Source: Priestia megaterium NBRC 15308 = ATCC 14581 (lineage in GTDB: Bacteria > Bacillota > Bacilli > Bacillales > Bacillaceae_H). From it: 64,000 nt of DNA. Location: NCBI RefSeq assembly GCF_000832985.1, contig NZ_CP009920.1, positions 992,001 through 1,056,000 of the forward strand, given 5' to 3'. The notes beneath the pieces are model-generated. The model was not told the origin of the DNA. It saw nothing but the letters and a program-made list of their open reading frames with translations, and did not search any database. The position numbers and the translations under genes were made by a program. Shown here one piece after another: positions 1 to 64,000 of the stretch (position 1 is the first letter of the stretch; each line of letters opens with the position of its first letter).

Positions 1-960
1 GTCTAATTCGCTATTATTCAATTCTTTTGATATTTGTTCTAACCTGCCTCTATCAATAACCAGTTCTTCAAACAAATTCATAAGACTGTCCAAACGGTCA
101 ATATTAACTCGAATCGTCTTGTTATTTGAGGGCTGTCTTTTCTCTTCAACAGGCGATTTGGAAGGTTCTGACATAGTAACTTCCTGTATGGCTGTTGCTA
201 CTTCTGATGAAACAAGCCCCTCCATTTCTGTCTCCTTTTTTACGGGGACCGCAGCAATTTTCACACTTTCTACCTCAGAGACTTCCATAATGCTCGCCTG
301 CAGCTTTTCTTGTGATTCGTTTGTTACTAGTAAAACGATAAAAGATAATTCAAATTTTTCCTGTTCGATATCTTGAACAGTTGGCGCTGACTTAATGACG
401 TCTCCTGCTTGCTCTAACACATCAAATACCATATAAGCGCGTGCAGCTTTTAATAAGCAGGTGCGTTCAAGCTGTACGGTTATTTCAAACGCGTTAAATC
501 CTTGGTCTGCTGTTTGGCTGAGCAGCGTTTGTACTAATTCATCGTACTCAATGGAAGAAGCTGCATGCTGTGCTACAGGTTCCTCTGCTACAATACGCTG
601 CAGCTTTTGAACAAGCAATTTGACATCAAGCTGACCATCGCCGCCTTCAGAAATAGATTGAACCATTATTTCTAGCGCATCGACTGATTCAAACAAAGCA
701 TCAAGAACTTCCGTATGAACGTCGAGTTGGTGATTTCGAACAGCATCTAACACGTTTTCCATTTTGTGAGTTAATTGTGCTAAATCATCAAATCCCATTG
801 TTGCAGACATACCTTTTAACGTATGAGCAGACCGAAAAATTTCGTTTACATAGCCAAGATCATCGGTATTTTTTTCAAAACGCATTAGCTGGTCATTAAC
901 GTTTTGAAGATGTTCCCTGCTTTCTTCAATAAACACTTCTAGATATTGATTCATATCCAT
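1..960 (-). CDS. cheA: Chemotaxis histidine kinase CheA (N-terminal 320 residues, cut by window edge)
   Basis: CheA is the cytoplasmic kinase that autophosphorylates in response to chemoreceptors and passes phosphate to CheY and CheB. The frame is open from an ATG at 960 to the window edge. An HPt domain is visible at the start, with the phospho-accepting histidine at about residue 46 in the motif SAHTLKGM. A CheY/CheB-binding region follows, then a charged linker, then the start of the dimerisation helices at the edge. The ATG has a strong ribosome site (AGGAGGG). It lies 14 bp after cheB in the fla/che operon. The catalytic ATPase and CheW-like domains lie outside the window. Confidence 0.95.
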   Translation of the reverse strand, partial: MDMNQYLEVFIEESREHLQNVNDQLMRFEKNTDDLGYVNEIFRSAHTLKGMSATMGFDDLAQLTHKMENVLDAVRNHQLDVHTEVLDALFESVDALEIMVQSISEGGDGQLDVKLLVQKLQRIVAEEPVAQHAASSIEYDELVQTLLSQTADQGFNAFEITVQLERTCLLKAARAYMVFDVLEQAGDVIKSAPTVQDIEQEKFELSFIVLLVTNESQEKLQASIMEVSEVESVKIAAVPVKKETEMEGLVSSEVATAIQEVTMSEPSKSPVEEKRQPSNNKTIRVNIDRLDSLMNLFEELVIDRGRLEQISKELNNSELD

Positions 961-974
961 CGTAACTTTCCCTC

Positions 975-2018
975 CTATTTCTGTGCGTAGCGAGAAATAA
1001 AGCTTCCAACGTTTCGCAGCGGTTCAATATAATCAACAAGTTTTGTAGAAACGGCTGATTTGGGCATCCCATAAATGACAGCCGTTTCTTCCGATTCAGC
1101 CAATATAAGCGCATCTTTATTTTTCTTTAAATCAATAACCCCTTCTGTTCCATCGGCACCCATTCCTGTCAACACAATAGCAAGTTTTTGATAACCTGAA
1201 ATTTTACTAATCGACTGAAACAAACGATCCACTGAGGGGCGATGTCCCTTTACAGATGAAGAAGTATCTAAACAAATGCTGAGCTGTCCTTTTTTCTCTA
1301 CAACCGTCATATGAAAACCTCCAGGCGCAATATAAGCACATCCTGAGCGAACGATTTCATTGTCTTTTGCTTCTTTTACTTCAATATCAGCTAGCTGATT
1401 TAGTCTAAGCGCTAATGATTTTGTGAAATTTGGAGGCATATGCTGCACAATAAAAATAGGTGCGCTTATGTCTTTTGAAACAGTTGATAATACTTCTTGC
1501 AGCGCACGCGGTCCTCCAGTAGAAGTGCCAATACAAATCATTTTGTTCACTTTCGTCCCCATCGGGAGGTTATATACACTGCTGTTTCGTACGTGCTGAT
1601 GACTGCTTGAAGATATGTTGGCTTTACTAGCAAGCAATAGTTTAGAGATAAGCTCATCTTTCACTTTATGTAAGTCCAGCGAAATAGCTCCCGAAGGTTT
1701 AGCAACAAAATCAACTGCGCCGTACTGCATAGCGGTCAGCGTATTTTCAGCACCTTCTATTGTTGTACTCGATAACATGACAACAGGAAGGGGCTTCACA
1801 CGCATGAGCTGTTTTAACATATCTAAGCCATTCATTTTGGGCATTTCAATATCAAGTGTCACAATGTCTGGCGACAGCTCGAGCGCTTTTTTTAACCCTT
1901 CTTCACCGTTACGTGCGGTACCCACAACGTGAAAACGACTGTCACATGCTAAAAAATCGCCGATTAGCTTTCGCATAAATGCAGAATCATCTACAATAAG
2001 CACCTTTATTTCATTCAC
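975..2018 (-). CDS. cheB: Chemotaxis response regulator / protein-glutamate methylesterase CheB
   Basis: CheB removes methyl groups from chemoreceptor glutamates during adaptation and is activated by phosphate from CheA. The 347-residue protein has an N-terminal receiver domain (VDDSAFMRK start, phospho-acceptor Asp56 in LDIEMP). A linker follows, then a C-terminal methylesterase domain with the nucleophile motif GTSTGGPRAL, the catalytic histidine in VQHMPP and the acidic motif GMGADG. Length and order are normal. The start codon is GTG, with GGTAGGA upstream. It sits between flhG and cheA, as in B. subtilis. Confidence 0.96.
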   Translation of the reverse strand: MNEIKVLIVDDSAFMRKLIGDFLACDSRFHVVGTARNGEEGLKKALELSPDIVTLDIEMPKMNGLDMLKQLMRVKPLPVVMLSSTTIEGAENTLTAMQYGAVDFVAKPSGAISLDLHKVKDELISKLLLASKANISSSSHQHVRNSSVYNLPMGTKVNKMICIGTSTGGPRALQEVLSTVSKDISAPIFIVQHMPPNFTKSLALRLNQLADIEVKEAKDNEIVRSGCAYIAPGGFHMTVVEKKGQLSICLDTSSSVKGHRPSVDRLFQSISKISGYQKLAIVLTGMGADGTEGVIDLKKNKDALILAESEETAVIYGMPKSAVSTKLVDYIEPLRNVGSFISRYAQK

Positions 2019-2027
2019 TCTAATTTC

Positions 2028-2897
2028 CTACCTTTCAAGAAAAAATCGTTTGAGGCGCCGAATAAACATTCCCTCGTTTTTAGCCGTTATCCTATTGTCT
2101 TGAGGAATAAGAATACTCACCATTTCTATTAGTGATATACTCGCTTTAGATGCTGGATTTTGAAGCAAAAAAGGCATTTGGCGATTGACCGCTTTCTGGA
2201 CAGCTTGATCGTTTGGTACAATACCTAATAGAGAAATAGATATGTTCAAAAACTGCTGAACAGCTCGGCTAAATCGTTCATACGTCTCATTTCCTTCTTT
2301 GTCAGAAAGCGTTTTGTTAATAATAAGACGAACCGGTGCTGATACAGAATAGGAAGCTGCTAGCTTAATAGCAGCGTAGGCATCTGTTATAGATGTAGGT
2401 TCTGATGTTGTAACCACGATCATTTCATCTACAGCTTTTAAAAACTTAAGTACACTCTCTGACATGCCCGCTCCCATATCAAAAATCATATAATCATATT
2501 GATTTATTAACGAATTCAATTCTTGTATTAAATGAGCAAGATCTGATGGAGACCATTCAAATACAGAGGAAATTCCTGTTCCACCAGCCACATAAGCTAA
2601 ATTTTGAGGACCTTTTTTAATAATTTGCTGGATGGAAAGCTTTTTTTCTAGCAAATCGACCATCGTATATGAAGTAGTTTGCCCAATCAAAATATCAATA
2701 TTTCCCATCCCTATATCCATATCAAAAAGAAGAACTCTTTGCTTTTGCTTCGTTAGCGCAAGAGATAAGTTTAATGATAGATTCGACTTTCCAACTCCTC
2801 CTTTTCCGCTTAACACGGCTAGTGTTTTACAATTCCTTAAAGAGTTTTGATGCTTCTTTAACACTTTTTCTCTTAAAACTGCTGCTTGATCATTCAT
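2028..2897 (-). CDS. flhG: Flagellar number/placement ATPase FlhG (YlxH), MinD/ParA family
   Basis: FlhG is a MinD-like ATPase that works with the GTPase FlhF to set flagellar number and position. The protein shows a deviant Walker A motif (SGKGGVGKSNLSL) near residue 33, a switch I/II segment with DMDIGMGNID, and FDMGAG as the Walker B region. The chosen ATG gives MNDQAAVLREK and overlaps the end of flhF by 8 bp, implying translational coupling; a longer reading from 2924 lacks a ribosome site. The N-terminal stretch before the ATPase core resembles the segment by which FlhG stimulates FlhF. About 289 residues, normal for the family. Confidence 0.94.
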   Translation of the reverse strand: MNDQAAVLREKVLKKHQNSLRNCKTLAVLSGKGGVGKSNLSLNLSLALTKQKQRVLLFDMDIGMGNIDILIGQTTSYTMVDLLEKKLSIQQIIKKGPQNLAYVAGGTGISSVFEWSPSDLAHLIQELNSLINQYDYMIFDMGAGMSESVLKFLKAVDEMIVVTTSEPTSITDAYAAIKLAASYSVSAPVRLIINKTLSDKEGNETYERFSRAVQQFLNISISLLGIVPNDQAVQKAVNRQMPFLLQNPASKASISLIEMVSILIPQDNRITAKNEGMFIRRLKRFFLER

Positions 2898-3987
2898 CTT
2901 TCCAATCTCCAAATACATCGTCAATAAACTCTTTTATTTTAAATGCCGAAACATCTTCTGGTACATCCTGCCCGTTTGTTGTAAAAGCAACTCGCTGGCC
3001 GTAATGATATAACATATTTAAAAGCGAGCCTTTACGGGTGGTTTCATCTTGCTTCGTAAAAATCAAGTGATCAACAGGCAGACTAGCAAAACGTTCATAT
3101 ACAGCTTTCATATCTGATACTTTTGACGTTAGGGCTAAAACAAGAAACGTTTGCAAATCTTCTTGAAACGTAATAATTTTCTTTAAATCATTTACATATT
3201 GCTGTTCTAAAAAGTTCCGACCTGCTGTGTCAATAAAAATCACATCGTATGCTTCCGCTTCTAGCAAAGCTTTTTTAAAATCTGCTCCGTTATAACAAAT
3301 CGTTAAAGGCGCATTCAAGATCGAAGCGTACGTCTTGAGCTGCTCAATCGCTGAAATTCTATACGTGTCAGTTGTAATAAATGCTATTTTTTGATTGTGT
3401 TCCAGGACACATTTTGCGGCCAATTTAGCAAGAGTTGTTGTTTTACCGACACCTGTTGGTCCTACTACACTTACATATTTTTTGAAAGGACCGCTCCATT
3501 CACTTGCTTTAAACTGATTGCCAAACCAGCTCTTCGTCCACTCCATAAGTTGATTTGAGTTAGGGCGATGTAAGTAGTAGTACTCTAGCATAGGAGCCTC
3601 TATACTTTTTAAAATAGCTTCGTCTATTTCTTGCAAACGCAAATAGGCAAACACATCCTCCACTGCTTTTGGATATGAACCTGAAGAAACCTTTGGCACT
3701 TGATTCATTTGTGAGACAAGAGTATTTAACTCACTGAGCTGCTGCTTCATAAAAGATTGATTATCTTCCATACTGGGTTCTGGCGACGATGAATTCTTCT
3801 TTACGCTCAGCTTTTCTACGGAATCGACAGCTGCCAATACTTCTATTTTTGCCTTAGTAAATAGACCAAGAAACCCTCCTGTTCGAATTTGTTTTGAATG
3901 TAAAATAACCGCTTCCTCACCTAAATCTGAACGAATGGCTTTCATAGCTTGCGGCATGGATGCTACTACGTATTTTTTTACTTTCAT
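2890..3987 (-). CDS. flhF: SRP-type flagellar GTPase FlhF
   Basis: FlhF is a paralogue of the signal-recognition GTPases Ffh and FtsY that places the flagellar basal body. The 365-residue protein begins with a basic B-domain (MKVKKYVV), has a variable middle region, and carries an NG GTPase domain with the P-loop [15 protein letters not shown] at about residue 176, the DTAGR motif near 260 and TKQDET as the guanine-specificity motif. Its ATG overlaps the last base of the flhA stop codon and its end overlaps flhG, so flhA-flhF-flhG are tightly coupled. Ffh and FtsY, the other two SRP GTPases, are also in this window. Confidence 0.96.
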   Translation of the reverse strand: MKVKKYVVASMPQAMKAIRSDLGEEAVILHSKQIRTGGFLGLFTKAKIEVLAAVDSVEKLSVKKNSSSPEPSMEDNQSFMKQQLSELNTLVSQMNQVPKVSSGSYPKAVEDVFAYLRLQEIDEAILKSIEAPMLEYYYLHRPNSNQLMEWTKSWFGNQFKASEWSGPFKKYVSVVGPTGVGKTTTLAKLAAKCVLEHNQKIAFITTDTYRISAIEQLKTYASILNAPLTICYNGADFKKALLEAEAYDVIFIDTAGRNFLEQQYVNDLKKIITFQEDLQTFLVLALTSKVSDMKAVYERFASLPVDHLIFTKQDETTRKGSLLNMLYHYGQRVAFTTNGQDVPEDVSAFKIKEFIDDVFGDWKDE

Positions 3988-6023
3988 CAGATATCCACCA
4001 CTCCAACACTTTGAACTTCAACATTTGCTTCTAGCTCGTTATATGATAAAACCGCCATATGGGGAAAATACCGCTCAGTGATTTGACGCACGTACATCCT
4101 CACCGCAGGAGAACATAACACAATTGGAGACTGTTCTTGAAAAGAAAGTGTTTCTGTTTGCTTGGCTATACTTTCCAGGATAGCTTGTGAAACGTTAGGG
4201 TCTAGTGACAAATAATTCCCATGCTCCGTTTGTTGAACAGCTTCCGCCATCATTTTTTCAACTTTTCCTGAAAGGGTAAGAACTCGAAGCAGACCTTCTT
4301 GGACCGTATATTGACTGGTAATTTGTCTTGCGAGTCCTTGCCGGACATATTCAGTTAACAAATCGGTGTCTGACGTCATTTTGCCGTAGTCCGCCAGCAC
4401 CTCAAAAATAATGGGTAAATTTCGAATTGAGACGCTTTCTTTTAAAAGCTTTGCCAGTACCCTTTGAATGTCTCCAACAGAAAGCGGATTAGGCGTTACT
4501 TCCTCAATTAAAATAGGATACGTTTCTTTTGTGTGATCGATTAGTTGCTTTGTCTCCTGCCTTCCAATCAGCTCATGCGCATACGATTTTATAACTTCTG
4601 TTATGTGCGTAGACACAACCGACGGCGGGTCAACAACGGTATACCCGAACATCTCAGCCTGCTCCTTCGCGGACTCACTAATCCATTTTGCAGGCATTTT
4701 AAAAGCTGGCTCTAACGTATCAATTCCTTCAATCAAATCATCATCCACTCCCGGACTGATTGCTAAATAGTGATCGAGCAGCAGCTCCCCTTTTGCCACT
4801 TCATTGCCCTTTATTTTAAGACAGTATTCATTGGGCTGAAGCTGAATGTTGTCTCTGATGCGAACAACCGGAATGACCAATCCTAGCTCAAGTGCCAGCT
4901 GTCGCCTAATCATCACAATTCGATCAAGCAGATCGCCTCCTTGATTCGTATCAGCAAGCGGAATTAATGCATACCCAAATTCAAATTCAATTGGATCAAC
5001 GCTTAATAGATTGACAACACTCTCCGGACTTTTCATTTCATTGTCTTCAAGCTCTTCTTCAGTAGGCGCCATTTCTTCACGAACCGCCTGATGCTTAGCC
5101 CGAGACAAATAATAGCCTCCCACTCCTAACAAAATAGCAATAGGCATTGTAATAACATCATTAATTGGCGTAATTAAACCAAGAGCCGCAATCGTTCCTC
5201 CAGTGACATAAAGCATAACGGGAAAAGCAAACAGCTGCTGTGTAATATCTTCGCTCAAATTACCTGTTGAAGCAGCTCTAGTGACGATAATACCTGTCGC
5301 TGTTGAAATCATAAGGGCTGGAATTTGACTCACTAACCCATCGCCTACTGTTAACAAAGTAAAGGTTTGGGATGCTTCAGTGATGGACATTCCCATTTGC
5401 AGCATGCCGATAATAATCCCAAATAAGATATTAATCAGGGTGATGACAATCCCTGCAATGGCGTCACCTTTGACGAATTTACTGGCTCCATCCATTGCTC
5501 CATAAAAATCTGCTTCGCGCTGAATTTTTTCACGGCGGTCAATTGCTTGCTTTTCTGAAATCATACCTGCATTTAAATCTGCATCAATACTCATTTGTTT
5601 ACCCGGCATCGCATCTAAGGTAAAGCGGGCGGCTACTTCAGAAACACGCTCCGCTCCTTTTGTAATAACGAGAAACTGAATGATAATTAAAATAATGAAG
5701 ACAACAAAGCCCACCAAAGGATTGCCTCCAATAACGAAGTGGCCGAATGTTTCCACCACTCCGCCTGCTTCTCCTGTTCCTAAGATTGAACGTGTTGTCG
5801 ATACATTCAAACCTAATCGAAACAGCGTAAGAACCAGCAGCAAAGACGGAAATACCGATAGCTCTAAAGGTTCTTTCATATTCATGGAAACGAGCAGTAC
5901 AAGCAGTGCAAGAGAAATGTTAATCATGATTAAAATACTTAATAACCATGAAGGCAACGGAATAACAAGCATAACGATAATAAGTACAACACCTATAACA
6001 ACTGGCAGTTCTCTTGCAGACAT
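3987..6023 (-). CDS. flhA: Flagellar export gate protein FlhA
   Basis: FlhA is the large membrane subunit of the flagellar type III export gate; it couples proton flow to export and docks export chaperones. The 678-residue protein has about eight N-terminal hydrophobic segments (residues 1 to about 310), with the conserved cytoplasmic loop containing FTLDAMPGKQMSIDADLNAG that characterises the FHIPEP family. A large cytoplasmic C-terminal domain follows. The ATG is preceded by AAGGAGAG. It follows flhB by 30 bp and overlaps flhF by one base. Length matches the family. Confidence 0.97.
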   Translation of the reverse strand: MSARELPVVIGVVLIIVMLVIPLPSWLLSILIMINISLALLVLLVSMNMKEPLELSVFPSLLLVLTLFRLGLNVSTTRSILGTGEAGGVVETFGHFVIGGNPLVGFVVFIILIIIQFLVITKGAERVSEVAARFTLDAMPGKQMSIDADLNAGMISEKQAIDRREKIQREADFYGAMDGASKFVKGDAIAGIVITLINILFGIIIGMLQMGMSITEASQTFTLLTVGDGLVSQIPALMISTATGIIVTRAASTGNLSEDITQQLFAFPVMLYVTGGTIAALGLITPINDVITMPIAILLGVGGYYLSRAKHQAVREEMAPTEEELEDNEMKSPESVVNLLSVDPIEFEFGYALIPLADTNQGGDLLDRIVMIRRQLALELGLVIPVVRIRDNIQLQPNEYCLKIKGNEVAKGELLLDHYLAISPGVDDDLIEGIDTLEPAFKMPAKWISESAKEQAEMFGYTVVDPPSVVSTHITEVIKSYAHELIGRQETKQLIDHTKETYPILIEEVTPNPLSVGDIQRVLAKLLKESVSIRNLPIIFEVLADYGKMTSDTDLLTEYVRQGLARQITSQYTVQEGLLRVLTLSGKVEKMMAEAVQQTEHGNYLSLDPNVSQAILESIAKQTETLSFQEQSPIVLCSPAVRMYVRQITERYFPHMAVLSYNELEANVEVQSVGVVDI

Positions 6024-6053
6024 TAATTTTTCTCTCCTTACAATAGCGTAACG

Positions 6054-7136
6054 TTACATTTTATTTTGAATGCGGTATACGTAAGCTAATATTTCAGCCA
6101 CCGCTTTAAAAAATTCTTCGGGTACTGCATCTCCTACTTTAGTTTGGTCAAAAAGTGCTCTTGCCAGCGGGCGGTTCTCTACCATGATGATTTCATGGCT
6201 TTTGGCGATTCCTTTAATCTTTTGAGCAATAAAATCTACGCCACTGGCTACAACATAGGGAGCATCCATTTTTTCTTCATCATATTTTAAAGCAATGGCA
6301 TAATGAGTGGGGTTTGTAATGATGACATCTGCTTTTGGAACTTCTTGCATCATGCGAGACATTGCCATTTCCCGCTGCTTTTGCTTTATTTTTGATTTGA
6401 TTAGAGGATCGCCTTCAATGTTTTTATGCTCATCTTTGATATCTTGCTTTGACATTCGAATATTTTTCTCGAAATCAAAATTTTGGTAAAAATAATCAAG
6501 CAGCGATAAAAATAAAAGCATAAGCGAGGCTGCAAGTCCCATTTGAAAAACAAGCTTAGACAGAACAACCAGCGAGTCCCCTATACTTTTTTGAGATAAA
6601 TTTAATACATCTTCTATGTGAATCCATAAGATAAAAAACGTGACGGCTCCGATACACATAATTTTCAGCGTTGACTTGATTAGTTCTACCAGCGCTCTCA
6701 TGGCAAAAATCCGTTTGGCTCCGCTAATAGGGTTAATCTTTTCTAACTTAGGCTGAAGAGCCTCCGTGGAAAAAAGAATACCAACCTGCATATAATTCGC
6801 TCCGAGCGCAGCAATAAAAGCTGCGAGCATAACAGGACCTGCTGCAAGGGCTATTGCAGGAAGAAGGTGCTTAAACATCGCAAATACGCGCTCTGCCGTC
6901 ACTTCCTCAAGCATATACGTTTGAAAAGCTTCTCTTAACAACTTCATCATTTGCTGTAAAAACTGTTTGGCTCCAAACAAAAAATAAAGAAAAACCATTA
7001 AAAGGATGAGCGCAGTTGTAACGTCTTGACTTTTAGCTACCTGTCCTTTTTTTCTAGAGTCTTGCTTTTTTTTAGGTGTAGCTTTTTCCGTTTTTTCTCC
7101 CGCGAAAAATTGCAAATCAACTTTTACTAAAAACAA
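6054..7136 (-). CDS. flhB: Flagellar export switch protein FlhB
   Basis: FlhB is the export-gate subunit that switches substrate specificity from rod/hook to filament proteins after a signal from FliK. The 360-residue protein has the family start DLQFFAGEKTEKATPKK, four hydrophobic segments, and the self-cleavage site NPTH near residue 270 in ADVIITNPTHYAIALKY. The start is a TTG whose ribosome site (AGGAGGGG) lies inside the end of fliR. Because FlhB reads the FliK signal, its normal appearance is relevant to the unusual FliK encoded downstream in this window's coordinates at 14025 to 16661. Confidence 0.96.
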   Translation of the reverse strand: MFLVKVDLQFFAGEKTEKATPKKKQDSRKKGQVAKSQDVTTALILLMVFLYFLFGAKQFLQQMMKLLREAFQTYMLEEVTAERVFAMFKHLLPAIALAAGPVMLAAFIAALGANYMQVGILFSTEALQPKLEKINPISGAKRIFAMRALVELIKSTLKIMCIGAVTFFILWIHIEDVLNLSQKSIGDSLVVLSKLVFQMGLAASLMLLFLSLLDYFYQNFDFEKNIRMSKQDIKDEHKNIEGDPLIKSKIKQKQREMAMSRMMQEVPKADVIITNPTHYAIALKYDEEKMDAPYVVASGVDFIAQKIKGIAKSHEIIMVENRPLARALFDQTKVGDAVPEEFFKAVAEILAYVYRIQNKM

Positions 7137-7138
7137 AG

Positions 7139-7915
7139 CTACACCCCTCCTAATATGCGGATCGTCGCGCGCATCGCTTCTATCATTTGTTCAAATATGA
7201 TTTGCATCATATAAAACATGCTCCCCATCACGACAATCAGCAAAATAAAGGCAACAATAATTTTTACCGGAAACCCCACTACGAAAATATTTAACTGCGG
7301 GACGGTTCTTGCGACAATTCCAAGCGCGATATCGACTAAAAATAATGAACCTACCAAAGGCAAAGACATTTGAACAGCTACTAAAAACATCGATGAAAAA
7401 ACAGTTATGATGTGTGTAGCAAATGCTTGGCTTCCCACAGGGAAAGCTACTTTGTCTAACGGAATAATTAAATAACTATTATAGATGCCGTCTATTAATA
7501 AATGATGTCCATTGGTCGATAATAAAAATAGGAGAGCAAATACATATAAATATTGACCTAGTATCGGACTTTGCGCCCCTGTCTGCGGATCTATTACGTT
7601 GGCAATCGCAAACCCAACTTGAAAATCGATGAGACCTCCGGCAATTTGAATAGCCATAATAAATACATACGCAGTCAAACCAATAAACAACCCAACAGCA
7701 CATTCCTTTACTACTAAAAGTACAAACTGTGCATCTAATGAAACGACGGGTAAATCAATTGTTGTCGCAATAATGACGGATAGTGAGGCAGACAAACCTA
7801 CTTTATGAACTGCGGGAATCGTTTTGTATGAAAATAGCGGAACCGTAATAAAAAAAGACGTTACGCGCACTAGCACTAGTAAAAACGCGGGATAGGATAA
7901 GATCAACTGACTCAT
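7139..7915 (-). CDS. fliR: Flagellar export gate protein FliR
   Basis: FliR is part of the FliP5-FliQ4-FliR1 core channel of the flagellar export apparatus. The 258-residue protein is strongly hydrophobic, with about six membrane segments and the conserved central stretch VGFAIANVIDPQ. It lies directly after fliQ, with three bases between them, and runs into flhB, in the canonical order fliP-fliQ-fliR-flhB-flhA. The ATG follows AGGATAGCT. No unusual feature. Confidence 0.95.
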   Translation of the reverse strand: MSQLILSYPAFLLVLVRVTSFFITVPLFSYKTIPAVHKVGLSASLSVIIATTIDLPVVSLDAQFVLLVVKECAVGLFIGLTAYVFIMAIQIAGGLIDFQVGFAIANVIDPQTGAQSPILGQYLYVFALLFLLSTNGHHLLIDGIYNSYLIIPLDKVAFPVGSQAFATHIITVFSSMFLVAVQMSLPLVGSLFLVDIALGIVARTVPQLNIFVVGFPVKIIVAFILLIVVMGSMFYMMQIIFEQMIEAMRATIRILGGV

Positions 7916-7917
7916 AG

Positions 7918-8187
7918 CTATCCTACGTACCGATACAGATTTGAAAAAATTTCATATGTAAATGAAATCATTTTTGATAACATCCACGGACCAAAAAATA
8001 CAATCCCTACTAAGACCGCTACAATCTTAGGAACAAAAGCAAGTGTTTGCTCTTGAATTTGGGTAGTTGCTTGAAAAATACTAATAATGAGCCCAACTAC
8101 AAGGGCCAGCAGCAATAAAGGGCCAGATACAATTAAGATCGTATATACGCCTTTTTCTGCTAACGAAATGACAAATTCTCCATTCAT
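7918..8187 (-). CDS. fliQ: Flagellar export gate protein FliQ
   Basis: FliQ is a small membrane subunit of the export channel that forms a helical assembly with FliP and FliR. The 89-residue protein has two long hydrophobic segments (about residues 15-40 and 53-75) separated by the conserved FQATTQIQEQTLAFVPK loop. An AGGTGAT ribosome site precedes the ATG. It sits between fliP and fliR with short gaps, as expected. Confidence 0.95.
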   Translation of the reverse strand: MNGEFVISLAEKGVYTILIVSGPLLLLALVVGLIISIFQATTQIQEQTLAFVPKIVAVLVGIVFFGPWMLSKMISFTYEIFSNLYRYVG

Positions 8188-8197
8188 TGTCTATCAC

Positions 8198-8866
8198 CTA
8201 TTGAAAACTTATTAATAATGATTTAACAACTAAATTCCAGCCGTCAACCAGTACAAATAGTAAAATTTTAAACGGGAGCGAAATCATAACGGGAGGAAGC
8301 ATCATCATTCCCATAGACATCAGCACGCTTGCTATAATCATATCGATAATAAGAAAAGGAATAAAAATCATAAATCCAATTTGAAAGGCTGTCTTTAGCT
8401 CACTGATTGCATAAGCCGGAACGAGCGCGGTTAAGGGAATATCTTGAACAGAGGATGGTTTATCTATATCCGCATATTCTAAAAAAAGAGCTAAATCTTT
8501 TTGTCTTGTATGGGCACTCATAAATTCTTTCATCGGTTCAGCTGCTTTTTCATAGGCTTGATTCAGCGTGATTTTTTCTTTTAAAAGCGGCTGAAGCGCC
8601 TGTTCATTTACCTGAGAAAAAGTTGGCGCCATAATAAAAAACGTTAAAAACAGCGATAAACCAACTAATATTTGATTAGGAGGCATTTGCTGTGTCCCGA
8701 GCGATGTACGTACAAATGACAGCACAATGACAATTCGTGTAAAGCAGGTCATCATAATTAAAATTCCAGGAGCTACCGAAAACACCGTCAGCAGCAACAA
8801 AAGCTGGACAGACGTTGAAATATTTGTAGGACTGCTCGAGTTAAAGAGATTCATCACTTCATTCAT
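8198..8866 (-). CDS. fliP: Flagellar export gate protein FliP
   Basis: FliP forms the pentameric core of the flagellar protein export channel in the membrane. The 222-residue protein shows the family signatures FTRIVIVLSFVRTSLGTQQ and a C-terminal hydrophobic region with GMMMLPPVMISLPFK. Four membrane segments can be seen. The start overlaps the end of fliO by 8 bp. In many bacteria FliP has a cleaved signal peptide; here the N-terminus is short and polar before the first membrane segment. Confidence 0.96.
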   Translation of the reverse strand: MNEVMNLFNSSSPTNISTSVQLLLLLTVFSVAPGILIMMTCFTRIVIVLSFVRTSLGTQQMPPNQILVGLSLFLTFFIMAPTFSQVNEQALQPLLKEKITLNQAYEKAAEPMKEFMSAHTRQKDLALFLEYADIDKPSSVQDIPLTALVPAYAISELKTAFQIGFMIFIPFLIIDMIIASVLMSMGMMMLPPVMISLPFKILLFVLVDGWNLVVKSLLISFQ

Positions 8867-9500
8867 CGTTCTTTTTGTTCCTTTCTAACTCTTTCAGTAC
8901 GTTTTGCCTTTTTATTTTCATTTCATTCATTTCTCGCTGAAAAAGCTGCTGAAAAGAATGACTAGATTTCTCTTCTTTTTTAGAAGTCAATTTTTCTAAA
9001 AAAGACGGTAGTACGACTTTATATTCGCTCTCGTTTTTCTGTTGTTCCTCATACTGCGTGAGCAGCTGCTGTTTCTCTTGCCCTGTAATTTCTGAAAGAA
9101 GCTGCACATTTTCACCGACTCCGATAATAAAAAGCTGATTTCCAACTTTAACTACTTGTACAGATTTGCTGCTTCCAACATTTGTACCACCCAAGTTTTG
9201 TACTACTTTATTTTTTTGCAGCAGCCTTCCTTTTTTATTTACAAATTTTAAGAGCGCAAAAAGCAGCCCAATTACAAGTAAAAACGCGAATATCATCTTC
9301 ACGATATCTCCAGCTGAAAGCGTAGGCGTCCCCTGGAGTTCAGTTTTTTCTTTTGAATCAGTACTCTCACTCTCTGAACACTTCTCCGTTTTTTCCAAAC
9401 ATTCTTTTACGGATGCAGATCTACTTTCTGCATAGACGATTTGATTTGATCCTGCTAATACGCTTATTAACAGCGCAGCAATTACGAACTTTCGCAGCAA
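8859..9500 (-). CDS. fliO: Flagellar biosynthesis protein FliO (FliZ in B. subtilis)
   Basis: FliO is a small membrane protein that helps FliP assemble into the export gate. The 213-residue protein starts with a likely cleaved signal peptide (basic MLRKF, hydrophobic core, small residues near 25). A charged periplasmic-side segment follows, then one membrane helix at about residues 65-85 and a cytoplasmic region with GNQLFIIGVGENVQLL, the most conserved part of the FliO family. The start is a TTG with AGAGGTGG upstream. The position between cheY and fliP supports the call; B. subtilis calls this gene fliZ (ylxA). Confidence 0.9.
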   Translation of the reverse strand: MLRKFVIAALLISVLAGSNQIVYAESRSASVKECLEKTEKCSESESTDSKEKTELQGTPTLSAGDIVKMIFAFLLVIGLLFALLKFVNKKGRLLQKNKVVQNLGGTNVGSSKSVQVVKVGNQLFIIGVGENVQLLSEITGQEKQQLLTQYEEQQKNESEYKVVLPSFLEKLTSKKEEKSSHSFQQLFQREMNEMKIKRQNVLKELERNKKNDE

Positions 9501-9563
9501 TGTCTGCCACCTCTTACTTCAATATAGTGTAAGATTAGCGGGAAAGCCCCGCCAATCTGTTGT

Positions 9564-9926
9564 TTATCCAATTGCTTTTGAAATTGCCTCTAATACACGA
9601 TCTGCTTGAAAAGGCTTAACGATAAAATCTTTTGCCCCTGCTTGAATAGCATCAATCACCATTGCCTGCTGGCCCATGGCTGAACACATAATCACCTTAG
9701 CATCACCTTTTATGGTTTTAATTTCTTTTAAGGCCGTAATTCCATCCATTTCAGGCATTGTAATATCCATTGTGACAAGATCTGGTGCATGCTCTTTAAA
9801 TAACTCCACAGCCTGCTGGCCATCTGCCGCTTCCGCTACTACTTCATATCCATTTTTCGTTAAAATATCTTTGATCATCATGCGCATGAATGCAGCATCA
9901 TCTACAATTAAAATTCGGTTTCCCAT
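9564..9926 (-). CDS. cheY: Chemotaxis response regulator CheY
   Basis: CheY carries phosphate from CheA to the flagellar switch. This 120-residue single receiver domain has the acidic pair in VDDAAFMR, the phospho-acceptor Asp54 in TMDITMPEMDG, the conserved Ser/Ala switch region MCSAMGQQ, and the invariant lysine in DFIVKPF. It lies between fliY, which dephosphorylates CheY-P, and fliO. The ribosome site AGGAGGAG precedes the ATG. Very close in length and motifs to B. subtilis CheY. Confidence 0.97.
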   Translation of the reverse strand: MGNRILIVDDAAFMRMMIKDILTKNGYEVVAEAADGQQAVELFKEHAPDLVTMDITMPEMDGITALKEIKTIKGDAKVIMCSAMGQQAMVIDAIQAGAKDFIVKPFQADRVLEAISKAIG

Positions 9927-9947
9927 CTCTACTCCTCCTAAAAATCA

Positions 9948-11078
9948 TTACTTTAGTTTGTTAATACGGTCTCTTTGACTAATAATATCGGTTACGCGAA
10001 CGCCAAAATTCTCGTCAATGACGACCACTTCGCCTTTTGCTATTAATTTGCTATTAATTAAGATATCTACTGGTTCGCCTGCTAGTTTATCAAGTTCAAT
10101 GATTGCACCAGAAGATAATGCTAAAATCTCTTGAACCGTTCGCTTAGTTCTTCCAAGCTCCACGGTAACTTGAAGCGGGATATCAAGCAGCATGTCTAAA
10201 TTTCGTGAATCCCCTTGAGGAGAAGACATGTGCTCGAACTCTGAAAACGATGCGGGCTGAACATCAACTGGTACATGAACAGATTCTGCCTGCTGTGTTT
10301 CTTCATGCTGTATGTCTTCAGCTGCCGGCGGTTCTGTTTGCTTTCCGTTAAGATCTGATTCTTTTTCAATAGAAGCTGCCGTATCTTCTGAATTTGGAAT
10401 TAAGAGCTCTTCGACCAAACTTTTTGCGAACGGTATAGATAAAAGCTGCATAATATTCGAATCGATTAATGTGCCTACCTTCAAATTAAAAGAGACCTTT
10501 ACAAAGACGTCATCTTGGGGAATCAGCTCTGTACCTTCCCCTTTTTGAATATTTAAAATATCTAAACTCGGCGGAGAGATATCAATTTTCTTTTGAAATA
10601 CCGTGGACATAGACGTCGCTGCAGAACCCATCATTTGATTCATCGCTTCCTGCACTGCACTCAGCTTAATTTCATCCATGATTTCCGTCGGATTCTCACC
10701 CGTTCCACCAAGCATCAAATCTGAAATAACAGCTGCATCTTCATGTTTAATAACTAACAAATTCGTACCAGAAAAGCCTTCTGTATACTGAACTTGCACA
10801 GCGACATGAGGATTTGGAAATTCATTCGTCAGCTCTTCTTTATATACGAGCGATACAAACGGTGTGGTAATATCGACTTTTTGATTCAATAAAGCCGATA
10901 GCGCTGTTGCTGAACTGCCAAACGAAATATTTCCAATTTCGCCAAGCGCGTCTTTTTCCATTTCCGTAAAGTAATCGTCTACTTGACTTGACTTATTCGG
11001 CTCTGAAAACTCGTCAAGTGAAGAAGTTCCTTTTAACAACGCATCAATTTCATCTTGCGAAAGCATGTCATCGTTCAT
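9948..11078 (-). CDS. fliY: Flagellar switch phosphatase FliY (FliN/CheC fusion)
   Basis: FliY is the Gram-positive switch component that replaces FliN and also dephosphorylates CheY-P. Visible parts are an N-terminal CheY-P-binding peptide (LSQDEIDALLKG, like FliM), a CheC-like phosphatase domain with two repeats containing the conserved E-x2-N pattern (about residues 40-200), an acidic Pro/Gln-rich linker, and a C-terminal FliN/SpoA domain (about 295-370). The ATG at 11078 has GAGGAGG upstream and overlaps fliM by 11 bp; the longer reading from 11105 is not supported by a ribosome site. Confidence 0.95.
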   Translation of the reverse strand: MNDDMLSQDEIDALLKGTSSLDEFSEPNKSSQVDDYFTEMEKDALGEIGNISFGSSATALSALLNQKVDITTPFVSLVYKEELTNEFPNPHVAVQVQYTEGFSGTNLLVIKHEDAAVISDLMLGGTGENPTEIMDEIKLSAVQEAMNQMMGSAATSMSTVFQKKIDISPPSLDILNIQKGEGTELIPQDDVFVKVSFNLKVGTLIDSNIMQLLSIPFAKSLVEELLIPNSEDTAASIEKESDLNGKQTEPPAAEDIQHEETQQAESVHVPVDVQPASFSEFEHMSSPQGDSRNLDMLLDIPLQVTVELGRTKRTVQEILALSSGAIIELDKLAGEPVDILINSKLIAKGEVVVIDENFGVRVTDIISQRDRINKLK

Positions 11079-12069
11079 TCCTTTCGTTCCTCCTCTTAAC
11101 ATCATCTAGAATTTGCACAGCAACTTTCCGCCTGACTTTTCCAGGCTGTGCAATAAATTTAGGTTGTTCTCCGACGTAAATAGTTAACGGATTATGAACG
11201 CTTGTTTGCAGTCGAATAACATCTCCTGCATCTAATGCTAGGAAATCTTCAATTGAAATATCCGCTTTTCCTAGCTCGGCTACAACCTGCAATTCCGCAC
11301 CATTGATTTGTTCCTTTAGCTGCTCAACCTCTTGTACATTAGGTTCTTTTTTCGAAGATTGCATCCAGTAATGAACGGACAGTTTGGACACGATAGGCTC
11401 AAGCGTCACGTGCGGAATACATAGATTGATCATGCCCGTTTCATCTCCAATTTGTACGTTTAATGAAATGACGATGACAATTTCATTTGGTGAAATTACC
11501 TGCAAAAACTGAGGGTTCACTTCAAACTCTGATGTTTCAGGTTCAATTTCCGCAATAGAACTCCAAGCTTCTCTCATACTATCTAACGTTTTCTCTAACA
11601 AGTTTCGAACCAAGCTCGTTTCAATTTCCGTTAAGTTACTAATTTTCCCACCGCTCTCGCCTTGTCCCCCGAGCAAGCGGTCAAGCATCGCATAGGCAAT
11701 GTTCGGATTGACTTCCATAATGATATGCCCTTCTAAAGGAGGGACGGCTATCACATTTAAGATGGTTACTTTCGGAACAGAGCGAATGAACTCCTCATAC
11801 GGAATTTGATCTACTGATACAACGGACACTTGTACAACGTTACGAAGCTGCGCCGAAAAGACATTGATGAGCATGCGCGCATAATTTTCATGAATTCGCG
11901 TCAAACTGCGAATCTGATCTTTTGAAAAACGCAGGGCGCGTTTAAAATCATATGTACGAATACGCTGTTTTTTATTTTCTTTTTTTAGCTCATCCGCATC
12001 CATCTCTCCGGTTGATAACGCGGATAATAGGGCATCAATTTCATTTTGTGATAATACATCCCCAGCCAC
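11068..12069 (-). CDS. fliM: Flagellar motor switch protein FliM
   Basis: FliM binds CheY-P and transmits the signal that changes the direction of motor rotation. The 333-residue protein has the N-terminal CheY-P-binding peptide DVLSQNEIDALL, the CheC-like middle domain with GGxG-type motif GGQGESGGK, and a C-terminal SpoA/FliN domain. The start is GTG, with AGGGAGGG upstream. It is followed by an overlapping fliY, as in B. subtilis. Length is typical. Confidence 0.96.
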   Translation of the reverse strand: MAGDVLSQNEIDALLSALSTGEMDADELKKENKKQRIRTYDFKRALRFSKDQIRSLTRIHENYARMLINVFSAQLRNVVQVSVVSVDQIPYEEFIRSVPKVTILNVIAVPPLEGHIIMEVNPNIAYAMLDRLLGGQGESGGKISNLTEIETSLVRNLLEKTLDSMREAWSSIAEIEPETSEFEVNPQFLQVISPNEIVIVISLNVQIGDETGMINLCIPHVTLEPIVSKLSVHYWMQSSKKEPNVQEVEQLKEQINGAELQVVAELGKADISIEDFLALDAGDVIRLQTSVHNPLTIYVGEQPKFIAQPGKVRRKVAVQILDDVKRRNERNER

Positions 12070-12089
12070 TAGCTTCCCTCCCTTTTTCT

Positions 12090-12521
12090 TTACTGCAACA
12101 CTTTAGACGTTGTATAAATTTTAACAACATGTCCGTTTTCCATTAATTGATCAATTTGCTTTGCAATATCTGTTTCTAACGTGCTGAGCCCTTGCGTTCC
12201 TTCAAAATCTTGAGCACTCATATCTGAGAGCCTTTTGATAATAATGTCTCTTACTTGAAAATCTCTTTTTTGAAGCTCTGCCGCTGCTTTTTTACTATCC
12301 ATTTGAATTTTAAAAGAGATGCTGATGTAGTTATTGCTTTTTAGATTTGTTTTAATATCCGTTACATCTACAGAAGCTTTAATCACATCGTCGATAGATG
12401 GACCTTTTTCAGTACTTGCCTGCTCTGTATACTTTAGCGTCACGATAACAGCAATGCTTCCTATTAAAGTAAGAGAAAGCATGATAATAATCATCTTACT
12501 AATTAGCTTATTTTTAAACAC
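12090..12521 (-). CDS. fliL: Flagellar basal body-associated protein FliL
   Basis: FliL is a single-pass membrane protein at the flagellar stator-rotor interface. The 143-residue protein has one membrane helix at about residues 8-28 followed by an extracytoplasmic domain with the FliL-type beta/alpha pattern and the C-terminal region ending in DQLMENGHVVKIYTTSK. The start is GTG, with GGAGGAA upstream. Its position between swrD and fliM is the usual one. Confidence 0.92.
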   Translation of the reverse strand: MFKNKLISKMIIIMLSLTLIGSIAVIVTLKYTEQASTEKGPSIDDVIKASVDVTDIKTNLKSNNYISISFKIQMDSKKAAAELQKRDFQVRDIIIKRLSDMSAQDFEGTQGLSTLETDIAKQIDQLMENGHVVKIYTTSKVLQ

Positions 12522-12524
12522 ACT

Positions 12525-12734
12525 TTATTCCTCCGTCGTTTGCTGCAGCCCTAATACGTTAATTCGCTGATAATAGCCCGTCACTTTCTCATTCACTTCT
12601 TCAACTGAATCCTTTACCACTAGCTTTTTGTTATTCGTTAGCGTAATGGTCGTATCAGGAAATGCTTCAACCTGCTCGATGTAGAGTGCGTTTAACGTAA
12701 ATGTTTTGCCGTTTAGCCTTGTTAAAGTGATCAT
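12525..12734 (-). CDS. swrD: FlbD-family swarming motility protein SwrD (YlzI)
   Basis: This 69-residue protein matches the FlbD/SwrD family: the N-terminal signature MITLTRLNGKTFTLNALYIE is typical, followed by a predicted small beta-rich fold and a valine/lysine-rich segment. In B. subtilis SwrD increases flagellar power for swarming. It lies between flgE and fliL. The ribosome site before its ATG is weak, which hints at translational coupling or at a low level. The annotation rests on length, motif and position. Confidence 0.88.
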   Translation of the reverse strand: MITLTRLNGKTFTLNALYIEQVEAFPDTTITLTNNKKLVVKDSVEEVNEKVTGYYQRINVLGLQQTTEE

Positions 12735-12769
12735 AATTAACCGGAGTAATACCTACTCCTTCCTCCCGC

Positions 12770-13561
12770 CTATCGTTTTAGATTCACTAGCTCTTGCAGT
12801 ATTTCATCGGATGTTGTAATAATTCTTGTGTTCGCTTGAAATCCGCGCTGTGCAACAATCATATCCGTGAATTCTTCCGATAAATCAACGTTGGACATTT
12901 CAAGGGCGCTTGAGACGAAGCTTCCTGTGCCGTTGGCTCCTGGAGCTCCTACTAAAGGACCTCCTGAGTTTACGCTTTGAGCAAATAAATTCCCCCCTGC
13001 TTTTTGCAGTCCTTCATTATTTGCAAATTTAGCAAGTTCGACAGTTTGATTACTGGAGATGTTCCCGTTAGCATCTATGATGTTAACCTTTCCATCTGCT
13101 CCTATACTGTAGCTCTTACTTGTTGAAGGAATATTTATATTCCCTCCTCCAGTTTTTTGCACGTACAGTCCATCACCCGTTACCAAATTACCGCTGCTAT
13201 CTAAATAAAAATTCCCCGCTCTTGTATAATAATTTGTGACTCCATCTCTTACTACAAAATAACCGTCTCCAGAAATAGCTAAATCAAGCGGACGCCCCGT
13301 TGACTGAATGCTTCCTGCCGTTTGAACTGTATCAATTGTGCCAATTTGCGAACCTAATCCGACTTGTTTAGCATTAACACCTCCACGGTTAGCTCCCGGT
13401 GCTGTTGCTCCTGCTACCTGCTGACTTACTAAATCTTGAAACGTTGTACGTCCTTTTTTATAGCCGTATGTATTAACGTTGGCAATGTTATTTCCTAGGA
13501 CATCTAATTTAGTTTGAAAATTTTTCATGCCGCTGATTCCTGAATACATCGAACGTAACAT
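12770..13561 (-). CDS. flgE: Flagellar hook protein FlgE (FlgG-like, short form)
   Basis: FlgE polymerises into the flagellar hook. The 263-residue protein has the rod/hook N-terminal motif (MLRSMYSGISGMKNFQ, then ANVNTYGYKK) and the C-terminal helical motif SNVDLSEEFTDMIVAQRGF typical of axial proteins. A compact central beta-rich region contains GYFVVRDG. It is a short hook protein without the extra surface domain of enteric FlgE, as in B. subtilis, where it was long called FlgG. It follows flgD, its capping protein. Confidence 0.93.
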   Translation of the reverse strand: MLRSMYSGISGMKNFQTKLDVLGNNIANVNTYGYKKGRTTFQDLVSQQVAGATAPGANRGGVNAKQVGLGSQIGTIDTVQTAGSIQSTGRPLDLAISGDGYFVVRDGVTNYYTRAGNFYLDSSGNLVTGDGLYVQKTGGGNINIPSTSKSYSIGADGKVNIIDANGNISSNQTVELAKFANNEGLQKAGGNLFAQSVNSGGPLVGAPGANGTGSFVSSALEMSNVDLSEEFTDMIVAQRGFQANTRIITTSDEILQELVNLKR

Positions 13562-13586
13562 AAAATCACTCCTTAAATTTGGTTAG

Positions 13587-14015
13587 TTAACTGCTTACTT
13601 CTAAGATATCGTTTAGCGAAAGTACCGTATGATTTTCATCGTTGATCGTAAACGATATCTCATTGTTTTTGACGGATGCTGTTAAAATAACTCCTTGCTT
13701 TTTATTTCCTTCTTCATCTAACCATGCAGCGGTTTTACCAATTAATTCGCTTCCTTTTAAAATAGGAGAAGCCTGAGACTGCGTTAAAAACGTATTGAGC
13801 GATGTGCTCATATTTGTCATTTGTTCAAGGGATGAAAACTGAGCCATTTGAGCAATAAAGTCTTTGTCTTGCATTGGATTCATTGGATCTTGATTTTGAA
13901 GCTGCGCAATCAAAAGCTTCAAAAAGTCATCTTTGCCAAGCGAGCTGTTTCCCGTTTGCTTCACTGGTGTGTCCCTATTGCTTAAATACAAGTCAGACGT
14001 AATTTCATTTGTCAT
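13587..14015 (-). CDS. flgD: Flagellar hook cap protein FlgD
   Basis: FlgD caps the growing hook and directs addition of hook subunits. The 142-residue protein contains the family signature [20 protein letters not shown] and [10 protein letters not shown] in its N-terminal half, followed by a short beta-rich part. It lacks the long C-terminal FnIII/tudor region of enteric FlgD, like other Bacillus versions. The ATG at 14015 is preceded by AGGTGATAAC; the upstream GTG at 14024 lies inside that ribosome site and is less likely. It is only nine bases from the fliK stop. Confidence 0.93.
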
Positions 14016-14024
14016 TGTTATCAC

Positions 14025-16661
14025 CTATACGTTGTAGTTAATGAGCGCTGCTTCAAAAGAAGATAGAAAGGAATCCGATTCTTCCAATTGTTGTGAATCT
14101 TGATCTTCTTCTTTTTTAAACGCTTCTTTTTCCTGTCTTTCTTTTTGCTGGTCGTTTTCATTGTTATACGACATCGCTTGTTCTGACAGTAGCACATCGA
14201 TTTTATCAATTGATACATGCTGAGACGCGAGACCGTGCCGCAAAGTTGAAAGGTTGGCGTCCAATAACTCTTTTGTTTTTGCTGACGATACGACAATTCG
14301 CGCAACCGTTTCACTGTCTTTCTGAAGCATTTCAATTGAAATCGCACCTAGCTGTTTTGGAAATAACTTAATGAAAAGCTTGGATGTTCCCTCTTCAGTA
14401 CTGATCGAAGCTTTACTCCATATTTTTTCAAGCTCGTTTACCAAATTGCTAGACTGTTGATAGTCAGATTTTGCTTGCCCTAGATAAATAGAGAACTGCT
14501 GAAGCTTAGGCATTTCTCCACTTCCAAAGGATGATGGCTGATTCTCTACTGTCGCTCCGGTTGTGTTTGTAACTGCAGAACTTTCGCTATTTTTTAAAGA
14601 GCTATTTGTATCTATACTTTCGCTGTGTAATACCACATCTTTTTTCCATGGAAGCTGATTGAAAAACGGTATTTTTTCTTCTTTACGAAAAGCGGTCATA
14701 TTTCTCACAGAACTTTCTGAAGCTGTATGAACAGCGTCCACACCAACTTGATCAACCGATACATGCTGAGACGTGAGAGCTTGTCGTAATCTAAAAAGGT
14801 TAGCATCTAACAGCTCTTTTGTTTTCACTGAGGATACAACCACTTGCGCAGTCGTTTCATTTTTTTGCTGAAGCACTTCAATTGAAATCGTACCTAGCTG
14901 CTTTGGCAATAACGTAACGAAAAGCTTGGATCTTCTCTCTTCAGCACTGAGCGAAGCTTTACTCCATATTTTTTGCAGCTCGTTTACTAGATCACTAGAC
15001 TGTTGATGGTCTAATTTCACTTTCCCTAAATCAATAGAAAACTGCGGCACTTTTTCTTCTTTAGCAAAAGCGGTCATATCTTTTACAGAACTTTCTGGAG
15101 CTGCTTGAACAGCAACCACATCGACTTGATCAACCGATACATGCTGAGACGTGAGAGCTTGTCGTAATCTGAAAAGGCTGGCGTCTAACAGCTCTTTTGT
15201 TTTCGCTGAGGATACAACCACTTGCGCAGTCGTTTCATTTTTTTGCTGAAGCACTTCAATTGAAATCGTACCTAGCTGCTTTGGCAATAACTTAATAGAA
15301 AGCTTAGATGCTCTCTCTTCAATACTGATCGATGCTTTACTCCATATTTTTTGCAGCTCGTTTACCAAATCGCTAGACTGCTGATGGTCTGATTTTGCTT
15401 GCCTTAACTCAATAGAAAACTGCGACCCTTTTTCTTCTTTACCAAAAGCGTTCATATCTGTCATAGAACTTTCTGGAGCCGCTCCAACAGCGGCCACATC
15501 CACTTGATCAACCGATACATGCTGAGACGCAAGAGCTTGTCGTAAACTGAAAAGGCTGGCGTCTAACAGCTCTTTTGTTTTCGCTGAGGATACAACCATT
15601 TGCGCAACCGTTTCATTTTCTTGCTGAAGCACTTCAATTGAAATCGTACCTAGCTGCTTTGGCAATAACTTAATAGAAAGCTTAGATGTTCTCTCTTCAA
15701 TACTGAGCGAAGCTTTACTCCATATTTTTTGCAGCTCATTTAACAGGTTGTCAGACTGTTGATGACCAGATTTTACTTGCCTTAGATCAATAGAAAATTC
15801 TTGGACCTTAGGTACTTCATTAGATTTAAAAGATGATGGATTATTTTCTAAGGTCGCCTCGGCCGTGTTAGCAGTGAAAGAAATTTCACTATCCTTTTTT
15901 GAACTATCCCTATCCATACTTTCGTTACGTAAAATCACATCTTTTTTCCATGGAAGCTGATTCAAAAGCGGCACTTTTTCCTCTTTATGAAAAGCGGTCA
16001 TATCTCTTACAGAACTTTTTGGGGCTGCTTGAACAACGGCGAAGAAATCAGCTGAGCGCTTTTCATGTAAGGTATCGGTTAATACACGTGGTTGTTTATG
16101 AATTTTCTCTATTTTTTCAGCAGCAGTTTTCTGCAAACCCTCAAGCTGCAGATCCGAAAGCTTCACTGACTGCAGCTGCGGTTTTTGTAGTTCTTCCATC
16201 AGCTGAGCAAACTCTGTTTGAAAAACAGCTGACGTATTTTTACATAGTTCCAGCAAAGTAGAAATAGAAGTTAAATACTGTTCTTGACTGTCTGTTTCAG
16301 GTGAAACAGGTGCATGCTGCATGTCTGTTAACACGTGCTGCAGCTTTAGAAGCGGCTGTTCCAAATCTAGACTACCTGGAATACTACTGATCATCTCGGC
16401 TAGATGTTCGTACAAGACAGATGGTTCATCCTCTTCATCTTCTGCTTCGCTTAACTGAATTGCCATTAACCCGACCGCCTTGAAGACGTCTTGATCTACC
16501 GTTTGTTTATCGGATGATTTCTCCCCGCGCGTTAAAGGCTGCGCATCTAGCTGCTTAAGCTGCTGAACAACTTCTTCAAAAAAACCCTGAGTCTGAATAA
16601 CAGCTGCTTTTTCATTGCAGTTTACCTTTGATGCAGCTGCTGGACGTAGTGAAATTTCCAC
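14025..16661 (-). CDS. fliK: Flagellar hook-length control protein FliK with four tandem C-terminal-type domains
   Basis: FliK is exported during hook growth, measures hook length and triggers the FlhB switch through its C-terminal domain. The position between the MotE-like gene and flgD identifies it. This version has about 878 residues; B. subtilis FliK has roughly half that. Residues 1-211 are a Gln/Leu-rich N-terminal region. Residues 212-823 hold four tandem units, each ending in a Flg_hook-type domain with LPKQLGTISIEVLQ (unit 4: FPKQLGAISIEMLQ) and KTKELLDA. Residues 824-878 are a highly charged tail ending in ALINYNV. The GTG at 16661 has a well-spaced AGAGG; a GTG at 16670 lies within the ribosome site. 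Confidence 0.9.
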   Translation of the reverse strand: MEISLRPAAASKVNCNEKAAVIQTQGFFEEVVQQLKQLDAQPLTRGEKSSDKQTVDQDVFKAVGLMAIQLSEAEDEEDEPSVLYEHLAEMISSIPGSLDLEQPLLKLQHVLTDMQHAPVSPETDSQEQYLTSISTLLELCKNTSAVFQTEFAQLMEELQKPQLQSVKLSDLQLEGLQKTAAEKIEKIHKQPRVLTDTLHEKRSADFFAVVQAAPKSSVRDMTAFHKEEKVPLLNQLPWKKDVILRNESMDRDSSKKDSEISFTANTAEATLENNPSSFKSNEVPKVQEFSIDLRQVKSGHQQSDNLLNELQKIWSKASLSIEERTSKLSIKLLPKQLGTISIEVLQQENETVAQMVVSSAKTKELLDASLFSLRQALASQHVSVDQVDVAAVGAAPESSMTDMNAFGKEEKGSQFSIELRQAKSDHQQSSDLVNELQKIWSKASISIEERASKLSIKLLPKQLGTISIEVLQQKNETTAQVVVSSAKTKELLDASLFRLRQALTSQHVSVDQVDVVAVQAAPESSVKDMTAFAKEEKVPQFSIDLGKVKLDHQQSSDLVNELQKIWSKASLSAEERRSKLFVTLLPKQLGTISIEVLQQKNETTAQVVVSSVKTKELLDANLFRLRQALTSQHVSVDQVGVDAVHTASESSVRNMTAFRKEEKIPFFNQLPWKKDVVLHSESIDTNSSLKNSESSAVTNTTGATVENQPSSFGSGEMPKLQQFSIYLGQAKSDYQQSSNLVNELEKIWSKASISTEEGTSKLFIKLFPKQLGAISIEMLQKDSETVARIVVSSAKTKELLDANLSTLRHGLASQHVSIDKIDVLLSEQAMSYNNENDQQKERQEKEAFKKEEDQDSQQLEESDSFLSSFEAALINYNV
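14193..16028 (-). repeat. Four tandem in-frame repeat units inside fliK
   Basis: In reading order the units are 16028-15483 (long), 15482-15105 (378 bp), 15104-14727 (378 bp) and 14726-14193 (long). Each unit opens with an AAPESSV-like peptide and DMTAF.KEEK, continues with HQQSSDLVNELQKIWSKAS and ends with VSVDQVDV. Units 1 and 4 carry an extra segment of about 55 residues (starting NQLPWKKDV) that units 2 and 3 lack. Units 2 and 3 are nearly identical at the DNA level over their last 200 bp, indicating recent duplication or gene conversion. Confidence 0.93.
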
Positions 16662-16678
16662 TGTTTTCACCTCTGCTT

Positions 16679-17296
16679 TTATTCCTCAATCTGATCTGTT
16701 AACAATGTCGTATAGCGTGCAGCTACTTTTGGATCCATTTTTTCTAAGATTGCTGTTCTTGTACTCGCTTTGAACTGCTTAAGCATCGCGACCGCTTTGT
16801 CTTCTTTTAATTCGGCAAAGATAAGTGCTGCATTTTTAGGAGACATGTTTTCATAGGTAGCAATGACATCTTTTTTTGCCAGCTGATTGTTCTTTTGTTT
16901 TTTCGCTTCATCATCGGCTTTTTCTTCCATATCGCGCATTTCAATTTTTAGTTCATCCATTTGACGATCTTTTGTAGTGATCGTTTTCTCATAAGCTGCG
17001 ATTTGCTTTTCTTTCGTGCTCAACTTCTTTTGAAGGCTATCAACCTGCTTTTGTATTTCTTCATTGCTTTCTTGAATATTTTCATTTTTTTGCGACTGTT
17101 CACTTGATACAAACGGAATGGCGTGTGTAATACCTGAAACTTTATCATTTACATTAACGCCTAAAAGCGTCAGAACAATATAAGCCGCCAAGATGAGGAA
17201 CACTGCCGGAATAAAGATTAAAAATAAAAACACTTGGCTTTTACTGTAAGACTTTTCTTCTTCGTACTCTTCTCTTAACTCTTTTTGATTAGCCAT
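16679..17296 (-). CDS. ylxF: MotE-like / MgtE-N domain protein YlxF
   Basis: About 205 residues. A short charged N-terminus is followed by one membrane helix (about residues 22-45), a long coiled coil rich in Glu, Lys and Gln (about 70-140), and a C-terminal domain of the MgtE intracellular N-type with the sequence MSPKNAALIFAELKEDKAVAMLK. This architecture matches YlxF of B. subtilis and the MotE family, which acts with flagellar motor or stator proteins. The ATG at 17296 has TAGGTGG upstream; the GTG at 17305 is inside that site. It lies between fliJ and fliK. The precise role in Bacillus is not settled. Confidence 0.85.
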   Translation of the reverse strand: MANQKELREEYEEEKSYSKSQVFLFLIFIPAVFLILAAYIVLTLLGVNVNDKVSGITHAIPFVSSEQSQKNENIQESNEEIQKQVDSLQKKLSTKEKQIAAYEKTITTKDRQMDELKIEMRDMEEKADDEAKKQKNNQLAKKDVIATYENMSPKNAALIFAELKEDKAVAMLKQFKASTRTAILEKMDPKVAARYTTLLTDQIEE

Positions 17297-17305
17297 GTTT
17301 TCCAC

Positions 17306-17749
17306 CTAATTCCTATGCAGCATATACTGCTGTAGCGACAGCTCATCCATTTGCTTCGCTTCTAACTGTTTTTCCGCGGTTATATAAGAATCGTAGTCTC
17401 TCTTTTTTAACTTTTCATACTTCTTTACTTCTATGTTCTTTTCTTCTAGCTTCAGTTTCTTTAAGTTCATTTGCTGTCTTGCAAACATGACCTCTTGTTG
17501 CAGCCTCTCAATCACTCGTTCGGCACTTGTTAAAAACTGCTGAAATGACGTAATTTCTAAAATAGAAAGCCCTTGCTTCATTTTGCCCGTATGCTGTTCA
17601 ATGAGCGTTTCTTTTTCTTTTAACTTTTTATAAAGCTTTTCACCCGCTGTTTCAAACTGCTGCAATGATTGATTATATTGAGATAGCAGTTCATCTTTTT
17701 CATTTGACTTGATTGCCATTATTTTAGATAACCTAAATTCATATGCCAT
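17306..17749 (-). CDS. fliJ: Flagellar export chaperone FliJ
   Basis: FliJ is the coiled-coil stalk of the flagellar export ATPase, analogous to the gamma subunit of F1. The 147-residue protein is almost entirely predicted coiled coil and starts with the family motif YEFRLSKIMAIKSNEKDEL. It lies directly after fliI, with its ATG two bases past the fliI stop and with a ribosome site inside the end of fliI. Length is typical (147 in B. subtilis). Confidence 0.92.
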   Translation of the reverse strand: MAYEFRLSKIMAIKSNEKDELLSQYNQSLQQFETAGEKLYKKLKEKETLIEQHTGKMKQGLSILEITSFQQFLTSAERVIERLQQEVMFARQQMNLKKLKLEEKNIEVKKYEKLKKRDYDSYITAEKQLEAKQMDELSLQQYMLHRN

Positions 17750-17751
17750 AT

Positions 17752-19065
17752 TTACTCACCTTTCACAAACAGTTCACAGAGCTTTGTTACACTTGTTTCA
17801 AATGATGGATGTTCGTTCATTTTTTGTTTTAAAAATGCATCAATGACAGGATGATAGTAGATGGCCTCATCAATGTAAGCAGAAGATCCTCTTTTGTAGG
17901 CACCTATGTTAATTAAGTCTTCAGAATTAGCATAGGTAGCCATTAATGAACGCAGTTTTTCAGCTGCTTCTCTATGCCGTTCACTTACGATATGGTTCAT
18001 CACCCGACTAACGCTTTTTAAGACATTGATGGCCGGATATTGACCTTTATTGGCCAGCTCCCGGTCTAGTACAATATGTCCGTCTATAATGCCTCGCACC
18101 GTATCCGAAATGGGTTCGTTCATATCATCACCGTCTACTAATACAGTGTAAAAAGCAGTAATAGATCCATGTTGATTAGTTCCTGTACGTTCAAGCAGCC
18201 TTGGCAAGCTAGCAAAAACAGATGGTGTATAACCTTTGGTAGTCGGAGGTTCACCTACGGCTAATCCAATTTCTCTCTGAGCCATTGCTACACGGGTAAC
18301 AGAATCCATCATCATCATGACGCTCAGTCCCTCATCTCGAAAGTATTCAGCAATAGAAGTAGCTGTATATGCTGCTTTCATTCGAAGGAGAGCAGGCTGA
18401 TCCGAGGTAGCAACTACTACAACGGAACGCTTTAATCCTTCCTCTCCAAGATCTCGCTCAATAAACTCTCTAACTTCTCTTCCTCGCTCACCTACAAGGG
18501 CAATGACATTGATATCTGCTTTTGTATTGCGTGCAATCATCCCGAGCAGCGTACTTTTCCCAACACCGCTTCCTGCAAAAATACCTATGCGCTGCCCTTG
18601 ACCTACTGTTAGCAAACTATCAATCGTTCGTACCCCTACTTCAATCGGCTGTTCAATAGGCGGACGCTCTAAGGGATTAGGGGGGTCTTGGTCGGTTAAA
18701 ACAAACGGCAAATAATGAGAAAGTTCAGACCCGTCTAAAGGGTTCCCTAGTGAATCAAGCACTTGACCTATTAACTCTTTCCCCACGCTTACCTGCAGAG
18801 GTTTTTCTGTCGTTTCCACTAGGCAGCCAGGTCCGATATATCGAACAGACGTATAAGGCATTAAAACAACGTGCTCACCGTTAAAACCAACAACTTCTGC
18901 ACGAATTTTATCTCCTCGTTCACTAAGATGAATAAAGCAAACATCTCCTATTGACGTTCTAGGTCCTTTAGATTCAATCATCAATCCTACTACTCGGCTG
19001 ACTTTCCCGTACCGTTTAAAAGAAGATGTGCGCGGGATTTCATGAATGAGTTGTGCGACTTTCAT
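17752..19065 (-). CDS. fliI: Flagellum-specific ATPase FliI
   Basis: FliI is the F1-beta-like ATPase that energises unloading of export substrates. The 437-residue protein has the Walker A motif AGSGVGKSTLLGMIA near residue 168, the Walker B region MMMMDSVTRVAMAQREIGLA and the family motif GYTPSVFASLPRLLERTG. It overlaps the end of fliH by 26 bp; FliH is its negative regulator, so the coupling makes sense. The ATG has AGAGGAGAG upstream. No missing residues seen. Confidence 0.96.
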   Translation of the reverse strand: MKVAQLIHEIPRTSSFKRYGKVSRVVGLMIESKGPRTSIGDVCFIHLSERGDKIRAEVVGFNGEHVVLMPYTSVRYIGPGCLVETTEKPLQVSVGKELIGQVLDSLGNPLDGSELSHYLPFVLTDQDPPNPLERPPIEQPIEVGVRTIDSLLTVGQGQRIGIFAGSGVGKSTLLGMIARNTKADINVIALVGERGREVREFIERDLGEEGLKRSVVVVATSDQPALLRMKAAYTATSIAEYFRDEGLSVMMMMDSVTRVAMAQREIGLAVGEPPTTKGYTPSVFASLPRLLERTGTNQHGSITAFYTVLVDGDDMNEPISDTVRGIIDGHIVLDRELANKGQYPAINVLKSVSRVMNHIVSERHREAAEKLRSLMATYANSEDLINIGAYKRGSSAYIDEAIYYHPVIDAFLKQKMNEHPSFETSVTKLCELFVKGE

Positions 19066-19828
19066 GTTTACTCTCCTCTAACAAACGTTCTTTTAATTTT
19101 TTCTTCATTTCCGTTAACTGACTATCAAAAGACGCAACAAGACGCCCATAAGAGGAATCGATGACACAATCCATTTCCTGAAGATTTTCATCTGCATAAA
19201 TAAATAGCCCCGTTTCTCCGTTTAATAAATCGAACAGTTCTCGTTTATGTTCACATACATATGCATATTTTTTCGGAGAAACAAAAAGCTGGATTTCTTT
19301 ATGTTCTCTAACTTCTTTTAAAGACCTTTCAACAAGTGATAAAAATGATTCATCTCTTTGAAGCCGCTCATTTAAAATCGCTTCAGCTAGGGTGAAACCT
19401 AATTCAAAGATGACTTCTTCAGATTGATTTATGTATTCGTAGTACTGATTCTTTGTTTCGTCAACAATGTTTCGCGACATGGCTAATACATGCTCATACT
19501 CTTGTTTTCCTTGAAGCAGCCCTTCTTCGTATCCTTCTTCATAGCCTCGCTGTTGTTCTTGTTGAAACAGCAGCACCTTCTCTTCTTCCCACTGCTTTTT
19601 CAAACGTTCAACTTCGTTTTGAGCTTGTTTGCGGTAAGCATCTGCCTCGGCCTTTATTATTTCAGCTTCACTGTGCGCTTGTTCAATAACGTGCTTTGCA
19701 TTTTCTTGCTGAAGATGTTCTTCTGTGGGCTCATCTTGTACCGGAAAGCCAAATGGAATGACTTGAATGTGCTTTGCATTTTCGTCTGAAAGTTTATTCG
19801 TATAAGTTGATTTAATGATATTAGACAA
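19040..19828 (-). CDS. fliH: Flagellar assembly protein FliH
   Basis: FliH binds FliI and FliJ and holds the export ATPase at the gate. The protein is charged, with a GYEEGYEEGLLQGKQEYE segment holding the GxxxG-like repeats typical of FliH around residues 100-115, and a C-terminal domain resembling V-type ATPase subunit E. I choose the TTG at 19828 (LSNIIKS) because the ribosome site GGTGGAGGAG of the fliG end is correctly spaced for it; the GTG at 19846 lies inside this site. It overlaps fliG by 8 bp and fliI by 26 bp. Confidence 0.88.
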   Translation of the reverse strand: MSNIIKSTYTNKLSDENAKHIQVIPFGFPVQDEPTEEHLQQENAKHVIEQAHSEAEIIKAEADAYRKQAQNEVERLKKQWEEEKVLLFQQEQQRGYEEGYEEGLLQGKQEYEHVLAMSRNIVDETKNQYYEYINQSEEVIFELGFTLAEAILNERLQRDESFLSLVERSLKEVREHKEIQLFVSPKKYAYVCEHKRELFDLLNGETGLFIYADENLQEMDCVIDSSYGRLVASFDSQLTEMKKKLKERLLEESKHESRTTHS

Positions 19829-20840
19829 TAATATCGTCTCCTCCACCTCGAGCTAGTACAATTTCACCAGCATCTTCTAAACGTCTAATTGCAGCAACGA
19901 TACGTGACTGAGCTTCCTCTACATCTTTCAAACGCACAGGACCCATAAATTCCATTTCTTCTTTAAACGTTTCCACCATACGGCTAGACATATTTTTAAA
20001 AATAATAGATTTTACTTCTTCACTTGCTACTTTTAAGCTCAACAATAAATCATCATTTTCTACATCTCGTATCACACGCTGAATAGAGCGGTTATCGAGC
20101 GTTACGATATCCTCAAATACAAACATTCGCTGCTTGATTTCTTCTGCTAATGCCGGATCTTGAATTTCAAGCGTATCAATAATAATTTTTTCAGTCGCTC
20201 GGTCTACTCCATTTAATACTTCAACTACTGCTTCTAAACCACCTGTTTGGGTATAGTCTTGGGTAACAGTAGCAGAAAGCTTTCTCTCTAAAATTTGCTC
20301 CACTTCATTAATGACTTCCGGAGACGTACTTCCCATCGTTGCAATCCGTCTTGCAATATCCGCTTGCCTTTCCTGAGGCAGTGATGATAAGATTTGTCCT
20401 GCCTGCGGCGGCTCTAAGTAAGATAAAATAAGGGCAATCGTCTGAGGGTGCTCATGCTGAATAAAATTTAACAACTGCATAGGATCAGCTTTTCTGGCAA
20501 AGTCAAACGGACGAACTTGCAAAGAAGAAGTTAATCGATTGATAATCATCATAGCCTGCTCTGGTCCAAGTGCTTTTTCTAACACCTGTTTCGCATAGCT
20601 TACTCCTCCTTTTTCAAGGTAGTTTTGAGCAAGCGTTATTTGTTCAAACTCATGAAGCACAGCTTCTTTTAGAGACGGCTCTACTTTTCTCACTGAAGAA
20701 ATTTCAAGCGTTAGTTGCTCAATTTCATCTTCACTGAGATGTTTATAGATAGAAGCTGATACATCCGGACCGAGAGAAATCAACAAAATTGCTGCTTTTT
20801 GCTTTCCAGTTAACTCATTTTTTTGCATAGCCTTTACCAT
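19821..20840 (-). CDS. fliG: Flagellar motor switch protein FliG
   Basis: FliG is the switch-complex subunit that contacts the stator and generates torque. The 339-residue protein begins with LTGKQKAAILLISLGPD, has the middle-domain EHPQTIALILSYL motif and the C-terminal torque domain with FEDIVTLDNRSIQRVIRDV. Charged residues expected for stator contact lie near the C-terminal end. The ATG follows AGGAGGAAAG and is 12 bp after fliF. Length is as in B. subtilis. Confidence 0.97.
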   Translation of the reverse strand: MVKAMQKNELTGKQKAAILLISLGPDVSASIYKHLSEDEIEQLTLEISSVRKVEPSLKEAVLHEFEQITLAQNYLEKGGVSYAKQVLEKALGPEQAMMIINRLTSSLQVRPFDFARKADPMQLLNFIQHEHPQTIALILSYLEPPQAGQILSSLPQERQADIARRIATMGSTSPEVINEVEQILERKLSATVTQDYTQTGGLEAVVEVLNGVDRATEKIIIDTLEIQDPALAEEIKQRMFVFEDIVTLDNRSIQRVIRDVENDDLLLSLKVASEEVKSIIFKNMSSRMVETFKEEMEFMGPVRLKDVEEAQSRIVAAIRRLEDAGEIVLARGGGDDIIV

Positions 20841-20851
20841 TAGCTTTCCTC

Positions 20852-22444
20852 CTAATCCTCACTAATCCATGTTCGCAGCAGTTTTGCAAACTCTTCCGGG
20901 TCTTGCTTCGCTAACGTTTCAAGATTGCTTTTTGTTTGCTGTTCAGCACTTAAAACAGGAGCTTTTTGTGCCGCTTCATATGCTTCAAAAGTTTCATCGT
21001 ACTCTTCATCATATTCCTCTTCATCTAAGTCTTGACGCCTTTTCCTAACCAACAGCACAATAAGAACAACAATAATAAGCAGCAGTGCTCCTCCGGTTAT
21101 ATACATCCACAATGGAATCGAACTTGCTGTGTTGTCAGCTGTTTCTTGTCCATTAAACGGCTGAACGGAAACGGTAATCTTATCGCTGACCGCGTTATCC
21201 GAGAGGGCTTTCGTATTTGCATCTTTTGAAATAGAAGTACGGACAATTGTACCTAACATTTTTTGAACGTCTGACTCAAGCGTATCGGAAACTTGTGATT
21301 TCCCTTTTGCATTGGACGGATCTATCATTACTTGAATGCCAAGGTCTTGAATTTTGTATGGACTTTCGACGATTTCTTTATGAATTCGATTCACTTCATA
21401 ATTAATTCGTTCTTCGTTTTTTTCGTAGTCTCCGTCTCCACTTGTTGTACTAGATGAGTAATTTGTTGTATCTTCTTCTCCTGTTCCAGCAACGCCTCCA
21501 TCTTGAGCGTTTTTACCAGAAAATGTTTCATTAATTTTTTCAGCGCTAACGGCAATTCCTTGCATATTATCTTTATCAACGGGCTCTACTAGCTTTTCCT
21601 CGCGATTTTCCTGTGTAAAATCAAGATCTGCTGTAACAGAAACCATTACTTTGTCTTGACCGACCAGTCTTCCTAGCATTTGCTGTACTTGACGCTGAAT
21701 ATCTCGCTCAACTTCTTTTTTCGCTTCGTTCTGCGAAGCAAATGAGCTAGAAGCTGAATTCGTTTCGTTACCTTTTAAATCAAAGTACTCAAAATATTGG
21801 TTCATGATGACGATATTATCGGTAGGAAGGTTTGGCACACTTTTGGATACTAAATGATAAAGAGATTTAATTTGCTGATCATCAAATTTATAACCAGCCT
21901 TTGTATTAAGCACAATCGATGCTGATGCTTCTCCCTGCTTTTCATTCGCCCAGACGCTTTCATTGGGAAGGGTAATCATCACTTTTGCATCGTTGACTCC
22001 TTGAATGTTTTTCATTAAGTTAGCCAATTCAGTTTGCATCGCATCGAGTTTTAACACATCAAATTCATTATCTGTCATACCAAAGCTCGCATTTTTCCCA
22101 AAAAACGAATAGTCGATACTTCCGCTATCAGGAATTCCTTGTGCAGCTAAATCAACTTTTAGCGAGTCAACGCTTTGTTCAGGCACCGAAATGGTTGTTC
22201 CATTATCAGAGATTTCTGAAGGAACGCTTCTAGCATCAAGCTCTGCTTTGATTTGTCCTGTTTCTTGAGCCGATAGATTGCTATAAAGAGGGACAAATTT
22301 ATCCTTGTTTAAAAAAACAGATGCTAAACTAATGACTAGAATAGCCGCAAGAGGAGCAGCGATAAGGGCTATTTTTTGTCCTTTTTTGCGGTTATTCCAA
22401 AAGACTTTCATCTTATCTCGATAAAGAGCTATTCTTTCATTCAT
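20852..22444 (-). CDS. fliF: Flagellar MS-ring protein FliF
   Basis: FliF builds the membrane-embedded MS ring, the base of the flagellum. The 530-residue protein has two membrane helices (about residues 25-45 and 440-462) flanking a long extracytoplasmic region with ring-building motifs, including DAMQTELANLMKNIQGVNDA, and a Gly/Ser/Asn-rich disordered part. The C-terminal cytoplasmic tail is acidic and ends in the FliG-binding motif FAKLLRTWISED. It follows fliE and precedes fliG, its binding partner. Confidence 0.97.
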   Translation of the reverse strand: MNERIALYRDKMKVFWNNRKKGQKIALIAAPLAAILVISLASVFLNKDKFVPLYSNLSAQETGQIKAELDARSVPSEISDNGTTISVPEQSVDSLKVDLAAQGIPDSGSIDYSFFGKNASFGMTDNEFDVLKLDAMQTELANLMKNIQGVNDAKVMITLPNESVWANEKQGEASASIVLNTKAGYKFDDQQIKSLYHLVSKSVPNLPTDNIVIMNQYFEYFDLKGNETNSASSSFASQNEAKKEVERDIQRQVQQMLGRLVGQDKVMVSVTADLDFTQENREEKLVEPVDKDNMQGIAVSAEKINETFSGKNAQDGGVAGTGEEDTTNYSSSTTSGDGDYEKNEERINYEVNRIHKEIVESPYKIQDLGIQVMIDPSNAKGKSQVSDTLESDVQKMLGTIVRTSISKDANTKALSDNAVSDKITVSVQPFNGQETADNTASSIPLWMYITGGALLLIIVVLIVLLVRKRRQDLDEEEYDEEYDETFEAYEAAQKAPVLSAEQQTKSNLETLAKQDPEEFAKLLRTWISED

Positions 22445-22493
22445 GGTATTCCTCCGGTTATTACTATTTTCATTTTCTTTAATAACCGCTCAA

Positions 22494-22784
22494 TTACATT
22501 TGCATTCTCATCATTTCCTGATAGGCTTCAACAGCTTTATTGCGTATTTCAAGAGCCGTTTGCATCGTAATACTTGCTTTTTGAGCAGTAATCATTACAT
22601 CTTGGAGTTCGACGTTTTCTCCTTTAGCAAGCTTTTCAGTCACTATATCCGAAGCGCGTTGAGTATTGTTTAACTCATTGATTGAGTCTTTTAAAAACGT
22701 TGAAAACTGTTGAGTTGTTTGTCCAGTGCTAGTAGAAGCTGCTGTTTTTGCTATTGCTATTTGATTGCTGATACCATTAATCAT
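22494..22784 (-). CDS. fliE: Flagellar hook-basal body protein FliE
   Basis: FliE links the MS ring to the proximal rod. The 96-residue protein has the family C-terminal motif VMITAQKASITMQTALEIRNKAVEAYQEMMRMQ (shown partly; it starts near residue 63) preceded by a Ser/Thr-rich N-terminal part. The ATG has AAAGGAGCG upstream. It sits between flgC and fliF in the standard order flgB-flgC-fliE-fliF. Confidence 0.95.
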   Translation of the reverse strand: MINGISNQIAIAKTAASTSTGQTTQQFSTFLKDSINELNNTQRASDIVTEKLAKGENVELQDVMITAQKASITMQTALEIRNKAVEAYQEMMRMQM

Positions 22785-22796
22785 TTTATCGCTCCT

Positions 22797-23246
22797 TTAT
22801 TTCCCAATTTCTAACGCCTTTGTTAATATACTTTTGTTTGTATTAAAGACCGTGACGTTTGCTTCATAAGATCGAGTAGCACTAATTAAATCCGTCATTT
22901 CTTTTAAAGGATCTACGTTCGGCATCTGCACGTACCCTTGGTCATTCGCATCTGGATGCGTCGGGTTATATACTAAATTAAAAGGAGTATTATCTTCTAC
23001 GATATCTGTGACTTTTACACCATTGTTTTGACTTTTATTGATTTCGGAGTGTAAGAGGGACGAAAAAGAAGGCGAACGATCAGACTGCATGACAACCATT
23101 TTTCTTTTATAAGGCTGCCACTCACCATTAACGTACGTCCCTCTTGTCGTTTCAGCATTCGCCATATTAGATGAAACAACGTCCATCCTTAAACGATTGG
23201 CAGTTAAAGCTGAAGATGTAATATTCATATTTTGAAAAATAGTCAA
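22797..23246 (-). CDS. flgC: Flagellar proximal rod protein FlgC
   Basis: FlgC forms part of the flagellar rod. The 149-residue protein has the rod signature SSALTANRLRMDVVSSNMANAETT near the start and the C-terminal helix TDLISATRSYEANVTVFNT. The start is a TTG with a very strong site, AGAGGAGGT, eight bases upstream. It begins three bases after the flgB stop, so the two are coupled. Confidence 0.95.
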   Translation of the reverse strand: MTIFQNMNITSSALTANRLRMDVVSSNMANAETTRGTYVNGEWQPYKRKMVVMQSDRSPSFSSLLHSEINKSQNNGVKVTDIVEDNTPFNLVYNPTHPDANDQGYVQMPNVDPLKEMTDLISATRSYEANVTVFNTNKSILTKALEIGK

Positions 23247-23248
23247 AC

Positions 23249-23638
23249 TTATTTACCTCCTCTAATGACTGTTTGAAGAGAATTAAATTTTCCATTTAAA
23301 CGATCTACTAGCGCCTCATAGTAAATTTGATTTTCAGCCATATCCGCCATCTCTTTATCCATATCCACATTATTTCCGTTTGCTTGATAAGAAGTGTTTC
23401 CTTGCTGGGTAATCATCCTCTGGGATGAATTGGAAAATGGGATATGTTTTGAATCAGTCTGATATGCTTCTAACTCGTTATGTAATAAATCTCGAAATTC
23501 ACTCGTACGCGTTACTGTTTTCGATTTATAATTTGGAGTATCAACGTTTGCGATATTTTGTGCAATCGTCTGCTGCTTTTGTGACGCGTAGCTAATTCCA
23601 TTTTCAATTGTTTGAAAAGTAGTTGAAAACAAACTCAA
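23249..23638 (-). CDS. flgB: Flagellar proximal rod protein FlgB
   Basis: FlgB is a proximal rod protein and the first gene of the fla/che operon. The 129-residue protein carries the rod motif KQQTIAQNIANVDTPNYK near residue 20 and a C-terminal helix with YEALVDRLNGKFNSLQTVIRGG. The start is TTG with AGGTGTAAG upstream. The likely operon promoter lies 64 bp upstream (23710-23738). Transcription from codY may also read in, since no strong terminator separates them. Confidence 0.94.
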   Translation of the reverse strand: MSLFSTTFQTIENGISYASQKQQTIAQNIANVDTPNYKSKTVTRTSEFRDLLHNELEAYQTDSKHIPFSNSSQRMITQQGNTSYQANGNNVDMDKEMADMAENQIYYEALVDRLNGKFNSLQTVIRGGK

Positions 23639-24029
23639 TTCTTACACCTGCTTATCTATTCTATTTTTCTCAAAATGAGACAAATTTCGACTTTAGTACC
23701 ATAGAACTTATTGTAAGAAAAACTTCATGCAATGTCTATCCTTTTTTAAGAACTTTTGGACTATAAACCAAAATTTTCATTCGTTTTCCAAGCATATTTT
23801 AACATCAATGCTATACTTTAGCTCTATTTTTTTAATTTAAAATCAAAATATATACCATAAGTCCTGAACAATATGTAATAAAAGTAACGATTTGTAATCA
23901 ACTAGTATCTTTTTACTATTTGAAGATTCTATAATATAATTTTTAGATTTTTATATGAAGTTTGTTAAAGTTTTATAAAAATAGTGAACGAATCGTCTTA
24001 ACCCACAGCGAATCTTTTTGTTCATAAAC
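23639..24029 (-). other. codY-flgB intergenic region (391 bp, AT-rich)
   Basis: This gap holds no ORF. It is very AT-rich, with runs of A and T. One good vegetative promoter is visible near its flgB end (listed separately). I see no strong intrinsic terminator after codY and no convincing sigma-D promoter (TAAA, then GCCGATAT) on the minus strand. In B. subtilis this interval is also where the fla/che operon promoters lie. Confidence 0.8.
23710..23738 (-). promoter_or_regulatory. Candidate sigma-A promoter of the fla/che operon
   Basis: On the minus strand a TAGACA box (23738-23733) is followed by exactly 17 bp and a TACAAT box (23715-23710). A start point near 23702 would give a leader of about 64 nt before the flgB TTG. 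Spacing is ideal and each box differs from the sigma-A consensus at one position. Position matches the fla/che promoter of B. subtilis. Confidence 0.6.
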
Positions 24030-24809
24030 TTAGTTAGATTTTAATTTTTCAAGCTCTACTAAGAATTTGTTGTTAAGAACTTTAATGTAAGTTCCTTTCA
24101 TTCCTAAAGAACGTGATTCGATAACGCCAGCACTTTCTAATTTACGTAGCGCATTTACGATTACTGAACGTGTAATTCCAACGCGGTCAGCAATTTTACT
24201 TGCTACTAATAGTCCTTCATTTCCATTTAACTCTTCAAAGATGTGCTCAATAGCTTCTAACTCACTGTATGATAATGAGCTAATTGCCATTTGTACAACA
24301 GCTTTGCTACGTGCTTCTTCTTCAATTTCTTCTGCTTTTTCACGAAGAATTTCCATACCTACTACCGTTGCCCCGTATTCAGCAAGGATTAAATCATCGT
24401 CTTCGAACTGACGGTCTAAACGAGATAGTACAAGCGTACCTAGACGCTCTCCGCCTCCGATAATTGGAACGATTGTTGTTAGTCCTGCATCAAATAAGTC
24501 TTTATTTTCAACTGGGAAAGCTGTATATTGACTTTCAATGTTTAAGTTAGAAGATGTTTCTTGAATGTTAAATAAGCTTTGAGTATATTCTTCTGGGAAC
24601 TGGCGTGCTTCTAACATATCTTTCATGCGCGCATTCTCAATTTGCTGTTTAACAGCGATTCCTAATAATTTACCGCGACGGCTTACTACGAATACGTTTG
24701 ATTCGATCACTTCGCAAAGTGTTTCAGCCATTTCTTTAAAGTTTACTGGTTTACCAGCTGCTTTTTGTAGCATTGCATTAATCTTTCTAGTTTTCCCTAA
24801 TAAATCCAT
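24030..24809 (-). CDS. codY: GTP- and branched-chain amino acid-responsive repressor CodY
   Basis: CodY is the global nutrient-sensing repressor of Firmicutes; it binds GTP and branched-chain amino acids. The 259-residue protein (same length as B. subtilis) starts [15 protein letters not shown], has a GAF-type ligand domain in the first 155 residues, and a C-terminal winged helix-turn-helix with [26 protein letters not shown]. It is the last gene of the xerC-hslV-hslU-codY operon, and the fla/che operon begins 391 bp downstream. The ATG has AGGAGGAAG upstream. Confidence 0.98.
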
Positions 24810-24837
24810 TAGTACTCTTCCTCCTGCGATTTCAGTT

Positions 24838-26238
24838 CTATAAAATAAATTGACTCAAATCTTTGTTTTTAGCGATTTTTTCTAATTTTTCTTCCACGTA
24901 CTGCGGAGTAATCACAATTTTCTCTAATGTTACTTCTGGTGCTTCAAACGATAAATCCTCTAGCAAACGTTCTAAAATCGTATGAAGTCTTCTTGCACCA
25001 ATATTATCTGTATCTTGATTTACCTGATATGCAATTTCTGCAATCTTACGTATAGCATCGTCAGAAAATTCAATTTGTATACCTTCAGTTTCCAATAATG
25101 CCGCATATTGCTTTAATAACGCATTATCTGGCTCTACTAAAATGTTTATAAAATCTTCAACGGTTAGCTTCGTTAATTCAACGCGAATTGGGAATCGACC
25201 TTGCAATTCTGGAATTAGATCTGACGGTTTTGATACATGGAAAGCACCGGCTGCTACAAATAAAACATGATCAGTTTTGACTGCGCCATATTTTGTAACA
25301 ATCGTTGACCCTTCTACAATTGGTAAAATATCTCGCTGTACGCCTTCACGTGAAACATCAGCGGAAGATGAATTACCACTTTTCTGAGCAATTTTATCAA
25401 TTTCGTCAATGAAAATAATTCCGTATTGTTCTGCACGATTCACAGCTTCTTGCGTCACTTCATCCATATCAATCAATTTTTGCGCTTCTTCATTTGTTAA
25501 TACTTTTCGTGCATCTTTAACAGTAAGTTTGCGCTTTTTTTGTTTTTTAGGCATAAAATTGCTTAAGGCATCCTGCATGTTCATGCCCATTTGTTCCATA
25601 CCCGAACCTTGTAACATATCAAACATAGAAGGCTGTTGCTCTTCTACTTCAATTGTGACATAATGATTTTCAAGCTCTCCTAAAGCAAGCTGATGAGCAA
25701 TCTGCTTGCGCTTCGTTGCAATATTCGTTTCCTCATCTTGATCAGGATCCGCATCGCTTGACTGTGTACCGTTTGAAAAAATCATTTCAAACGGATTTTT
25801 AAACGATTGCTGCTTCTTTTTGCTCGGAACAAGAAGCTCTACTATCCGCTTGTTTGCATTTTCTTCTGCGCGATCACGCACGCCGTTCATTTTTTCTTCT
25901 TTCACAAGTCGAACTGACGTTTCCACTAAATCACGAACCATTGATTCTACATCGCGCCCTACATACCCAACTTCCGTAAATTTTGTTGCCTCAACCTTAA
26001 TAAAAGGTGCACCGACAAGCTTAGCTAAGCGGCGTGCAATCTCGGTTTTACCCACACCTGTAGGACCAATCATTAAAATGTTTTTCGGCACAACTTCATC
26101 ACGTAAAGATTCGTCTAGCAGACCGCGTCGATAGCGATTTCGCAGCGCAACAGCGACCGCTTTCTTTGCCTTCGTTTGACCAATAATATACTGATCGAGC
26201 TTTTCTACAATTTGTCGAGGTGTTAAATGAGAATTCAT
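24838..26238 (-). CDS. hslU: ATP-dependent protease ATPase subunit HslU (ClpY)
   Basis: HslU is the AAA+ unfoldase that feeds substrates to HslV (ClpQ). The 466-residue protein has Walker [16 protein letters not shown] near residue 56, the pore loop region [17 protein letters not shown], an inserted I-domain (about 110-240), Walker [13 protein letters not shown] and the sensor motif GRFPIRVEL. The C-terminal end LSQFIL matches the tail that activates HslV. It follows hslV by 16 bp. AAAGGGGA precedes the ATG. Confidence 0.97.
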
Positions 26239-26254
26239 AAAAAAATCCCCTTTC

Positions 26255-26797
26255 CTACAGTTCTTCTACAATAATATGATCATTTGTATAAACACATATC
26301 TCACTTGCTACATCTAAAGCTGCTTTTGCAATTTCTTTAGCTGTTAAATGTTCGCCTGCATGTTGTTTTAATGCACGTCCCGCTGATAAAGCATAATTTC
26401 CGCCTGATCCAATTGCTAAAATGCCGTCGTCCGGTTCAATAACTTCACCCGTTCCTGATACTAACAGTAAGTTATCTTTGTTCATAACAATAAGCATTGC
26501 TTCTAACTTTCGCAATACTTTGTCACTTCTCCATTGTTTAGCAAGCTCAACGGCTGCACGCTGAAGATTTCCGTTATACTCTTCAAGCTTCGTTTCAAAT
26601 AATTCAAAAAGAGTGAATGCATCAGCTACTGAACCTGCAAAGCCGGCAAGAACTTGCCCTTGAAATAGACGTCTTACTTTTCGAGCAGTATGTTTCATCA
26701 CAACAGCATTTCCGAACGTTACTTGTCCGTCTCCAGACATAGCACATTGACCGTTATGCTGGACCGCAAAAATCGTAGTAGCATGGAAAGTAGACAA
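26255..26797 (-). CDS. hslV: ATP-dependent protease peptidase subunit HslV (ClpQ)
   Basis: HslV is the proteasome-like peptidase core that partners HslU. The 180-residue protein starts [16 protein letters not shown], so removal of Met would expose Ser as the N-terminal nucleophile; most HslV proteins expose Thr. B. subtilis ClpQ also has Ser here, so this is a Bacillus trait. Other family motifs are present: [24 protein letters not shown] and [16 protein letters not shown]. The start is TTG with AAAAGGAGGAG upstream. It lies between xerC and hslU. Confidence 0.96.
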
Positions 26798-26811
26798 ATT
26801 AACTCCTCCTT

Positions 26812-27714
26812 TTATGCGCGAGGATGGTGATTCATATAAACTGCCTTTAAACGATCCTTCGTCACATGTGTGTATATTTGAGTGGTTGATAAATGTTCAT
26901 GACCTAGCATTTCTTGAACTGTACGTAAATCTGCCCCTTCATTTAACATATGAGTCGCAAAAGTATGCCGCAAAACGTGTGGACTAATATGTATATTCTC
27001 AGCGGTCTTCTTTACTAACTGATCAATGACTAAGCGTATGCCTCGGTCTGTCAACGGTGTCCCCTTATAATTTAAAAAGAGCGAATGAGTATCAGAAGGA
27101 GCCTTTTTTAAAAGAAGCTTTCTTCCATTATCTATATATACTCTAAGAGCGTCCTTGGCATAACAGCCAAATGGCACGTACCGTTGTTTTTTCCCTTTGC
27201 CATATACGAGCAAAGTTTGAAGTGAAAAATCTATATCGCTAAGCTTAATAGATGCACATTCACTCACTCGTATTCCGGTGGCATACAGCAATTCTAATAG
27301 AGACTGATTACGCTGCCCTAACGGAGTTGTTAAATCATTCATTTGAAATAATTTCACAATCTCCTCTTCATACAGGAAGCGAGGATTTCGCTCTTCCTTT
27401 TTAGGAAGGGTAACGAGCGCAAATGGATTATCTTCTACTAATTCTTCTCTATTTAAGTAACGATAAAACGTTCTCAAGCAAGAAATTTTGCGTGACATCG
27501 ATCTTTTTGAATACTGCTTTTCATATAGGCGTGTTAAAAACAGCCTTGCATCAGCATATGTAACACTTTGTAGGTTTTGTATTTGCTCTTCCTGCATAAA
27601 AGACATGAAGATACCTATGTCTTTTTCATAGCAGTCAACTGTATATTTTGAATAGTTTTTCTCAATTTGTAAATATTCTAGAAAGGAATTTAATACATCT
27701 TTAACAAATTCCAA
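26812..27714 (-). CDS. xerC: Tyrosine recombinase XerC (CodV)
   Basis: XerC acts with XerD to resolve chromosome dimers at dif. The protein (300 residues) has an N-terminal SAM-like DNA-binding domain ([22 protein letters not shown]) and a C-terminal catalytic domain with Arg in [11 protein letters not shown], the HxxR motif [12 protein letters not shown], the HEHLST region and the nucleophile Tyr in TQIYTHVT. I choose the TTG at 27714 because AGGTGATAAC is correctly spaced for it; the longer reading from 27750 would run through the promoter and inverted repeat. First gene of the xerC-hslV-hslU-codY operon. Confidence 0.95.
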
Positions 27715-27727
27715 TGTTATCACCTCA

Positions 27728-27766
27728 CAAGGGCTACTAAATATTATCACAATTAAGTAGCCCTTG
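27728..27766. repeat. 11-bp perfect inverted repeat upstream of xerC
   Basis: The arms CAAGGGCTACT (27728-27738) and AGTAGCCCTTG (27756-27766) are exactly complementary, with a 17-base AT-rich spacer. There is no T-tract on either side, so it is not a normal terminator. One arm overlaps the -35 box and the other the expected start point of the candidate xerC promoter, which makes it look like an operator. The protein that might bind it is unknown. Confidence 0.75.
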
Positions 27767-27769
27767 CAA
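27741..27769 (-). promoter_or_regulatory. Candidate sigma-A promoter of the xerC-hslVU-codY operon
   Basis: On the minus strand TTGCAA (27769-27764) is followed by 17 bp and TAATAT (27746-27741). The start point would be near 27734, giving a very short leader of about 20 nt before the TTG of xerC. The promoter lies between trmFO (stop at 27780) and xerC and is embedded in an 11-bp inverted repeat. Confidence 0.5.
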
Positions 27770-27779
27770 ACAATTTTGA

Positions 27780-29084
27780 TTATTTTGTTGTAAAATTCTG
27801 AATAGTTTCCAATGCTCTTTTAGCAAGCGTTTCATTTCGTTCTTGTTTGTTTTTGATTCGCACTTCCAATTCTTTGAATAAGCCAAAGTTGGCATTCATC
27901 GGCTGGAAGTTTTTAGCGCTTGTATGTGTGATATAGTGAGCCATACTGCCAATCGCCGTTTCCTGCGGCATTACAACCAATTCTTCACCAAGCACAAGTC
28001 GAGCTGCGTTCATTCCTGCCATTAATCCGCTCGCAGCTGATTCTACATATCCTTCTACTCCCGTCATTTGTCCAGCAAAGAATAAGTCATCACGCTCACG
28101 ATATTGATACGTAGGCTTTAACAATTTAGGAGAATTAATAAACGTATTTCTATGCATAACTCCGTAGCGTACTACTTCTGCATTTTCTAAACCTGGGATT
28201 AAGCTTAATACTTCTTTTTGTGCTCCCCATTTTAAATGTGTTTGGAAACCTACGATATTATATAGTGTACCTGCTGCATCATCTTGACGAAGCTGAACAA
28301 CTGCATAAGGTCGCTTTCCTGTTTTCGGATCTTCTAACCCAACTGGTTTCATTGGTCCAAAAAGCATTGTTTTTTCTCCGCGTGAAGCCATTACTTCAAT
28401 GGGCATACATCCTTCAAAATAAATTTCTTTCTCAAATTCTTTTAAAGGAACCGTCTCTGCATTGATTAATGCTTCATGAAAACGGTGGAATTCTTCTTTT
28501 GTCATCGGACAGTTTAAATAGGCAGCTTCCCCTTTGTCATAGCGAGATTTAAGATATACTTTATCCATATCAATGCTGTCTTTTTCAATAATAGGTGCAG
28601 CCGCATCGTAAAAATATAAATAATCTTCACTTGTTAACGCGCGCAGCTGTTCTGATAAATCTTTTGACGTTAACGGACCTGTTGCAATAACAGTTGGTCC
28701 TTGTGGAATTTCCGTAATCTCTTCATTAACAACCGTTACGTTCGGATGGTTTTTAACACTTTCCGTTACACGAGCGGCAAATTCGTGACGATCAACAGCC
28801 AGTGCTCCACCTGCTGGAACCGCACACTCGTCTGCTGAACGAATAATTACAGAGTCTAATAATCGCATTTCTTCTTTTAAAACACCCACTGCATTTGTTA
28901 ATGTATTCGCGCGCAGTGAATTACTACATACTAATTCAGCAAATTTGTCCGTATGATGAGCAGGTGTTTGCTTCACTGGTCTCATCTCATAAAGACGTAC
29001 TTTCAAACCGCGCTTTGCGATCTGCCAAGCTGCTTCACTTCCAGCAAGACCTGCTCCGATAACATTAATTACTTGTTCATTCAT
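27780..29084 (-). CDS. trmFO: Methylenetetrahydrofolate-tRNA-(uracil-5-)-methyltransferase TrmFO
   Basis: TrmFO makes 5-methyluridine at position 54 of tRNA using methylenetetrahydrofolate and FADH2. The 434-residue protein begins with the FAD-binding motif [19 protein letters not shown] and contains the family motif [26 protein letters not shown] with a conserved Cys, and [18 protein letters not shown] near the C-terminus. The ATG at 29084 has GGAGGATTTAC upstream; the reading from 29135 adds 17 residues absent from the family. It follows topA and precedes xerC. Confidence 0.96.
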
Positions 29085-29172
29085 TGTAAATCCTCCAACT
29101 TCATTTCTATCTTTTCTATCATTTTCCTTATTCATTCACTTGTCTTTTCTTTTTTAACGAGACAAAGAAAAT

Positions 29173-29192
29173 GCGACATTACTCAATGTCGC
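29173..29192 (-). terminator. Intrinsic terminator after topA
   Basis: GCGACATT (29173-29180) and AATGTCGC (29185-29192) form an 8-bp stem with a 4-base loop. On the minus strand it is followed by the U-rich ATTTTCTTTG. It lies about 100 bp downstream of the topA stop and 88 bp before trmFO. A further AATGTCGC copy occurs near 29224. Confidence 0.7.
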
Positions 29193-29289
29193 TAATAACG
29201 TTTCCATTTTAGCACATGAAGCAATGTCGCCGCATCTTATATAACTGCTATTTGTAAATTTAAAGTGTGGGAATTCATCCCATTCTCTT

Positions 29290-31365
29290 TTACTGCTGAG
29301 CTTCCTCTTTATAATCACAACTTGTACAGACGACTTGAGTTCCTTTTTTCTGTTTCTTCTCCACAAGCAGATTTTCACATTTCGGACATTTTCTTGCAAT
29401 CGGCTTATCCCAAGATACGAAATCACAGCCCGGGAATCGATCACAGCCATAAAATGTACGCTTTTTCTTCGATTTTCGCTCAACGATATTTCCTTCTTCA
29501 CATTTCGGACACTTTACACCAATCTCTTTTACAATTGGCTTTGTGTTGCGGCAGTCAGGGAAATTAGAGCATGCCATAAATTTTCCGTAGCGTCCCATTT
29601 TGTATACCATAGGTGAACCGCATTCTTCACAATCTTCTCCGGCAGGTTCATCTTTAATCTCCACTTCGCGCATTTCTTTTTCAGCATGTTCTAAGCGTTT
29701 TTCAAAATCACTGTAAAATTCGTCAATAACATGCACCCATTGAACATTACCATCTTCCACTTCATCCAAATCGTTTTCCATTTTAGCTGTAAACTCTACA
29801 TCTAAAATTTCCGGGAAAAACTCCAATACAAGCTCCAGTACAATTTCTCCAAGTTCTGTTGGAACAAAACGCTTGTTATCGAGCGCTACGTACCCGCGCT
29901 TTTGAATCGTGTCAAGTGTTGGAGCATATGTAGACGGTCGTCCAATGCCTAGCTCTTCTAATGTCTTGACTAAACGAGCTTCAGTATATCTTGGCGGCGG
30001 CTGTGTGAAGTGCTGCTTTTCATCGATGTCCTTAGAATAAGCTATTTCTCCTTCTTCTAAATCTGGAAGAAGATTTTCTTTTTCCTCCACTTGATCATCA
30101 TTGCCTTCAACATACACTTTCATAAAGCCTGGAAATTTAACTTTCGAGCCGTTTGCTCTAAATGTTACGTCCCCATTTTTCAAATCTACAGCCATTGTAT
30201 CCATAATTGCAGGTGCCATTTGACTAGCAACGAAGCGCTCCCATACTAACTTATACAGTCGATACTGATCACGCGATAAGAACTCTTTTACCTCTCCTGG
30301 TTTACGAAGAGCTGAAGTTGGACGAATCGCTTCGTGGGCATCTTGCGCGTTCGAATTTTTCTTTTCTTTGCGCTTTTCCGTTGCCACAAACTGATTTCCG
30401 TATGCGTTCGTAATGTAATCTCTAGCTTCTGTTTGAGCTGTTTCTGAAATACGAGTAGAATCGGTACGCATATACGTGATAAGACCTACTGTACCTTCTT
30501 TTCCTAAATCAATTCCTTCATATAATTGCTGCGCAATCATCATTGTTTTCTTCGCTCGGAAGTTCAGTTTCCGCGCTGCCTCTTGCTGTAATGAAGACGT
30601 CGTAAAAGAAGGAGCCGCATTACGCTTTCGCTCACGTTTTGTTACTTTAGAAATTGAAAATTCATTTCCATCTAATTGTTTAACAATGTTGGTTACATCA
30701 TTTTCATTCGATAGCTCTACTTTTTTCCCTTGATATTCGATCAACTGGCCTTCAAATTGGTCGTTTCCTTTTTGAAAAGTTGCTTTTACCGTCCAGTATT
30801 CTTCTGGGATAAACTTTGCAATTTCTTTTTCACGATCAATAATTAACCGCACTGCAATTGATTGAACCCTTCCGGCACTTAATCCTTTTTTCACTTTTTT
30901 CCACAGCAATGGACTGATGTTGTAGCCAACCAGTCTGTCAAGAATACGGCGTGCTTGCTGAGCATCTACTAAATCCATATTAATTGCTCGTGGATGTTTA
31001 AAAGATTCTTTAATCGCTTCTTTTGTAATCTCGTTAAATACTACGCGGCAGTCCGATGCAATGTCTACATCCAAACTGTGCGCCAAGTGCCATGCAATCG
31101 CTTCTCCTTCACGGTCTGGATCGGCTGCTAGGTAAATCTTTTTTGCTTTTTTAGCCGCTGTTTTTAGTTCTTTTAAAACCGGGCCTTTCCCGCGAATTGT
31201 AATATATTTCGGATTGTAATCCTGTTCAATATCAATTCCCATTTGACTTTTAGGTAAATCGCGAACATGTCCCATCGATGCTTTTACTTTATATTTCTTT
31301 CCTAAATAACGTTCAATTGTTTTAGCCTTTGCAGGCGATTCTACAATTACTAGGTAGTCAGACAT
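29290..31365 (-). CDS. topA: DNA topoisomerase I TopA
   Basis: TopA relaxes negatively supercoiled DNA. The 691-residue protein has an N-terminal Toprim domain ([21 protein letters not shown], then [15 protein letters not shown]), the catalytic Tyr in [11 protein letters not shown] near residue 300, and three C-terminal four-cysteine zinc-ribbon modules (starting [15 protein letters not shown] and CPKCENLL). Length is as in B. subtilis. The ATG has GAGGAGGAAC upstream. It lies between dprA and trmFO, and a terminator follows. Confidence 0.98.
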
Positions 31366-31519
31366 CTATTTGTTCCTCCTCAAGAGGTAGAATAAAATCT
31401 TCATTATTATTAAATATTTGGTTCTTGTTTGTCAAATGTCCAAAAGATAAGTCATACGATTTTACTACGTATCTCACTAGTATTTCATACCATGCAAGAA
31501 TATGACTGCTTTGAAACAT

Positions 31520-32362
31520 TCATCTTATATACATCATTTCATTTGTAATATCAGCAGCGCTTTGCACAAGTTTTGCCCCTAATTGGATTAACTTATTCGT
31601 TCCACATGATGTTTCTTCAAAAATAGAACCCGGTATGGCAAATACTTCTCTTCCTTGCTGAAGCGCCTGGTCGGCGGTAATAAAAGATCCACTTCTTTCT
31701 TTTGCTTGCACCACCAACGTGCCTCCTGTTAATCCGCTAATGATTCTGTTTCTGCGAGGGAAAAACCATTTCGTCGGCTTCATAAACGGGGCATATTCAG
31801 AAAGCAGCAAATGATGCTGCGCAATTTCTCTTGCTAAATTTTGGTTTACTCTTGGGTAAATATTATAAAACCCTCCGCCTAAAACTGCAATCGTTTTAGC
31901 TTTTTCAGCGATAGCCAGTTCATGAGCAGCCTGGTCAATCCCTAAAGCTAGTCCACTTACAACGACAAATTCTTCATGCAGCATCGGCTTAACAATATGA
32001 GTCAGAGCTGCAGTTCCATATGAAGTGGGGTTCCTTGTTCCTACAATGCTTAAGCTTTCTGGAGCGTGTAGAAGAGAAACCTTTCCTTTTGCAAATAATA
32101 CCCAAGGCGGATCATAAATATGGCGCAAAAGTTCAGGATATTCATCATCTAGGATGGTGACACATTGAATATTCTCAGCGTCATATTTATCTAGAATATC
32201 TCGTATTGGAATAGTTTGCAAATCTTTTTTTATTTGATTAGCACGTTCAATCGAGAGAGTCAATAGTTTTTGAAGCTGTGATGGAGAGTACTCGTAGAGA
32301 TTTTGTAATGAAGAATTCTGTTGAAGTAGCGTAAAAATTTGTTTCCAATTAACAGATGACAA
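31520..32362 (-). CDS. dprA: DNA processing protein DprA (Smf), apparent 5' frameshift
   Basis: DprA loads RecA on incoming single-stranded DNA during transformation. The open frame (280 residues) contains the Rossmann-like core with SIVGTRNPTSYGTAAL, VVSGLALGIDQAAHELAI, AVLGGGFYNIYPR and PRRNRIISGLTGG. It opens with a TTG that has no ribosome site. A good site (AAAGGAGATTG) precedes an ATG at 32400 whose first 14 codons (MSDLREKLIHLAHC) look like the normal DprA N-terminus but are in another frame. A single missing base near 32358 would explain this. It may be a real inactivating mutation or a sequence error. Confidence 0.85.
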   Translation of the reverse strand: MSSVNWKQIFTLLQQNSSLQNLYEYSPSQLQKLLTLSIERANQIKKDLQTIPIRDILDKYDAENIQCVTILDDEYPELLRHIYDPPWVLFAKGKVSLLHAPESLSIVGTRNPTSYGTAALTHIVKPMLHEEFVVVSGLALGIDQAAHELAIAEKAKTIAVLGGGFYNIYPRVNQNLAREIAQHHLLLSEYAPFMKPTKWFFPRRNRIISGLTGGTLVVQAKERSGSFITADQALQQGREVFAIPGSIFEETSCGTNKLIQLGAKLVQSAADITNEMMYIR

Positions 32363-32400
32363 TGTGCTAAATGAATTAATTTTTCCCGTAAATCAGACAT
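32359..32400 (-). other. Out-of-frame N-terminal codons of dprA
   Basis: Fourteen codons from an ATG with a well-placed AAAGGAG site encode MSDLREKLIHLAHC. The expected continuation SVNWKQIF is in the next frame, reached if one base is added near 32358. Read unshifted, the frame continues for only about 33 more codons after these 14. I treat it as the displaced 5' end of dprA rather than a separate gene. Confidence 0.65.
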
Positions 32401-32428
32401 TCTACAATCTCCTTTTTAAATGGACAAA

Positions 32429-32453
32429 ATAGCCCCCGGTCAAAGGAGGCTAT
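32429..32453 (-). terminator. Intrinsic terminator after sucCD
   Basis: On the minus strand ATAGCCTCC pairs with GGGGGCTAT (one G-T pair) around a 7-base loop, followed by TTTTG. It lies 11 bp past the sucD stop and 29 bp before the dprA ATG, so it closes the sucCD operon. Confidence 0.8.
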
Positions 32454-32463
32454 ATGTCTTCTA

Positions 32464-33366
32464 TTAATGAGTCTTACACTGCTCGTAAATGCCTTGTTCT
32501 TTTAACACTTTAATAAGTGTTTCTCCCATAACAGATGGTGTTTCAGCTACTTGAATACCGCACTCATTCATTGTTTTAATCTTTTCAGACGCTGTCCCTT
32601 TACCACCTGAAATAATAGCACCAGCATGGCCCATACGTTTTCCTGGAGGTGCTGTTTGACCACCAATGAAGCCGACCACAGGTTTTGTCATATTTGCTTT
32701 TACCCATTCTGCCGCTTCTTCTTCTGCTGTACCGCCGATTTCACCAATCATAATTACTGCATACGTATCTTCATCTTCATTAAACGCTTGTAATACATCG
32801 ATAAAGTTCGTGCCGTTCACTGGGTCACCACCGATACCAACAGCTGTTGATTGGCCAATGCCAGCTTCAGAAAGTTGATGAACAGCTTCATATGTTAATG
32901 TACCAGAACGTGAAACTACACCTACATGACCTTTTTTGTGAATGTACCCTGGCATAATTCCAATTTTACATTCTTCCGGTGTAATAACACCTGGGCAGTT
33001 AGGTCCCACAAGGCGCGTACGTTTTCCTTCCATATAACGCTTTACTTTTACCATATCTAATACTGGAATACCTTCCGTAATACAAATAACTAAATCTAAA
33101 TCTGCGTCAACTGCTTCAATAATGGAGTCAGCTGCGAATGCTGGCGGAACATATACAACAGAAGCCGTTGCACCTGTTTTTTCTTTTGCCTCGGCAACCG
33201 TATTAAATACCGGAACACCTTCTACTTCTAAGCCGCCTTTACCTGGCGTTACGCCACCAACAATTTTCGTTCCATATTCTAACATTTGCTGTGTATGAAA
33301 AAGGCCAACTCCGCCTGTAATTCCTTGTACAATTACTTTTGTATCTTGATTAATAAATACGCTCAT
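32464..33366 (-). CDS. sucD: Succinyl-CoA synthetase alpha subunit SucD
   Basis: SucD with SucC converts succinyl-CoA to succinate with nucleotide phosphorylation in the TCA cycle. The 300-residue protein has a CoA-binding Rossmann domain ([17 protein letters not shown]), the GPNCPG motif, and the active-site histidine in [12 protein letters not shown] near residue 247. It follows sucC by 18 bp. The ATG is preceded by GGGGGATAGG. Standard length. Confidence 0.98.
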
Positions 33367-33384
33367 TCCTATCCCCCAGCCTTT

Positions 33385-34545
33385 CTATTTCACTAGTGAA
33401 ACGATTTTTTGTGCGCCGTCTGCCATAGATTCAGCAGCTGTGATATTTAAGCCTGATTTTTGTAAAATTTCTTTTCCAAGTTCAACGTTTGTTCCTTCTA
33501 AACGAACAACTAATGGAAGGCTTAATCCCACTTGTTTCGTTGCTTCAACAACACCTGTTGCAATAACATCACATTTCATAATCCCGCCGAAAATATTAAC
33601 AAAAATACCTTTTACATTTTGGTCAGATAAAATAATTTTGAATGCTTCTGTTACTTTTTCAGCAGTTGCGCCGCCCCCAACATCCAGGAAGTTAGCAGGG
33701 TCGCCTCCGTAATGTTTAATAATATCCATCGTTGCCATTGCTAAACCTGCACCGTTTACCATACAACCGATATTACCGTCTAGTGAAATGTAGCTTAAGT
33801 CGTATTTAGATGCTTCAATTTCTTTAGCATCTTCCTCTTCAAGGTCACGATATTCAAGAATATCTTTTTGACGATACAGCGCATTTGAATCAAAGTTTAA
33901 CTTCGCATCCAATGCCATAACGTCTCCGTCACCTGTTACAACTAGAGGATTAATCTCTGCGATTGAGCAGTCTTTTTCAACAAATACTGTATATAAACCT
34001 GTCATGAACTTAACTGCTTTTCCAACTAATTCTTTTGGAATATTAATATTAAATGCAAGTCTGCGAGCTTGGAATGCTTGTAAACCAATCGCAGGATCTA
34101 CATATTCTTTAAAGATTTTTTCAGGCGTTTTTTCCGCCACTTCTTCAATTTCAGTTCCACCTTCTTCAGAACCCATCAATACAACTTGAGACGTTGCACG
34201 ATCAAGAACTAAACCGATGTAGTATTCTTTCTTAATATCGCATCCCTCTTCAACTAACAAGCGCTTAACTTCTTTTCCTTCAGGGCCTGTTTGGTGTGTT
34301 ACGAGGGTCTTTCCTAAAATATCTTGTGCATATGTACGAACTTCATCTAAGTTTTTTGCTACTTTGACACCGCCCGCTTTACCGCGTCCACCAGCATGGA
34401 TTTGTGCTTTCACCACTGATACTTGTGAACCTAATTCCTTTGCTGCTTCAACTGCTTCTTCAACAGTAAAAGCTACTCGACCGTTTGGTACTGCAACCCC
34501 ATATTTTCTGAGTAGTTCTTTTCCTTGATACTCATGGATATTCAT
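33385..34545 (-). CDS. sucC: Succinyl-CoA synthetase beta subunit SucC
   Basis: SucC is the beta subunit of succinyl-CoA synthetase, with an ATP-grasp domain. The 386-residue protein starts [20 protein letters not shown], has [16 protein letters not shown] for nucleotide binding, and a C-terminal domain with [13 protein letters not shown] and [13 protein letters not shown]. The ATG at 34545 has AGGAGGATGGG upstream; the frame extends back to 34608 but those codons do not belong to the family and lie over the -10 box. A promoter candidate lies about 60 bp upstream. Confidence 0.97.
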
Positions 34546-34608
34546 TTCCCATCCTCCTAACATAATCAACCACAAAACTATACTGCACAAAATAGACTGC
34601 GCTTTCAT

Positions 34609-34636
34609 TGTATAAAAATAATTGTCTAATTGTCTA
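34609..34636 (-). promoter_or_regulatory. Candidate sigma-A promoter of sucCD
   Basis: On the minus strand TAGACA (34636-34631) is followed by 16 bp and TATACA (34614-34609). The expected start point near 34602 gives a leader of about 57 nt. A second TAGACA lies eight bases closer but at a poor distance from the -10 box. Confidence 0.45.
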
Positions 34637-34864
34637 CTATTCTAGTGAAAAATATTGAAATAATAAGAAAATTGATATTTTTATGGAGATAGTACTTAAC
34701 CATACCTTATGAAGTCGATGAGGCTCTGCGGACGTTAAACGTATGGTTGATCATGTAAATCAACCTTCACAACTGAAGCGAACTGAAAGGAAAATAATTT
34801 ACGAACTTCACCCGTAGCAATACCTCCACTTAAATAGGCTATATTCTTTTTGAACCTAAAATCC

Positions 34865-34881
34865 CGCATGTGAAACATGCG
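34865..34881 (-). terminator. Weak terminator-like hairpin after rnhB
   Basis: CGCATG and CATGCG form a 6-bp stem around TGAAA. On the minus strand it is followed by GGGATTTTAGG, only a short T-run. It lies 33 bp past the rnhB stop. Efficiency is doubtful. Confidence 0.4.
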
Positions 34882-34914
34882 CTAAAAAGCAGGGATATGC
34901 TCGGGTATCATGTT

Positions 34915-35682
34915 CTAGTTTACTTGGTTTTTTATCGGTGCAAAAGATCGGCGGTGTTCTGGCAAAATTCCATATTGTTGGATTGCTTCTAAATGTTGTT
35001 TTGTTCCATATCCCATATGTTTTTCGAATCCGTATGCAGGATAGCGTTCACCAAGTTCTTTCATCATTCGATCTCGCGTCACTTTTGCAATAACAGAACT
35101 TGCAGCAATCGAAATGCTTGTAGCATCGCCTTTGATGATTGATTGCTGCGAAATAGGCACCGGCAGCTTCATCGCATCAATAAGCAGTTCATCAGGCTGA
35201 ACAGCTAGAAATTCAATTGCTTCAGTCATTGCCTTTTTTGTTGCTTCATAAATATTAATAGAATCAATGACCTCTGCGTCTATAATACCTATACCGATAG
35301 CGACAGCGCTTTTACAAATTTCTTCATAAAATTCTTCTCGCTTTGCCTCTGATAACTTCTTTGAATCCGTCAAACCAGGGAGAAAAAAATCCGGCGGCAA
35401 AATAACAGCAGCAGCTACTACCGGTCCTGCTAACGGTCCTCTTCCTACTTCATCTACTCCGGCAATATAGGTTGCTCCCTGATTGTATAATTCGTTTTCA
35501 TATGCCATCATTTCATCAAACTGTTTCTTTAAGCGCTCAGCGGCTTCAAATTGCCTTTGTTTTTGAATAATAACCTGTTGCACACCTTTACGCTCATCTT
35601 GCGCATATACCTTAAATAAAGCATCTTCCGGGCTTCTCACTTGCTTTAGTTCTTCTTTTATTTCTTTAATACTCTTTTTCAT
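34915..35682 (-). CDS. rnhB: Ribonuclease HII RnhB
   Basis: RnhB cleaves RNA in RNA-DNA hybrids, including single ribonucleotides in DNA. The 255-residue protein has the catalytic motif [15 protein letters not shown] near residue 78, [12 protein letters not shown], and later acidic residues in DAMKLPVP and [13 protein letters not shown]. An N-terminal extension of about 70 residues is usual for Bacillus RNase HII. The ATG at 35682 has AAGGTGGAG upstream and gives exactly the B. subtilis length; the reading from 35721 is unlikely. It follows rbgA, separated by a terminator. Confidence 0.96.
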
Positions 35683-35730
35683 TAGCTCCACCTTCTTTAT
35701 ATCAACATTTTCACGCGGCACTTTTACATA

Positions 35731-35766
35731 AAAAACGCCTCATGCTAAAAAGGCAGAGGCGTTTTT
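35731..35766. terminator. Bidirectional terminator between rbgA and rnhB
   Basis: AAAAACGCCTC (35731-35741) pairs perfectly with GAGGCGTTTTT (35756-35766) around a 14-base loop, with T-runs on both strands. It lies 24 bp past the rbgA stop and just before the rnhB leader. Confidence 0.85.
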
Positions 35767-35789
35767 TGTTTCAGTTCGCAATGTATTGC

Positions 35790-36656
35790 TTACAGCTGCT
35801 GTTCAGCTTCACTTGGATCATCAAATGTAAAGGTGCCAATTTTATCCGTTCGAATTTCTCGAAGAACAAGCTCAGCCGTTTTATCGTAATCCACCATGCC
35901 GCCACCCATTAAACAGCCGCGGCGCGACCCAATTGCATCAAAAAGCTCTACAATGTCTTCAGGGATTTCATTTAAATCATAACGCTGCTTTAATTGTTCT
36001 GGGTAATGGCTAGTTAAGAAGCGCAGCGCATAAACAGCGACATCTTGCATATTTAAAATGGTATCTTTGATAGCACCCGTTGTCGCAAGCTTATATCCAA
36101 CTGTTTCATCTTCAAACTTAGGCCACAAAATACCTGGCGTATCAAGTAGCTCCAGCTCATTTCCTACCTTAATCCACTGCTGTGCTTGCGTCACACCTGG
36201 ACGATCTCCGGTCTTGGCGATTTTTTTGCTGGCAAGGCGATTAATCAGCGTTGATTTACCGACGTTAGGAATCCCTACAATCATCGCACGGATAGCGCGG
36301 GGTTTTTTAACTCCTTTTGCGCGCATGCGGTCAAACTTCTCTTGAAGAAGTTCTTTGGAAGACGAAACAATTTGTTTCATTCCTTTACCTGCTTGTGCGT
36401 CAATAGCTAAGGCATAAATACCTTGTTCTTTGTAATAATCTAGCCACTGCTGAGTAACGCGCGGATCAGCTTTATCCACTTTATTCAGCAATACGATTCT
36501 CGGCTTGTTCACGATAATCTCATCAATCATTGGATTTCGCGATGATTGCGGAATGCGTGCATCAACCAGTTCGTATACAATATCAATCAATTTTAGCTTT
36601 TCAGTTACTTGTCTTCTGGCCTTGGCCATATGGCCAGGAAACCATTGAATTGTCAT
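35790..36656 (-). CDS. rbgA: Ribosome biogenesis GTPase RbgA (YlqF)
   Basis: RbgA is a circularly permuted GTPase needed for late assembly of the 50S subunit. The 288-residue protein begins [16 protein letters not shown], then shows the permuted order G4 (NKVDKAD) before G1 ([15 protein letters not shown]) and G3 (DTPGILWP). The C-terminal domain is helical. The ATG has AAAGGTGAG upstream. It follows lepB by 21 bp and precedes rnhB, as in B. subtilis. Confidence 0.96.
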
Positions 36657-36677
36657 ATTTTACTCACCTTTTATATT

Positions 36678-37229
36678 TTACTTTGCAAAACGCGCTTCTT
36701 TAATCGGCCAGTATACGGCACTCGTTTTACCAAGCACCTTGTCCATGCTCACAAAGCCAATCTGACGGCTGTCTTTACTGTAGCGTCGATTGTCTCCCAT
36801 CACGAACAAATATCCTTCTGGCACGGTCTTTTTACCCGTTACGTCTTCTAGCTTAAAGTCTTCGGTTAAATTACCGTCAATCACTTCTTTTTTATACTGA
36901 TCTAAATAGGGCTCTTTATAAGCTTTTCCATTTACATATAGCGTATCATTTCGATACTCAATATGATCACCCGGCAGTCCAATAATACGTTTTATGTAAT
37001 CTTTTTCCGCTGTAGCATGAAAAACAATAATATCAAAGCGATCAGGATCACCAATCTTATAGGAGAACTTATTTACAATCATTCGATTTTGGTCATGCAG
37101 CGTAGGCATCATAGAAAGTCCATCTACTACAATCGGTGCAAACAAGAAATAGCGAATTACAACAGCTAACAGTACGGCAATGGCGATTGCTTTTATCCAT
37201 TCCCACAGTTCATTTTTCTTTCGAGCCAT
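36678..37229 (-). CDS. Type I signal peptidase (SipS-like)
   Basis: Membrane-bound signal peptidase that cleaves Sec and Tat signal peptides. The 183-residue protein has one N-terminal membrane helix (about residues 11-31), the catalytic Ser39 in VDGLSMMPTL and catalytic Lys80 in KDYIKRIIGLPGD, followed by GDNRRYSKDSRQIG, the family C-terminal box. Bacillus genomes carry several paralogues, so I give no symbol. The start has GGAGGACTGAAG. The B. subtilis segment between rplS and ylqF holds no such gene to my memory of that map except in relatives, so paralogue identity is open. Confidence 0.93.
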   Translation of the reverse strand: MARKKNELWEWIKAIAIAVLLAVVIRYFLFAPIVVDGLSMMPTLHDQNRMIVNKFSYKIGDPDRFDIIVFHATAEKDYIKRIIGLPGDHIEYRNDTLYVNGKAYKEPYLDQYKKEVIDGNLTEDFKLEDVTGKKTVPEGYLFVMGDNRRYSKDSRQIGFVSMDKVLGKTSAVYWPIKEARFAK

Positions 37230-37378
37230 CTTCAGTCCTCCAACTCTTATGTCATACCTTTATTTTAAACGATAATGTTTGAAACGCCTAATAAATAAAT
37301 AGAATAAAAAATTGATGACTTGTACGTCTATTTTTTACTGTCAGAGAACGAATCGTTCTAAAAAAACATTTGAAAAAA

Positions 37379-37400
37379 GGAGCTTGTATAAACAAGCTCC
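37379..37400 (-). terminator. Intrinsic terminator after rplS
   Basis: GGAGCTTGT (37379-37387) and ACAAGCTCC (37392-37400) form a 9-bp stem with the loop ATAA, followed on the minus strand by TTTTTTC. It lies 10 bp past the rplS stop. Confidence 0.9.
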
Positions 37401-37409
37401 CCTTTACTA

Positions 37410-37754
37410 TTATCGAATTTCTTTAATACGCGCAGCTTTACCACGTAATTCACGTAGGTAATAAAGTTTCGCACGGCGTACTTTACCGCGGCGCATTACT
37501 TCGATTTTTGCAATTTTTGGCGTATGAAGTGGGAATGTACGCTCTACACCTACACCGTAAGAAATCTTACGTACTGTAAATGTTTCGCTGATACCACCGC
37601 CACGACGCTTAATAACAACACCTTCAAATACCTGAACACGTTCACGAGTACCCTCAACGATATTTACGTGTACACGTACAGTATCACCAGGACGGAACGT
37701 AGGAAGATCTGTTTTTAATTGTTCTTTTGTAATCTCTTCGATTAATTTTTGCAT
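37410..37754 (-). CDS. rplS: 50S ribosomal protein L19
   Basis: L19 sits at the interface of the 30S and 50S subunits. The 114-residue protein starts [14 protein letters not shown] and contains [32 protein letters not shown] and [19 protein letters not shown]. The ATG at 37754 has GGAAGGAG upstream; the frame is open back to 37802 but those codons fall in the leader RNA. It has its own promoter and a leader of about 100 nt that resembles the autoregulatory L19 leader. Confidence 0.98.
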
Positions 37755-37853
37755 CGCGTGTTTCAACTCCTTCCAACAGACGCTCATACCAATGCTTTTC
37801 AATCATTGCAGCGGAACATCGTTATAGGTGACCAGACATCTGCCCAAGCCACA
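37755..37853 (-). promoter_or_regulatory. Candidate L19 ribosomal-protein leader RNA
   Basis: The leader between the rplS promoter and its ribosome site contains CCTATAACGATGTTCCGCTG and later GAGCGTCTGTTGGAAGGAG, which resemble the conserved parts of the Firmicutes L19 leader, a structure bound by L19 to control its own synthesis. Recognition is from memory of the motif, not from a covariance search. Confidence 0.55.
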
Positions 37854-37859
37854 AAATCT

Positions 37860-37888
37860 ATCTTAGCACACTCTTATACCGTATGCAA
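37860..37888 (-). promoter_or_regulatory. Candidate sigma-A promoter of rplS
   Basis: On the minus strand TTGCAT (37888-37883) is followed by 17 bp and TAAGAT (37865-37860), with an extended TG one base upstream of the -10 box. Start point near 37853. Confidence 0.65.
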
Positions 37889-37915
37889 CAGAGTTTATGC
37901 ATAAATTTTATGGAT

Positions 37916-38656
37916 TTATGAAAGCTGATTTTCTTCTTTTAATTGAGCTACTAGTTTCTTTTGCTCTTCTGTTAGCTCCATCTTTTCAAGCATATCCGGT
38001 CTTCGAAGCAGCGTGCGCTTTAAAGATTCTTTTTGGCGCCACTGTTCAATTTTTTTATGATTTCCTGACATAAGTACTTCAGGAACCGTTAAGCCTCTAA
38101 AATCAGCAGGACGCGTATAGTGGGGGTGCTCTAGTAAACCGGTACTGTGTGAGTCCTGTACAGCTGAATGATTATTGCCAAGGACATCAGGAAGCAGGCG
38201 AACAACGCTATCGATCACAACCATTGCACCAAGCTCTCCTCCAGTTAATACATAGTCACCAATTGAAATTTCATCAGTTACCAACTGCTCACGAATTCGT
38301 TCATCATATCCTTCGTAATGACCGCAAATAAAAATTAAATGCTCTTCTGCTGCTAGCTCTTCTGCTTTTGCCTGTGTATAGCGTTCGCCCTGCGGACAAA
38401 GCAAAACTACCCGGGGCTTCTCAGCTGTTCTAGTCAGCTTTTCTACAGCGTCAAAAATAGGCTGAGGCGTCAATACCATTCCAGCACCTCCGCCGTAAGG
38501 ATAATCGTCCACATTTTGATGTTTGTTCGTAGAATATTCTCGGAAATTAACTACATTCAGTTCAACCGCATTTTTTTCCTGTGCTTTTTTCAAAATTGAT
38601 TCACCAAAAACACCGTCAAACATAGAAGGAAATAGCGACAGTACATCAATTTTCAT
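37916..38656 (-). CDS. trmD: tRNA (guanine-N1-)-methyltransferase TrmD
   Basis: TrmD methylates G37 of tRNA using S-adenosylmethionine, preventing frameshifts. The 246-residue protein is a SPOUT (knotted) methyltransferase: [43 protein letters not shown]-type motif (here [15 protein letters not shown]) and [16 protein letters not shown]. Its ATG overlaps the rimM stop by one base. It follows ylqD-rimM. Confidence 0.97.
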
Positions 38657-39168
38657 TAGTCCAATAACCCTTCCATTACTGTAATAACAATCTCTTTTTC
38701 ATCTATATCAATAGATTGTACAACGTCGTCGATGTAAGGAATAAGAACTTCTTTTCCGCCTTTTTTAACAACCCACACATCATTAGCTCCCGGCGTTAAA
38801 ATTTCTTTGACCGTTCCTACCTCTACTCCGTCTTCTGTTTTTACTGTACAGCCAATAATTTCGTGGAAATAGAATTCACCGTCTTCTAAATCCGTTAGCT
38901 GCTCCTCAGGAATTTTCACTTCGCAGTTTTTATACTGCTCAACATCATTTACGTTTTGATAGCCTTCGAATGTAAGCAAATCAAAATTTTTATGCCTGCG
39001 GTGGCTTGCTACCGTTACTTCTACCGGCTCGCTTTGCTTTTCTTTGAAGATATAAAGTTTATTTCCTTTTTCATAGCGCTCGTCAGCAAAATCCGTAGTT
39101 GATACAATACGAACTTCTCCTTTTACGCCATGGGTATTCACAATTTTTCCAACCTTAAACCATTTCAT
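38656..39168 (-). CDS. rimM: 16S rRNA processing protein RimM
   Basis: RimM helps mature the 30S head around ribosomal protein S19. The 170-residue protein has an N-terminal RimM domain ([18 protein letters not shown]) and a C-terminal PRC-barrel-type domain ([13 protein letters not shown], then GANDVWVVK and [10 protein letters not shown]). The ATG has AGAGGTGAAG upstream. Coupled to trmD by a one-base overlap. Confidence 0.96.
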
Positions 39169-39180
39169 ACTTCTTCACCT

Positions 39181-39564
39181 CTATCTAATCTCAACAACTT
39201 TGCTATCTTTTATAATAATTGTTTTACTTTCTTTTATCTTTTCCCAATCATCGCCGATTTTTACCTCTACTAAGGCATCAAGTTCCGTTTCAACGAGTTC
39301 GCTCCCTAAAGGAAGCTTTTCTAATTGCGTCAGCTGAAAGTTCAACACTTCAATTTTTTCAAGGCGAGCGGATTTTTCTTTTTCAAACTGACTATGTAAT
39401 AAAGAAGAACCTTTATTGGCTTTTTCCATATGCTTTAACTGAAATTTCAGCTGTTCCATTTCTTTTTCAAGCGCCTGCTTGCGGTTTATAAAACGATTTT
39501 CAAGATCTTGTTTGCTTGCTTCAGTTAACACTTGTTTCACAACCACTTTTTGAATAATGTTCAA
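39181..39564 (-). CDS. ylqD: YlqD family protein (function unknown)
   Basis: This 127-residue protein is largely a coiled coil (residues about 15-80, rich in Glu, Lys, Leu and Gln) followed by a small predicted beta domain with LVEVKIGDDWEKIKESKTIIIKD (partly shown). The start is TTG with GCGGAGGG upstream. It lies between khpA and rimM exactly as ylqD does in B. subtilis. No biochemical role is known to me; the context of ribosome maturation genes is suggestive only. Confidence 0.85.
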   Translation of the reverse strand: MNIIQKVVVKQVLTEASKQDLENRFINRKQALEKEMEQLKFQLKHMEKANKGSSLLHSQFEKEKSARLEKIEVLNFQLTQLEKLPLGSELVETELDALVEVKIGDDWEKIKESKTIIIKDSKVVEIR

Positions 39565-39680
39565 AACGTTCCCTCCGCTCTCAATATAGTGACCTTGTGC
39601 TTTTTACATGCATATTGAAATAGCTGCTTCTTGCTCGCAAAAGACTTACTGTGATCAAAACGTTCATCTTATCATAACAT

Positions 39681-39713
39681 AAAAAAAGGGCGAGGTTATC
39701 CCTCTCCCTTTTT
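39681..39713. terminator. Bidirectional terminator after khpA
   Basis: AAAAAGGG-GAGG and CCTC-CCCTTTTT arms pair with one internal mismatch around a short loop; T-runs occur on both strands. It lies three bases past the khpA stop and separates rpsP-khpA from ylqD-rimM-trmD. Confidence 0.85.
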
Positions 39714-39715
39714 GA

Positions 39716-39946
39716 TTACTCTTGAATTTTCACATACACTTTTTTACCTTGCTGTGATGCTGCTGCATTCACAACAGTTCGAATCGCTTTTGCAACGCGA
39801 CCTTGTTTGCCGATTACTTTGCCGACATCTTCTTGGTGAACAGTAAGGATGTACGTCACTTGACGTTCATCTTCTTGTTCCTCCACTTTAACATCAGCTG
39901 GGTAATCAACAAGCGGCTTTACAATTGTTTCGATTAGTGATGTCAT
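39716..39946 (-). CDS. khpA: KH-domain RNA-binding protein KhpA (YlqC)
   Basis: KhpA is a small KH-domain protein that pairs with KhpB (Jag-type) and affects cell division or elongation in Firmicutes. The 76-residue protein has the KH signature VGKVIGKQGRVAKAIRTVVNAAA with the GxxG loop GKQG. The start ATG lies 11 bp after the rpsP stop and has only a weak ribosome site (CGAG), so it may depend on translation of rpsP. Confidence 0.93.
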   Translation of the reverse strand: MTSLIETIVKPLVDYPADVKVEEQEDERQVTYILTVHQEDVGKVIGKQGRVAKAIRTVVNAAASQQGKKVYVKIQE

Positions 39947-39957
39947 CTCGAGTGAAA

Positions 39958-40308
<351 letters not shown>

Positions 40309-40366
40309 TTAACACTAGAAAAATATTTTATTTTCTTTGGTTTTTCAGTCCGAATCAAGCGTTTTA

Positions 40367-41710
40367 TCATGAAAAGAATGGAAGTTTCATACCCTTTTTC
40401 TTGCCTTTTGACATATTTGTCATTTGTTTCATCATTTTTTTCATGTCTTCAAATTGTTTAAGCAAACGGTTGACTTCTTGTACAGAACGTCCGCTTCCTT
40501 TTGCAATACGCTTTCTTCGACTTGCATTAATGATTTCAGGGTTTGTTTTTTCCGCTTTCGTCATAGAACGAATGATTGCTTCTACATGATTAATTTGCTT
40601 TTCATCCACCTGCAGGTTTTTGAGCCCCTTTACTTTATTGGCGCCCGGAAGCATACCAATTAGCTCATCAAGCGGTCCCATTTGACGCACCTGAGCAAGT
40701 TGATCTAAAAAGTCATCAAATGTAAATGACTGCGTGCGCAGCTTAGCTTCAAGCTCTTTTGCTTTTTCAGCATCTACATTTGCCTGAGCCTTTTCGATAA
40801 GCGTCAGCACATCACCCATACCTAAGATACGGGAAGCCATACGCTCTGGATGGAATGCTTCAATAGCATCCATTTTTTCTCCAAGACCGACAAACTTAAT
40901 TGGTGTATCGGTTACTGCACGAATAGAAAGCGCTGCACCACCGCGCGTATCGCCGTCTAGTTTCGTTAATACAACTCCAGTTAATCCTAATTGCTTATTA
41001 AAGCTATCCGCAACGTTTACTGCATCTTGACCCGTCATCGCATCGACAACAAGGAAAATTTCGTCTGGGTTAGAAAGCTCTTTGATCTGTTCTAACTCCT
41101 CCATTAAATTTTCATCAACATGCAAACGTCCCGCTGTATCAATTAATACATAATCGTGATGCTCTTCTTTCGCATGAGCAATAGCTTGTTTCGCAATCTC
41201 CACAGGACTTACTTGATCACCTAATGAAAAAACAGACATGCTAAGCTGTTTTCCTAGTGTTTCAAGCTGTTTAATAGCTGCCGGACGATAAATATCTGCT
41301 GCTACAAGCAATGGATTACGGTTATATTTTTTACGTAATAAATTGGCAAGTTTACCGGTTGTTGTTGTTTTACCTGCACCTTGAAGTCCAACCATCATAA
41401 TTACAGTTGGAGCTTTTGGAGCTACTGCAATCTTGCTTTGCTCTCCGCCCATAAGTACAGTTAATTCTTCTTGTACAACCTTAATAACTTGTTGTCCAGG
41501 CGTTAAGCTCTTAAGAACGTCTTGACCTACAGCACGTTCGCTTACGCGCTTAACAAAGTCTTTTACTACTTTAAAGTTTACATCGGCTTCTAAAAGGGCA
41601 AGTCTAACTTCACGCATCATTTCTTTAACATCAGCTTCGTTAACTTTTCCTTTTCCTTTTAACTTTTGCAGTGTGCTTTGCAAACGGTCGGCTAATCCTT
41701 CAAATGCCAT
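40367..41710 (-). CDS. ffh: Signal recognition particle protein Ffh
   Basis: Ffh is the SRP54 GTPase that binds signal peptides and the 4.5S/6S-type SRP RNA. The 447-residue protein has an N domain, G domain with P-loop GLQGAGKTTTTGKLA near residue 107, DTAGRLHVD and TKLDGDTRGGAAL, and a Met-rich M domain from about residue 300 ending MKKMMKQMTNMSKGKKKG. The ATG has TAGGGGGCGG upstream. It follows ylxM by 12 bp; its receptor ftsY is upstream. Confidence 0.98.
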   Translation of the reverse strand: MAFEGLADRLQSTLQKLKGKGKVNEADVKEMMREVRLALLEADVNFKVVKDFVKRVSERAVGQDVLKSLTPGQQVIKVVQEELTVLMGGEQSKIAVAPKAPTVIMMVGLQGAGKTTTTGKLANLLRKKYNRNPLLVAADIYRPAAIKQLETLGKQLSMSVFSLGDQVSPVEIAKQAIAHAKEEHHDYVLIDTAGRLHVDENLMEELEQIKELSNPDEIFLVVDAMTGQDAVNVADSFNKQLGLTGVVLTKLDGDTRGGAALSIRAVTDTPIKFVGLGEKMDAIEAFHPERMASRILGMGDVLTLIEKAQANVDAEKAKELEAKLRTQSFTFDDFLDQLAQVRQMGPLDELIGMLPGANKVKGLKNLQVDEKQINHVEAIIRSMTKAEKTNPEIINASRRKRIAKGSGRSVQEVNRLLKQFEDMKKMMKQMTNMSKGKKKGMKLPFFS

Positions 41711-41722
41711 ATACGCCGCCCC

Positions 41723-42076
41723 CTAATCTAATTTCTCGAGCGAATCAAGAAGAGAAGAAAGCTTACTATTCTTGTGTAAGTCGGCTGCAAGTTCGTCTTT
41801 CAGTTGTTGAACAATTGATTGACGCTCTTGAAACCGTTGAAATAACAATAGCTTTTCCTCATATTGTTCAAGCATTTGCTCTGTACGTTTTATATTATCA
41901 TAAACTGCTTGACGACTCACATCAAATTCTTCCGCTATTTCACCGAGGGAATAATCATCCAAGTAATAAAGTGACATATAACTTCTTTGTTTGGGCGTCA
42001 ACAGCGCCTGATAGAAGTCAAATAAGTAATTCATTCTTGTTGTTTTTTCGAGCATATGCACGCTCTTTTCAACCAT
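41723..42076 (-). CDS. ylxM: YlxM family helix-turn-helix protein (SRP-associated)
   Basis: YlxM is a small DNA-binding-type protein always found next to ffh; in streptococci it modulates SRP. The 117-residue protein has [21 protein letters not shown], a sigma-70 region 4-like helix-turn-helix ([19 protein letters not shown]) and a C-terminal coiled segment. The ATG at 42076 has GGGGGCGG upstream. It is separated from ftsY by a repeated terminator element. Confidence 0.92.
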
Positions 42077-42180
42077 CTGACCGCCCCCTTGTTAAGTGAA
42101 AAGCCTTTACATGTTATTAGTTTAACTAGGCGAGGTTTGAATGTCAAGTTTTTTCCTTAACACCTCACATTTTCCCACTT

Positions 42181-42324
42181 AAAAGAGATGGAAACATAAC
42201 TAAATTACTTCAATTTAAAGACGAATAAATATGAAACCTGCGTCCCCCCTACTAATAAAAAAATCCGAACGATTAATCGTTCGGATCTCCCTTCAATTAA
42301 GATACTTATATCCCAGCCTCTTTT
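42181..42324. repeat. Small dispersed element with inverted ends, copy A
   Basis: A 144-bp stretch whose left end (AAAAGAGATGGAAACATAAC) is an imperfect inverted match to its right end (on the minus strand AAAAGAGGCTGGGATATAAG). It shares both ends and an internal 11-bp hairpin with copy B at 51733-52068, 9.5 kb away. It fills most of the ftsY-ylxM gap and starts four bases after the ftsY stop. No coding sequence; MITE-like. No clear target-site duplication is visible. Confidence 0.75.
42263..42286 (-). terminator. Intrinsic terminator after ftsY, inside repeat copy A
   Basis: ATCCGAACGAT (42263-42273) and ATCGTTCGGAT (42276-42286) form an 11-bp stem with a 2-base spacer; the minus strand continues TTTTTTTATTAG. 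The same hairpin occurs after recG. Confidence 0.88.
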
Positions 42325-42328
42325 TAGA

Positions 42329-43327
42329 TTACGCCTCTTTTTCTGTTTCTTCTTCTACAGCATTGGCAAATAACCCATAGATATATTGCTCCGTGTCAAA
42401 CGGCTGAAGGTCGTCCACTTTTTCTCCAAGGCCAACGAATTTAACAGGAAGCTTCAGTTCGTTTCGAATGGCAAGAACAATTCCGCCTTTAGCCGTACCA
42501 TCTAGTTTTGTTAACACAATTCCCGTCACGTTCGTTGCTTCTGAGAATGTTTTAGCCTGACTTAAAGCGTTTTGACCCGTCGTCGCATCAAGTACAAGAA
42601 GTACCTCATGAGGAGCACCAGGAATTTCTCGCTCAATAACACGCTTTACTTTCTCTAATTCTTTCATTAAATTTACTTTATTTTGAAGGCGCCCTGCTGT
42701 ATCACATAATAAAACATCTGCTTTTCGAGCCTTAGCTGACTGAACAGCGTCATACATGACAGCGGCAGGGTCAGAGCCTGCAGATTGCTTAATAACATCC
42801 ACACCAACGCGTTCTCCCCATACTTCTAACTGCTCAATCGCACCGGCACGGAACGTATCTCCTGCTGCCATTACGACTTTTTTGCCTTCTTGTTTGAATT
42901 TATGCGCAATCTTCCCAATGGTTGTTGTTTTTCCAACACCGTTTACTCCTACAAACAAAATCACCGTTAAATCATTTTGCTGCATATTCAGTTCACCAAT
43001 CTGCTCTTCACCAGATTCATAAATATCAATTAATTTCTCAGAGATGACTGCCTGTACATCTTGAGGATCCTTAATATTACGGCGTTTCACTTCCGATTTT
43101 AAGTCATCAATTAAATCCAACACGGTAGCCACACCAACATCAGCACTGATTAAAATTTCTTCTAATTCCTCAAAAAACTCTTCGTCTACTTGACGATAGC
43201 GAGACACTAGATCATTCACGCGTTCTGAAAAAGAATTGCGCGTTTTTGATAAGCCATCTTTAAATTTTTGGGTAACAGAATCGGTTTGCATTGTAATTTT
43301 TTCTTTTAGTTTCTTAAAAAAGCTCAT
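42329..43327 (-). CDS. ftsY: Signal recognition particle receptor FtsY
   Basis: FtsY is the membrane-associated SRP receptor GTPase. The 332-residue protein has a short charged N-terminal part, an N domain, and a G domain with [15 protein letters not shown] near residue 130, DTAGRLQNK and [11 protein letters not shown]. The long acidic A domain of enteric FtsY is absent, as in Bacillus. The ATG at 43327 has AAAGGGTGG upstream; the GTG at 43336 is inside that site. It follows smc by 25 bp. Confidence 0.97.
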
Positions 43328-43352
43328 TCGTACCACCCTTTCATTCTATGAG

Positions 43353-46300
43353 TTAAACATATTGCTTTGATTCTTCTAAACGAACAGAGACTAATTTCGA
43401 TACGCCAGATTCTTGCATCGTCACACCGTACAGTACATCAGCTTCTTCCATTGTACCTTTTCGGTGAGTAATAACAATGAACTGTGTTTGAGTACTAAAT
43501 TTGCGTAAATACGTAGCAAAGCGATGAACGTTTGCTTCATCAAGCGCCGCTTCCACTTCATCTAGCACACAAAACGGCACCGGACGTACTTTCAAAATAG
43601 AAAACAGGAGGGCAATGGCTGTTAACGAACGCTCGCCGCCTGACAGCAACCCTAGATTCTGCAGTTTTTTCCCAGGAGGCTGGGCAACAATTTCCACACC
43701 TGTATTTAATAAATCTTTCGGATCGGTTAATTTCAAATCCGCTTTTCCTCCTCCGAATAGGGAAGAGAACACTGTACCAAATTCATTGCGGATACGAGTG
43801 AACGTATCAGAAAAACGTTTCTTCATTTCCTCGTCCATTTCTTCAATCACTTGATACAGGGTATTTTTCGCTTCGTCAAGGTCCGCTCGCTGCGTATTTA
43901 AAAATTCATAGCGCTCTGAAACGCGTTCGTATTGTTCAATAGAACCTAAGTTTACGGTTCCTAATTCATCAATTGCCAGCTTAATGAGCTTGATTTTTTT
44001 CCTCGCTTCTTGAATATCTAATGTTAAAGGATAATTTTCTTTTGCTGCTTCAAAGCTAATTTCGTACTCTTCTGTCAGCTGCTGCAGACGGCTGTCTAGC
44101 TCTACATCAATTCGATTGATTTTGACTTCTTCATCTTTTAAAGCATCCGCAATTTGTTTGTACTGACGCTGCAGCTCTTTTACAATCCTCTCTTCGTCTT
44201 CAAGTTTATTCTGGGCTTTCAACCGCTCTGATCTGGAGTCATCCATTAATTTTAACGTTTCTGTCTTTTCTTTTATTCGCTCATGCGCTGCTTCTTCGAG
44301 CTGAAGTTCACCCGAGTCGTTGCTCGTGATTTCACTCGTTAAAAGAGAAAGATCATCTGTAGTTTCAGATAAACGCTGAATGGTTTGATCAAGCTCAAAA
44401 CACACTCTTTCATATTTTTCTTGCTGATTTGTGAGGAACTGTTCTTTTTTCGCAAGAAGCACTTTTACTTCTGTAAGCTCATGTTGAACCGTTTCTTTAG
44501 ACGTTTGCTGTGTATGCTTGCGTGCAGCTAACTCTTCAATGTTTTTCTCTAATACATTTGCCTGCTGCTGATTTCCTTGCAAACTTGTATGCAGCTCATC
44601 AATTCGAGCGGACAAGCTCGTTTGATCTTGTCTAAAGCTAGCAATATCATGATCGTACATGGTTAAGCGGTCATTCACTGCTTTCTCTTCGATGTCAATT
44701 TGCTTTACTTCTCGGTCAGATTCCTGCTCTTTATCTTTCAAGCGTTCCACAAATGCCTGCTGTTTATTAATTTCCTGCTGAAGCTCCTCAATCTGTGACT
44801 TTTTATCTTTCACATCTTGCTCGAGCACAAGCGTCTTTTGTTCCATCTCTTCTATTTTTGCCGTAATGGCTTCCACTTCACGCTGACGGCCTAACAAAGA
44901 GTTAGACTTTTGCTTCATTGAACCGCCTGTCATCGAACCACCGGGGTTGACGACATCTCCTTTAACGGTCACAAAACGATAGCGGTGCTGCACAAGACGG
45001 GCAAGTTCATTTGCACCTTTTAAATCATTGACTACAATAACGGTTCCAAGCAAATTTTTAATAACTCGGTCGTAGGTAGCTTCGTACTTAACAAGAGATG
45101 AAGCGATTCCTACATACGCTTCATGGCTTTCTAGCATAGAAATAGTTTGAGCGGGAACATAACGGTCTTTTACAGACGTCAGTGGTAAAAATGTAGCTCT
45201 CCCGTAACCATTTTGTTTCAAAAAGCCAATTGCCTGACGTGCACTTTGTTCGTCTTGAACGACAATATGCTGAGCTGCTCCTCCAAGGGCAATTTCAAGC
45301 GCTGTTTCATACTCTTTTGGGACATTAATTAGCTCAGCAATCGCGCCTTTGATACCTGCAAGCTTCTCATCACGCGCTTTTAATACTTCTTTTACACCGT
45401 GAAAATAACCTTCATAGTCTTCTTGCATCTCTTCAAGCATTTCTTTTCGTGATTTTGTCTGCTGCACGTACTGATAAGCTTGATAAAGCGTAGACTCTTG
45501 TTTGCGATAGGCTTGCCTTAATGACTCAAGCTGCTCTCCTTGCTGCTTATACACTTGTACAGCTTGCTGAAGCTCTTGACGAAACTGAGCAAGCCTTTTG
45601 ATCGCCGCTTCTTTTCGCTGCGTTAATTCACGGCGCTGTTCTACGTATTGCTCGTTGGATTTTGTTAAACGCTGCTCTTTTTCAAACGTTTGCATTTTTT
45701 GCTGCTCTAAAAATGAAATTTCATTTCGGGCGGATGTTTGAGCGTTCGCTAATTCAAAATACTCGCTTTTCATCTGTTCAAGTTTTTCTTCTAGATTCTC
45801 GCTGTACTGCCTGAACAGCTGTTCCTGCTCAGTAAGCTTCAGGCGTATCTCTTGTACTTCTTTTTGAGATTGCTCAAGATCTTTTCCTTCGCTGTCTTTT
45901 GCTTTACTTAGCTCTTGATGCTTATGAGTATACTCTTTTACTAAACGTTCCAGCTGCTCTTTATTTTGAAAGGCATTTTTCTTACGCTCTTTTAATACTT
46001 CTTTTTTGCCTTCTAGCTTTTCTACTTCTTCACTTACATATAGTAGTTTTTTATGTAAAGAGTCTAGTTGTTCATCTATTTGCTGAATGTGCAAACGAAG
46101 GGTCTGGATTTCTCCTTCACGCGTGCGAATATTCGTCGCGAGAGATTCTTCAAGCTGCTCGTGCTGAGCCATTTCAGCTTTTAGTTTTTCCCATTTCTGA
46201 TGAAGATCTTCAACTTCAAATACCGTAACAGCCACATCAATGTGCTCTAATTCTTCTTTTTTCTGCAAATAATCTTTTGCAATAGACGATTGAATCTGTA

Positions 46301-46913
46301 AAGGCTCTAACTGGCCTTCAATTTCATGAAGAATATCTACCACTCGATTTAAATTTTCTTGCGTTTCGAGAAGTCGAAGCTCCGCTTTTCGTTTACGCGT
46401 TTTGTATTTTAATACACCTGCAGCTTCTTCAAAGATTTTACGGCGCTCGTCAGATTTACTGCTTAGTACTTCTTCTACTTTTCCTTGACTGATAATCGAA
46501 AAAGCTTCTCTTCCAAGTCCTGAATCCATAAATAAATCGACAATATCTTTCAAGCGGCACGGCTGGTTGTTAATAAAAAATTCACTGTCTCCTGAGCGGT
46601 ACACGCGCCTTGTAATACTAACTTCATGGTAGTCAAGCGGGAGAAACTGGTCATCATTTTCCAACGTCAGCGTTACGTCAGCCACGTTTACCGCACGGCG
46701 TGATTCGCTTCCCGCAAAAATAATGTCCTCCATTTTCCCTCCACGAAGCGATTTGGCTGACTGTTCTCCAAGCACCCAGCGTATGGCATCCGTAATGTTA
46801 CTTTTTCCGCTTCCATTCGGTCCTACTACCGCCGTTACACCTGGAACAAAATCTATCGATACTTTTTCTGCAAACGATTTGAACCCTGCAATATCTAATC
46901 GTTTGAGGAACAT
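43353..46913 (-). CDS. smc: Chromosome condensation ATPase Smc
   Basis: Smc forms the ring that condenses and segregates chromosomes with ScpA and ScpB. The 1186-residue protein has Walker A in VGPNGSGKSNITDAIRWVLG near residue 32, a long coiled coil, a hinge at about 500-670 with GGSMTGGS, a second coiled coil, then the ABC signature LLSGGERSLTAIALL and Walker B CVLDEVEAALDEAN near the C-terminus. Length equals B. subtilis Smc. The start has GAGGGGGGATT. A six-codon ORF and hairpin sit directly upstream. Confidence 0.98.
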   Translation of the reverse strand: MFLKRLDIAGFKSFAEKVSIDFVPGVTAVVGPNGSGKSNITDAIRWVLGEQSAKSLRGGKMEDIIFAGSESRRAVNVADVTLTLENDDQFLPLDYHEVSITRRVYRSGDSEFFINNQPCRLKDIVDLFMDSGLGREAFSIISQGKVEEVLSSKSDERRKIFEEAAGVLKYKTRKRKAELRLLETQENLNRVVDILHEIEGQLEPLQIQSSIAKDYLQKKEELEHIDVAVTVFEVEDLHQKWEKLKAEMAQHEQLEESLATNIRTREGEIQTLRLHIQQIDEQLDSLHKKLLYVSEEVEKLEGKKEVLKERKKNAFQNKEQLERLVKEYTHKHQELSKAKDSEGKDLEQSQKEVQEIRLKLTEQEQLFRQYSENLEEKLEQMKSEYFELANAQTSARNEISFLEQQKMQTFEKEQRLTKSNEQYVEQRRELTQRKEAAIKRLAQFRQELQQAVQVYKQQGEQLESLRQAYRKQESTLYQAYQYVQQTKSRKEMLEEMQEDYEGYFHGVKEVLKARDEKLAGIKGAIAELINVPKEYETALEIALGGAAQHIVVQDEQSARQAIGFLKQNGYGRATFLPLTSVKDRYVPAQTISMLESHEAYVGIASSLVKYEATYDRVIKNLLGTVIVVNDLKGANELARLVQHRYRFVTVKGDVVNPGGSMTGGSMKQKSNSLLGRQREVEAITAKIEEMEQKTLVLEQDVKDKKSQIEELQQEINKQQAFVERLKDKEQESDREVKQIDIEEKAVNDRLTMYDHDIASFRQDQTSLSARIDELHTSLQGNQQQANVLEKNIEELAARKHTQQTSKETVQHELTEVKVLLAKKEQFLTNQQEKYERVCFELDQTIQRLSETTDDLSLLTSEITSNDSGELQLEEAAHERIKEKTETLKLMDDSRSERLKAQNKLEDEERIVKELQRQYKQIADALKDEEVKINRIDVELDSRLQQLTEEYEISFEAAKENYPLTLDIQEARKKIKLIKLAIDELGTVNLGSIEQYERVSERYEFLNTQRADLDEAKNTLYQVIEEMDEEMKKRFSDTFTRIRNEFGTVFSSLFGGGKADLKLTDPKDLLNTGVEIVAQPPGKKLQNLGLLSGGERSLTAIALLFSILKVRPVPFCVLDEVEAALDEANVHRFATYLRKFSTQTQFIVITHRKGTMEEADVLYGVTMQESGVSKLVSVRLEESKQYV

Positions 46914-46925
46914 AGAAATCCCCCC

Positions 46926-46946
46926 TCACACTTGTAATCTTTTCAT
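46926..46946 (-). CDS. Possible six-codon leader ORF upstream of smc
   Basis: ATG AAA AGA TTA CAA GTG TGA encodes MKRLQV. It has its own ribosome site (GGGGGATTT, seven bases upstream), placed in the arm of a hairpin. The stop lies 12 bp before the smc ATG. The arrangement site-ATG-KRL resembles the start of smc itself (site-ATG-FLKRLDI), so it looks like an imperfect duplication of the smc initiation region. Whether it is translated is unknown. Confidence 0.35.
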   Translation of the reverse strand: MKRLQV

Positions 46947-46951
46947 AGCAA

Positions 46952-46986
46952 ATCCCCCTTTATAACGAATACGTTAAGAGGGGGAT
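46952..46986 (-). other. Hairpin between rnc and smc
   Basis: ATCCCCCTT..AACG and CGTT..AGAGGGGGAT arms pair around a 4-base loop with small internal mismatches. On the minus strand the stem is followed by TTTGC, not a T-tract, so termination is doubtful. The distal arm contains the ribosome site of the MKRLQV leader ORF. It could be an RNase III or processing site, or partial terminator. Confidence 0.55.
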
Positions 46987-46990
46987 CATT

Positions 46991-47737
46991 TTATTTCGTT
47001 TGACTCGCTCTAATTTTCGTAATAGCTACTTGAGCTGCTTTTTGCTCTGCTTCTTTTTTCGAACGGCCTACACCAACGCCGAGCTCTTCACCATTTAACG
47101 ATACGCGAGATAAGAATTCGCGATTATGGGCTGGACCTTTTTCTTGCAAAACTTTGTATTCTAACTGTCCAACTCCATCACGCTGAATCACTTCTTGAAG
47201 CTGGCTTTTGAAATCCATCACATGAGAAAAAGCACCTTCATTAATTTTTGGAAAGACAACTTTTTTTAGAATCGTTACTACCGTATCAAGCCCTTGGTCT
47301 AAATAAAGAGCTCCGATAAATGCTTCAAACACATCGGCCAGTAAAGCCGGTCTAGATCGGCCGCCTGTCATCTCTTCACCTTTTCCAAGTAACACTAGTT
47401 TACCAAAATCCATTTCATTTGCAAAAGTAACAAGCGACGGTTCGCACACAACTGCTGCACGAAGCTTTGTTAACTCACCTTCACTCATCGTTGGATATTT
47501 TTTAAATAAAAATTGTGATACGGTTAGCTCTAATACGGCATCTCCTAAAAACTCAAGACGCTCGTTGTCTTCATACGGTCTTCTGCGATGCTCATTCACA
47601 TAGGATGAATGTGTAAATGCTTGAAAAAGAAGCGCTTCATTTGTAAACTGAATACCAATTTCCTTTTGAAACTCTGCAAAATTTTGCTTGAATTTCACGT
47701 TCATCTTTCGATCTCGATTTGAATATTGTTTAGGCAT
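46991..47737 (-). CDS. rnc: Ribonuclease III
   Basis: RNase III cleaves double-stranded RNA in rRNA and mRNA processing. The 248-residue protein has the nuclease domain with the signature [14 protein letters not shown] and catalytic acidic residues in [15 protein letters not shown], then a C-terminal double-stranded RNA-binding domain ([11 protein letters not shown] to [15 protein letters not shown]). The ATG at 47737 has GCGGAGGTA upstream; the reading from 47788 adds 17 non-family residues. It lies between acpP and smc, as in B. subtilis. Confidence 0.97.
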
Positions 47738-47830
47738 AAAATACCTCCGCTTACCTGCTTCAATTGTTTCGTAGTTTTTTCCTAACATCTCTCATTATAA
47801 AACGAGGTATCCTAAAAGATACACTACCTT

Positions 47831-47898
47831 TTCAAAAAAAGAGGTCTTTTTTTGAAATTCTTAAAAAGAAGAGAAAGCCCCGCTGTTTAACGGGGCTT
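47831..47898 (-). terminator. Tandem terminators after acpP
   Basis: First hairpin on the minus strand: AAGCCCCG (47875-47882) with CGGGGCTT (47891-47898), followed by a pyrimidine/T-rich stretch. Second: TTCAAAAAAAGA (47831-47842) with TCTTTTTTTGAA (47845-47856), a perfect 12-bp inverted repeat with a 2-base spacer. They close the fapR-acpP operon before rnc. Confidence 0.85.
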
Positions 47899-47917
47899 TT
47901 CATACATATACTACAGA

Positions 47918-48151
47918 TTAAATTTGGCTCTGTATGTAATTAACTGCATCTCCTACAGTTGAAATTTTTTCAGCTTCTTCGTCAGAAATTTCGATATCAA
48001 ATTCCTCTTCAAGCTCCATTACAAATTCAACTACGTCTAGAGAGTCAGCACCTAAGTCTTCTTTGAAACTAGATTCTAGTTTCACTTCACTTTTGTCTAC
48101 ACCAAGACGATCAACAATGATTGTTGTTACACGTTCTAGTACCTCTGCCAT
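47918..48151 (-). CDS. acpP: Acyl carrier protein
   Basis: AcpP carries growing acyl chains on a phosphopantetheine arm. The 77-residue acidic protein has the modification motif [19 protein letters not shown] with the attachment residue Ser37. It is preceded by AGGGGAGGTG. It is last in the fapR-plsX-fabD-fabG-acpP cluster, with an extra promoter candidate in the fabG-acpP gap that would allow separate high expression. Confidence 0.98.
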
Positions 48152-48210
48152 TGTTCTTCACCTCCCCTCAAGTCATTATAGATGATTTCCATCTAAAATA
48201 CTATGGTTGA

Positions 48211-48239
48211 ATAATAAAGTTTATCGGTCGCCTAGTAAA
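48211..48239 (-). promoter_or_regulatory. Candidate internal promoter of acpP
   Basis: On the minus strand TTTACT (48239-48234) is followed by 17 bp and TATTAT (48216-48211). It lies in the 138-bp fabG-acpP gap. Start point near 48204, leader about 50 nt. Separate expression of ACP is plausible because it is needed in large amounts. Confidence 0.5.
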
Positions 48240-48289
48240 CGTCCCTTTGTACTTTATCACCAAATTACACTTTTCGTAAAGTGCATTTT

Positions 48290-49030
48290 TTACATCACCA
48301 TTCCGCCGTCAACGTGAATCGTTTGACCCGTAATATAACGGCTTGCATCTGATGCTAAAAACGCAACTGCGTTCGCAACATCCTCAGGCTGACCGAAGCT
48401 TGCAAGAGGGATTTGCTTTAACATTTCCGCCTGCACTTCTTCATTCAATTTATCCGTCATGTCTGTTGCAATGAAACCAGGAGCAACTGCATTCACTGTA
48501 ATATTGCGGCTTGCTAATTCTTTGGCAGTTGTTTTTGTTAAACCAATTACGCCTGATTTTGCTGCTACATAATTTGCTTGTCCAGCATTACCGCTGACGC
48601 CGACAATTGATGAAATATTAATGATACGTCCTGCGCGCTGCTTCATCATTTGACGAGTAACCGCTTTTGTACACAAAAATACGCCTTTTAAGTTTGTATT
48701 AATAACATCATCCCATTCGTCTTCTTTCATACGCATAAGAAGATTATCACGTGTGATTCCCGCGTTGTTCACTAAAATATCTACTGAACCAAATGTAGAA
48801 ATCGCTTCTTTTATCATTGCTTGTACAGAATCACTTTCTGCCACATTTGCTTGTACAGCAATTGCATCCGTTCCTAATCCTTTAATTTCATCCACAACTT
48901 CAAGAGCTTTCGCTTCGCTGCCAGAATAGTTTACAACTACTTTAGCACCAAGCTTTCCCAGCTCAATTGCAACGGCACGACCAATTCCGCGAGAAGCGCC
49001 TGTTACAACCGCAACTTTCCCTTGTAACAT
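48290..49030 (-). CDS. fabG: 3-oxoacyl-[acyl-carrier-protein] reductase FabG
   Basis: FabG reduces 3-oxoacyl-ACP with NADPH in the first reduction step of fatty acid elongation. The 246-residue short-chain dehydrogenase has [12 protein letters not shown] for cofactor binding, NNAG in [11 protein letters not shown], and the catalytic Ser-Tyr-Lys set with INISSIVG and YVAAKSG. It starts one base after fabD ends; the ATG has AAGGGGGAG upstream. Standard length. Confidence 0.97.
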
Positions 49031-49031
49031 G

Positions 49032-49976
49032 TTATTCTCCCCCTTTTAGTGCGTCAATCGTTGATTTTAATGATGTAAGATCATTAACAGCATACACAGC
49101 CGCACGGCGATTTACTTTTTTCACAAGACCTGATAATACTTTTCCCGGTCCAATTTCAACAAATGTATCTACACCTTCTGCAAGAAGTGTTTCAACTGTT
49201 TCTTCCCATCTCACTGGAGAATACAGTTGTTCCACTAGCTTGTTTTGAATATCTTGACTGTCAGTAACCGGCTTTGCTGTTACGTTTGCTATAACTGGAA
49301 CCTTCGCATCGCTAAAACCCACTGTTTCTAGCGTATCACGTAGTTTTTCAGCAGCTGGCTTCATTAAACTAGAGTGGAACGGACCGCTTACCACTAGAGG
49401 AATCACGCGTTTTGCCCCTTTTTCTTTGGCAAGAGCTCCAGCTTTTTCTACGCCATTTACCGTACCTGAAATAACAATTTGACCCGGACAGTTAATATTT
49501 GCAAGCTGAACAGCGTCGCCTTCGCTTGTAATTTGAGCGGTAACGGCTTCTAAATCTTCCGCTGACATGCCAAGCACTGCTGCCATTGTACCTTGACCTG
49601 CTGGTACAGCTTCGTCCATATAGCGACCTCTTTTGTGAACAGCAACCACGGCATCTTTAAACGATAAAACCTCAGCAGCCACAAGCGCACTGTATTCTCC
49701 TAGACTGTGACCCGCAACAAAATCGGGTGTAATTCCGCTCGTTTTAAATGCTTCAAGCAGCATTGTACTCGTTGCTAAAAGAGCAGGTTGAGCGTGATAA
49801 GTTAAAGTCAATTCTTCTTGAGGCCCTTCAAAAATAATGTTTGAAAGATTGAATCCTAAAGCTTCGTCAGCCATATGAATCAGCTTTTTCGCTTCTTCTG
49901 TTCCATCATATAAATCTTTTCCCATACCAACAGTTTGTGACCCTTGGCCTGGAAAGATAAAAGCAATTTTCCCCAT
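49032..49976 (-). CDS. fabD: Malonyl-CoA-acyl carrier protein transacylase FabD
   Basis: FabD transfers malonyl groups from CoA to ACP. The 314-residue protein starts with the GQGSQ motif ([14 protein letters not shown]), has the nucleophile Ser91 in [10 protein letters not shown], Arg in the RGRYMDEA region and a catalytic His in [10 protein letters not shown]. It starts three bases after plsX ends, with AAAAGGAGAG upstream. FapR-regulated operon member. Confidence 0.97.
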
Positions 49977-49979
49977 TTC

Positions 49980-50984
49980 TTATCTCTCCTTTTCTTCATT
50001 AGCAGTTTGTTCGATTGCTTTTTGAATAGTGGAAGACACATTGTTTTCCACCATATTCACAGCTTGCTTAATCGCGCTAAATACTGCATTCGCATCCGAC
50101 GAACCGTGCGCTTTGATAACAGGCGCATGCAATCCAAACAGCCCTGCGCCTCCATATTCACTGTAATCCATTTTCGCTTTTAACCCCTGCAGCTGAGGCT
50201 TTAGCACTGCTGCAGCTAACTTGCTTTTTAACGTGCTCATTAATTCTTGTTTAATCATAGAAAACAAGGAAAGCGCCGTTCCTTCAATGCTCTTAAGAGT
50301 CATATTCCCTGTAAAACCATCTGTTACAACCACATCCGCTACGCCGTTTAGCAAATCACGGGATTCCACGTTGCCTACAAAATTAAGATCAGCATTTTTT
50401 AGTAGCTGAAAGGCTTGCTTTGTTAAATCGTTTCCTTTTTTATCCTCAGTTCCAATGTTCAGCAGTCCCACTCTAGGAGCTTGAATGCCGCGTACTTTTT
50501 CGGCATACACAGACCCCATCACAGCGTACTGGAGCAAATGTTCAGGCTTGGCATCAACGTTTGCACCAACGTCTAGCATTAAAAACCCTTTTCCATCTAG
50601 TGTCGGAAGCGTCGGAGCAAGTGCTGGACGTTCAATGCCTTTGATGCGACCTACAATAAAAAGTCCCGCTGTCATTAACGCCCCTGTATTTCCTGCTGAA
50701 ATACAAGCGTCAGCACGACCTTCGGCTACTTCATTTGCCATTAATACCATAGATGCTTGTTTTTTGCGGCGCACAGCTCGCACTGGCTCATCAGTTGCAT
50801 CAATGGTTTCTTCTGTATGAATAATCGAAATACGATCTGAATTTGTTAAATATTTTTTTATTTCTGTTTCGTTTCCAATTAACGTAATATGTAATTCTTT
50901 AAATTGAGCAGTAGCTTTTTCTACACCTTCAATAATGGCTTTCGGTGCATGATCTCCGCCCATTGCATCAATAGCTAGTTTCAT
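49980..50984 (-). CDS. plsX: Phosphate acyltransferase PlsX
   Basis: PlsX converts acyl-ACP to acyl-phosphate for phospholipid synthesis. The 334-residue protein starts [20 protein letters not shown] and contains [32 protein letters not shown] and [13 protein letters not shown]. The ATG at 50984 has AAGGATGAG upstream; the ATG at 50996 has its site too close. It lies between fapR and fabD. Confidence 0.97.
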
Positions 50985-51004
50985 GTTGCGTCTCATCCTT
51001 TTTA

Positions 51005-51568
51005 TTATTTATCCTTTGTAGAACGATACATTTTAAAAGTGCCAGAGAACACTTGCTCTTGCCCTACATAGCTGTTTACCTCAACGGTGGTTCGCACTTC
51101 ACTAGTTGACAGAACTTTCGCTTTTGCTATCACTCGTTCATGAAGCTTAACAGGGCGATGATAACGGATCGACGCATCTGCTGTGAGCGCTAGTTCATTG
51201 TTAATAACAGCGACAGCTAACGAATTAGCTTGCGCAAAAAGGTGGTGACCACGAGCGATTTGATTACGCTGAAACACATGCTCTGTTTTCACATCAAAAA
51301 TAGATATCGCTGATTGATCTAGTTCAATGTCGATAACTTCTCCAATTACTTCTTCAATCGGAAGCGAACGCACTTCCTCGTCTAGTTGTTTTGAAGCTAC
51401 ATGCTTAATACGTTCTCGCAGTTCAGGAATCGACAACTCTAGGCGGTCTAATCGAATTGTTTGAACGCTCACTGAAAAACGGTCTGCTAGTTCTTCATCC
51501 GTAATAAATGGGTTTTCTTCAATTGTCGTTTTTAATAGATGCTGTCTTTCTTTTTTACTGCGCTTCAT
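51005..51568 (-). CDS. fapR: Fatty acid and phospholipid biosynthesis repressor FapR
   Basis: FapR represses fatty acid and phospholipid genes and is released by malonyl-CoA. The 187-residue protein has an N-terminal DeoR-type helix-turn-helix ([42 protein letters not shown]; both only partly shown here) and a C-terminal hotdog-fold effector domain. A matching operator lies 19 bp before its own ATG, so the operon is autoregulated. Confidence 0.96.
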
Positions 51569-51586
51569 TGTCCACCATCCGAACTT

Positions 51587-51606
51587 TTAATACTAGGTAC
51601 TAATAG
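51587..51606 (-). promoter_or_regulatory. FapR operator
   Basis: On the minus strand TATTAGTACCTAGTATTAA matches the known FapR box (TTAGTACCTAGTCTTAA type) and is an imperfect palindrome. It covers the transcription start region just downstream of the fapR -10 box, so bound FapR would block the promoter. Confidence 0.88.
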
Positions 51607-51607
51607 C

Positions 51608-51636
51608 AGTATATAATCATTGCCTTCTAATTGCAA
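51608..51636 (-). promoter_or_regulatory. Sigma-A promoter of the fapR-plsX-fabD-fabG-acpP operon
   Basis: On the minus strand TTGCAA (51636-51631) is followed by 17 bp and TATACT (51613-51608). The start point falls inside the FapR operator, giving a leader of about 33 nt. Confidence 0.75.
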
Positions 51637-51782
51637 CATTTTTCACATGCTGTATTCTGTGCATTGACGTCGTATTAATGGCCACCAGCCGCTAACTCTT
51701 TCACACTAAGCCGCTTTTTATCTTTATAGACGAAAAGAGATTGAGACATAACTAGATCACTTCAATCTAAAGATGAACAAAT

Positions 51783-51974
51783 GGGATAAAGGCGCTCGTA
51801 TAGATTGCTTGTTACACCGCTGCTGATTTCCGTGCAAGACTTCGCTTTCCGCGGCCGGCCCGTGATCCTCCTTGTTCCTTACGCTTCTGCGGGGTCTCAT
51901 CTATTCCGCTTTCCCCGCAGGAGTGCCTTGCCCTTCACTTAACAGTTAGAAGCACCTACATACCCATCACATAC
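51783..51974. repeat. GC-rich dispersed repeat inserted in element copy B
   Basis: A 192-bp segment present in copy B and absent from copy A at the equivalent point. Its core, with CTTTCCGCGGCC, GGGGTCTCATC and CCCGCAGGAGTG, belongs to a family of GC-rich intergenic repeats I recognise from many Bacillaceae. It is markedly richer in GC than its surroundings and can form several stems. No ORF and no transposase. Confidence 0.7.
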
Positions 51975-52006
51975 ATGAAATCTACGTTCATCATCACAAT
52001 GAAAAA

Positions 52007-52032
52007 AATCCGAACGATTGATCGTTCGGATT
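52007..52032 (-). terminator. Intrinsic terminator after recG, inside repeat copy B
   Basis: AATCCGAACGAT (52007-52018) and ATCGTTCGGATT (52021-52032) form a 12-bp stem with a 2-base spacer; the minus strand continues TTTTTTC. It lies 38 bp past the recG stop. Confidence 0.88.
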
Positions 52033-52069
52033 TTCCTTCAACTAAACTACTTTGTTTCAGTCTCTTTTA

Positions 52070-54118
52070 CTAATCAAATTTTTCTCCAGTCAATACGCCC
52101 GTTGCTTCTAATTGTATTCTCAGCAGTGCAAACTGATCTTCTGTCCAAAAGCTGTCGGAATTTACAAGCTTAGCAGCATCTTCTCGAGCTACTTCAAGCG
52201 CACGGTAATCGTGCACCATATCGGCTACTTTAAACTCAGGCATCCCGCTTTGTTTTCTACCAAAGAAATCACCAGGCCCACGAAGCTCTAAGTCTCTTTC
52301 TGATAATACAAATCCATCGTTTGTTTCCGTCATAATGGTCATTCGTTCTTTTCCCACTTCTGATTTCGGATCTGCGAGCAGAATACAATACGACTGTGCA
52401 TCTCCTCGCCCTACGCGTCCTCTTAGCTGATGAAGCTGAGATAACCCAAAGCGCTCTGCATCATAAATGACCATCACGGTTGCATTCGGAACGTTCACTC
52501 CTACTTCTACAACCGTTGTTGATACTAAAATCTGCACGTCATTTACGCTAAACTGTTTCATCACTTCTTCTTTTTCATCAGCTGACAACCTTCCGTGCAT
52601 GAGACCAACGCTTGCTTTTCCATTAAAATAGTGAGCGAGTGTTGCATGCACATCAATTGCATTTTGAACATCCAGCTTGTCCGATTCTTCAATCAACGGA
52701 CAAATAACGTAAGCTTGTCTGCCGTCATGTATTTCTTTTTCAACGAAATGTAAAATACGTTCAAGCATATCATGTTTTACCCAGTATGTTTCAATTGCCT
52801 TACGTCCTGCTGGCATTTCATCGATAATGGACACATCCATTTCTCCAAATACCGTAATAGCAAGGGTTCTTGGAATAGGAGTCGCCGTCATAAACAGTAC
52901 ATCCGGACTCTCACCTTTTTCACGTAAAACCCGGCGCTGCCCAACTCCAAAGCGGTGCTGTTCATCCGTAATGACGAGCCCTAAACTACTATATATAACT
53001 TCGTCTTGAATTAAGGCATGTGTACCTACTAATACATGAACATCTCCGTTTTTCACTCGCTGAAGCAGCTCTCTTCTTGCTTTTCCTTTAACAGACCCTG
53101 TTAGCAAGCCTACGCTGATGCCTACCTTTTCAAGCATCGCAGTCAATGACTCAGCATGCTGTTCAGCTAAAATTTCAGTCGGTACCATTAAAGCACCTTG
53201 ATGCCCTGCTAAAACAGTGGCGTATAAAGCAACCGCTGCTACGACTGTTTTACCTGACCCTACATCACCTTGCAGCAAGCGATTCATGCGATAAGGCGAT
53301 TTCATATCGTGCGTAATTTCGTTTACTACACGTTTTTGAGCGTTTGTTAACGGAAACGGCAGCAGGTTCGTGAAGTTTACCAGCTCAGTTGAATCAAATG
53401 CTTGCTTCATTCCAGGCGTTTCTTCTCTTTCGCGCTTTCTAAGCGCCTGCATTTTTAATTGAAAAAGTAGAAATTCTTCATAGACAAATCGACGTCTTGC
53501 TTGTTTTAAATCTTCATGATCACGAGGTAAGTGAATACTTCTAACCGCTTCTTCACGCGTTACTAGTTTGTATCTAGAACGAATAGAGGCCGGGAGCATA
53601 TCCTGAATGCTACTGCCATAATTCTTCAACGCAAGAGAGACGAACTTCCGCATTCCTTTGACCGTTAAGCTGCCTTTAACCGAGTAAACAGGCTCAATCG
53701 TTTGATTTTTAACAAACGGAGAAAATTGAAGCTCCTGCAAGTTAAGCGTTTGCCGGTGCTGATCCCATTTCCCCGTAACCGTAACAGTTTGATCGATTTC
53801 TAACTTTGATTTATAGTATGGGCGATTAAAACAAGTAACCGTAATCAAATAGCGGTTTACTAGCAGCCGAAACGTAAGGCGCGAACGCTTTTTTCCGTAA
53901 TACGTAAGCGAGGGGACGCTGTGAACCTTTCCTTCTACGGTGACCTTTTCGTCGTGCTTTGCTTCAGCCAAATCTTTTAACTCATAATCTTCATAGCGGT
54001 ATGGGAAATGTTCTAACAAGTCATGCACACTATGAATATGCATATCCTCTAATGCTTGTGCTGTTTCCTCTCCAATACCTTTAATGGTTTTAATTGAAAT
54101 AGTTGTTAGTTCATTCAC
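52070..54118 (-). CDS. recG: ATP-dependent DNA helicase RecG
   Basis: RecG remodels stalled forks and branched DNA. The 682-residue protein has an N-terminal wedge/OB domain (KHDEKVTVEGKVHS, LTYYGKKRSRLTFRLL), Walker A in LLQGDVGSGKTVVAAVAL near residue 280, the DEQH-type motif ITDEQHRFGVGQR, MTATPIPRT and the C-terminal helicase domain with QLRGRVGRG. The start is GTG, overlapping the sdaAA end by 8 bp, with no strong ribosome site, so translation is likely coupled. Confidence 0.96.
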   Translation of the reverse strand: MNELTTISIKTIKGIGEETAQALEDMHIHSVHDLLEHFPYRYEDYELKDLAEAKHDEKVTVEGKVHSVPSLTYYGKKRSRLTFRLLVNRYLITVTCFNRPYYKSKLEIDQTVTVTGKWDQHRQTLNLQELQFSPFVKNQTIEPVYSVKGSLTVKGMRKFVSLALKNYGSSIQDMLPASIRSRYKLVTREEAVRSIHLPRDHEDLKQARRRFVYEEFLLFQLKMQALRKREREETPGMKQAFDSTELVNFTNLLPFPLTNAQKRVVNEITHDMKSPYRMNRLLQGDVGSGKTVVAAVALYATVLAGHQGALMVPTEILAEQHAESLTAMLEKVGISVGLLTGSVKGKARRELLQRVKNGDVHVLVGTHALIQDEVIYSSLGLVITDEQHRFGVGQRRVLREKGESPDVLFMTATPIPRTLAITVFGEMDVSIIDEMPAGRKAIETYWVKHDMLERILHFVEKEIHDGRQAYVICPLIEESDKLDVQNAIDVHATLAHYFNGKASVGLMHGRLSADEKEEVMKQFSVNDVQILVSTTVVEVGVNVPNATVMVIYDAERFGLSQLHQLRGRVGRGDAQSYCILLADPKSEVGKERMTIMTETNDGFVLSERDLELRGPGDFFGRKQSGMPEFKVADMVHDYRALEVAREDAAKLVNSDSFWTEDQFALLRIQLEATGVLTGEKFD

Positions 54119-54998
54119 TTTTATTTAATGCAATACCAAAGATCTTCGCTTCAAGCTCGCGACCTGTTGGTGTTGCCGCTAAGCCTCCTTGTGCAGTTTC
54201 TCGTAATGCAACCGGCATTGTTTGACCAATTTTATACATAGCATCAATGACTTCATCACATGGAATACGACTTGTAATGCCTGCTAAGGCCATATCTGCT
54301 GCAATCATTGCATTCGCCGCTCCCATTGCGTTTCGTTTCACACATGGAACTTCTACTAGCCCCGCTACTGGGTCACATACTAATCCTAGCATATTTTTGA
54401 GAGTAATTGCCATTGCTTCAGCTGCCTGACTCGGTGTACCTCCTGCCATTTCAACAATCGCTGCCGCTGCCATACCTGAAGCTGAACCAACTTCTGCTTG
54501 ACATCCACCTGCTGCTCCTGAAATAGACGCATTATTGGCTACAACAAACCCAAAAGCACCTGATGTAAATAGAAATTCAATCATTTCTTTACGAGTTGGG
54601 TTTAGCTTATGTTGCACTGCAAACAGCGTTCCTGGCACTACTCCAGCAGATCCAGCAGTAGGTGTTGCACAGATTGTCCCCATTGCCGCATTTACTTCGT
54701 TTGTCGCTACAGCTTTGCTGACTGCATCTAAAATTAAATTTCCAGATAAAGATTTTCCACTTTGAATATAGTTTTGAAGCAGCACTGCATCTCCGCCTGT
54801 TAAACCTGTAACAGACTGTACCCCTTTTAAACCGCGTTCAACCGCTTCTTCCATAACCGTTAAGTTCCGGTCCATTTTTTCCATGATTTCTTCACGAGTA
54901 ACTCCCGTGATATCTATTTCCTGTTGAATCATAATCTCTGCAATTTTTACATTTTGACTTTCTGCTAATTCTACTAGTTCTGCTACGTTTCGAAACAT
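54111..54998 (-). CDS. sdaAA: L-serine dehydratase, alpha subunit SdaAA
   Basis: SdaAA is the iron-sulphur catalytic subunit that deaminates serine to pyruvate and ammonia. The 295-residue protein contains ATPTAGSAGVVPGTL, GGCQAEVGSASGMAAAA and LVCDPVAGLVEVPCVKRNA, which hold the conserved cysteines for the cluster. The ATG at 54998 (MFRNVAELVEL) has GCGGAGG upstream; the longer frame from 55055 is not supported. It follows sdaAB by 100 bp and is coupled to recG. Confidence 0.96.
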   Translation of the reverse strand: MFRNVAELVELAESQNVKIAEIMIQQEIDITGVTREEIMEKMDRNLTVMEEAVERGLKGVQSVTGLTGGDAVLLQNYIQSGKSLSGNLILDAVSKAVATNEVNAAMGTICATPTAGSAGVVPGTLFAVQHKLNPTRKEMIEFLFTSGAFGFVVANNASISGAAGGCQAEVGSASGMAAAAIVEMAGGTPSQAAEAMAITLKNMLGLVCDPVAGLVEVPCVKRNAMGAANAMIAADMALAGITSRIPCDEVIDAMYKIGQTMPVALRETAQGGLAATPTGRELEAKIFGIALNKSE

Positions 54999-55098
54999 AT
55001 AGTAACCTCCGCTATCATTCTGTCTTATTTTCACTTTAGAATCATCTATAATCACTCGGCTCCAGTTATTCTCTCAAGCCGGTCCTATTCGCTCTATC

Positions 55099-55761
55099 CT
55101 ACTCAACCATTCTTGTTACTTGAATAATGTGAGGCAATGTTTTTAACTCTTCAATTACATCATCTTCAATATTCGTATCCATTTCAATTGCCATGAGCGC
55201 TACTTCTCCGCGCTCTTTGCGAGATACTTCCATATGTCCGATATTAATTGAGTGTTTCATCAAAATATTCGTAACGGTCGCAATGGCACCAAATCGGTCA
55301 TTATGCACAACGAGAATAGCTGGATTCATGCCTGATAAATTTAATTCAAATCCGTTCAGCTCCGTAATTTGAATTTTTCCTCCACCAATTGAAATTCCAA
55401 CAACTTCAATTTCCTTTAATCCGTCGCTCATTTTGATGCGAGCAGTATTCGGATGATCTGTGATTGCCGCTTCCTCAACAAATGTGACGTCCATTCCTTC
55501 TTTTTTAGCTAAGTCCAAAGATTGCGGAATACGCTGGTCGAACGTATCAAAATCTAAAATACCGCCAATCAGCGCTACGTCTGTTCCGTGCCCTTTATAC
55601 GTTTGAGCAAAAGAACCGTACAGTGAAACCACAACTTTTGTGGGCTGCTTGCCAAAAAGCGTTCGTGCAACGCGTCCAATACGCGCTGCACCAGCTGTAT
55701 GTGAGCTAGATGGTCCAATCATTACCGGACCAATAATATCAAAGACAGATTTATATTTCAT
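55099..55761 (-). CDS. sdaAB: L-serine dehydratase, beta subunit SdaAB
   Basis: SdaAB is the beta subunit of the two-subunit iron-sulphur serine dehydratase. The 220-residue protein has the family N-terminal motif GPVMIGPSSSHTAGAARIG, a middle alpha-beta domain, and a C-terminal ACT domain (AILVVHNDRFGAIATVTNIL, then HMEVSRKERGEVALM). The ACT domain may sense serine. The ATG has AGGGGGAAAA upstream. It lies downstream of an EIIC-like transporter gene, with a terminator between. Confidence 0.96.
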   Translation of the reverse strand: MKYKSVFDIIGPVMIGPSSSHTAGAARIGRVARTLFGKQPTKVVVSLYGSFAQTYKGHGTDVALIGGILDFDTFDQRIPQSLDLAKKEGMDVTFVEEAAITDHPNTARIKMSDGLKEIEVVGISIGGGKIQITELNGFELNLSGMNPAILVVHNDRFGAIATVTNILMKHSINIGHMEVSRKERGEVALMAIEMDTNIEDDVIEELKTLPHIIQVTRMVE

Positions 55762-55891
55762 AAGGATTTTCCCCCTGCTATTTAGACATTGTTATTACTT
55801 ATATGTTACTTGAGCTTTTGACTTTTTGGAAGCTTTGTTTCACGCTCTTAAAAAATTTAAAAATTCTCATTTTTATTAGGGACTCACGTAC

Positions 55892-55944
55892 AAAAAAAGC
55901 GGTGTATTTATCCATAAAAATAAGATAAGCACACCGCTTTTTTT
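55892..55944. terminator. Bidirectional terminator between the EIIC-like gene and sdaAB
   Basis: AAAAAAAGCGGTGT (55892-55905) pairs perfectly with ACACCGCTTTTTTT (55931-55944) around a 25-base loop that itself has a TTATC/GATAA pairing. It lies 29 bp past the stop of the EIIC-like gene. Confidence 0.9.
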
Positions 55945-55973
55945 ACTATATTATGCAGGAAAAGATGAATTAC

Positions 55974-57002
55974 TTAAGCTGCTTCTTGCTCGGAAGCTAC
56001 ATCGTCTACTGTTTTAATTTTAAAGTTTTTAAAAACAACTGAACCTATAAACCCAGCTAATGCTCCCGCTAGTGCGCAAAGTACTGCACAAATTGTGACC
56101 TTCATAGGGTCATTAAACCCAAACATCACTGCAAGTCCTGCGATTGGCGTTGCCGTGCCTGCAGCATCATTTACCAATCCGAACAGAGCCACAACCACAC
56201 CGGCTAGTGCACCTCCAACAAAGTTTGTAATGTAGATAGGAATCGGATTTGCTGAAATAATATTCGCTTGTGTTAAAGGTTCAACTGCAACTGAAATGGT
56301 TGTACGACGATCCCCAATTTTTAATCGATCAAACAGCACATAGTTCATGAAAGAAGAACCAAACACAGCAAGAGCTCCAATCGCCATAGGCAATCCCGTT
56401 AACCCTAGCATAGCCGTTAAAGCCATTGAGCTAAGCGGAGCCGTTGCTACTACTGTGATAACTCCGCCTAAAATAATTCCCATTAAAATAGGGCTAGCAC
56501 TTGTTGTGTCTTTGATAATTCCTCCAATATTTAAAAGCGTCGCATCTACAATAGGTGAGAATGCATTACCAATTAATCTTGTTAAAGGTGCTGCAATTAA
56601 GATGTTCCCTAATAAGTCTAGACCAGCAGGTGCCTTTTTCTCAATAAATTTCACTACAAATGCCATGAGGTATCCCGCAAAAAATCCAGGGAGCAAGCCT
56701 AGCCCTGAACACACCACCCCCATCATAAGAGCATATACAGGAGATACGCCTAACGCCAAAGCAACTAATGCTGCCGCCGCAACTCCTCCCATTCCTCCTG
56801 CAGCCTTTCCAACTTCACCCAGGAATGAAATACCTAGTAAATCTCCTCCTACATATGACTGAAAGGCCTCTACGAGAAACGCAGCTACCGCTCCGCTTGC
56901 CAGCGCCCCCATTGCTTTCATGCCATAAGGTGCCTTGTTGCTAAACAACCAAAATAAAAATAAAACTAATAATAATAAACCTGTTCCTTTTAAAATATCC
57001 AC
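55974..57002 (-). CDS. PTS EIIC-like (EIIC_2 type) membrane transporter, substrate unknown
   Basis: The 342-residue protein is very hydrophobic, with about nine or ten membrane segments and Gly/Ala-rich stretches, and ends in a short charged tail. It resembles the stand-alone PTS EIIC_2-type proteins (motifs GFFAGYLMAFVVKFIE, NIGGIIKDTTSASPI, ITNFVGGALAG). No EIIA or EIIB genes are near, so a phosphotransfer mechanism is doubtful. The GTG at 57002 has AGAGGAGAG upstream and is preferred over the ATG at 57020. The position before the serine dehydratase genes suggests, but does not show, an amino-acid or serine-related substrate. Confidence 0.75.
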   Translation of the reverse strand: MDILKGTGLLLLVLFLFWLFSNKAPYGMKAMGALASGAVAAFLVEAFQSYVGGDLLGISFLGEVGKAAGGMGGVAAAALVALALGVSPVYALMMGVVCSGLGLLPGFFAGYLMAFVVKFIEKKAPAGLDLLGNILIAAPLTRLIGNAFSPIVDATLLNIGGIIKDTTSASPILMGIILGGVITVVATAPLSSMALTAMLGLTGLPMAIGALAVFGSSFMNYVLFDRLKIGDRRTTISVAVEPLTQANIISANPIPIYITNFVGGALAGVVVALFGLVNDAAGTATPIAGLAVMFGFNDPMKVTICAVLCALAGALAGFIGSVVFKNFKIKTVDDVASEQEAA

Positions 57003-57159
57003 TGTTGTCTCTCCTCTCATGCTGTTTTCTTACACATTTGACTTAATCAGTTTTCAAAACTACCATATAAACGGGTTCTTTTCAACTAATATACCTAATA
57101 TACCGAACAATTACAACAATTAATAATAAAATAGTTCGTATTCCACTTAAAAAAACACA

Positions 57160-57197
57160 AAAAAAGAAGCGCCCCTCGGGAGGGATGCTTCTTTTTT
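57160..57197. terminator. Bidirectional terminator after fakA
   Basis: AAAAAAGAAGC (57160-57170) and GCTTCTTTTTT (57187-57197) arms, with a GC-rich inner part (CCCTC/GAGGG), form a strong stem with T-runs on both strands. It lies two bases past the fakA stop and before the EIIC-like gene. Confidence 0.9.
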
Positions 57198-57199
57198 GG

Positions 57200-58867
57200 C
57201 TATTCAATTGCAAAAATGTAAGAATATAAAGGTTGATCTCCTTTATGAAGCTCTACCTCAACTTCTTCAAACGTTTCTTCTACAAAAGATGTTAGCGCTT
57301 CAGCTTCATCGTCTGAGACATCCTCTCCTTGAAGAATTGTAAGGATTTCCGCTTCGTCATCAATCATATAAGTCAATAGCTTTTTTGCTGCTTCTAATTT
57401 CTCTGAATCTTTTACAACGATTTTCTTTTCGGCAATACCCATAAAATCGCCTTTAGCTAATTCAAGACCATCAATATTTGTATCGCGAACTGCATACGTT
57501 ACTTGTCCTGTTTTCACGTGCTGTAGAGCTTCAGTCATTACTTCCTCGTTTTCTTTTAAGCTTTGCTGAGGATTAAATGATAGCAGCGCTGTCATTCCTT
57601 GAGGAACCGTTTTAGACGGGACAACCGAAACGTGACTGCCGACAACAGCAGCCGCTTGGTTAGCAGCCATCACAATATTTCCGTTATTAGGTAAAATCAG
57701 TACCTGTTCAGCATTTGTTTCTTCAATCGCTTTGACAATATCCTCCGTACTTGGATTCATTGTTTGTCCGCCTTCAATAACAACCGTTGCCCCAAGGCTC
57801 TTGAACAATTCAGCAATTCCTTTTCCCATTGACACAGTAACAATGCCAAAGGGCTGTTTTTCAGCATTTTTTACTGCAGGCTTTTCTTCACCTGAAACAA
57901 TGCTGCTATGCTGTTCTCTCATGTTTTCAATCTTCATTTTAATTAAACTTCCATACTGCTGCCCGTAGTTTAACACTTCTCCAGGATGCTCAGCGTGAAT
58001 ATGAACTTTCACGATTTCATCATCAGATACTACAAGCAATGAGTCGCCCCATTTGCTTAAGTCTTGACGAAACGTTTCTTCAGAAAATGTTTTAGCTGCA
58101 GGCTTATCCTCTTCCAGCCTTACCATAAATTCTGTACAATAGCCAAATTCAATATCTTCTGTATTCATATAGCTTTGTGCATGCTTATGATGCTCAGCAT
58201 TTACGAGTTCATTCATCGAAGGAGCTGACATGGGTACACCCGGAAGTTTTTCACCTTTTAATTCAGCTAAAAACCCTTCATAAATTAAAACAAGCCCTTG
58301 ACCTCCGCTATCCACTACGCCTACTTCTTTTAACACGGGTAAAAGATCTGGCGTGCGATTTAACGAAGCATTAGCTTCCTTAAGTACTTCTTCCATGAAC
58401 AGAATCATATCAGGTTGCTTTTTAGCAACAGCCGCTGCTTTTTTAGCAGTATCCTTAGCTACTGTTAAAATGGTTCCTTCGATTGGTTTCATAACAGCTT
58501 TATAAGCAGTTTCTACCCCAAGCTCAAGAGCTTCAGCAAACTCAACTGTTGTAATCGCTGACTTTTGCTCAACCGATTTCGCAAAACCGCGGAATAATTG
58601 AGATAAAATAACTCCTGAATTACCGCGCGCCCCCATCAATAAGCCCTTAGACAAAGCTTGACTCACTTGGCCGATGTGATCAGATAGTTTATTTTTTACT
58701 TCTTTAGCACCAGACGTAATCGATAAGTTCATATTTGTTCCAGTATCACCATCTGGTACAGGAAAAACGTTCAGCGCATCTACATAATCTGCATTGTTAG
58801 ATAGATGCTGGGCTCCTTGAAGCACCATTTCTCTAAACCGCTTTCCGTCCAACGTTGTCATTGACAC
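57200..58867 (-). CDS. fakA: Fatty acid kinase subunit FakA (YloV, DhaL domain)
   Basis: FakA phosphorylates fatty acids bound to FakB (DegV-type) proteins so they can enter phospholipid synthesis. The 555-residue protein has an N-terminal DhaL-type nucleotide domain (NVFPVPDGDTGTNMNLS, GARGNSGVILSQLFRGF), a middle domain and a C-terminal DegV-like part (GNIVMAANQAAAV). The GTG at 58867 is correctly spaced from GGAGGAAG; an ATG two codons later is the alternative. It starts 17 bp after the Asp23-family gene. Together with plsX and fapR in this window it links exogenous and de novo fatty acids. Confidence 0.93.
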   Translation of the reverse strand: MSMTTLDGKRFREMVLQGAQHLSNNADYVDALNVFPVPDGDTGTNMNLSITSGAKEVKNKLSDHIGQVSQALSKGLLMGARGNSGVILSQLFRGFAKSVEQKSAITTVEFAEALELGVETAYKAVMKPIEGTILTVAKDTAKKAAAVAKKQPDMILFMEEVLKEANASLNRTPDLLPVLKEVGVVDSGGQGLVLIYEGFLAELKGEKLPGVPMSAPSMNELVNAEHHKHAQSYMNTEDIEFGYCTEFMVRLEEDKPAAKTFSEETFRQDLSKWGDSLLVVSDDEIVKVHIHAEHPGEVLNYGQQYGSLIKMKIENMREQHSSIVSGEEKPAVKNAEKQPFGIVTVSMGKGIAELFKSLGATVVIEGGQTMNPSTEDIVKAIEETNAEQVLILPNNGNIVMAANQAAAVVGSHVSVVPSKTVPQGMTALLSFNPQQSLKENEEVMTEALQHVKTGQVTYAVRDTNIDGLELAKGDFMGIAEKKIVVKDSEKLEAAKKLLTYMIDDEAEILTILQGEDVSDDEAEALTSFVEETFEEVEVELHKGDQPLYSYIFAIE

Positions 58868-58883
58868 GAATCTTCCTCCTTAA

Positions 58884-59246
58884 TTAAACGTTCGTTACAC
58901 GAACACCCTGCACATAAATATTTACTGAATCAACCGTTAAACCAACCGTTTGTTCCAGTGTGTATTTTACTTTTGTTTGCACATTATGAGCAATTTCAGA
59001 AATTTTTGTTCCATAGCTTACGATAATGTACATGTCGATATGTACGTCATCCTCTTCTTGTCTTACCACAATACCTCGTGTAAAGTTTTCTTTGCGAAGA
59101 ATTTCTGTAAGACCATCTTTAAGCTGATTTTTTGAAGCCATTCCCACAATCCCGTAACAATCAACAGCTGCTCCTCCAGCAATTGTTGCAATTACATCTG
59201 TAGAGATATCAATTTGACCATACTTCGTTTTCATTTCGATGGACAT
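58884..59246 (-). CDS. yloU: Asp23/Gls24 family protein (YloU)
   Basis: Asp23-family proteins are small, membrane- or envelope-associated proteins linked to stress and, in this setting, to fatty acid kinase. The 120-residue protein has the family core QIDISTDVIATIAGGAAVDC and GIVVRQEEDDVHIDMYIIVSYG. The ATG at 59246 has AAAGGGGAACG upstream; the ATG at 59270 lies before that site. It is followed by fakA in an operon. Length equals YloU of B. subtilis. Confidence 0.92.
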   Translation of the reverse strand: MSIEMKTKYGQIDISTDVIATIAGGAAVDCYGIVGMASKNQLKDGLTEILRKENFTRGIVVRQEEDDVHIDMYIIVSYGTKISEIAHNVQTKVKYTLEQTVGLTVDSVNIYVQGVRVTNV

Positions 59247-59560
59247 ACTCGTTCCCCTTTCTACTTTCATAGGTTATAAATATTCTACTATAATCAATCT
59301 CGTTTTAAAAGAGGCGTCCAGCTTGTCCCTTTTAAAGATGACAGTATTAGGTATCAACTTGTCTTAAAATGAGTAATAGCCCAAGTTATACCTATTTCTA
59401 CTCTCTATATTATTGAACATAGATTCATTTTATATGTCAAGGAAAATTTCTTGAAAGCTTTTCTCCAGAACTATTGCATTCTCTGTAAGGCTGTGATAAA
59501 TTAATATAGTATTTCTCAAAACAGAATTGAGTAGTTTTTTTGGTGTTAGGAGGGAAAATC
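59247..59560. other. yloU-rpmB divergent intergenic region
   Basis: This 314-bp gap separates the minus-strand yloU from the plus-strand rpmB, so it must hold both promoters. A weak rpmB promoter candidate is visible near 59474; I cannot assign one for yloU. No ORF or clear terminator is present. Confidence 0.7.
59474..59502 (+). promoter_or_regulatory. Weak candidate promoter of rpmB
   Basis: TTGCAT (59474-59479) followed by 17 bp and TAAATT (59497-59502), or alternatively GATAAA with an extended TG. It would give a leader of about 50 nt before the AGGAGGG of rpmB. Confidence 0.35.
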
Positions 59561-59749
59561 ATGGCACGCAAATGTGTAGTAACTGGTAGAAAAGCTCGTT
59601 CAGGTAACGCACGTTCTCACGCAATGAACGCTACTAAGCGTAAATGGGGTGCTAACGTTCAAAAAGTACGTATCTTAGTGAACGGTAAACCAAAACGTGT
59701 GTACGTTTCAGCTAGAGCCCTTAAGTCTGGTAAAGTTCAACGCGTTTAA
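59561..59749 (+). CDS. rpmB: 50S ribosomal protein L28
   Basis: L28 is a small large-subunit protein. The 62-residue protein starts [20 protein letters not shown] and contains [13 protein letters not shown] and [20 protein letters not shown]. The ATG at 59561 has AGGAGGG upstream; the frame extends back to 59540 but that start lacks a site. It is the only plus-strand gene in the window and converges on spoVM through a shared terminator. The pair of N-terminal cysteine codons of zinc-binding L28 forms is not complete here. Confidence 0.97.
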
Positions 59750-59762
59750 TCTTTATAATGAA

Positions 59763-59787
59763 AAAGCACCATATTTTATGGTGCTTC
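59763..59787. terminator. Shared bidirectional terminator of rpmB and spoVM
   Basis: AAGCACCATA and TATGGTGCTT arms around a short T/A loop, with T-runs on the plus strand (CTTTTAT) and on the minus strand (TTTTTC). It lies 13 bp past the rpmB stop and 20 bp past the spoVM stop. Confidence 0.88.
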
Positions 59788-59806
59788 TTTTATTATTCCA
59801 GCGTTG

Positions 59807-59887
59807 TTAATCTTTTTTGAACGAATTAAGCATGACCTTTACGATGCCACCTAAAAACTTTGGAAGTTTGATTGTATAGAATTTCAT
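59807..59887 (-). CDS. spoVM: Stage V sporulation protein M (SpoVM), 26 residues
   Basis: SpoVM is a tiny amphipathic helix that recognises the convex forespore membrane and anchors SpoIVA for coat and cortex assembly. The ORF encodes 26 residues starting MKFYTIKLPKFLGGIV and ending SFKKD, the same length as B. subtilis SpoVM and including the conserved Pro9. The ribosome site AGGAGGGACAG is strong. It lies between thiN and rpmB, as in B. subtilis. It is direct evidence that the organism forms endospores. Confidence 0.95.
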   Translation of the reverse strand: MKFYTIKLPKFLGGIVKVMLNSFKKD

Positions 59888-59966
59888 ACTGTCCCTCCTA
59901 ACCGTCTCCACACTTTATCTCCTTTTAAAGAAAGCCCTATGTCCTGCTCTCATTTTCCATACTTCA

Positions 59967-60614
59967 TCACAAGCAACGTTTATCATTGCTTCTTACCATC
60001 ATTAATATGCCTTTTGTAAATGAAAAAGTACCTCTTTGTTGAATAAGTTCATTGCTAATACATAAAGTTGAGCCGAGTTCTACTTCATGCTTATTGAGCG
60101 GATATTTGAAACCTTCTAGCGTAAGCTCTTTTACACCGCCTGCAAAAGGAACGAATGAAATATAGTGAAACTCCTTTAAACGATCAACATGATAAGTGCC
60201 TGGTTCAAACAATTGAATGATATTTTGATTGTCAATCATTTGTACATTCGCTTTCTCTTTTAACCCTTTGTACAGGAGCTGAATGCTTCCAAACATGTGG
60301 TCAAGCCTTCCACCTGTTGCTCCAAAGATACAAATACTTTCCGGTTTTTGCCCTATTGCCCACTCAAAAGCAAGTTCCAAATCCGTTGCATCTTTTTCTG
60401 CAGGATACAATTCAACATCTTGTAATGCTTCTCTCACTAGCTTAAGCTGTGCATTTGTAATGGAATCAAAATCTCCAAATGCTTTTACGGGCAAAATGTC
60501 TTGCTGAAGAAGAAGGAATACGCCGCGGTCTACTCCTACCCACTTTACATCGTTTGACTGGTGCAGGGGCGGCATATGTTCATCCGGTCCCCCTGCTAGA
60601 ATATGAATTTTCAT
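59967..60614 (-). CDS. thiN: Thiamine pyrophosphokinase ThiN
   Basis: ThiN transfers pyrophosphate from ATP to thiamine to give thiamine pyrophosphate. The 215-residue protein has AGGPDEHMP near the start, GVDRGVFLLLQ, FGDFDSI and the metal/substrate motif DATDLELAFEWA, then FGATGGRLDHMFGSIQLL. The C-terminal part is beta-rich with the substrate-binding ERGTFSFTKGI-like stretch. The ATG has AAAAGGAGC upstream. It follows rpe, separated by a strong hairpin. Confidence 0.95.
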   Translation of the reverse strand: MKIHILAGGPDEHMPPLHQSNDVKWVGVDRGVFLLLQQDILPVKAFGDFDSITNAQLKLVREALQDVELYPAEKDATDLELAFEWAIGQKPESICIFGATGGRLDHMFGSIQLLYKGLKEKANVQMIDNQNIIQLFEPGTYHVDRLKEFHYISFVPFAGGVKELTLEGFKYPLNKHEVELGSTLCISNELIQQRGTFSFTKGILMMVRSNDKRCL

Positions 60615-60679
60615 TATGTATATGCTCCTTTTCTATTAAAAAATGAACGAAATAAATATGTTTTCTTTATCCTAAAAGA

Positions 60680-60725
60680 AAAAGCTGCTGTGTACAAGTT
60701 CTACTCGTTGTACACAGCAGCTTTT
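60680..60725. terminator. Bidirectional terminator between rpe and thiN
   Basis: AAAAGCTGCTGTGTACAA (60680-60697) pairs without mismatch with TTGTACACAGCAGCTTTT (60708-60725), an 18-bp stem with a 10-base loop and T-runs on both strands. It starts six bases past the rpe stop. Confidence 0.93.
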
Positions 60726-60730
60726 ATTAC

Positions 60731-61387
60731 TTACGCTTGAACAGTTGTGCGAATTTGACTAATTGCGCCAGCTCGGTCTTCTTGGTTATAAATAGCTGAG
60801 CCAGCCACTAAGACATTTGCTCCTGCTTCCACACATTTTCTTGCTGTTTCTTCATTAATTCCTCCATCAACCTCTACTTCAATAGAAAGGTGACGAATTT
60901 CAATAAGCTGAGAGATTTGCTCAATTTTCGGCAGTACATTTGGAATGAAGTTTTGCCCTCCAAAGCCTGGGTTCACCGTCATTAATAAAATAAGATCGAT
61001 ATCTTCTAAGATATGCTTTACCACGTCAATTGGCGTTGCAGGATTTAAAGCAACGCCTGCTTTCATGCCGTGTTCTTTGATTAATTGAATGGTGCGGTGC
61101 AAATGAGTACACGCTTCAGCATGTACCGTTAAAATATCAGCACCTGCCTTTGCAAACATTGGAACGTATTGATCTGGGTTTTCAATCATTAAATGCACAT
61201 CTAATGGCAGTGTTGTGACAGGGCGTACAGCCTCAACGATAAGCGGTCCAATTGTAATATTAGGAACAAAATGGCCATCCATAACGTCGATATGGATGTA
61301 GTCTGCTCCACCTGCTTCAACTTCACGAATTTCTTCAGCAAGCTTTGAAAAATTGGCAGATAAAATGGAAGGTGCGATTTTTGTCAT
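60731..61387 (-). CDS. rpe: Ribulose-phosphate 3-epimerase
   Basis: Rpe interconverts ribulose 5-phosphate and xylulose 5-phosphate in the pentose phosphate pathway. The 218-residue TIM barrel has [33 protein letters not shown] with the metal-binding His-Asp pair, [23 protein letters not shown] and [11 protein letters not shown]. It starts three bases after rsgA ends, with GAGGTA upstream. Standard length. Confidence 0.97.
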
Positions 61388-61389
61388 TT

Positions 61390-62271
61390 TTAATACCTCG
61401 GCTTTCTTTGCTTAATTTCCTCAATAAATTGCAAGTAATGTTCGTAGCGATAACTCGGAATTTCTTTTTGTTCGTATGCTTCTTTCACCGCACATTTCGG
61501 TTCTTTCACATGCAAACAACCTCGAAATTTACACTGTTCACTCAAACGCGACATTTCAGGAAAACAATGGGTTAACTCTTCTACTTCTAACGTTAAAAAT
61601 TCCAGTGAGCTAAAGCCTGGCGTATCGGCTACTAAACCTTCACCAAACGAAATCAGTTCTACATGACGTGTTGTATGCTTTCCTCTTCCAAGTGACATTG
61701 AAATATCATTTGTCTTTAACTCAAGCTCTGGTTTAAGTGTATTTAACAATGAAGATTTACCTACACCTGACTGTCCGGCAATAACCGTTACGCGATCTTC
61801 AAATAACGGCTGAATTTGTTCCATGCCTTTTTCTGTGACTGTCGACGTTAAAATGACCTCATATCCTATTTTACGATATTCTTCGGCATATTGCTCGATT
61901 TCTTGCTTTTGCTGCTGTGATAAAAGATCTACTTTTGAAATACAAATAATAGGTTCAATATGATTAGACTCCACTAACACTAAAAATCGGTCAAGAAGCA
62001 TCGTGCTAAAATCAGGTTCAATCGCTGAAAAAACAAGCAGCGCCTGATCAACATTTGAAATTGGGGGACGAACTAATTCATTTTTACGTTCTTTAATTTC
62101 AAGTATATATCCTTCAAGCTTATTTTCTGCCTGAAATACTACATTGTCACCGACTAAAGGCGTTACTTTCTTTTTACGAAAAACACCTCGTCCTCGACAT
62201 TGCGTTACTTGTCCGTCATGAAGAACATAATAAAATCCGCTAAGGGATTTAATAATTCTTCCTTCTGGCAT
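61390..62271 (-). CDS. rsgA: Ribosome small subunit-dependent GTPase RsgA (CpgA)
   Basis: RsgA is a circularly permuted GTPase acting late in 30S maturation; in Bacillus (CpgA) it is phosphorylated by PrkC. The 293-residue protein has an N-terminal OB fold ([13 protein letters not shown]), then G4 (SKVDLL), G1 ([14 protein letters not shown]) and G3 (DTPGFSSLE), and a C-terminal zinc finger with [13 protein letters not shown] and EPKC. The ATG at 62271 has GGAGTGAGG upstream; the frame from 62367 extends into prkC and is rejected. It lies 13 bp after prkC. Confidence 0.96.
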
Positions 62272-62284
62272 AACCTCACTCCTA

Positions 62285-64000
62285 TCACTCTGGATATTCA
62301 ACGTCTTTTTCTTCAATAACTTCCCCGTCTCGGACAATTTTATAAGACGCTTTTTCATTTTCATCAACTAAAACATCGAACGATTCTTTTGTTGTTTCAG
62401 TAATCGTTAGTTCCTTAGCAGGAACGGACATATCGTTATCTGCATCTTCGATATAAATTTGTACTTTTTGCGGCTTTGGCTTTTCCTCTTCTGTTCCGGT
62501 GGCATCGCCTGTTTCCGTTGCGTCGCCTTGTTCCGTGCTTGCTTCGGTGTCAGTCTCTTCTTTATACGGAATAGTCACATCCACTGATACCGTTTGAGGA
62601 GCTTTTGGCTCCTTGCCCATTGAGACCGTAATGGTGAGCTTATCACCTTGCTCGATACTCTGCTCCGCTGCAGGCTTTTGAGACATCACAAGACCTTTTT
62701 CAACAGTGTCGGAATACGCTGTTTTTACATCCACTTCAATATCTTCATCTGATGCATAATCTTTTACGCTTTTTTCCGTCCAGCCCGAGAAATCCTTTAA
62801 TGTAATCTTCGGCGGCCCCTTACTTACCCATAGCGTAACCGTTGTATCCTCCGGCACGACTTGTTCGGTTTCTTTAGGCGTCTGATCTGTAATATTGCCT
62901 TTTGGTTCTGTGCTTTCAACTTCGATGGATTGGATATCTTTATAATTCTGCTTTTCTAACAGACTTTTTACTTCCGTAAAGCTTCTTCCGATGTACCGGT
63001 TAAATGCTTCTTTTTTCTTTCCTGTACTTCGATAAATAATGACATTAGATCCTTCTTTGATAACGTCTCCCGCTTCTGGCATCGTTTTAACCACGTCGCC
63101 TTCTTCCACCTCATTATCGGATATATCTTTAGGATTCTTCACTTTAAAGCCCAAAGAAACTAAATCGGTTACTGCTGATTCATAATCTTGATTATGTAAA
63201 TCAGGAACCTTTACGTCTTTTGGCAGTAATAAAGCCGGAATAAATGTAACGGCGGCTACGCTAGCAGCTGCCAGCAGCAAAAAAATTAAAACAAGCGTTA
63301 CAATCAGCTTGCTTTTGCCTTTTTTCTTTTTCTTCTTTTTTTTCTTCGGCTTTAACTCTTCTTCCTCTTGTTCTTCGCGCTCTAAGTGAGGAGGTTTTCT
63401 CACAGGTACGTGCGTTTCTTCGGATTCAACAAAATCCTCCTTAATAACTGGAATGGCTTTTGTCACTTCTTCATCATCAGGCACCGTAAACCTTTGTTCA
63501 TTATAACGATTTGGATGAACAGCAGACTGTAAATCCGCTTCGAGTTCTTCGACGGAACTGTATCGGTAAAATGGATCTTTAGTTGTTGCTTTTAATACAA
63601 CATTCTCCACGCTTTGAGGGATAGATGGATTCCATCTTTTTGGAGAAGGTGTTTCTGTCTGTAAATGTTTTAATGCAATTGACACAGCCGATTCCCCAGA
63701 AAAAGGGACTCGACCCGTTAGCAATTCAAATAGGACGATGCCAAGCGAATAGATATCAGAACGCTTATTCGCAAGCCCTCCCCGTGCCTGTTCAGGAGAT
63801 AAATAATGAACAGAGCCCAAAACAGAATTAGTATGCGTAATGGTTGTAGAACTTAGTGCTACGGCAATGCCGAAGTCAGTAACTTTAATGGTATCATCAT
63901 GATCAATTAAAATATTTTGAGGCTTAATATCCCGATGAATAATTCCGTACTGATGAGCATGGGCAATAGCTGATGTAATCTGCGTCATAATATGTATGGC
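62285..64000 (-). CDS. prkC: Serine/threonine protein kinase PrkC (5' end cut by window edge)
   Basis: PrkC is a membrane kinase whose external PASTA domains sense muropeptides; it controls germination, stationary phase and ribosome-related GTPases. The visible 571 residues begin just before the catalytic loop HRDIKPQN, with DFGIA, the Thr-rich activation loop and SVHYLSPEQARGG. A lysine-rich run precedes one membrane helix (about residues 225-250 of the fragment), then three PASTA domains (KVPDLHNQDY start, GRSFTEVKSLL, FSGWTEKSVKDYA) and an acidic Thr/Glu-rich C-terminal domain. The N-terminal kinase lobe lies outside the window. Confidence 0.96.
   Translation of the reverse strand, partial: AIHIMTQITSAIAHAHQYGIIHRDIKPQNILIDHDDTIKVTDFGIAVALSSTTITHTNSVLGSVHYLSPEQARGGLANKRSDIYSLGIVLFELLTGRVPFSGESAVSIALKHLQTETPSPKRWNPSIPQSVENVVLKATTKDPFYRYSSVEELEADLQSAVHPNRYNEQRFTVPDDEEVTKAIPVIKEDFVESEETHVPVRKPPHLEREEQEEEELKPKKKKKKKKKGKSKLIVTLVLIFLLLAAASVAAVTFIPALLLPKDVKVPDLHNQDYESAVTDLVSLGFKVKNPKDISDNEVEEGDVVKTMPEAGDVIKEGSNVIIYRSTGKKKEAFNRYIGRSFTEVKSLLEKQNYKDIQSIEVESTEPKGNITDQTPKETEQVVPEDTTVTLWVSKGPPKITLKDFSGWTEKSVKDYASDEDIEVDVKTAYSDTVEKGLVMSQKPAAEQSIEQGDKLTITVSMGKEPKAPQTVSVDVTIPYKEETDTEASTEQGDATETGDATGTEEEKPKPQKVQIYIEDADNDMSVPAKELTITETTKESFDVLVDENEKASYKIVRDGEVIEEKDVEYPE

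Follow-up and report, generated by a model that had tools for sequence, protein, structure and literature searches.

The main finding of this study is that the fliK gene in the window, by which we mean the whole stretch of 64,000 nucleotides of Priestia megaterium analysed here, encodes a FliK hook-length protein that carries four tandem copies of its C-terminal switch domain. A natural FliK with two to four tandem switch domains is a FliK all the same, and a variant for which we found no prior description in the literature searched, most subscription journals being outside the reach of that search. The first-pass annotation had ranked it as the strongest candidate for a new mechanism in the window, but this is so far unsupported. 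The gene sits in a flagellar cluster directly before flgD, which is followed by a FlgE-type gene (both by Pfam), while the FliI-, FliH- and FliG-like genes upstream of it were recognised by eye. Its reading frame runs without stops for 881 codons from GTG 16670 or for 878 codons from GTG 16661. An AGAGG site lies 8 nt upstream of GTG 16661, whereas GTG 16670 overlaps the same site, and because of this spacing GTG 16661 is likely the better start on sequence grounds, in agreement with the start and the length of 878 residues first annotated. FlgD, FlgE and FlhB had been described as normal, and all three match their Pfam families, FlhB keeping its NPTH motif. The repeat unit of this FliK takes in linker as well as domain, and the layout is as follows.

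14025..16661, minus strand: fliK, 878 aa, GTG start, intact frame with four PF02120 matches (Pfam)
16050..16661, minus strand: FliK N-terminal region, residues 1-204, presumed export/ruler region, predicted helical (layout; AlphaFold2)
15798..16049, minus strand: long linker before copy 1, residues 205-288 (84 aa), repeated before copy 4 (low pLDDT)
15483..15797, minus strand: Flg_hook switch domain copy 1, residues 289-393 (Pfam; layout)
15420..15482, minus strand: short linker from copy 1 to copy 2, 21 aa (layout)
15105..15419, minus strand: switch domain copy 2, residues 415-519 (Pfam; layout)
15042..15104, minus strand: short linker from copy 2 to copy 3, 21 aa (layout)
14727..15041, minus strand: switch domain copy 3, residues 541-645 (Pfam; layout)
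14496..14726, minus strand: long linker before the last copy, residues 646-722 (77 aa) (layout)
14181..14495, minus strand: switch domain copy 4, the last and most conserved copy, residues 723-827 (Pfam; comparisons)
14028..14180, minus strand: FliK C-terminal tail, residues 828-878, ending ALINYNV, present once only (layout; comparisons)
13587..14024, minus strand: FlgD hook cap protein, 145 aa (Pfam family match)
12770..13561, minus strand: FlgE/FlgG-type hook protein, 263 aa (Pfam family match)
6054..7136, minus strand: FlhB, the switch partner, 360 aa, normal, with NPTH motif (Pfam family match)

A Pfam search of the protein finds four Flg_hook (PF02120) stretches with a whole-protein E of 3.2e-51, and in the genome search the single copies score 50.6-55.2 bits each against a cut-off of 29.8, so that the four domains in an intact FliK claimed at first are all counted above cut-off. 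All pairs of the 105-aa copies align with scores of 340-431, where the shuffle maximum is 56-76 (1000 shuffles per pair). At the DNA level the copies are spaced 378, 378 and 546 nt, and over 300 nt the identity of copies 1-3 with copy 4 is 81-84%. Of the motifs said to recur in each copy, KTKELLDA is present in all four, while the other, 'LPKQLGTISIEVLQ', is exact in copies 1-3 but reads 'FPKQLGAISIEMLQ' in copy 4. That the array is an assembly or sequencing artefact of a repeat is exceedingly improbable: the copies differ by about 11% among themselves and by 16-19% from copy 4 in DNA, and separate genomes carry four, three and two copies with matching linkers. No support for the artefact reading of the array was found. 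A Pfam match to Lin1244_N on FliK was weak and under its own cut-off, and was ignored.

The AlphaFold2 model of the window's FliK was built from 14 sequences and has a mean pLDDT of 57.9, so only its per-domain pattern was used; in it strands and helices follow one another in the same order in each of four units, mostly at pLDDT 60-80. Helices are also predicted between residues 50 and 190 of the N-terminal region (most blocks at pLDDT 70-90), the long linkers are of low confidence, and the tail after copy 4, which is 51 aa long and charged with a conserved end, is drawn with helices at pLDDT <60. The model of the FliK of another Priestia genome, G006, reaches a mean pLDDT of 51.3. Foldseek matches the window's model to the FliK C-terminal domain 2RRL with probability 1.00 and E 4e-5, but with an rmsd of 31.6 over a long alignment and a TM of 0.38 by target length, and to the switch domain of PscP (5CUK) with probability 1.00, E 2.5e-3, TM 0.60 by target length and rmsd 4.4. 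The top Foldseek match, villin 9jus (E 4.8e-6), was set aside at a TM of 0.07. By sequence, 2RRL is the sole phmmer match and a weak one (E 0.038 for copy 4, 0.27 for copy 2), and a profile of 14 FliKs run against solved structures places it eighth of nine at E 0.36, with unrelated helical proteins on top at E 0.01. Judged from these models, the window's switch domains may share the fold of the FliK C-terminal domain.

Comparison of domain number across Priestia, which the first-pass annotation had suggested, gives Flg_hook counts of 4, 4, 3, 2, 1 (in five genomes) and 0 among 10 genomes of the genus including the window's own, with one genome per species. The multi-copy genomes are the window and G009 with four copies, G001 with three, which is taken to be P. 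aryabhattai B8W22, and G003 with two. In the draft assembly of G003 the flhB match (G003:C1:557808-558829) is split over two overlapping frames, one of them with an in-frame stop, which is either a broken gene or a sequencing error. The zero-copy genome, G007 (6.0 Mb, 10 contigs, completeness 100), has neither an FlhB nor a Flg_hook match, and because the FlhB match is absent as well, it appears to lack this export system and is probably non-flagellated. Beyond the genus, same-frame tandem Flg_hook domains occur in at least six of 397 genomes of the order, namely the four Priestia, G178 with three domains in a frame of 671 aa and G021 with two domains in one of 799 aa; this count is a lower bound, as copies with an E above 0.001 escape detection and no more than 13 candidates were scored per genome. 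When the 113 non-Priestia genomes with two or more matches were searched again, only G178 and G021 had pairs in one frame. No further same-frame pairs were found among the matches listed for 129 genomes of the phylum, one of which is the window's, and a search of a plasmid collection returned one distant FliK, in Rossellomorea.

In many Bacillales a further Flg_hook match, for the most part a weaker one, lies some 20 kb away from fliK, and a paralogue could be mistaken for a tandem domain. In G202 this was rejected: the second match (G202:C1:2042561-2042785) belongs to a separate 488-aa gene that lies between rnhB and a small gene recognised by eye as FlhB-like, before sucC. We take this FliK-like gene and its small FlhB-like neighbour to be YlqG and YlqH, possibly a FliK/FlhB paralogue pair. 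Unlike G202, the window shows no YlqG/YlqH-type gene between sucC and rnhB (34609-34914). In G014 and G015, both from the window's family, the second Flg_hook match is on another contig, and in eight genomes of one family, f41 (G174, G224, G246, G267, G287, G307, G326 and G345) a weak Flg_hook match falls in a separate frame of 743-804 aa, also on another contig.

The spacing and the phylogeny of the copies suggest how the array grew. In all four multi-copy Priestia species 182 aa separate the start of the last copy from that of its predecessor, while the internal steps are 126 aa. The nine earlier copies form one clade (support 95/91 in the protein tree and 91/93 in the DNA tree), and the four last copies fall outside it without forming a resolved clade themselves; of the two copies of G003, one belongs to the clade of earlier copies and the other lies outside it. 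The copies of G009 and G001 pair in the trees, first with first and copy 3 of G009 with copy 2 of G001, and the window's first three copies cluster with one another (support 91/88 in the protein tree and 84/94 in the DNA tree), a pattern expected from homogenisation or from recent duplication. We infer that a linker and its domain were duplicated first and that internal units with the shorter linker were added later, so that the array looks like a two-copy form enlarged by in-frame duplication of a 126-aa unit. The fliK gene would thus have expanded through in-frame tandem duplication of a unit of linker plus switch domain. In Salmonella, a suppressor with a 100-residue in-frame duplication inside fliK has been described (PMC6972891, of which part was available), and since that suppressor arose, such duplication occurs readily. 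Its authors credit better FlhB binding rather than ruler length (PMC6972891, same part), and the suppressor is a precedent for the type of mutation, not for the reading of the extra copies as ruler.

The copies are not equally conserved. Compared across the four multi-copy species, last copies share 88-96% identity at a dN/dS of 0.11-0.39, and first copies 72-90% at a dN/dS of 0.30-0.53; variable columns number 14 of 105 in the last copy versus 39 in the first (Fisher p 1.1e-4, uncorrected for shared ancestry). In the closest pair, G009 and G001, the earlier copies have 10 and 12 changes versus 4 in the last, a modest difference in rate. Against 11 single-domain relatives, the mean BLOSUM sum is 184-192 for last copies and 147-176 for earlier ones, and of 34 columns conserved in single-domain relatives the earlier copies keep 16-21 and the last copies 21-23, with two columns that are invariant in the single-domain rows altered in the last copies too. 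On these sequence comparisons the earlier copies do not appear clearly degenerate, and degeneration is found weakly. The tail, which is the feature unique to the last copy, occurs once per protein, and eight of nine Priestia FliKs end in INYNV, the other in INYNI.

These differences bear on the statement of the first-pass annotation that the last copy alone should be placed to contact FlhB, which is not established. The motif P-x-x-L-G-x-I-x-I is kept in 12 of the 13 copies of the four multi-copy species, including all four of the window, and aligns to HPEELGQVHI of 2RRL. Val-302 and Ile-304 of Salmonella FliK lie close to FlhB according to the available part of PMC6972891, and all four window copies are hydrophobic at these two positions. 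Because secretion of FliK begins at its N-terminus, all the copies should travel past FlhB, led by copy 1. A rival reading deserves attention, in which secretion halts briefly at every folded copy, and each copy can engage FlhB on arrival. The array would then act as a serial brake with several stops, either offering one FliK up to four chances to switch, at hook lengths near 59, 84, 110 and 146 nm, or prolonging the total time that the single tail dwells there. We regard it as unlikely, although it has several points in its favour: the contact motif kept throughout the window's array, the same predicted order of strands and helices in all four copies, dN/dS below 1 for every copy pair, and the proposal of a 2026 paper, as far as its available text goes, that the fold of the FliK C-terminal domain brings about a transient arrest of secretion while the last five residues act on FlhB (PMC13344023). 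On the other side, the tail is present once, and copy 2 of P. aryabhattai, one of the nine earlier copies, has lost the Gly of LG, which is invariant in the 11 single-domain relatives. The wider claim that this is a natural multi-stop ruler, with a hook length that comes in discrete steps (by the Salmonella rule about 59, 84, 110 and 146 nm) or depends on how many successive chances there are and not on one measured distance, seems to us more unlikely still.

FliK has also become long by other routes. We scanned 31 FliKs for internal repeats by windowed local alignment with shuffles, comprising 15 of the window's family (nine Priestia and six others) and 16 long ones of 565-916 aa picked by hand from the listed frames; self-BLAST for the same purpose returned the identity match only. 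Repeats were detected in none of the 10 short FliKs (open frames of 333-492 aa). All five long Priestia FliKs have them, but whereas four repeat the switch unit, G006 (locus L034, a 729-aa frame) has three copies of an N-terminal unit and one switch domain. Among the 16 other long FliKs, G178 repeats the switch domain and G021 has repeats on both sides, while G145, G211, G022 and G327 (and G308 weakly) have repeats on the N-terminal side with one switch domain; nine of the 16 have no detectable repeats. Lengthening by repetition of different parts is expected if length is what changes, and favours a role of the extra copies as length; the nine long FliKs without repeats count against it. The first-pass annotation held that an ordinary FliK is about half as long as the window's, which fits the 10 short FliKs of the family but not nine frames of 902-966 aa outside the order (G464, G445, G425, G510, G478, G484, G490, G474 and G519), each with one Flg_hook among the matches listed. 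By their sequences, very long FliKs appear not to be rare elsewhere and would need no tandem switch domain. The N-terminal-side lengthening in other species needs no extra brakes, which counts further against the serial brake.

The readings can be compared through the hook lengths that they predict. In Salmonella, FliK variants of 363-785 aa give hooks of 42-135 nm, or 0.2 nm per residue (available part of PMC6126814), and the switch core begins at residue 268 (available part of PMC6972891). Carrying the rule of 0.2 nm per residue to Priestia is an assumption, under which the hook of the window's species would be 59 nm if set by copy 1, 84 nm by copy 2, 110 nm by copy 3 and 146 nm by copy 4. 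Set by the last copy, it would be 145 nm in G009, 119 nm in G001 and 96 nm in G003; G006 is predicted at 117 nm, and the four single-domain, repeat-free Priestia at 51-59 nm. No measured hook length for these species was found in the literature searched, and the genome paper of P. megaterium B1, in its available part, treats fliK as an ordinary gene and gives neither hook length nor domain count (PMC11302069). Across the multi-copy species the first domain begins at residue 282-289, and the single domain of G002, G004, G005 and G008 at 249-289, while copy 4 of the window starts 434 residues beyond copy 1. Since copy 1 is thus near the single-domain distance, switching there would give an ordinary hook. 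It follows that the first copy might set the hook length (about 59 nm) and the later copies be a nearly neutral expansion downstream, and the copy number does vary between related species, as neutral expansion would give. We consider this unlikely, because the most conserved copy is the last and not the first, and because copy 1 is without the tail, which in Salmonella is said to control switching (PMC6972891) and through whose final five residues FliK is proposed to act on FlhB (PMC13344023), both sources being available in part.

The reading that we prefer, and to which our analysis gives an even chance, is that the last copy with its tail switches FlhB and the extra copies act mainly as ruler length, with hooks of about 145 nm. 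The last copy, as bearer of the sole C-terminal tail, would most likely trigger the FlhB switch, and the earlier copies would be unfolded and threaded into the channel like the remaining ruler, mainly adding length, so that the four-copy hook would be longer than in single-domain relatives, at about 145 nm by the Salmonella rule. We infer the switching by the last copy, the ruler role of the others and the hook length from the comparisons above. Two observations favour this reading: repeats on the N-terminal side have lengthened other FliKs, and conservation is highest in the last copy. Of the options offered by the first-pass annotation, added ruler length is for the same reasons the best supported. 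Against a long ruler counts the observation, in the available part of PMC6126814, that in Salmonella soft-agar motility is lower once FliK reaches 520 aa. How FliK converts distance into a switch is still under study, with length, secretion pause or contact time as candidates (PMC13344023, in its available part). A single genus here supplies FliKs with one to four switch domains and a species lengthened N-terminally, a natural test series in which hook length would separate the models: about 59 nm for the first copy, about 146 nm for the last, and several peaks if any copy can act.

Some injectisome length regulators are lengthened by repeats as well, with one switch domain each. The injectisome regulators YscP and PscP are linked to the window's FliK by the Foldseek match to 5CUK, and differ from it as parts of injectisomes. 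The closest counterparts are the FliKs of G001, G009 and G003, which are the same gene with the same type of array in three, four and two copies. With Salmonella and Bacillus FliK (PF02120, 2RRL) the window's protein shares the domain family, possibly the fold, the tail after the last domain, a predicted helical N-terminal region and the place before flgD, but it has four tandem switch domains and not one, and at 878 aa it is longer than both Salmonella FliK (405 aa; available part of PMC6972891) and the 10 short family relatives (333-492 aa as open frames). The Salmonella FliKs with YscP inserts share with it a FliK that has been lengthened, in their case up to 785 aa with switching kept, yet these are engineered, and their inserts are helical pieces of YscP and not switch domains (available part of PMC6126814).
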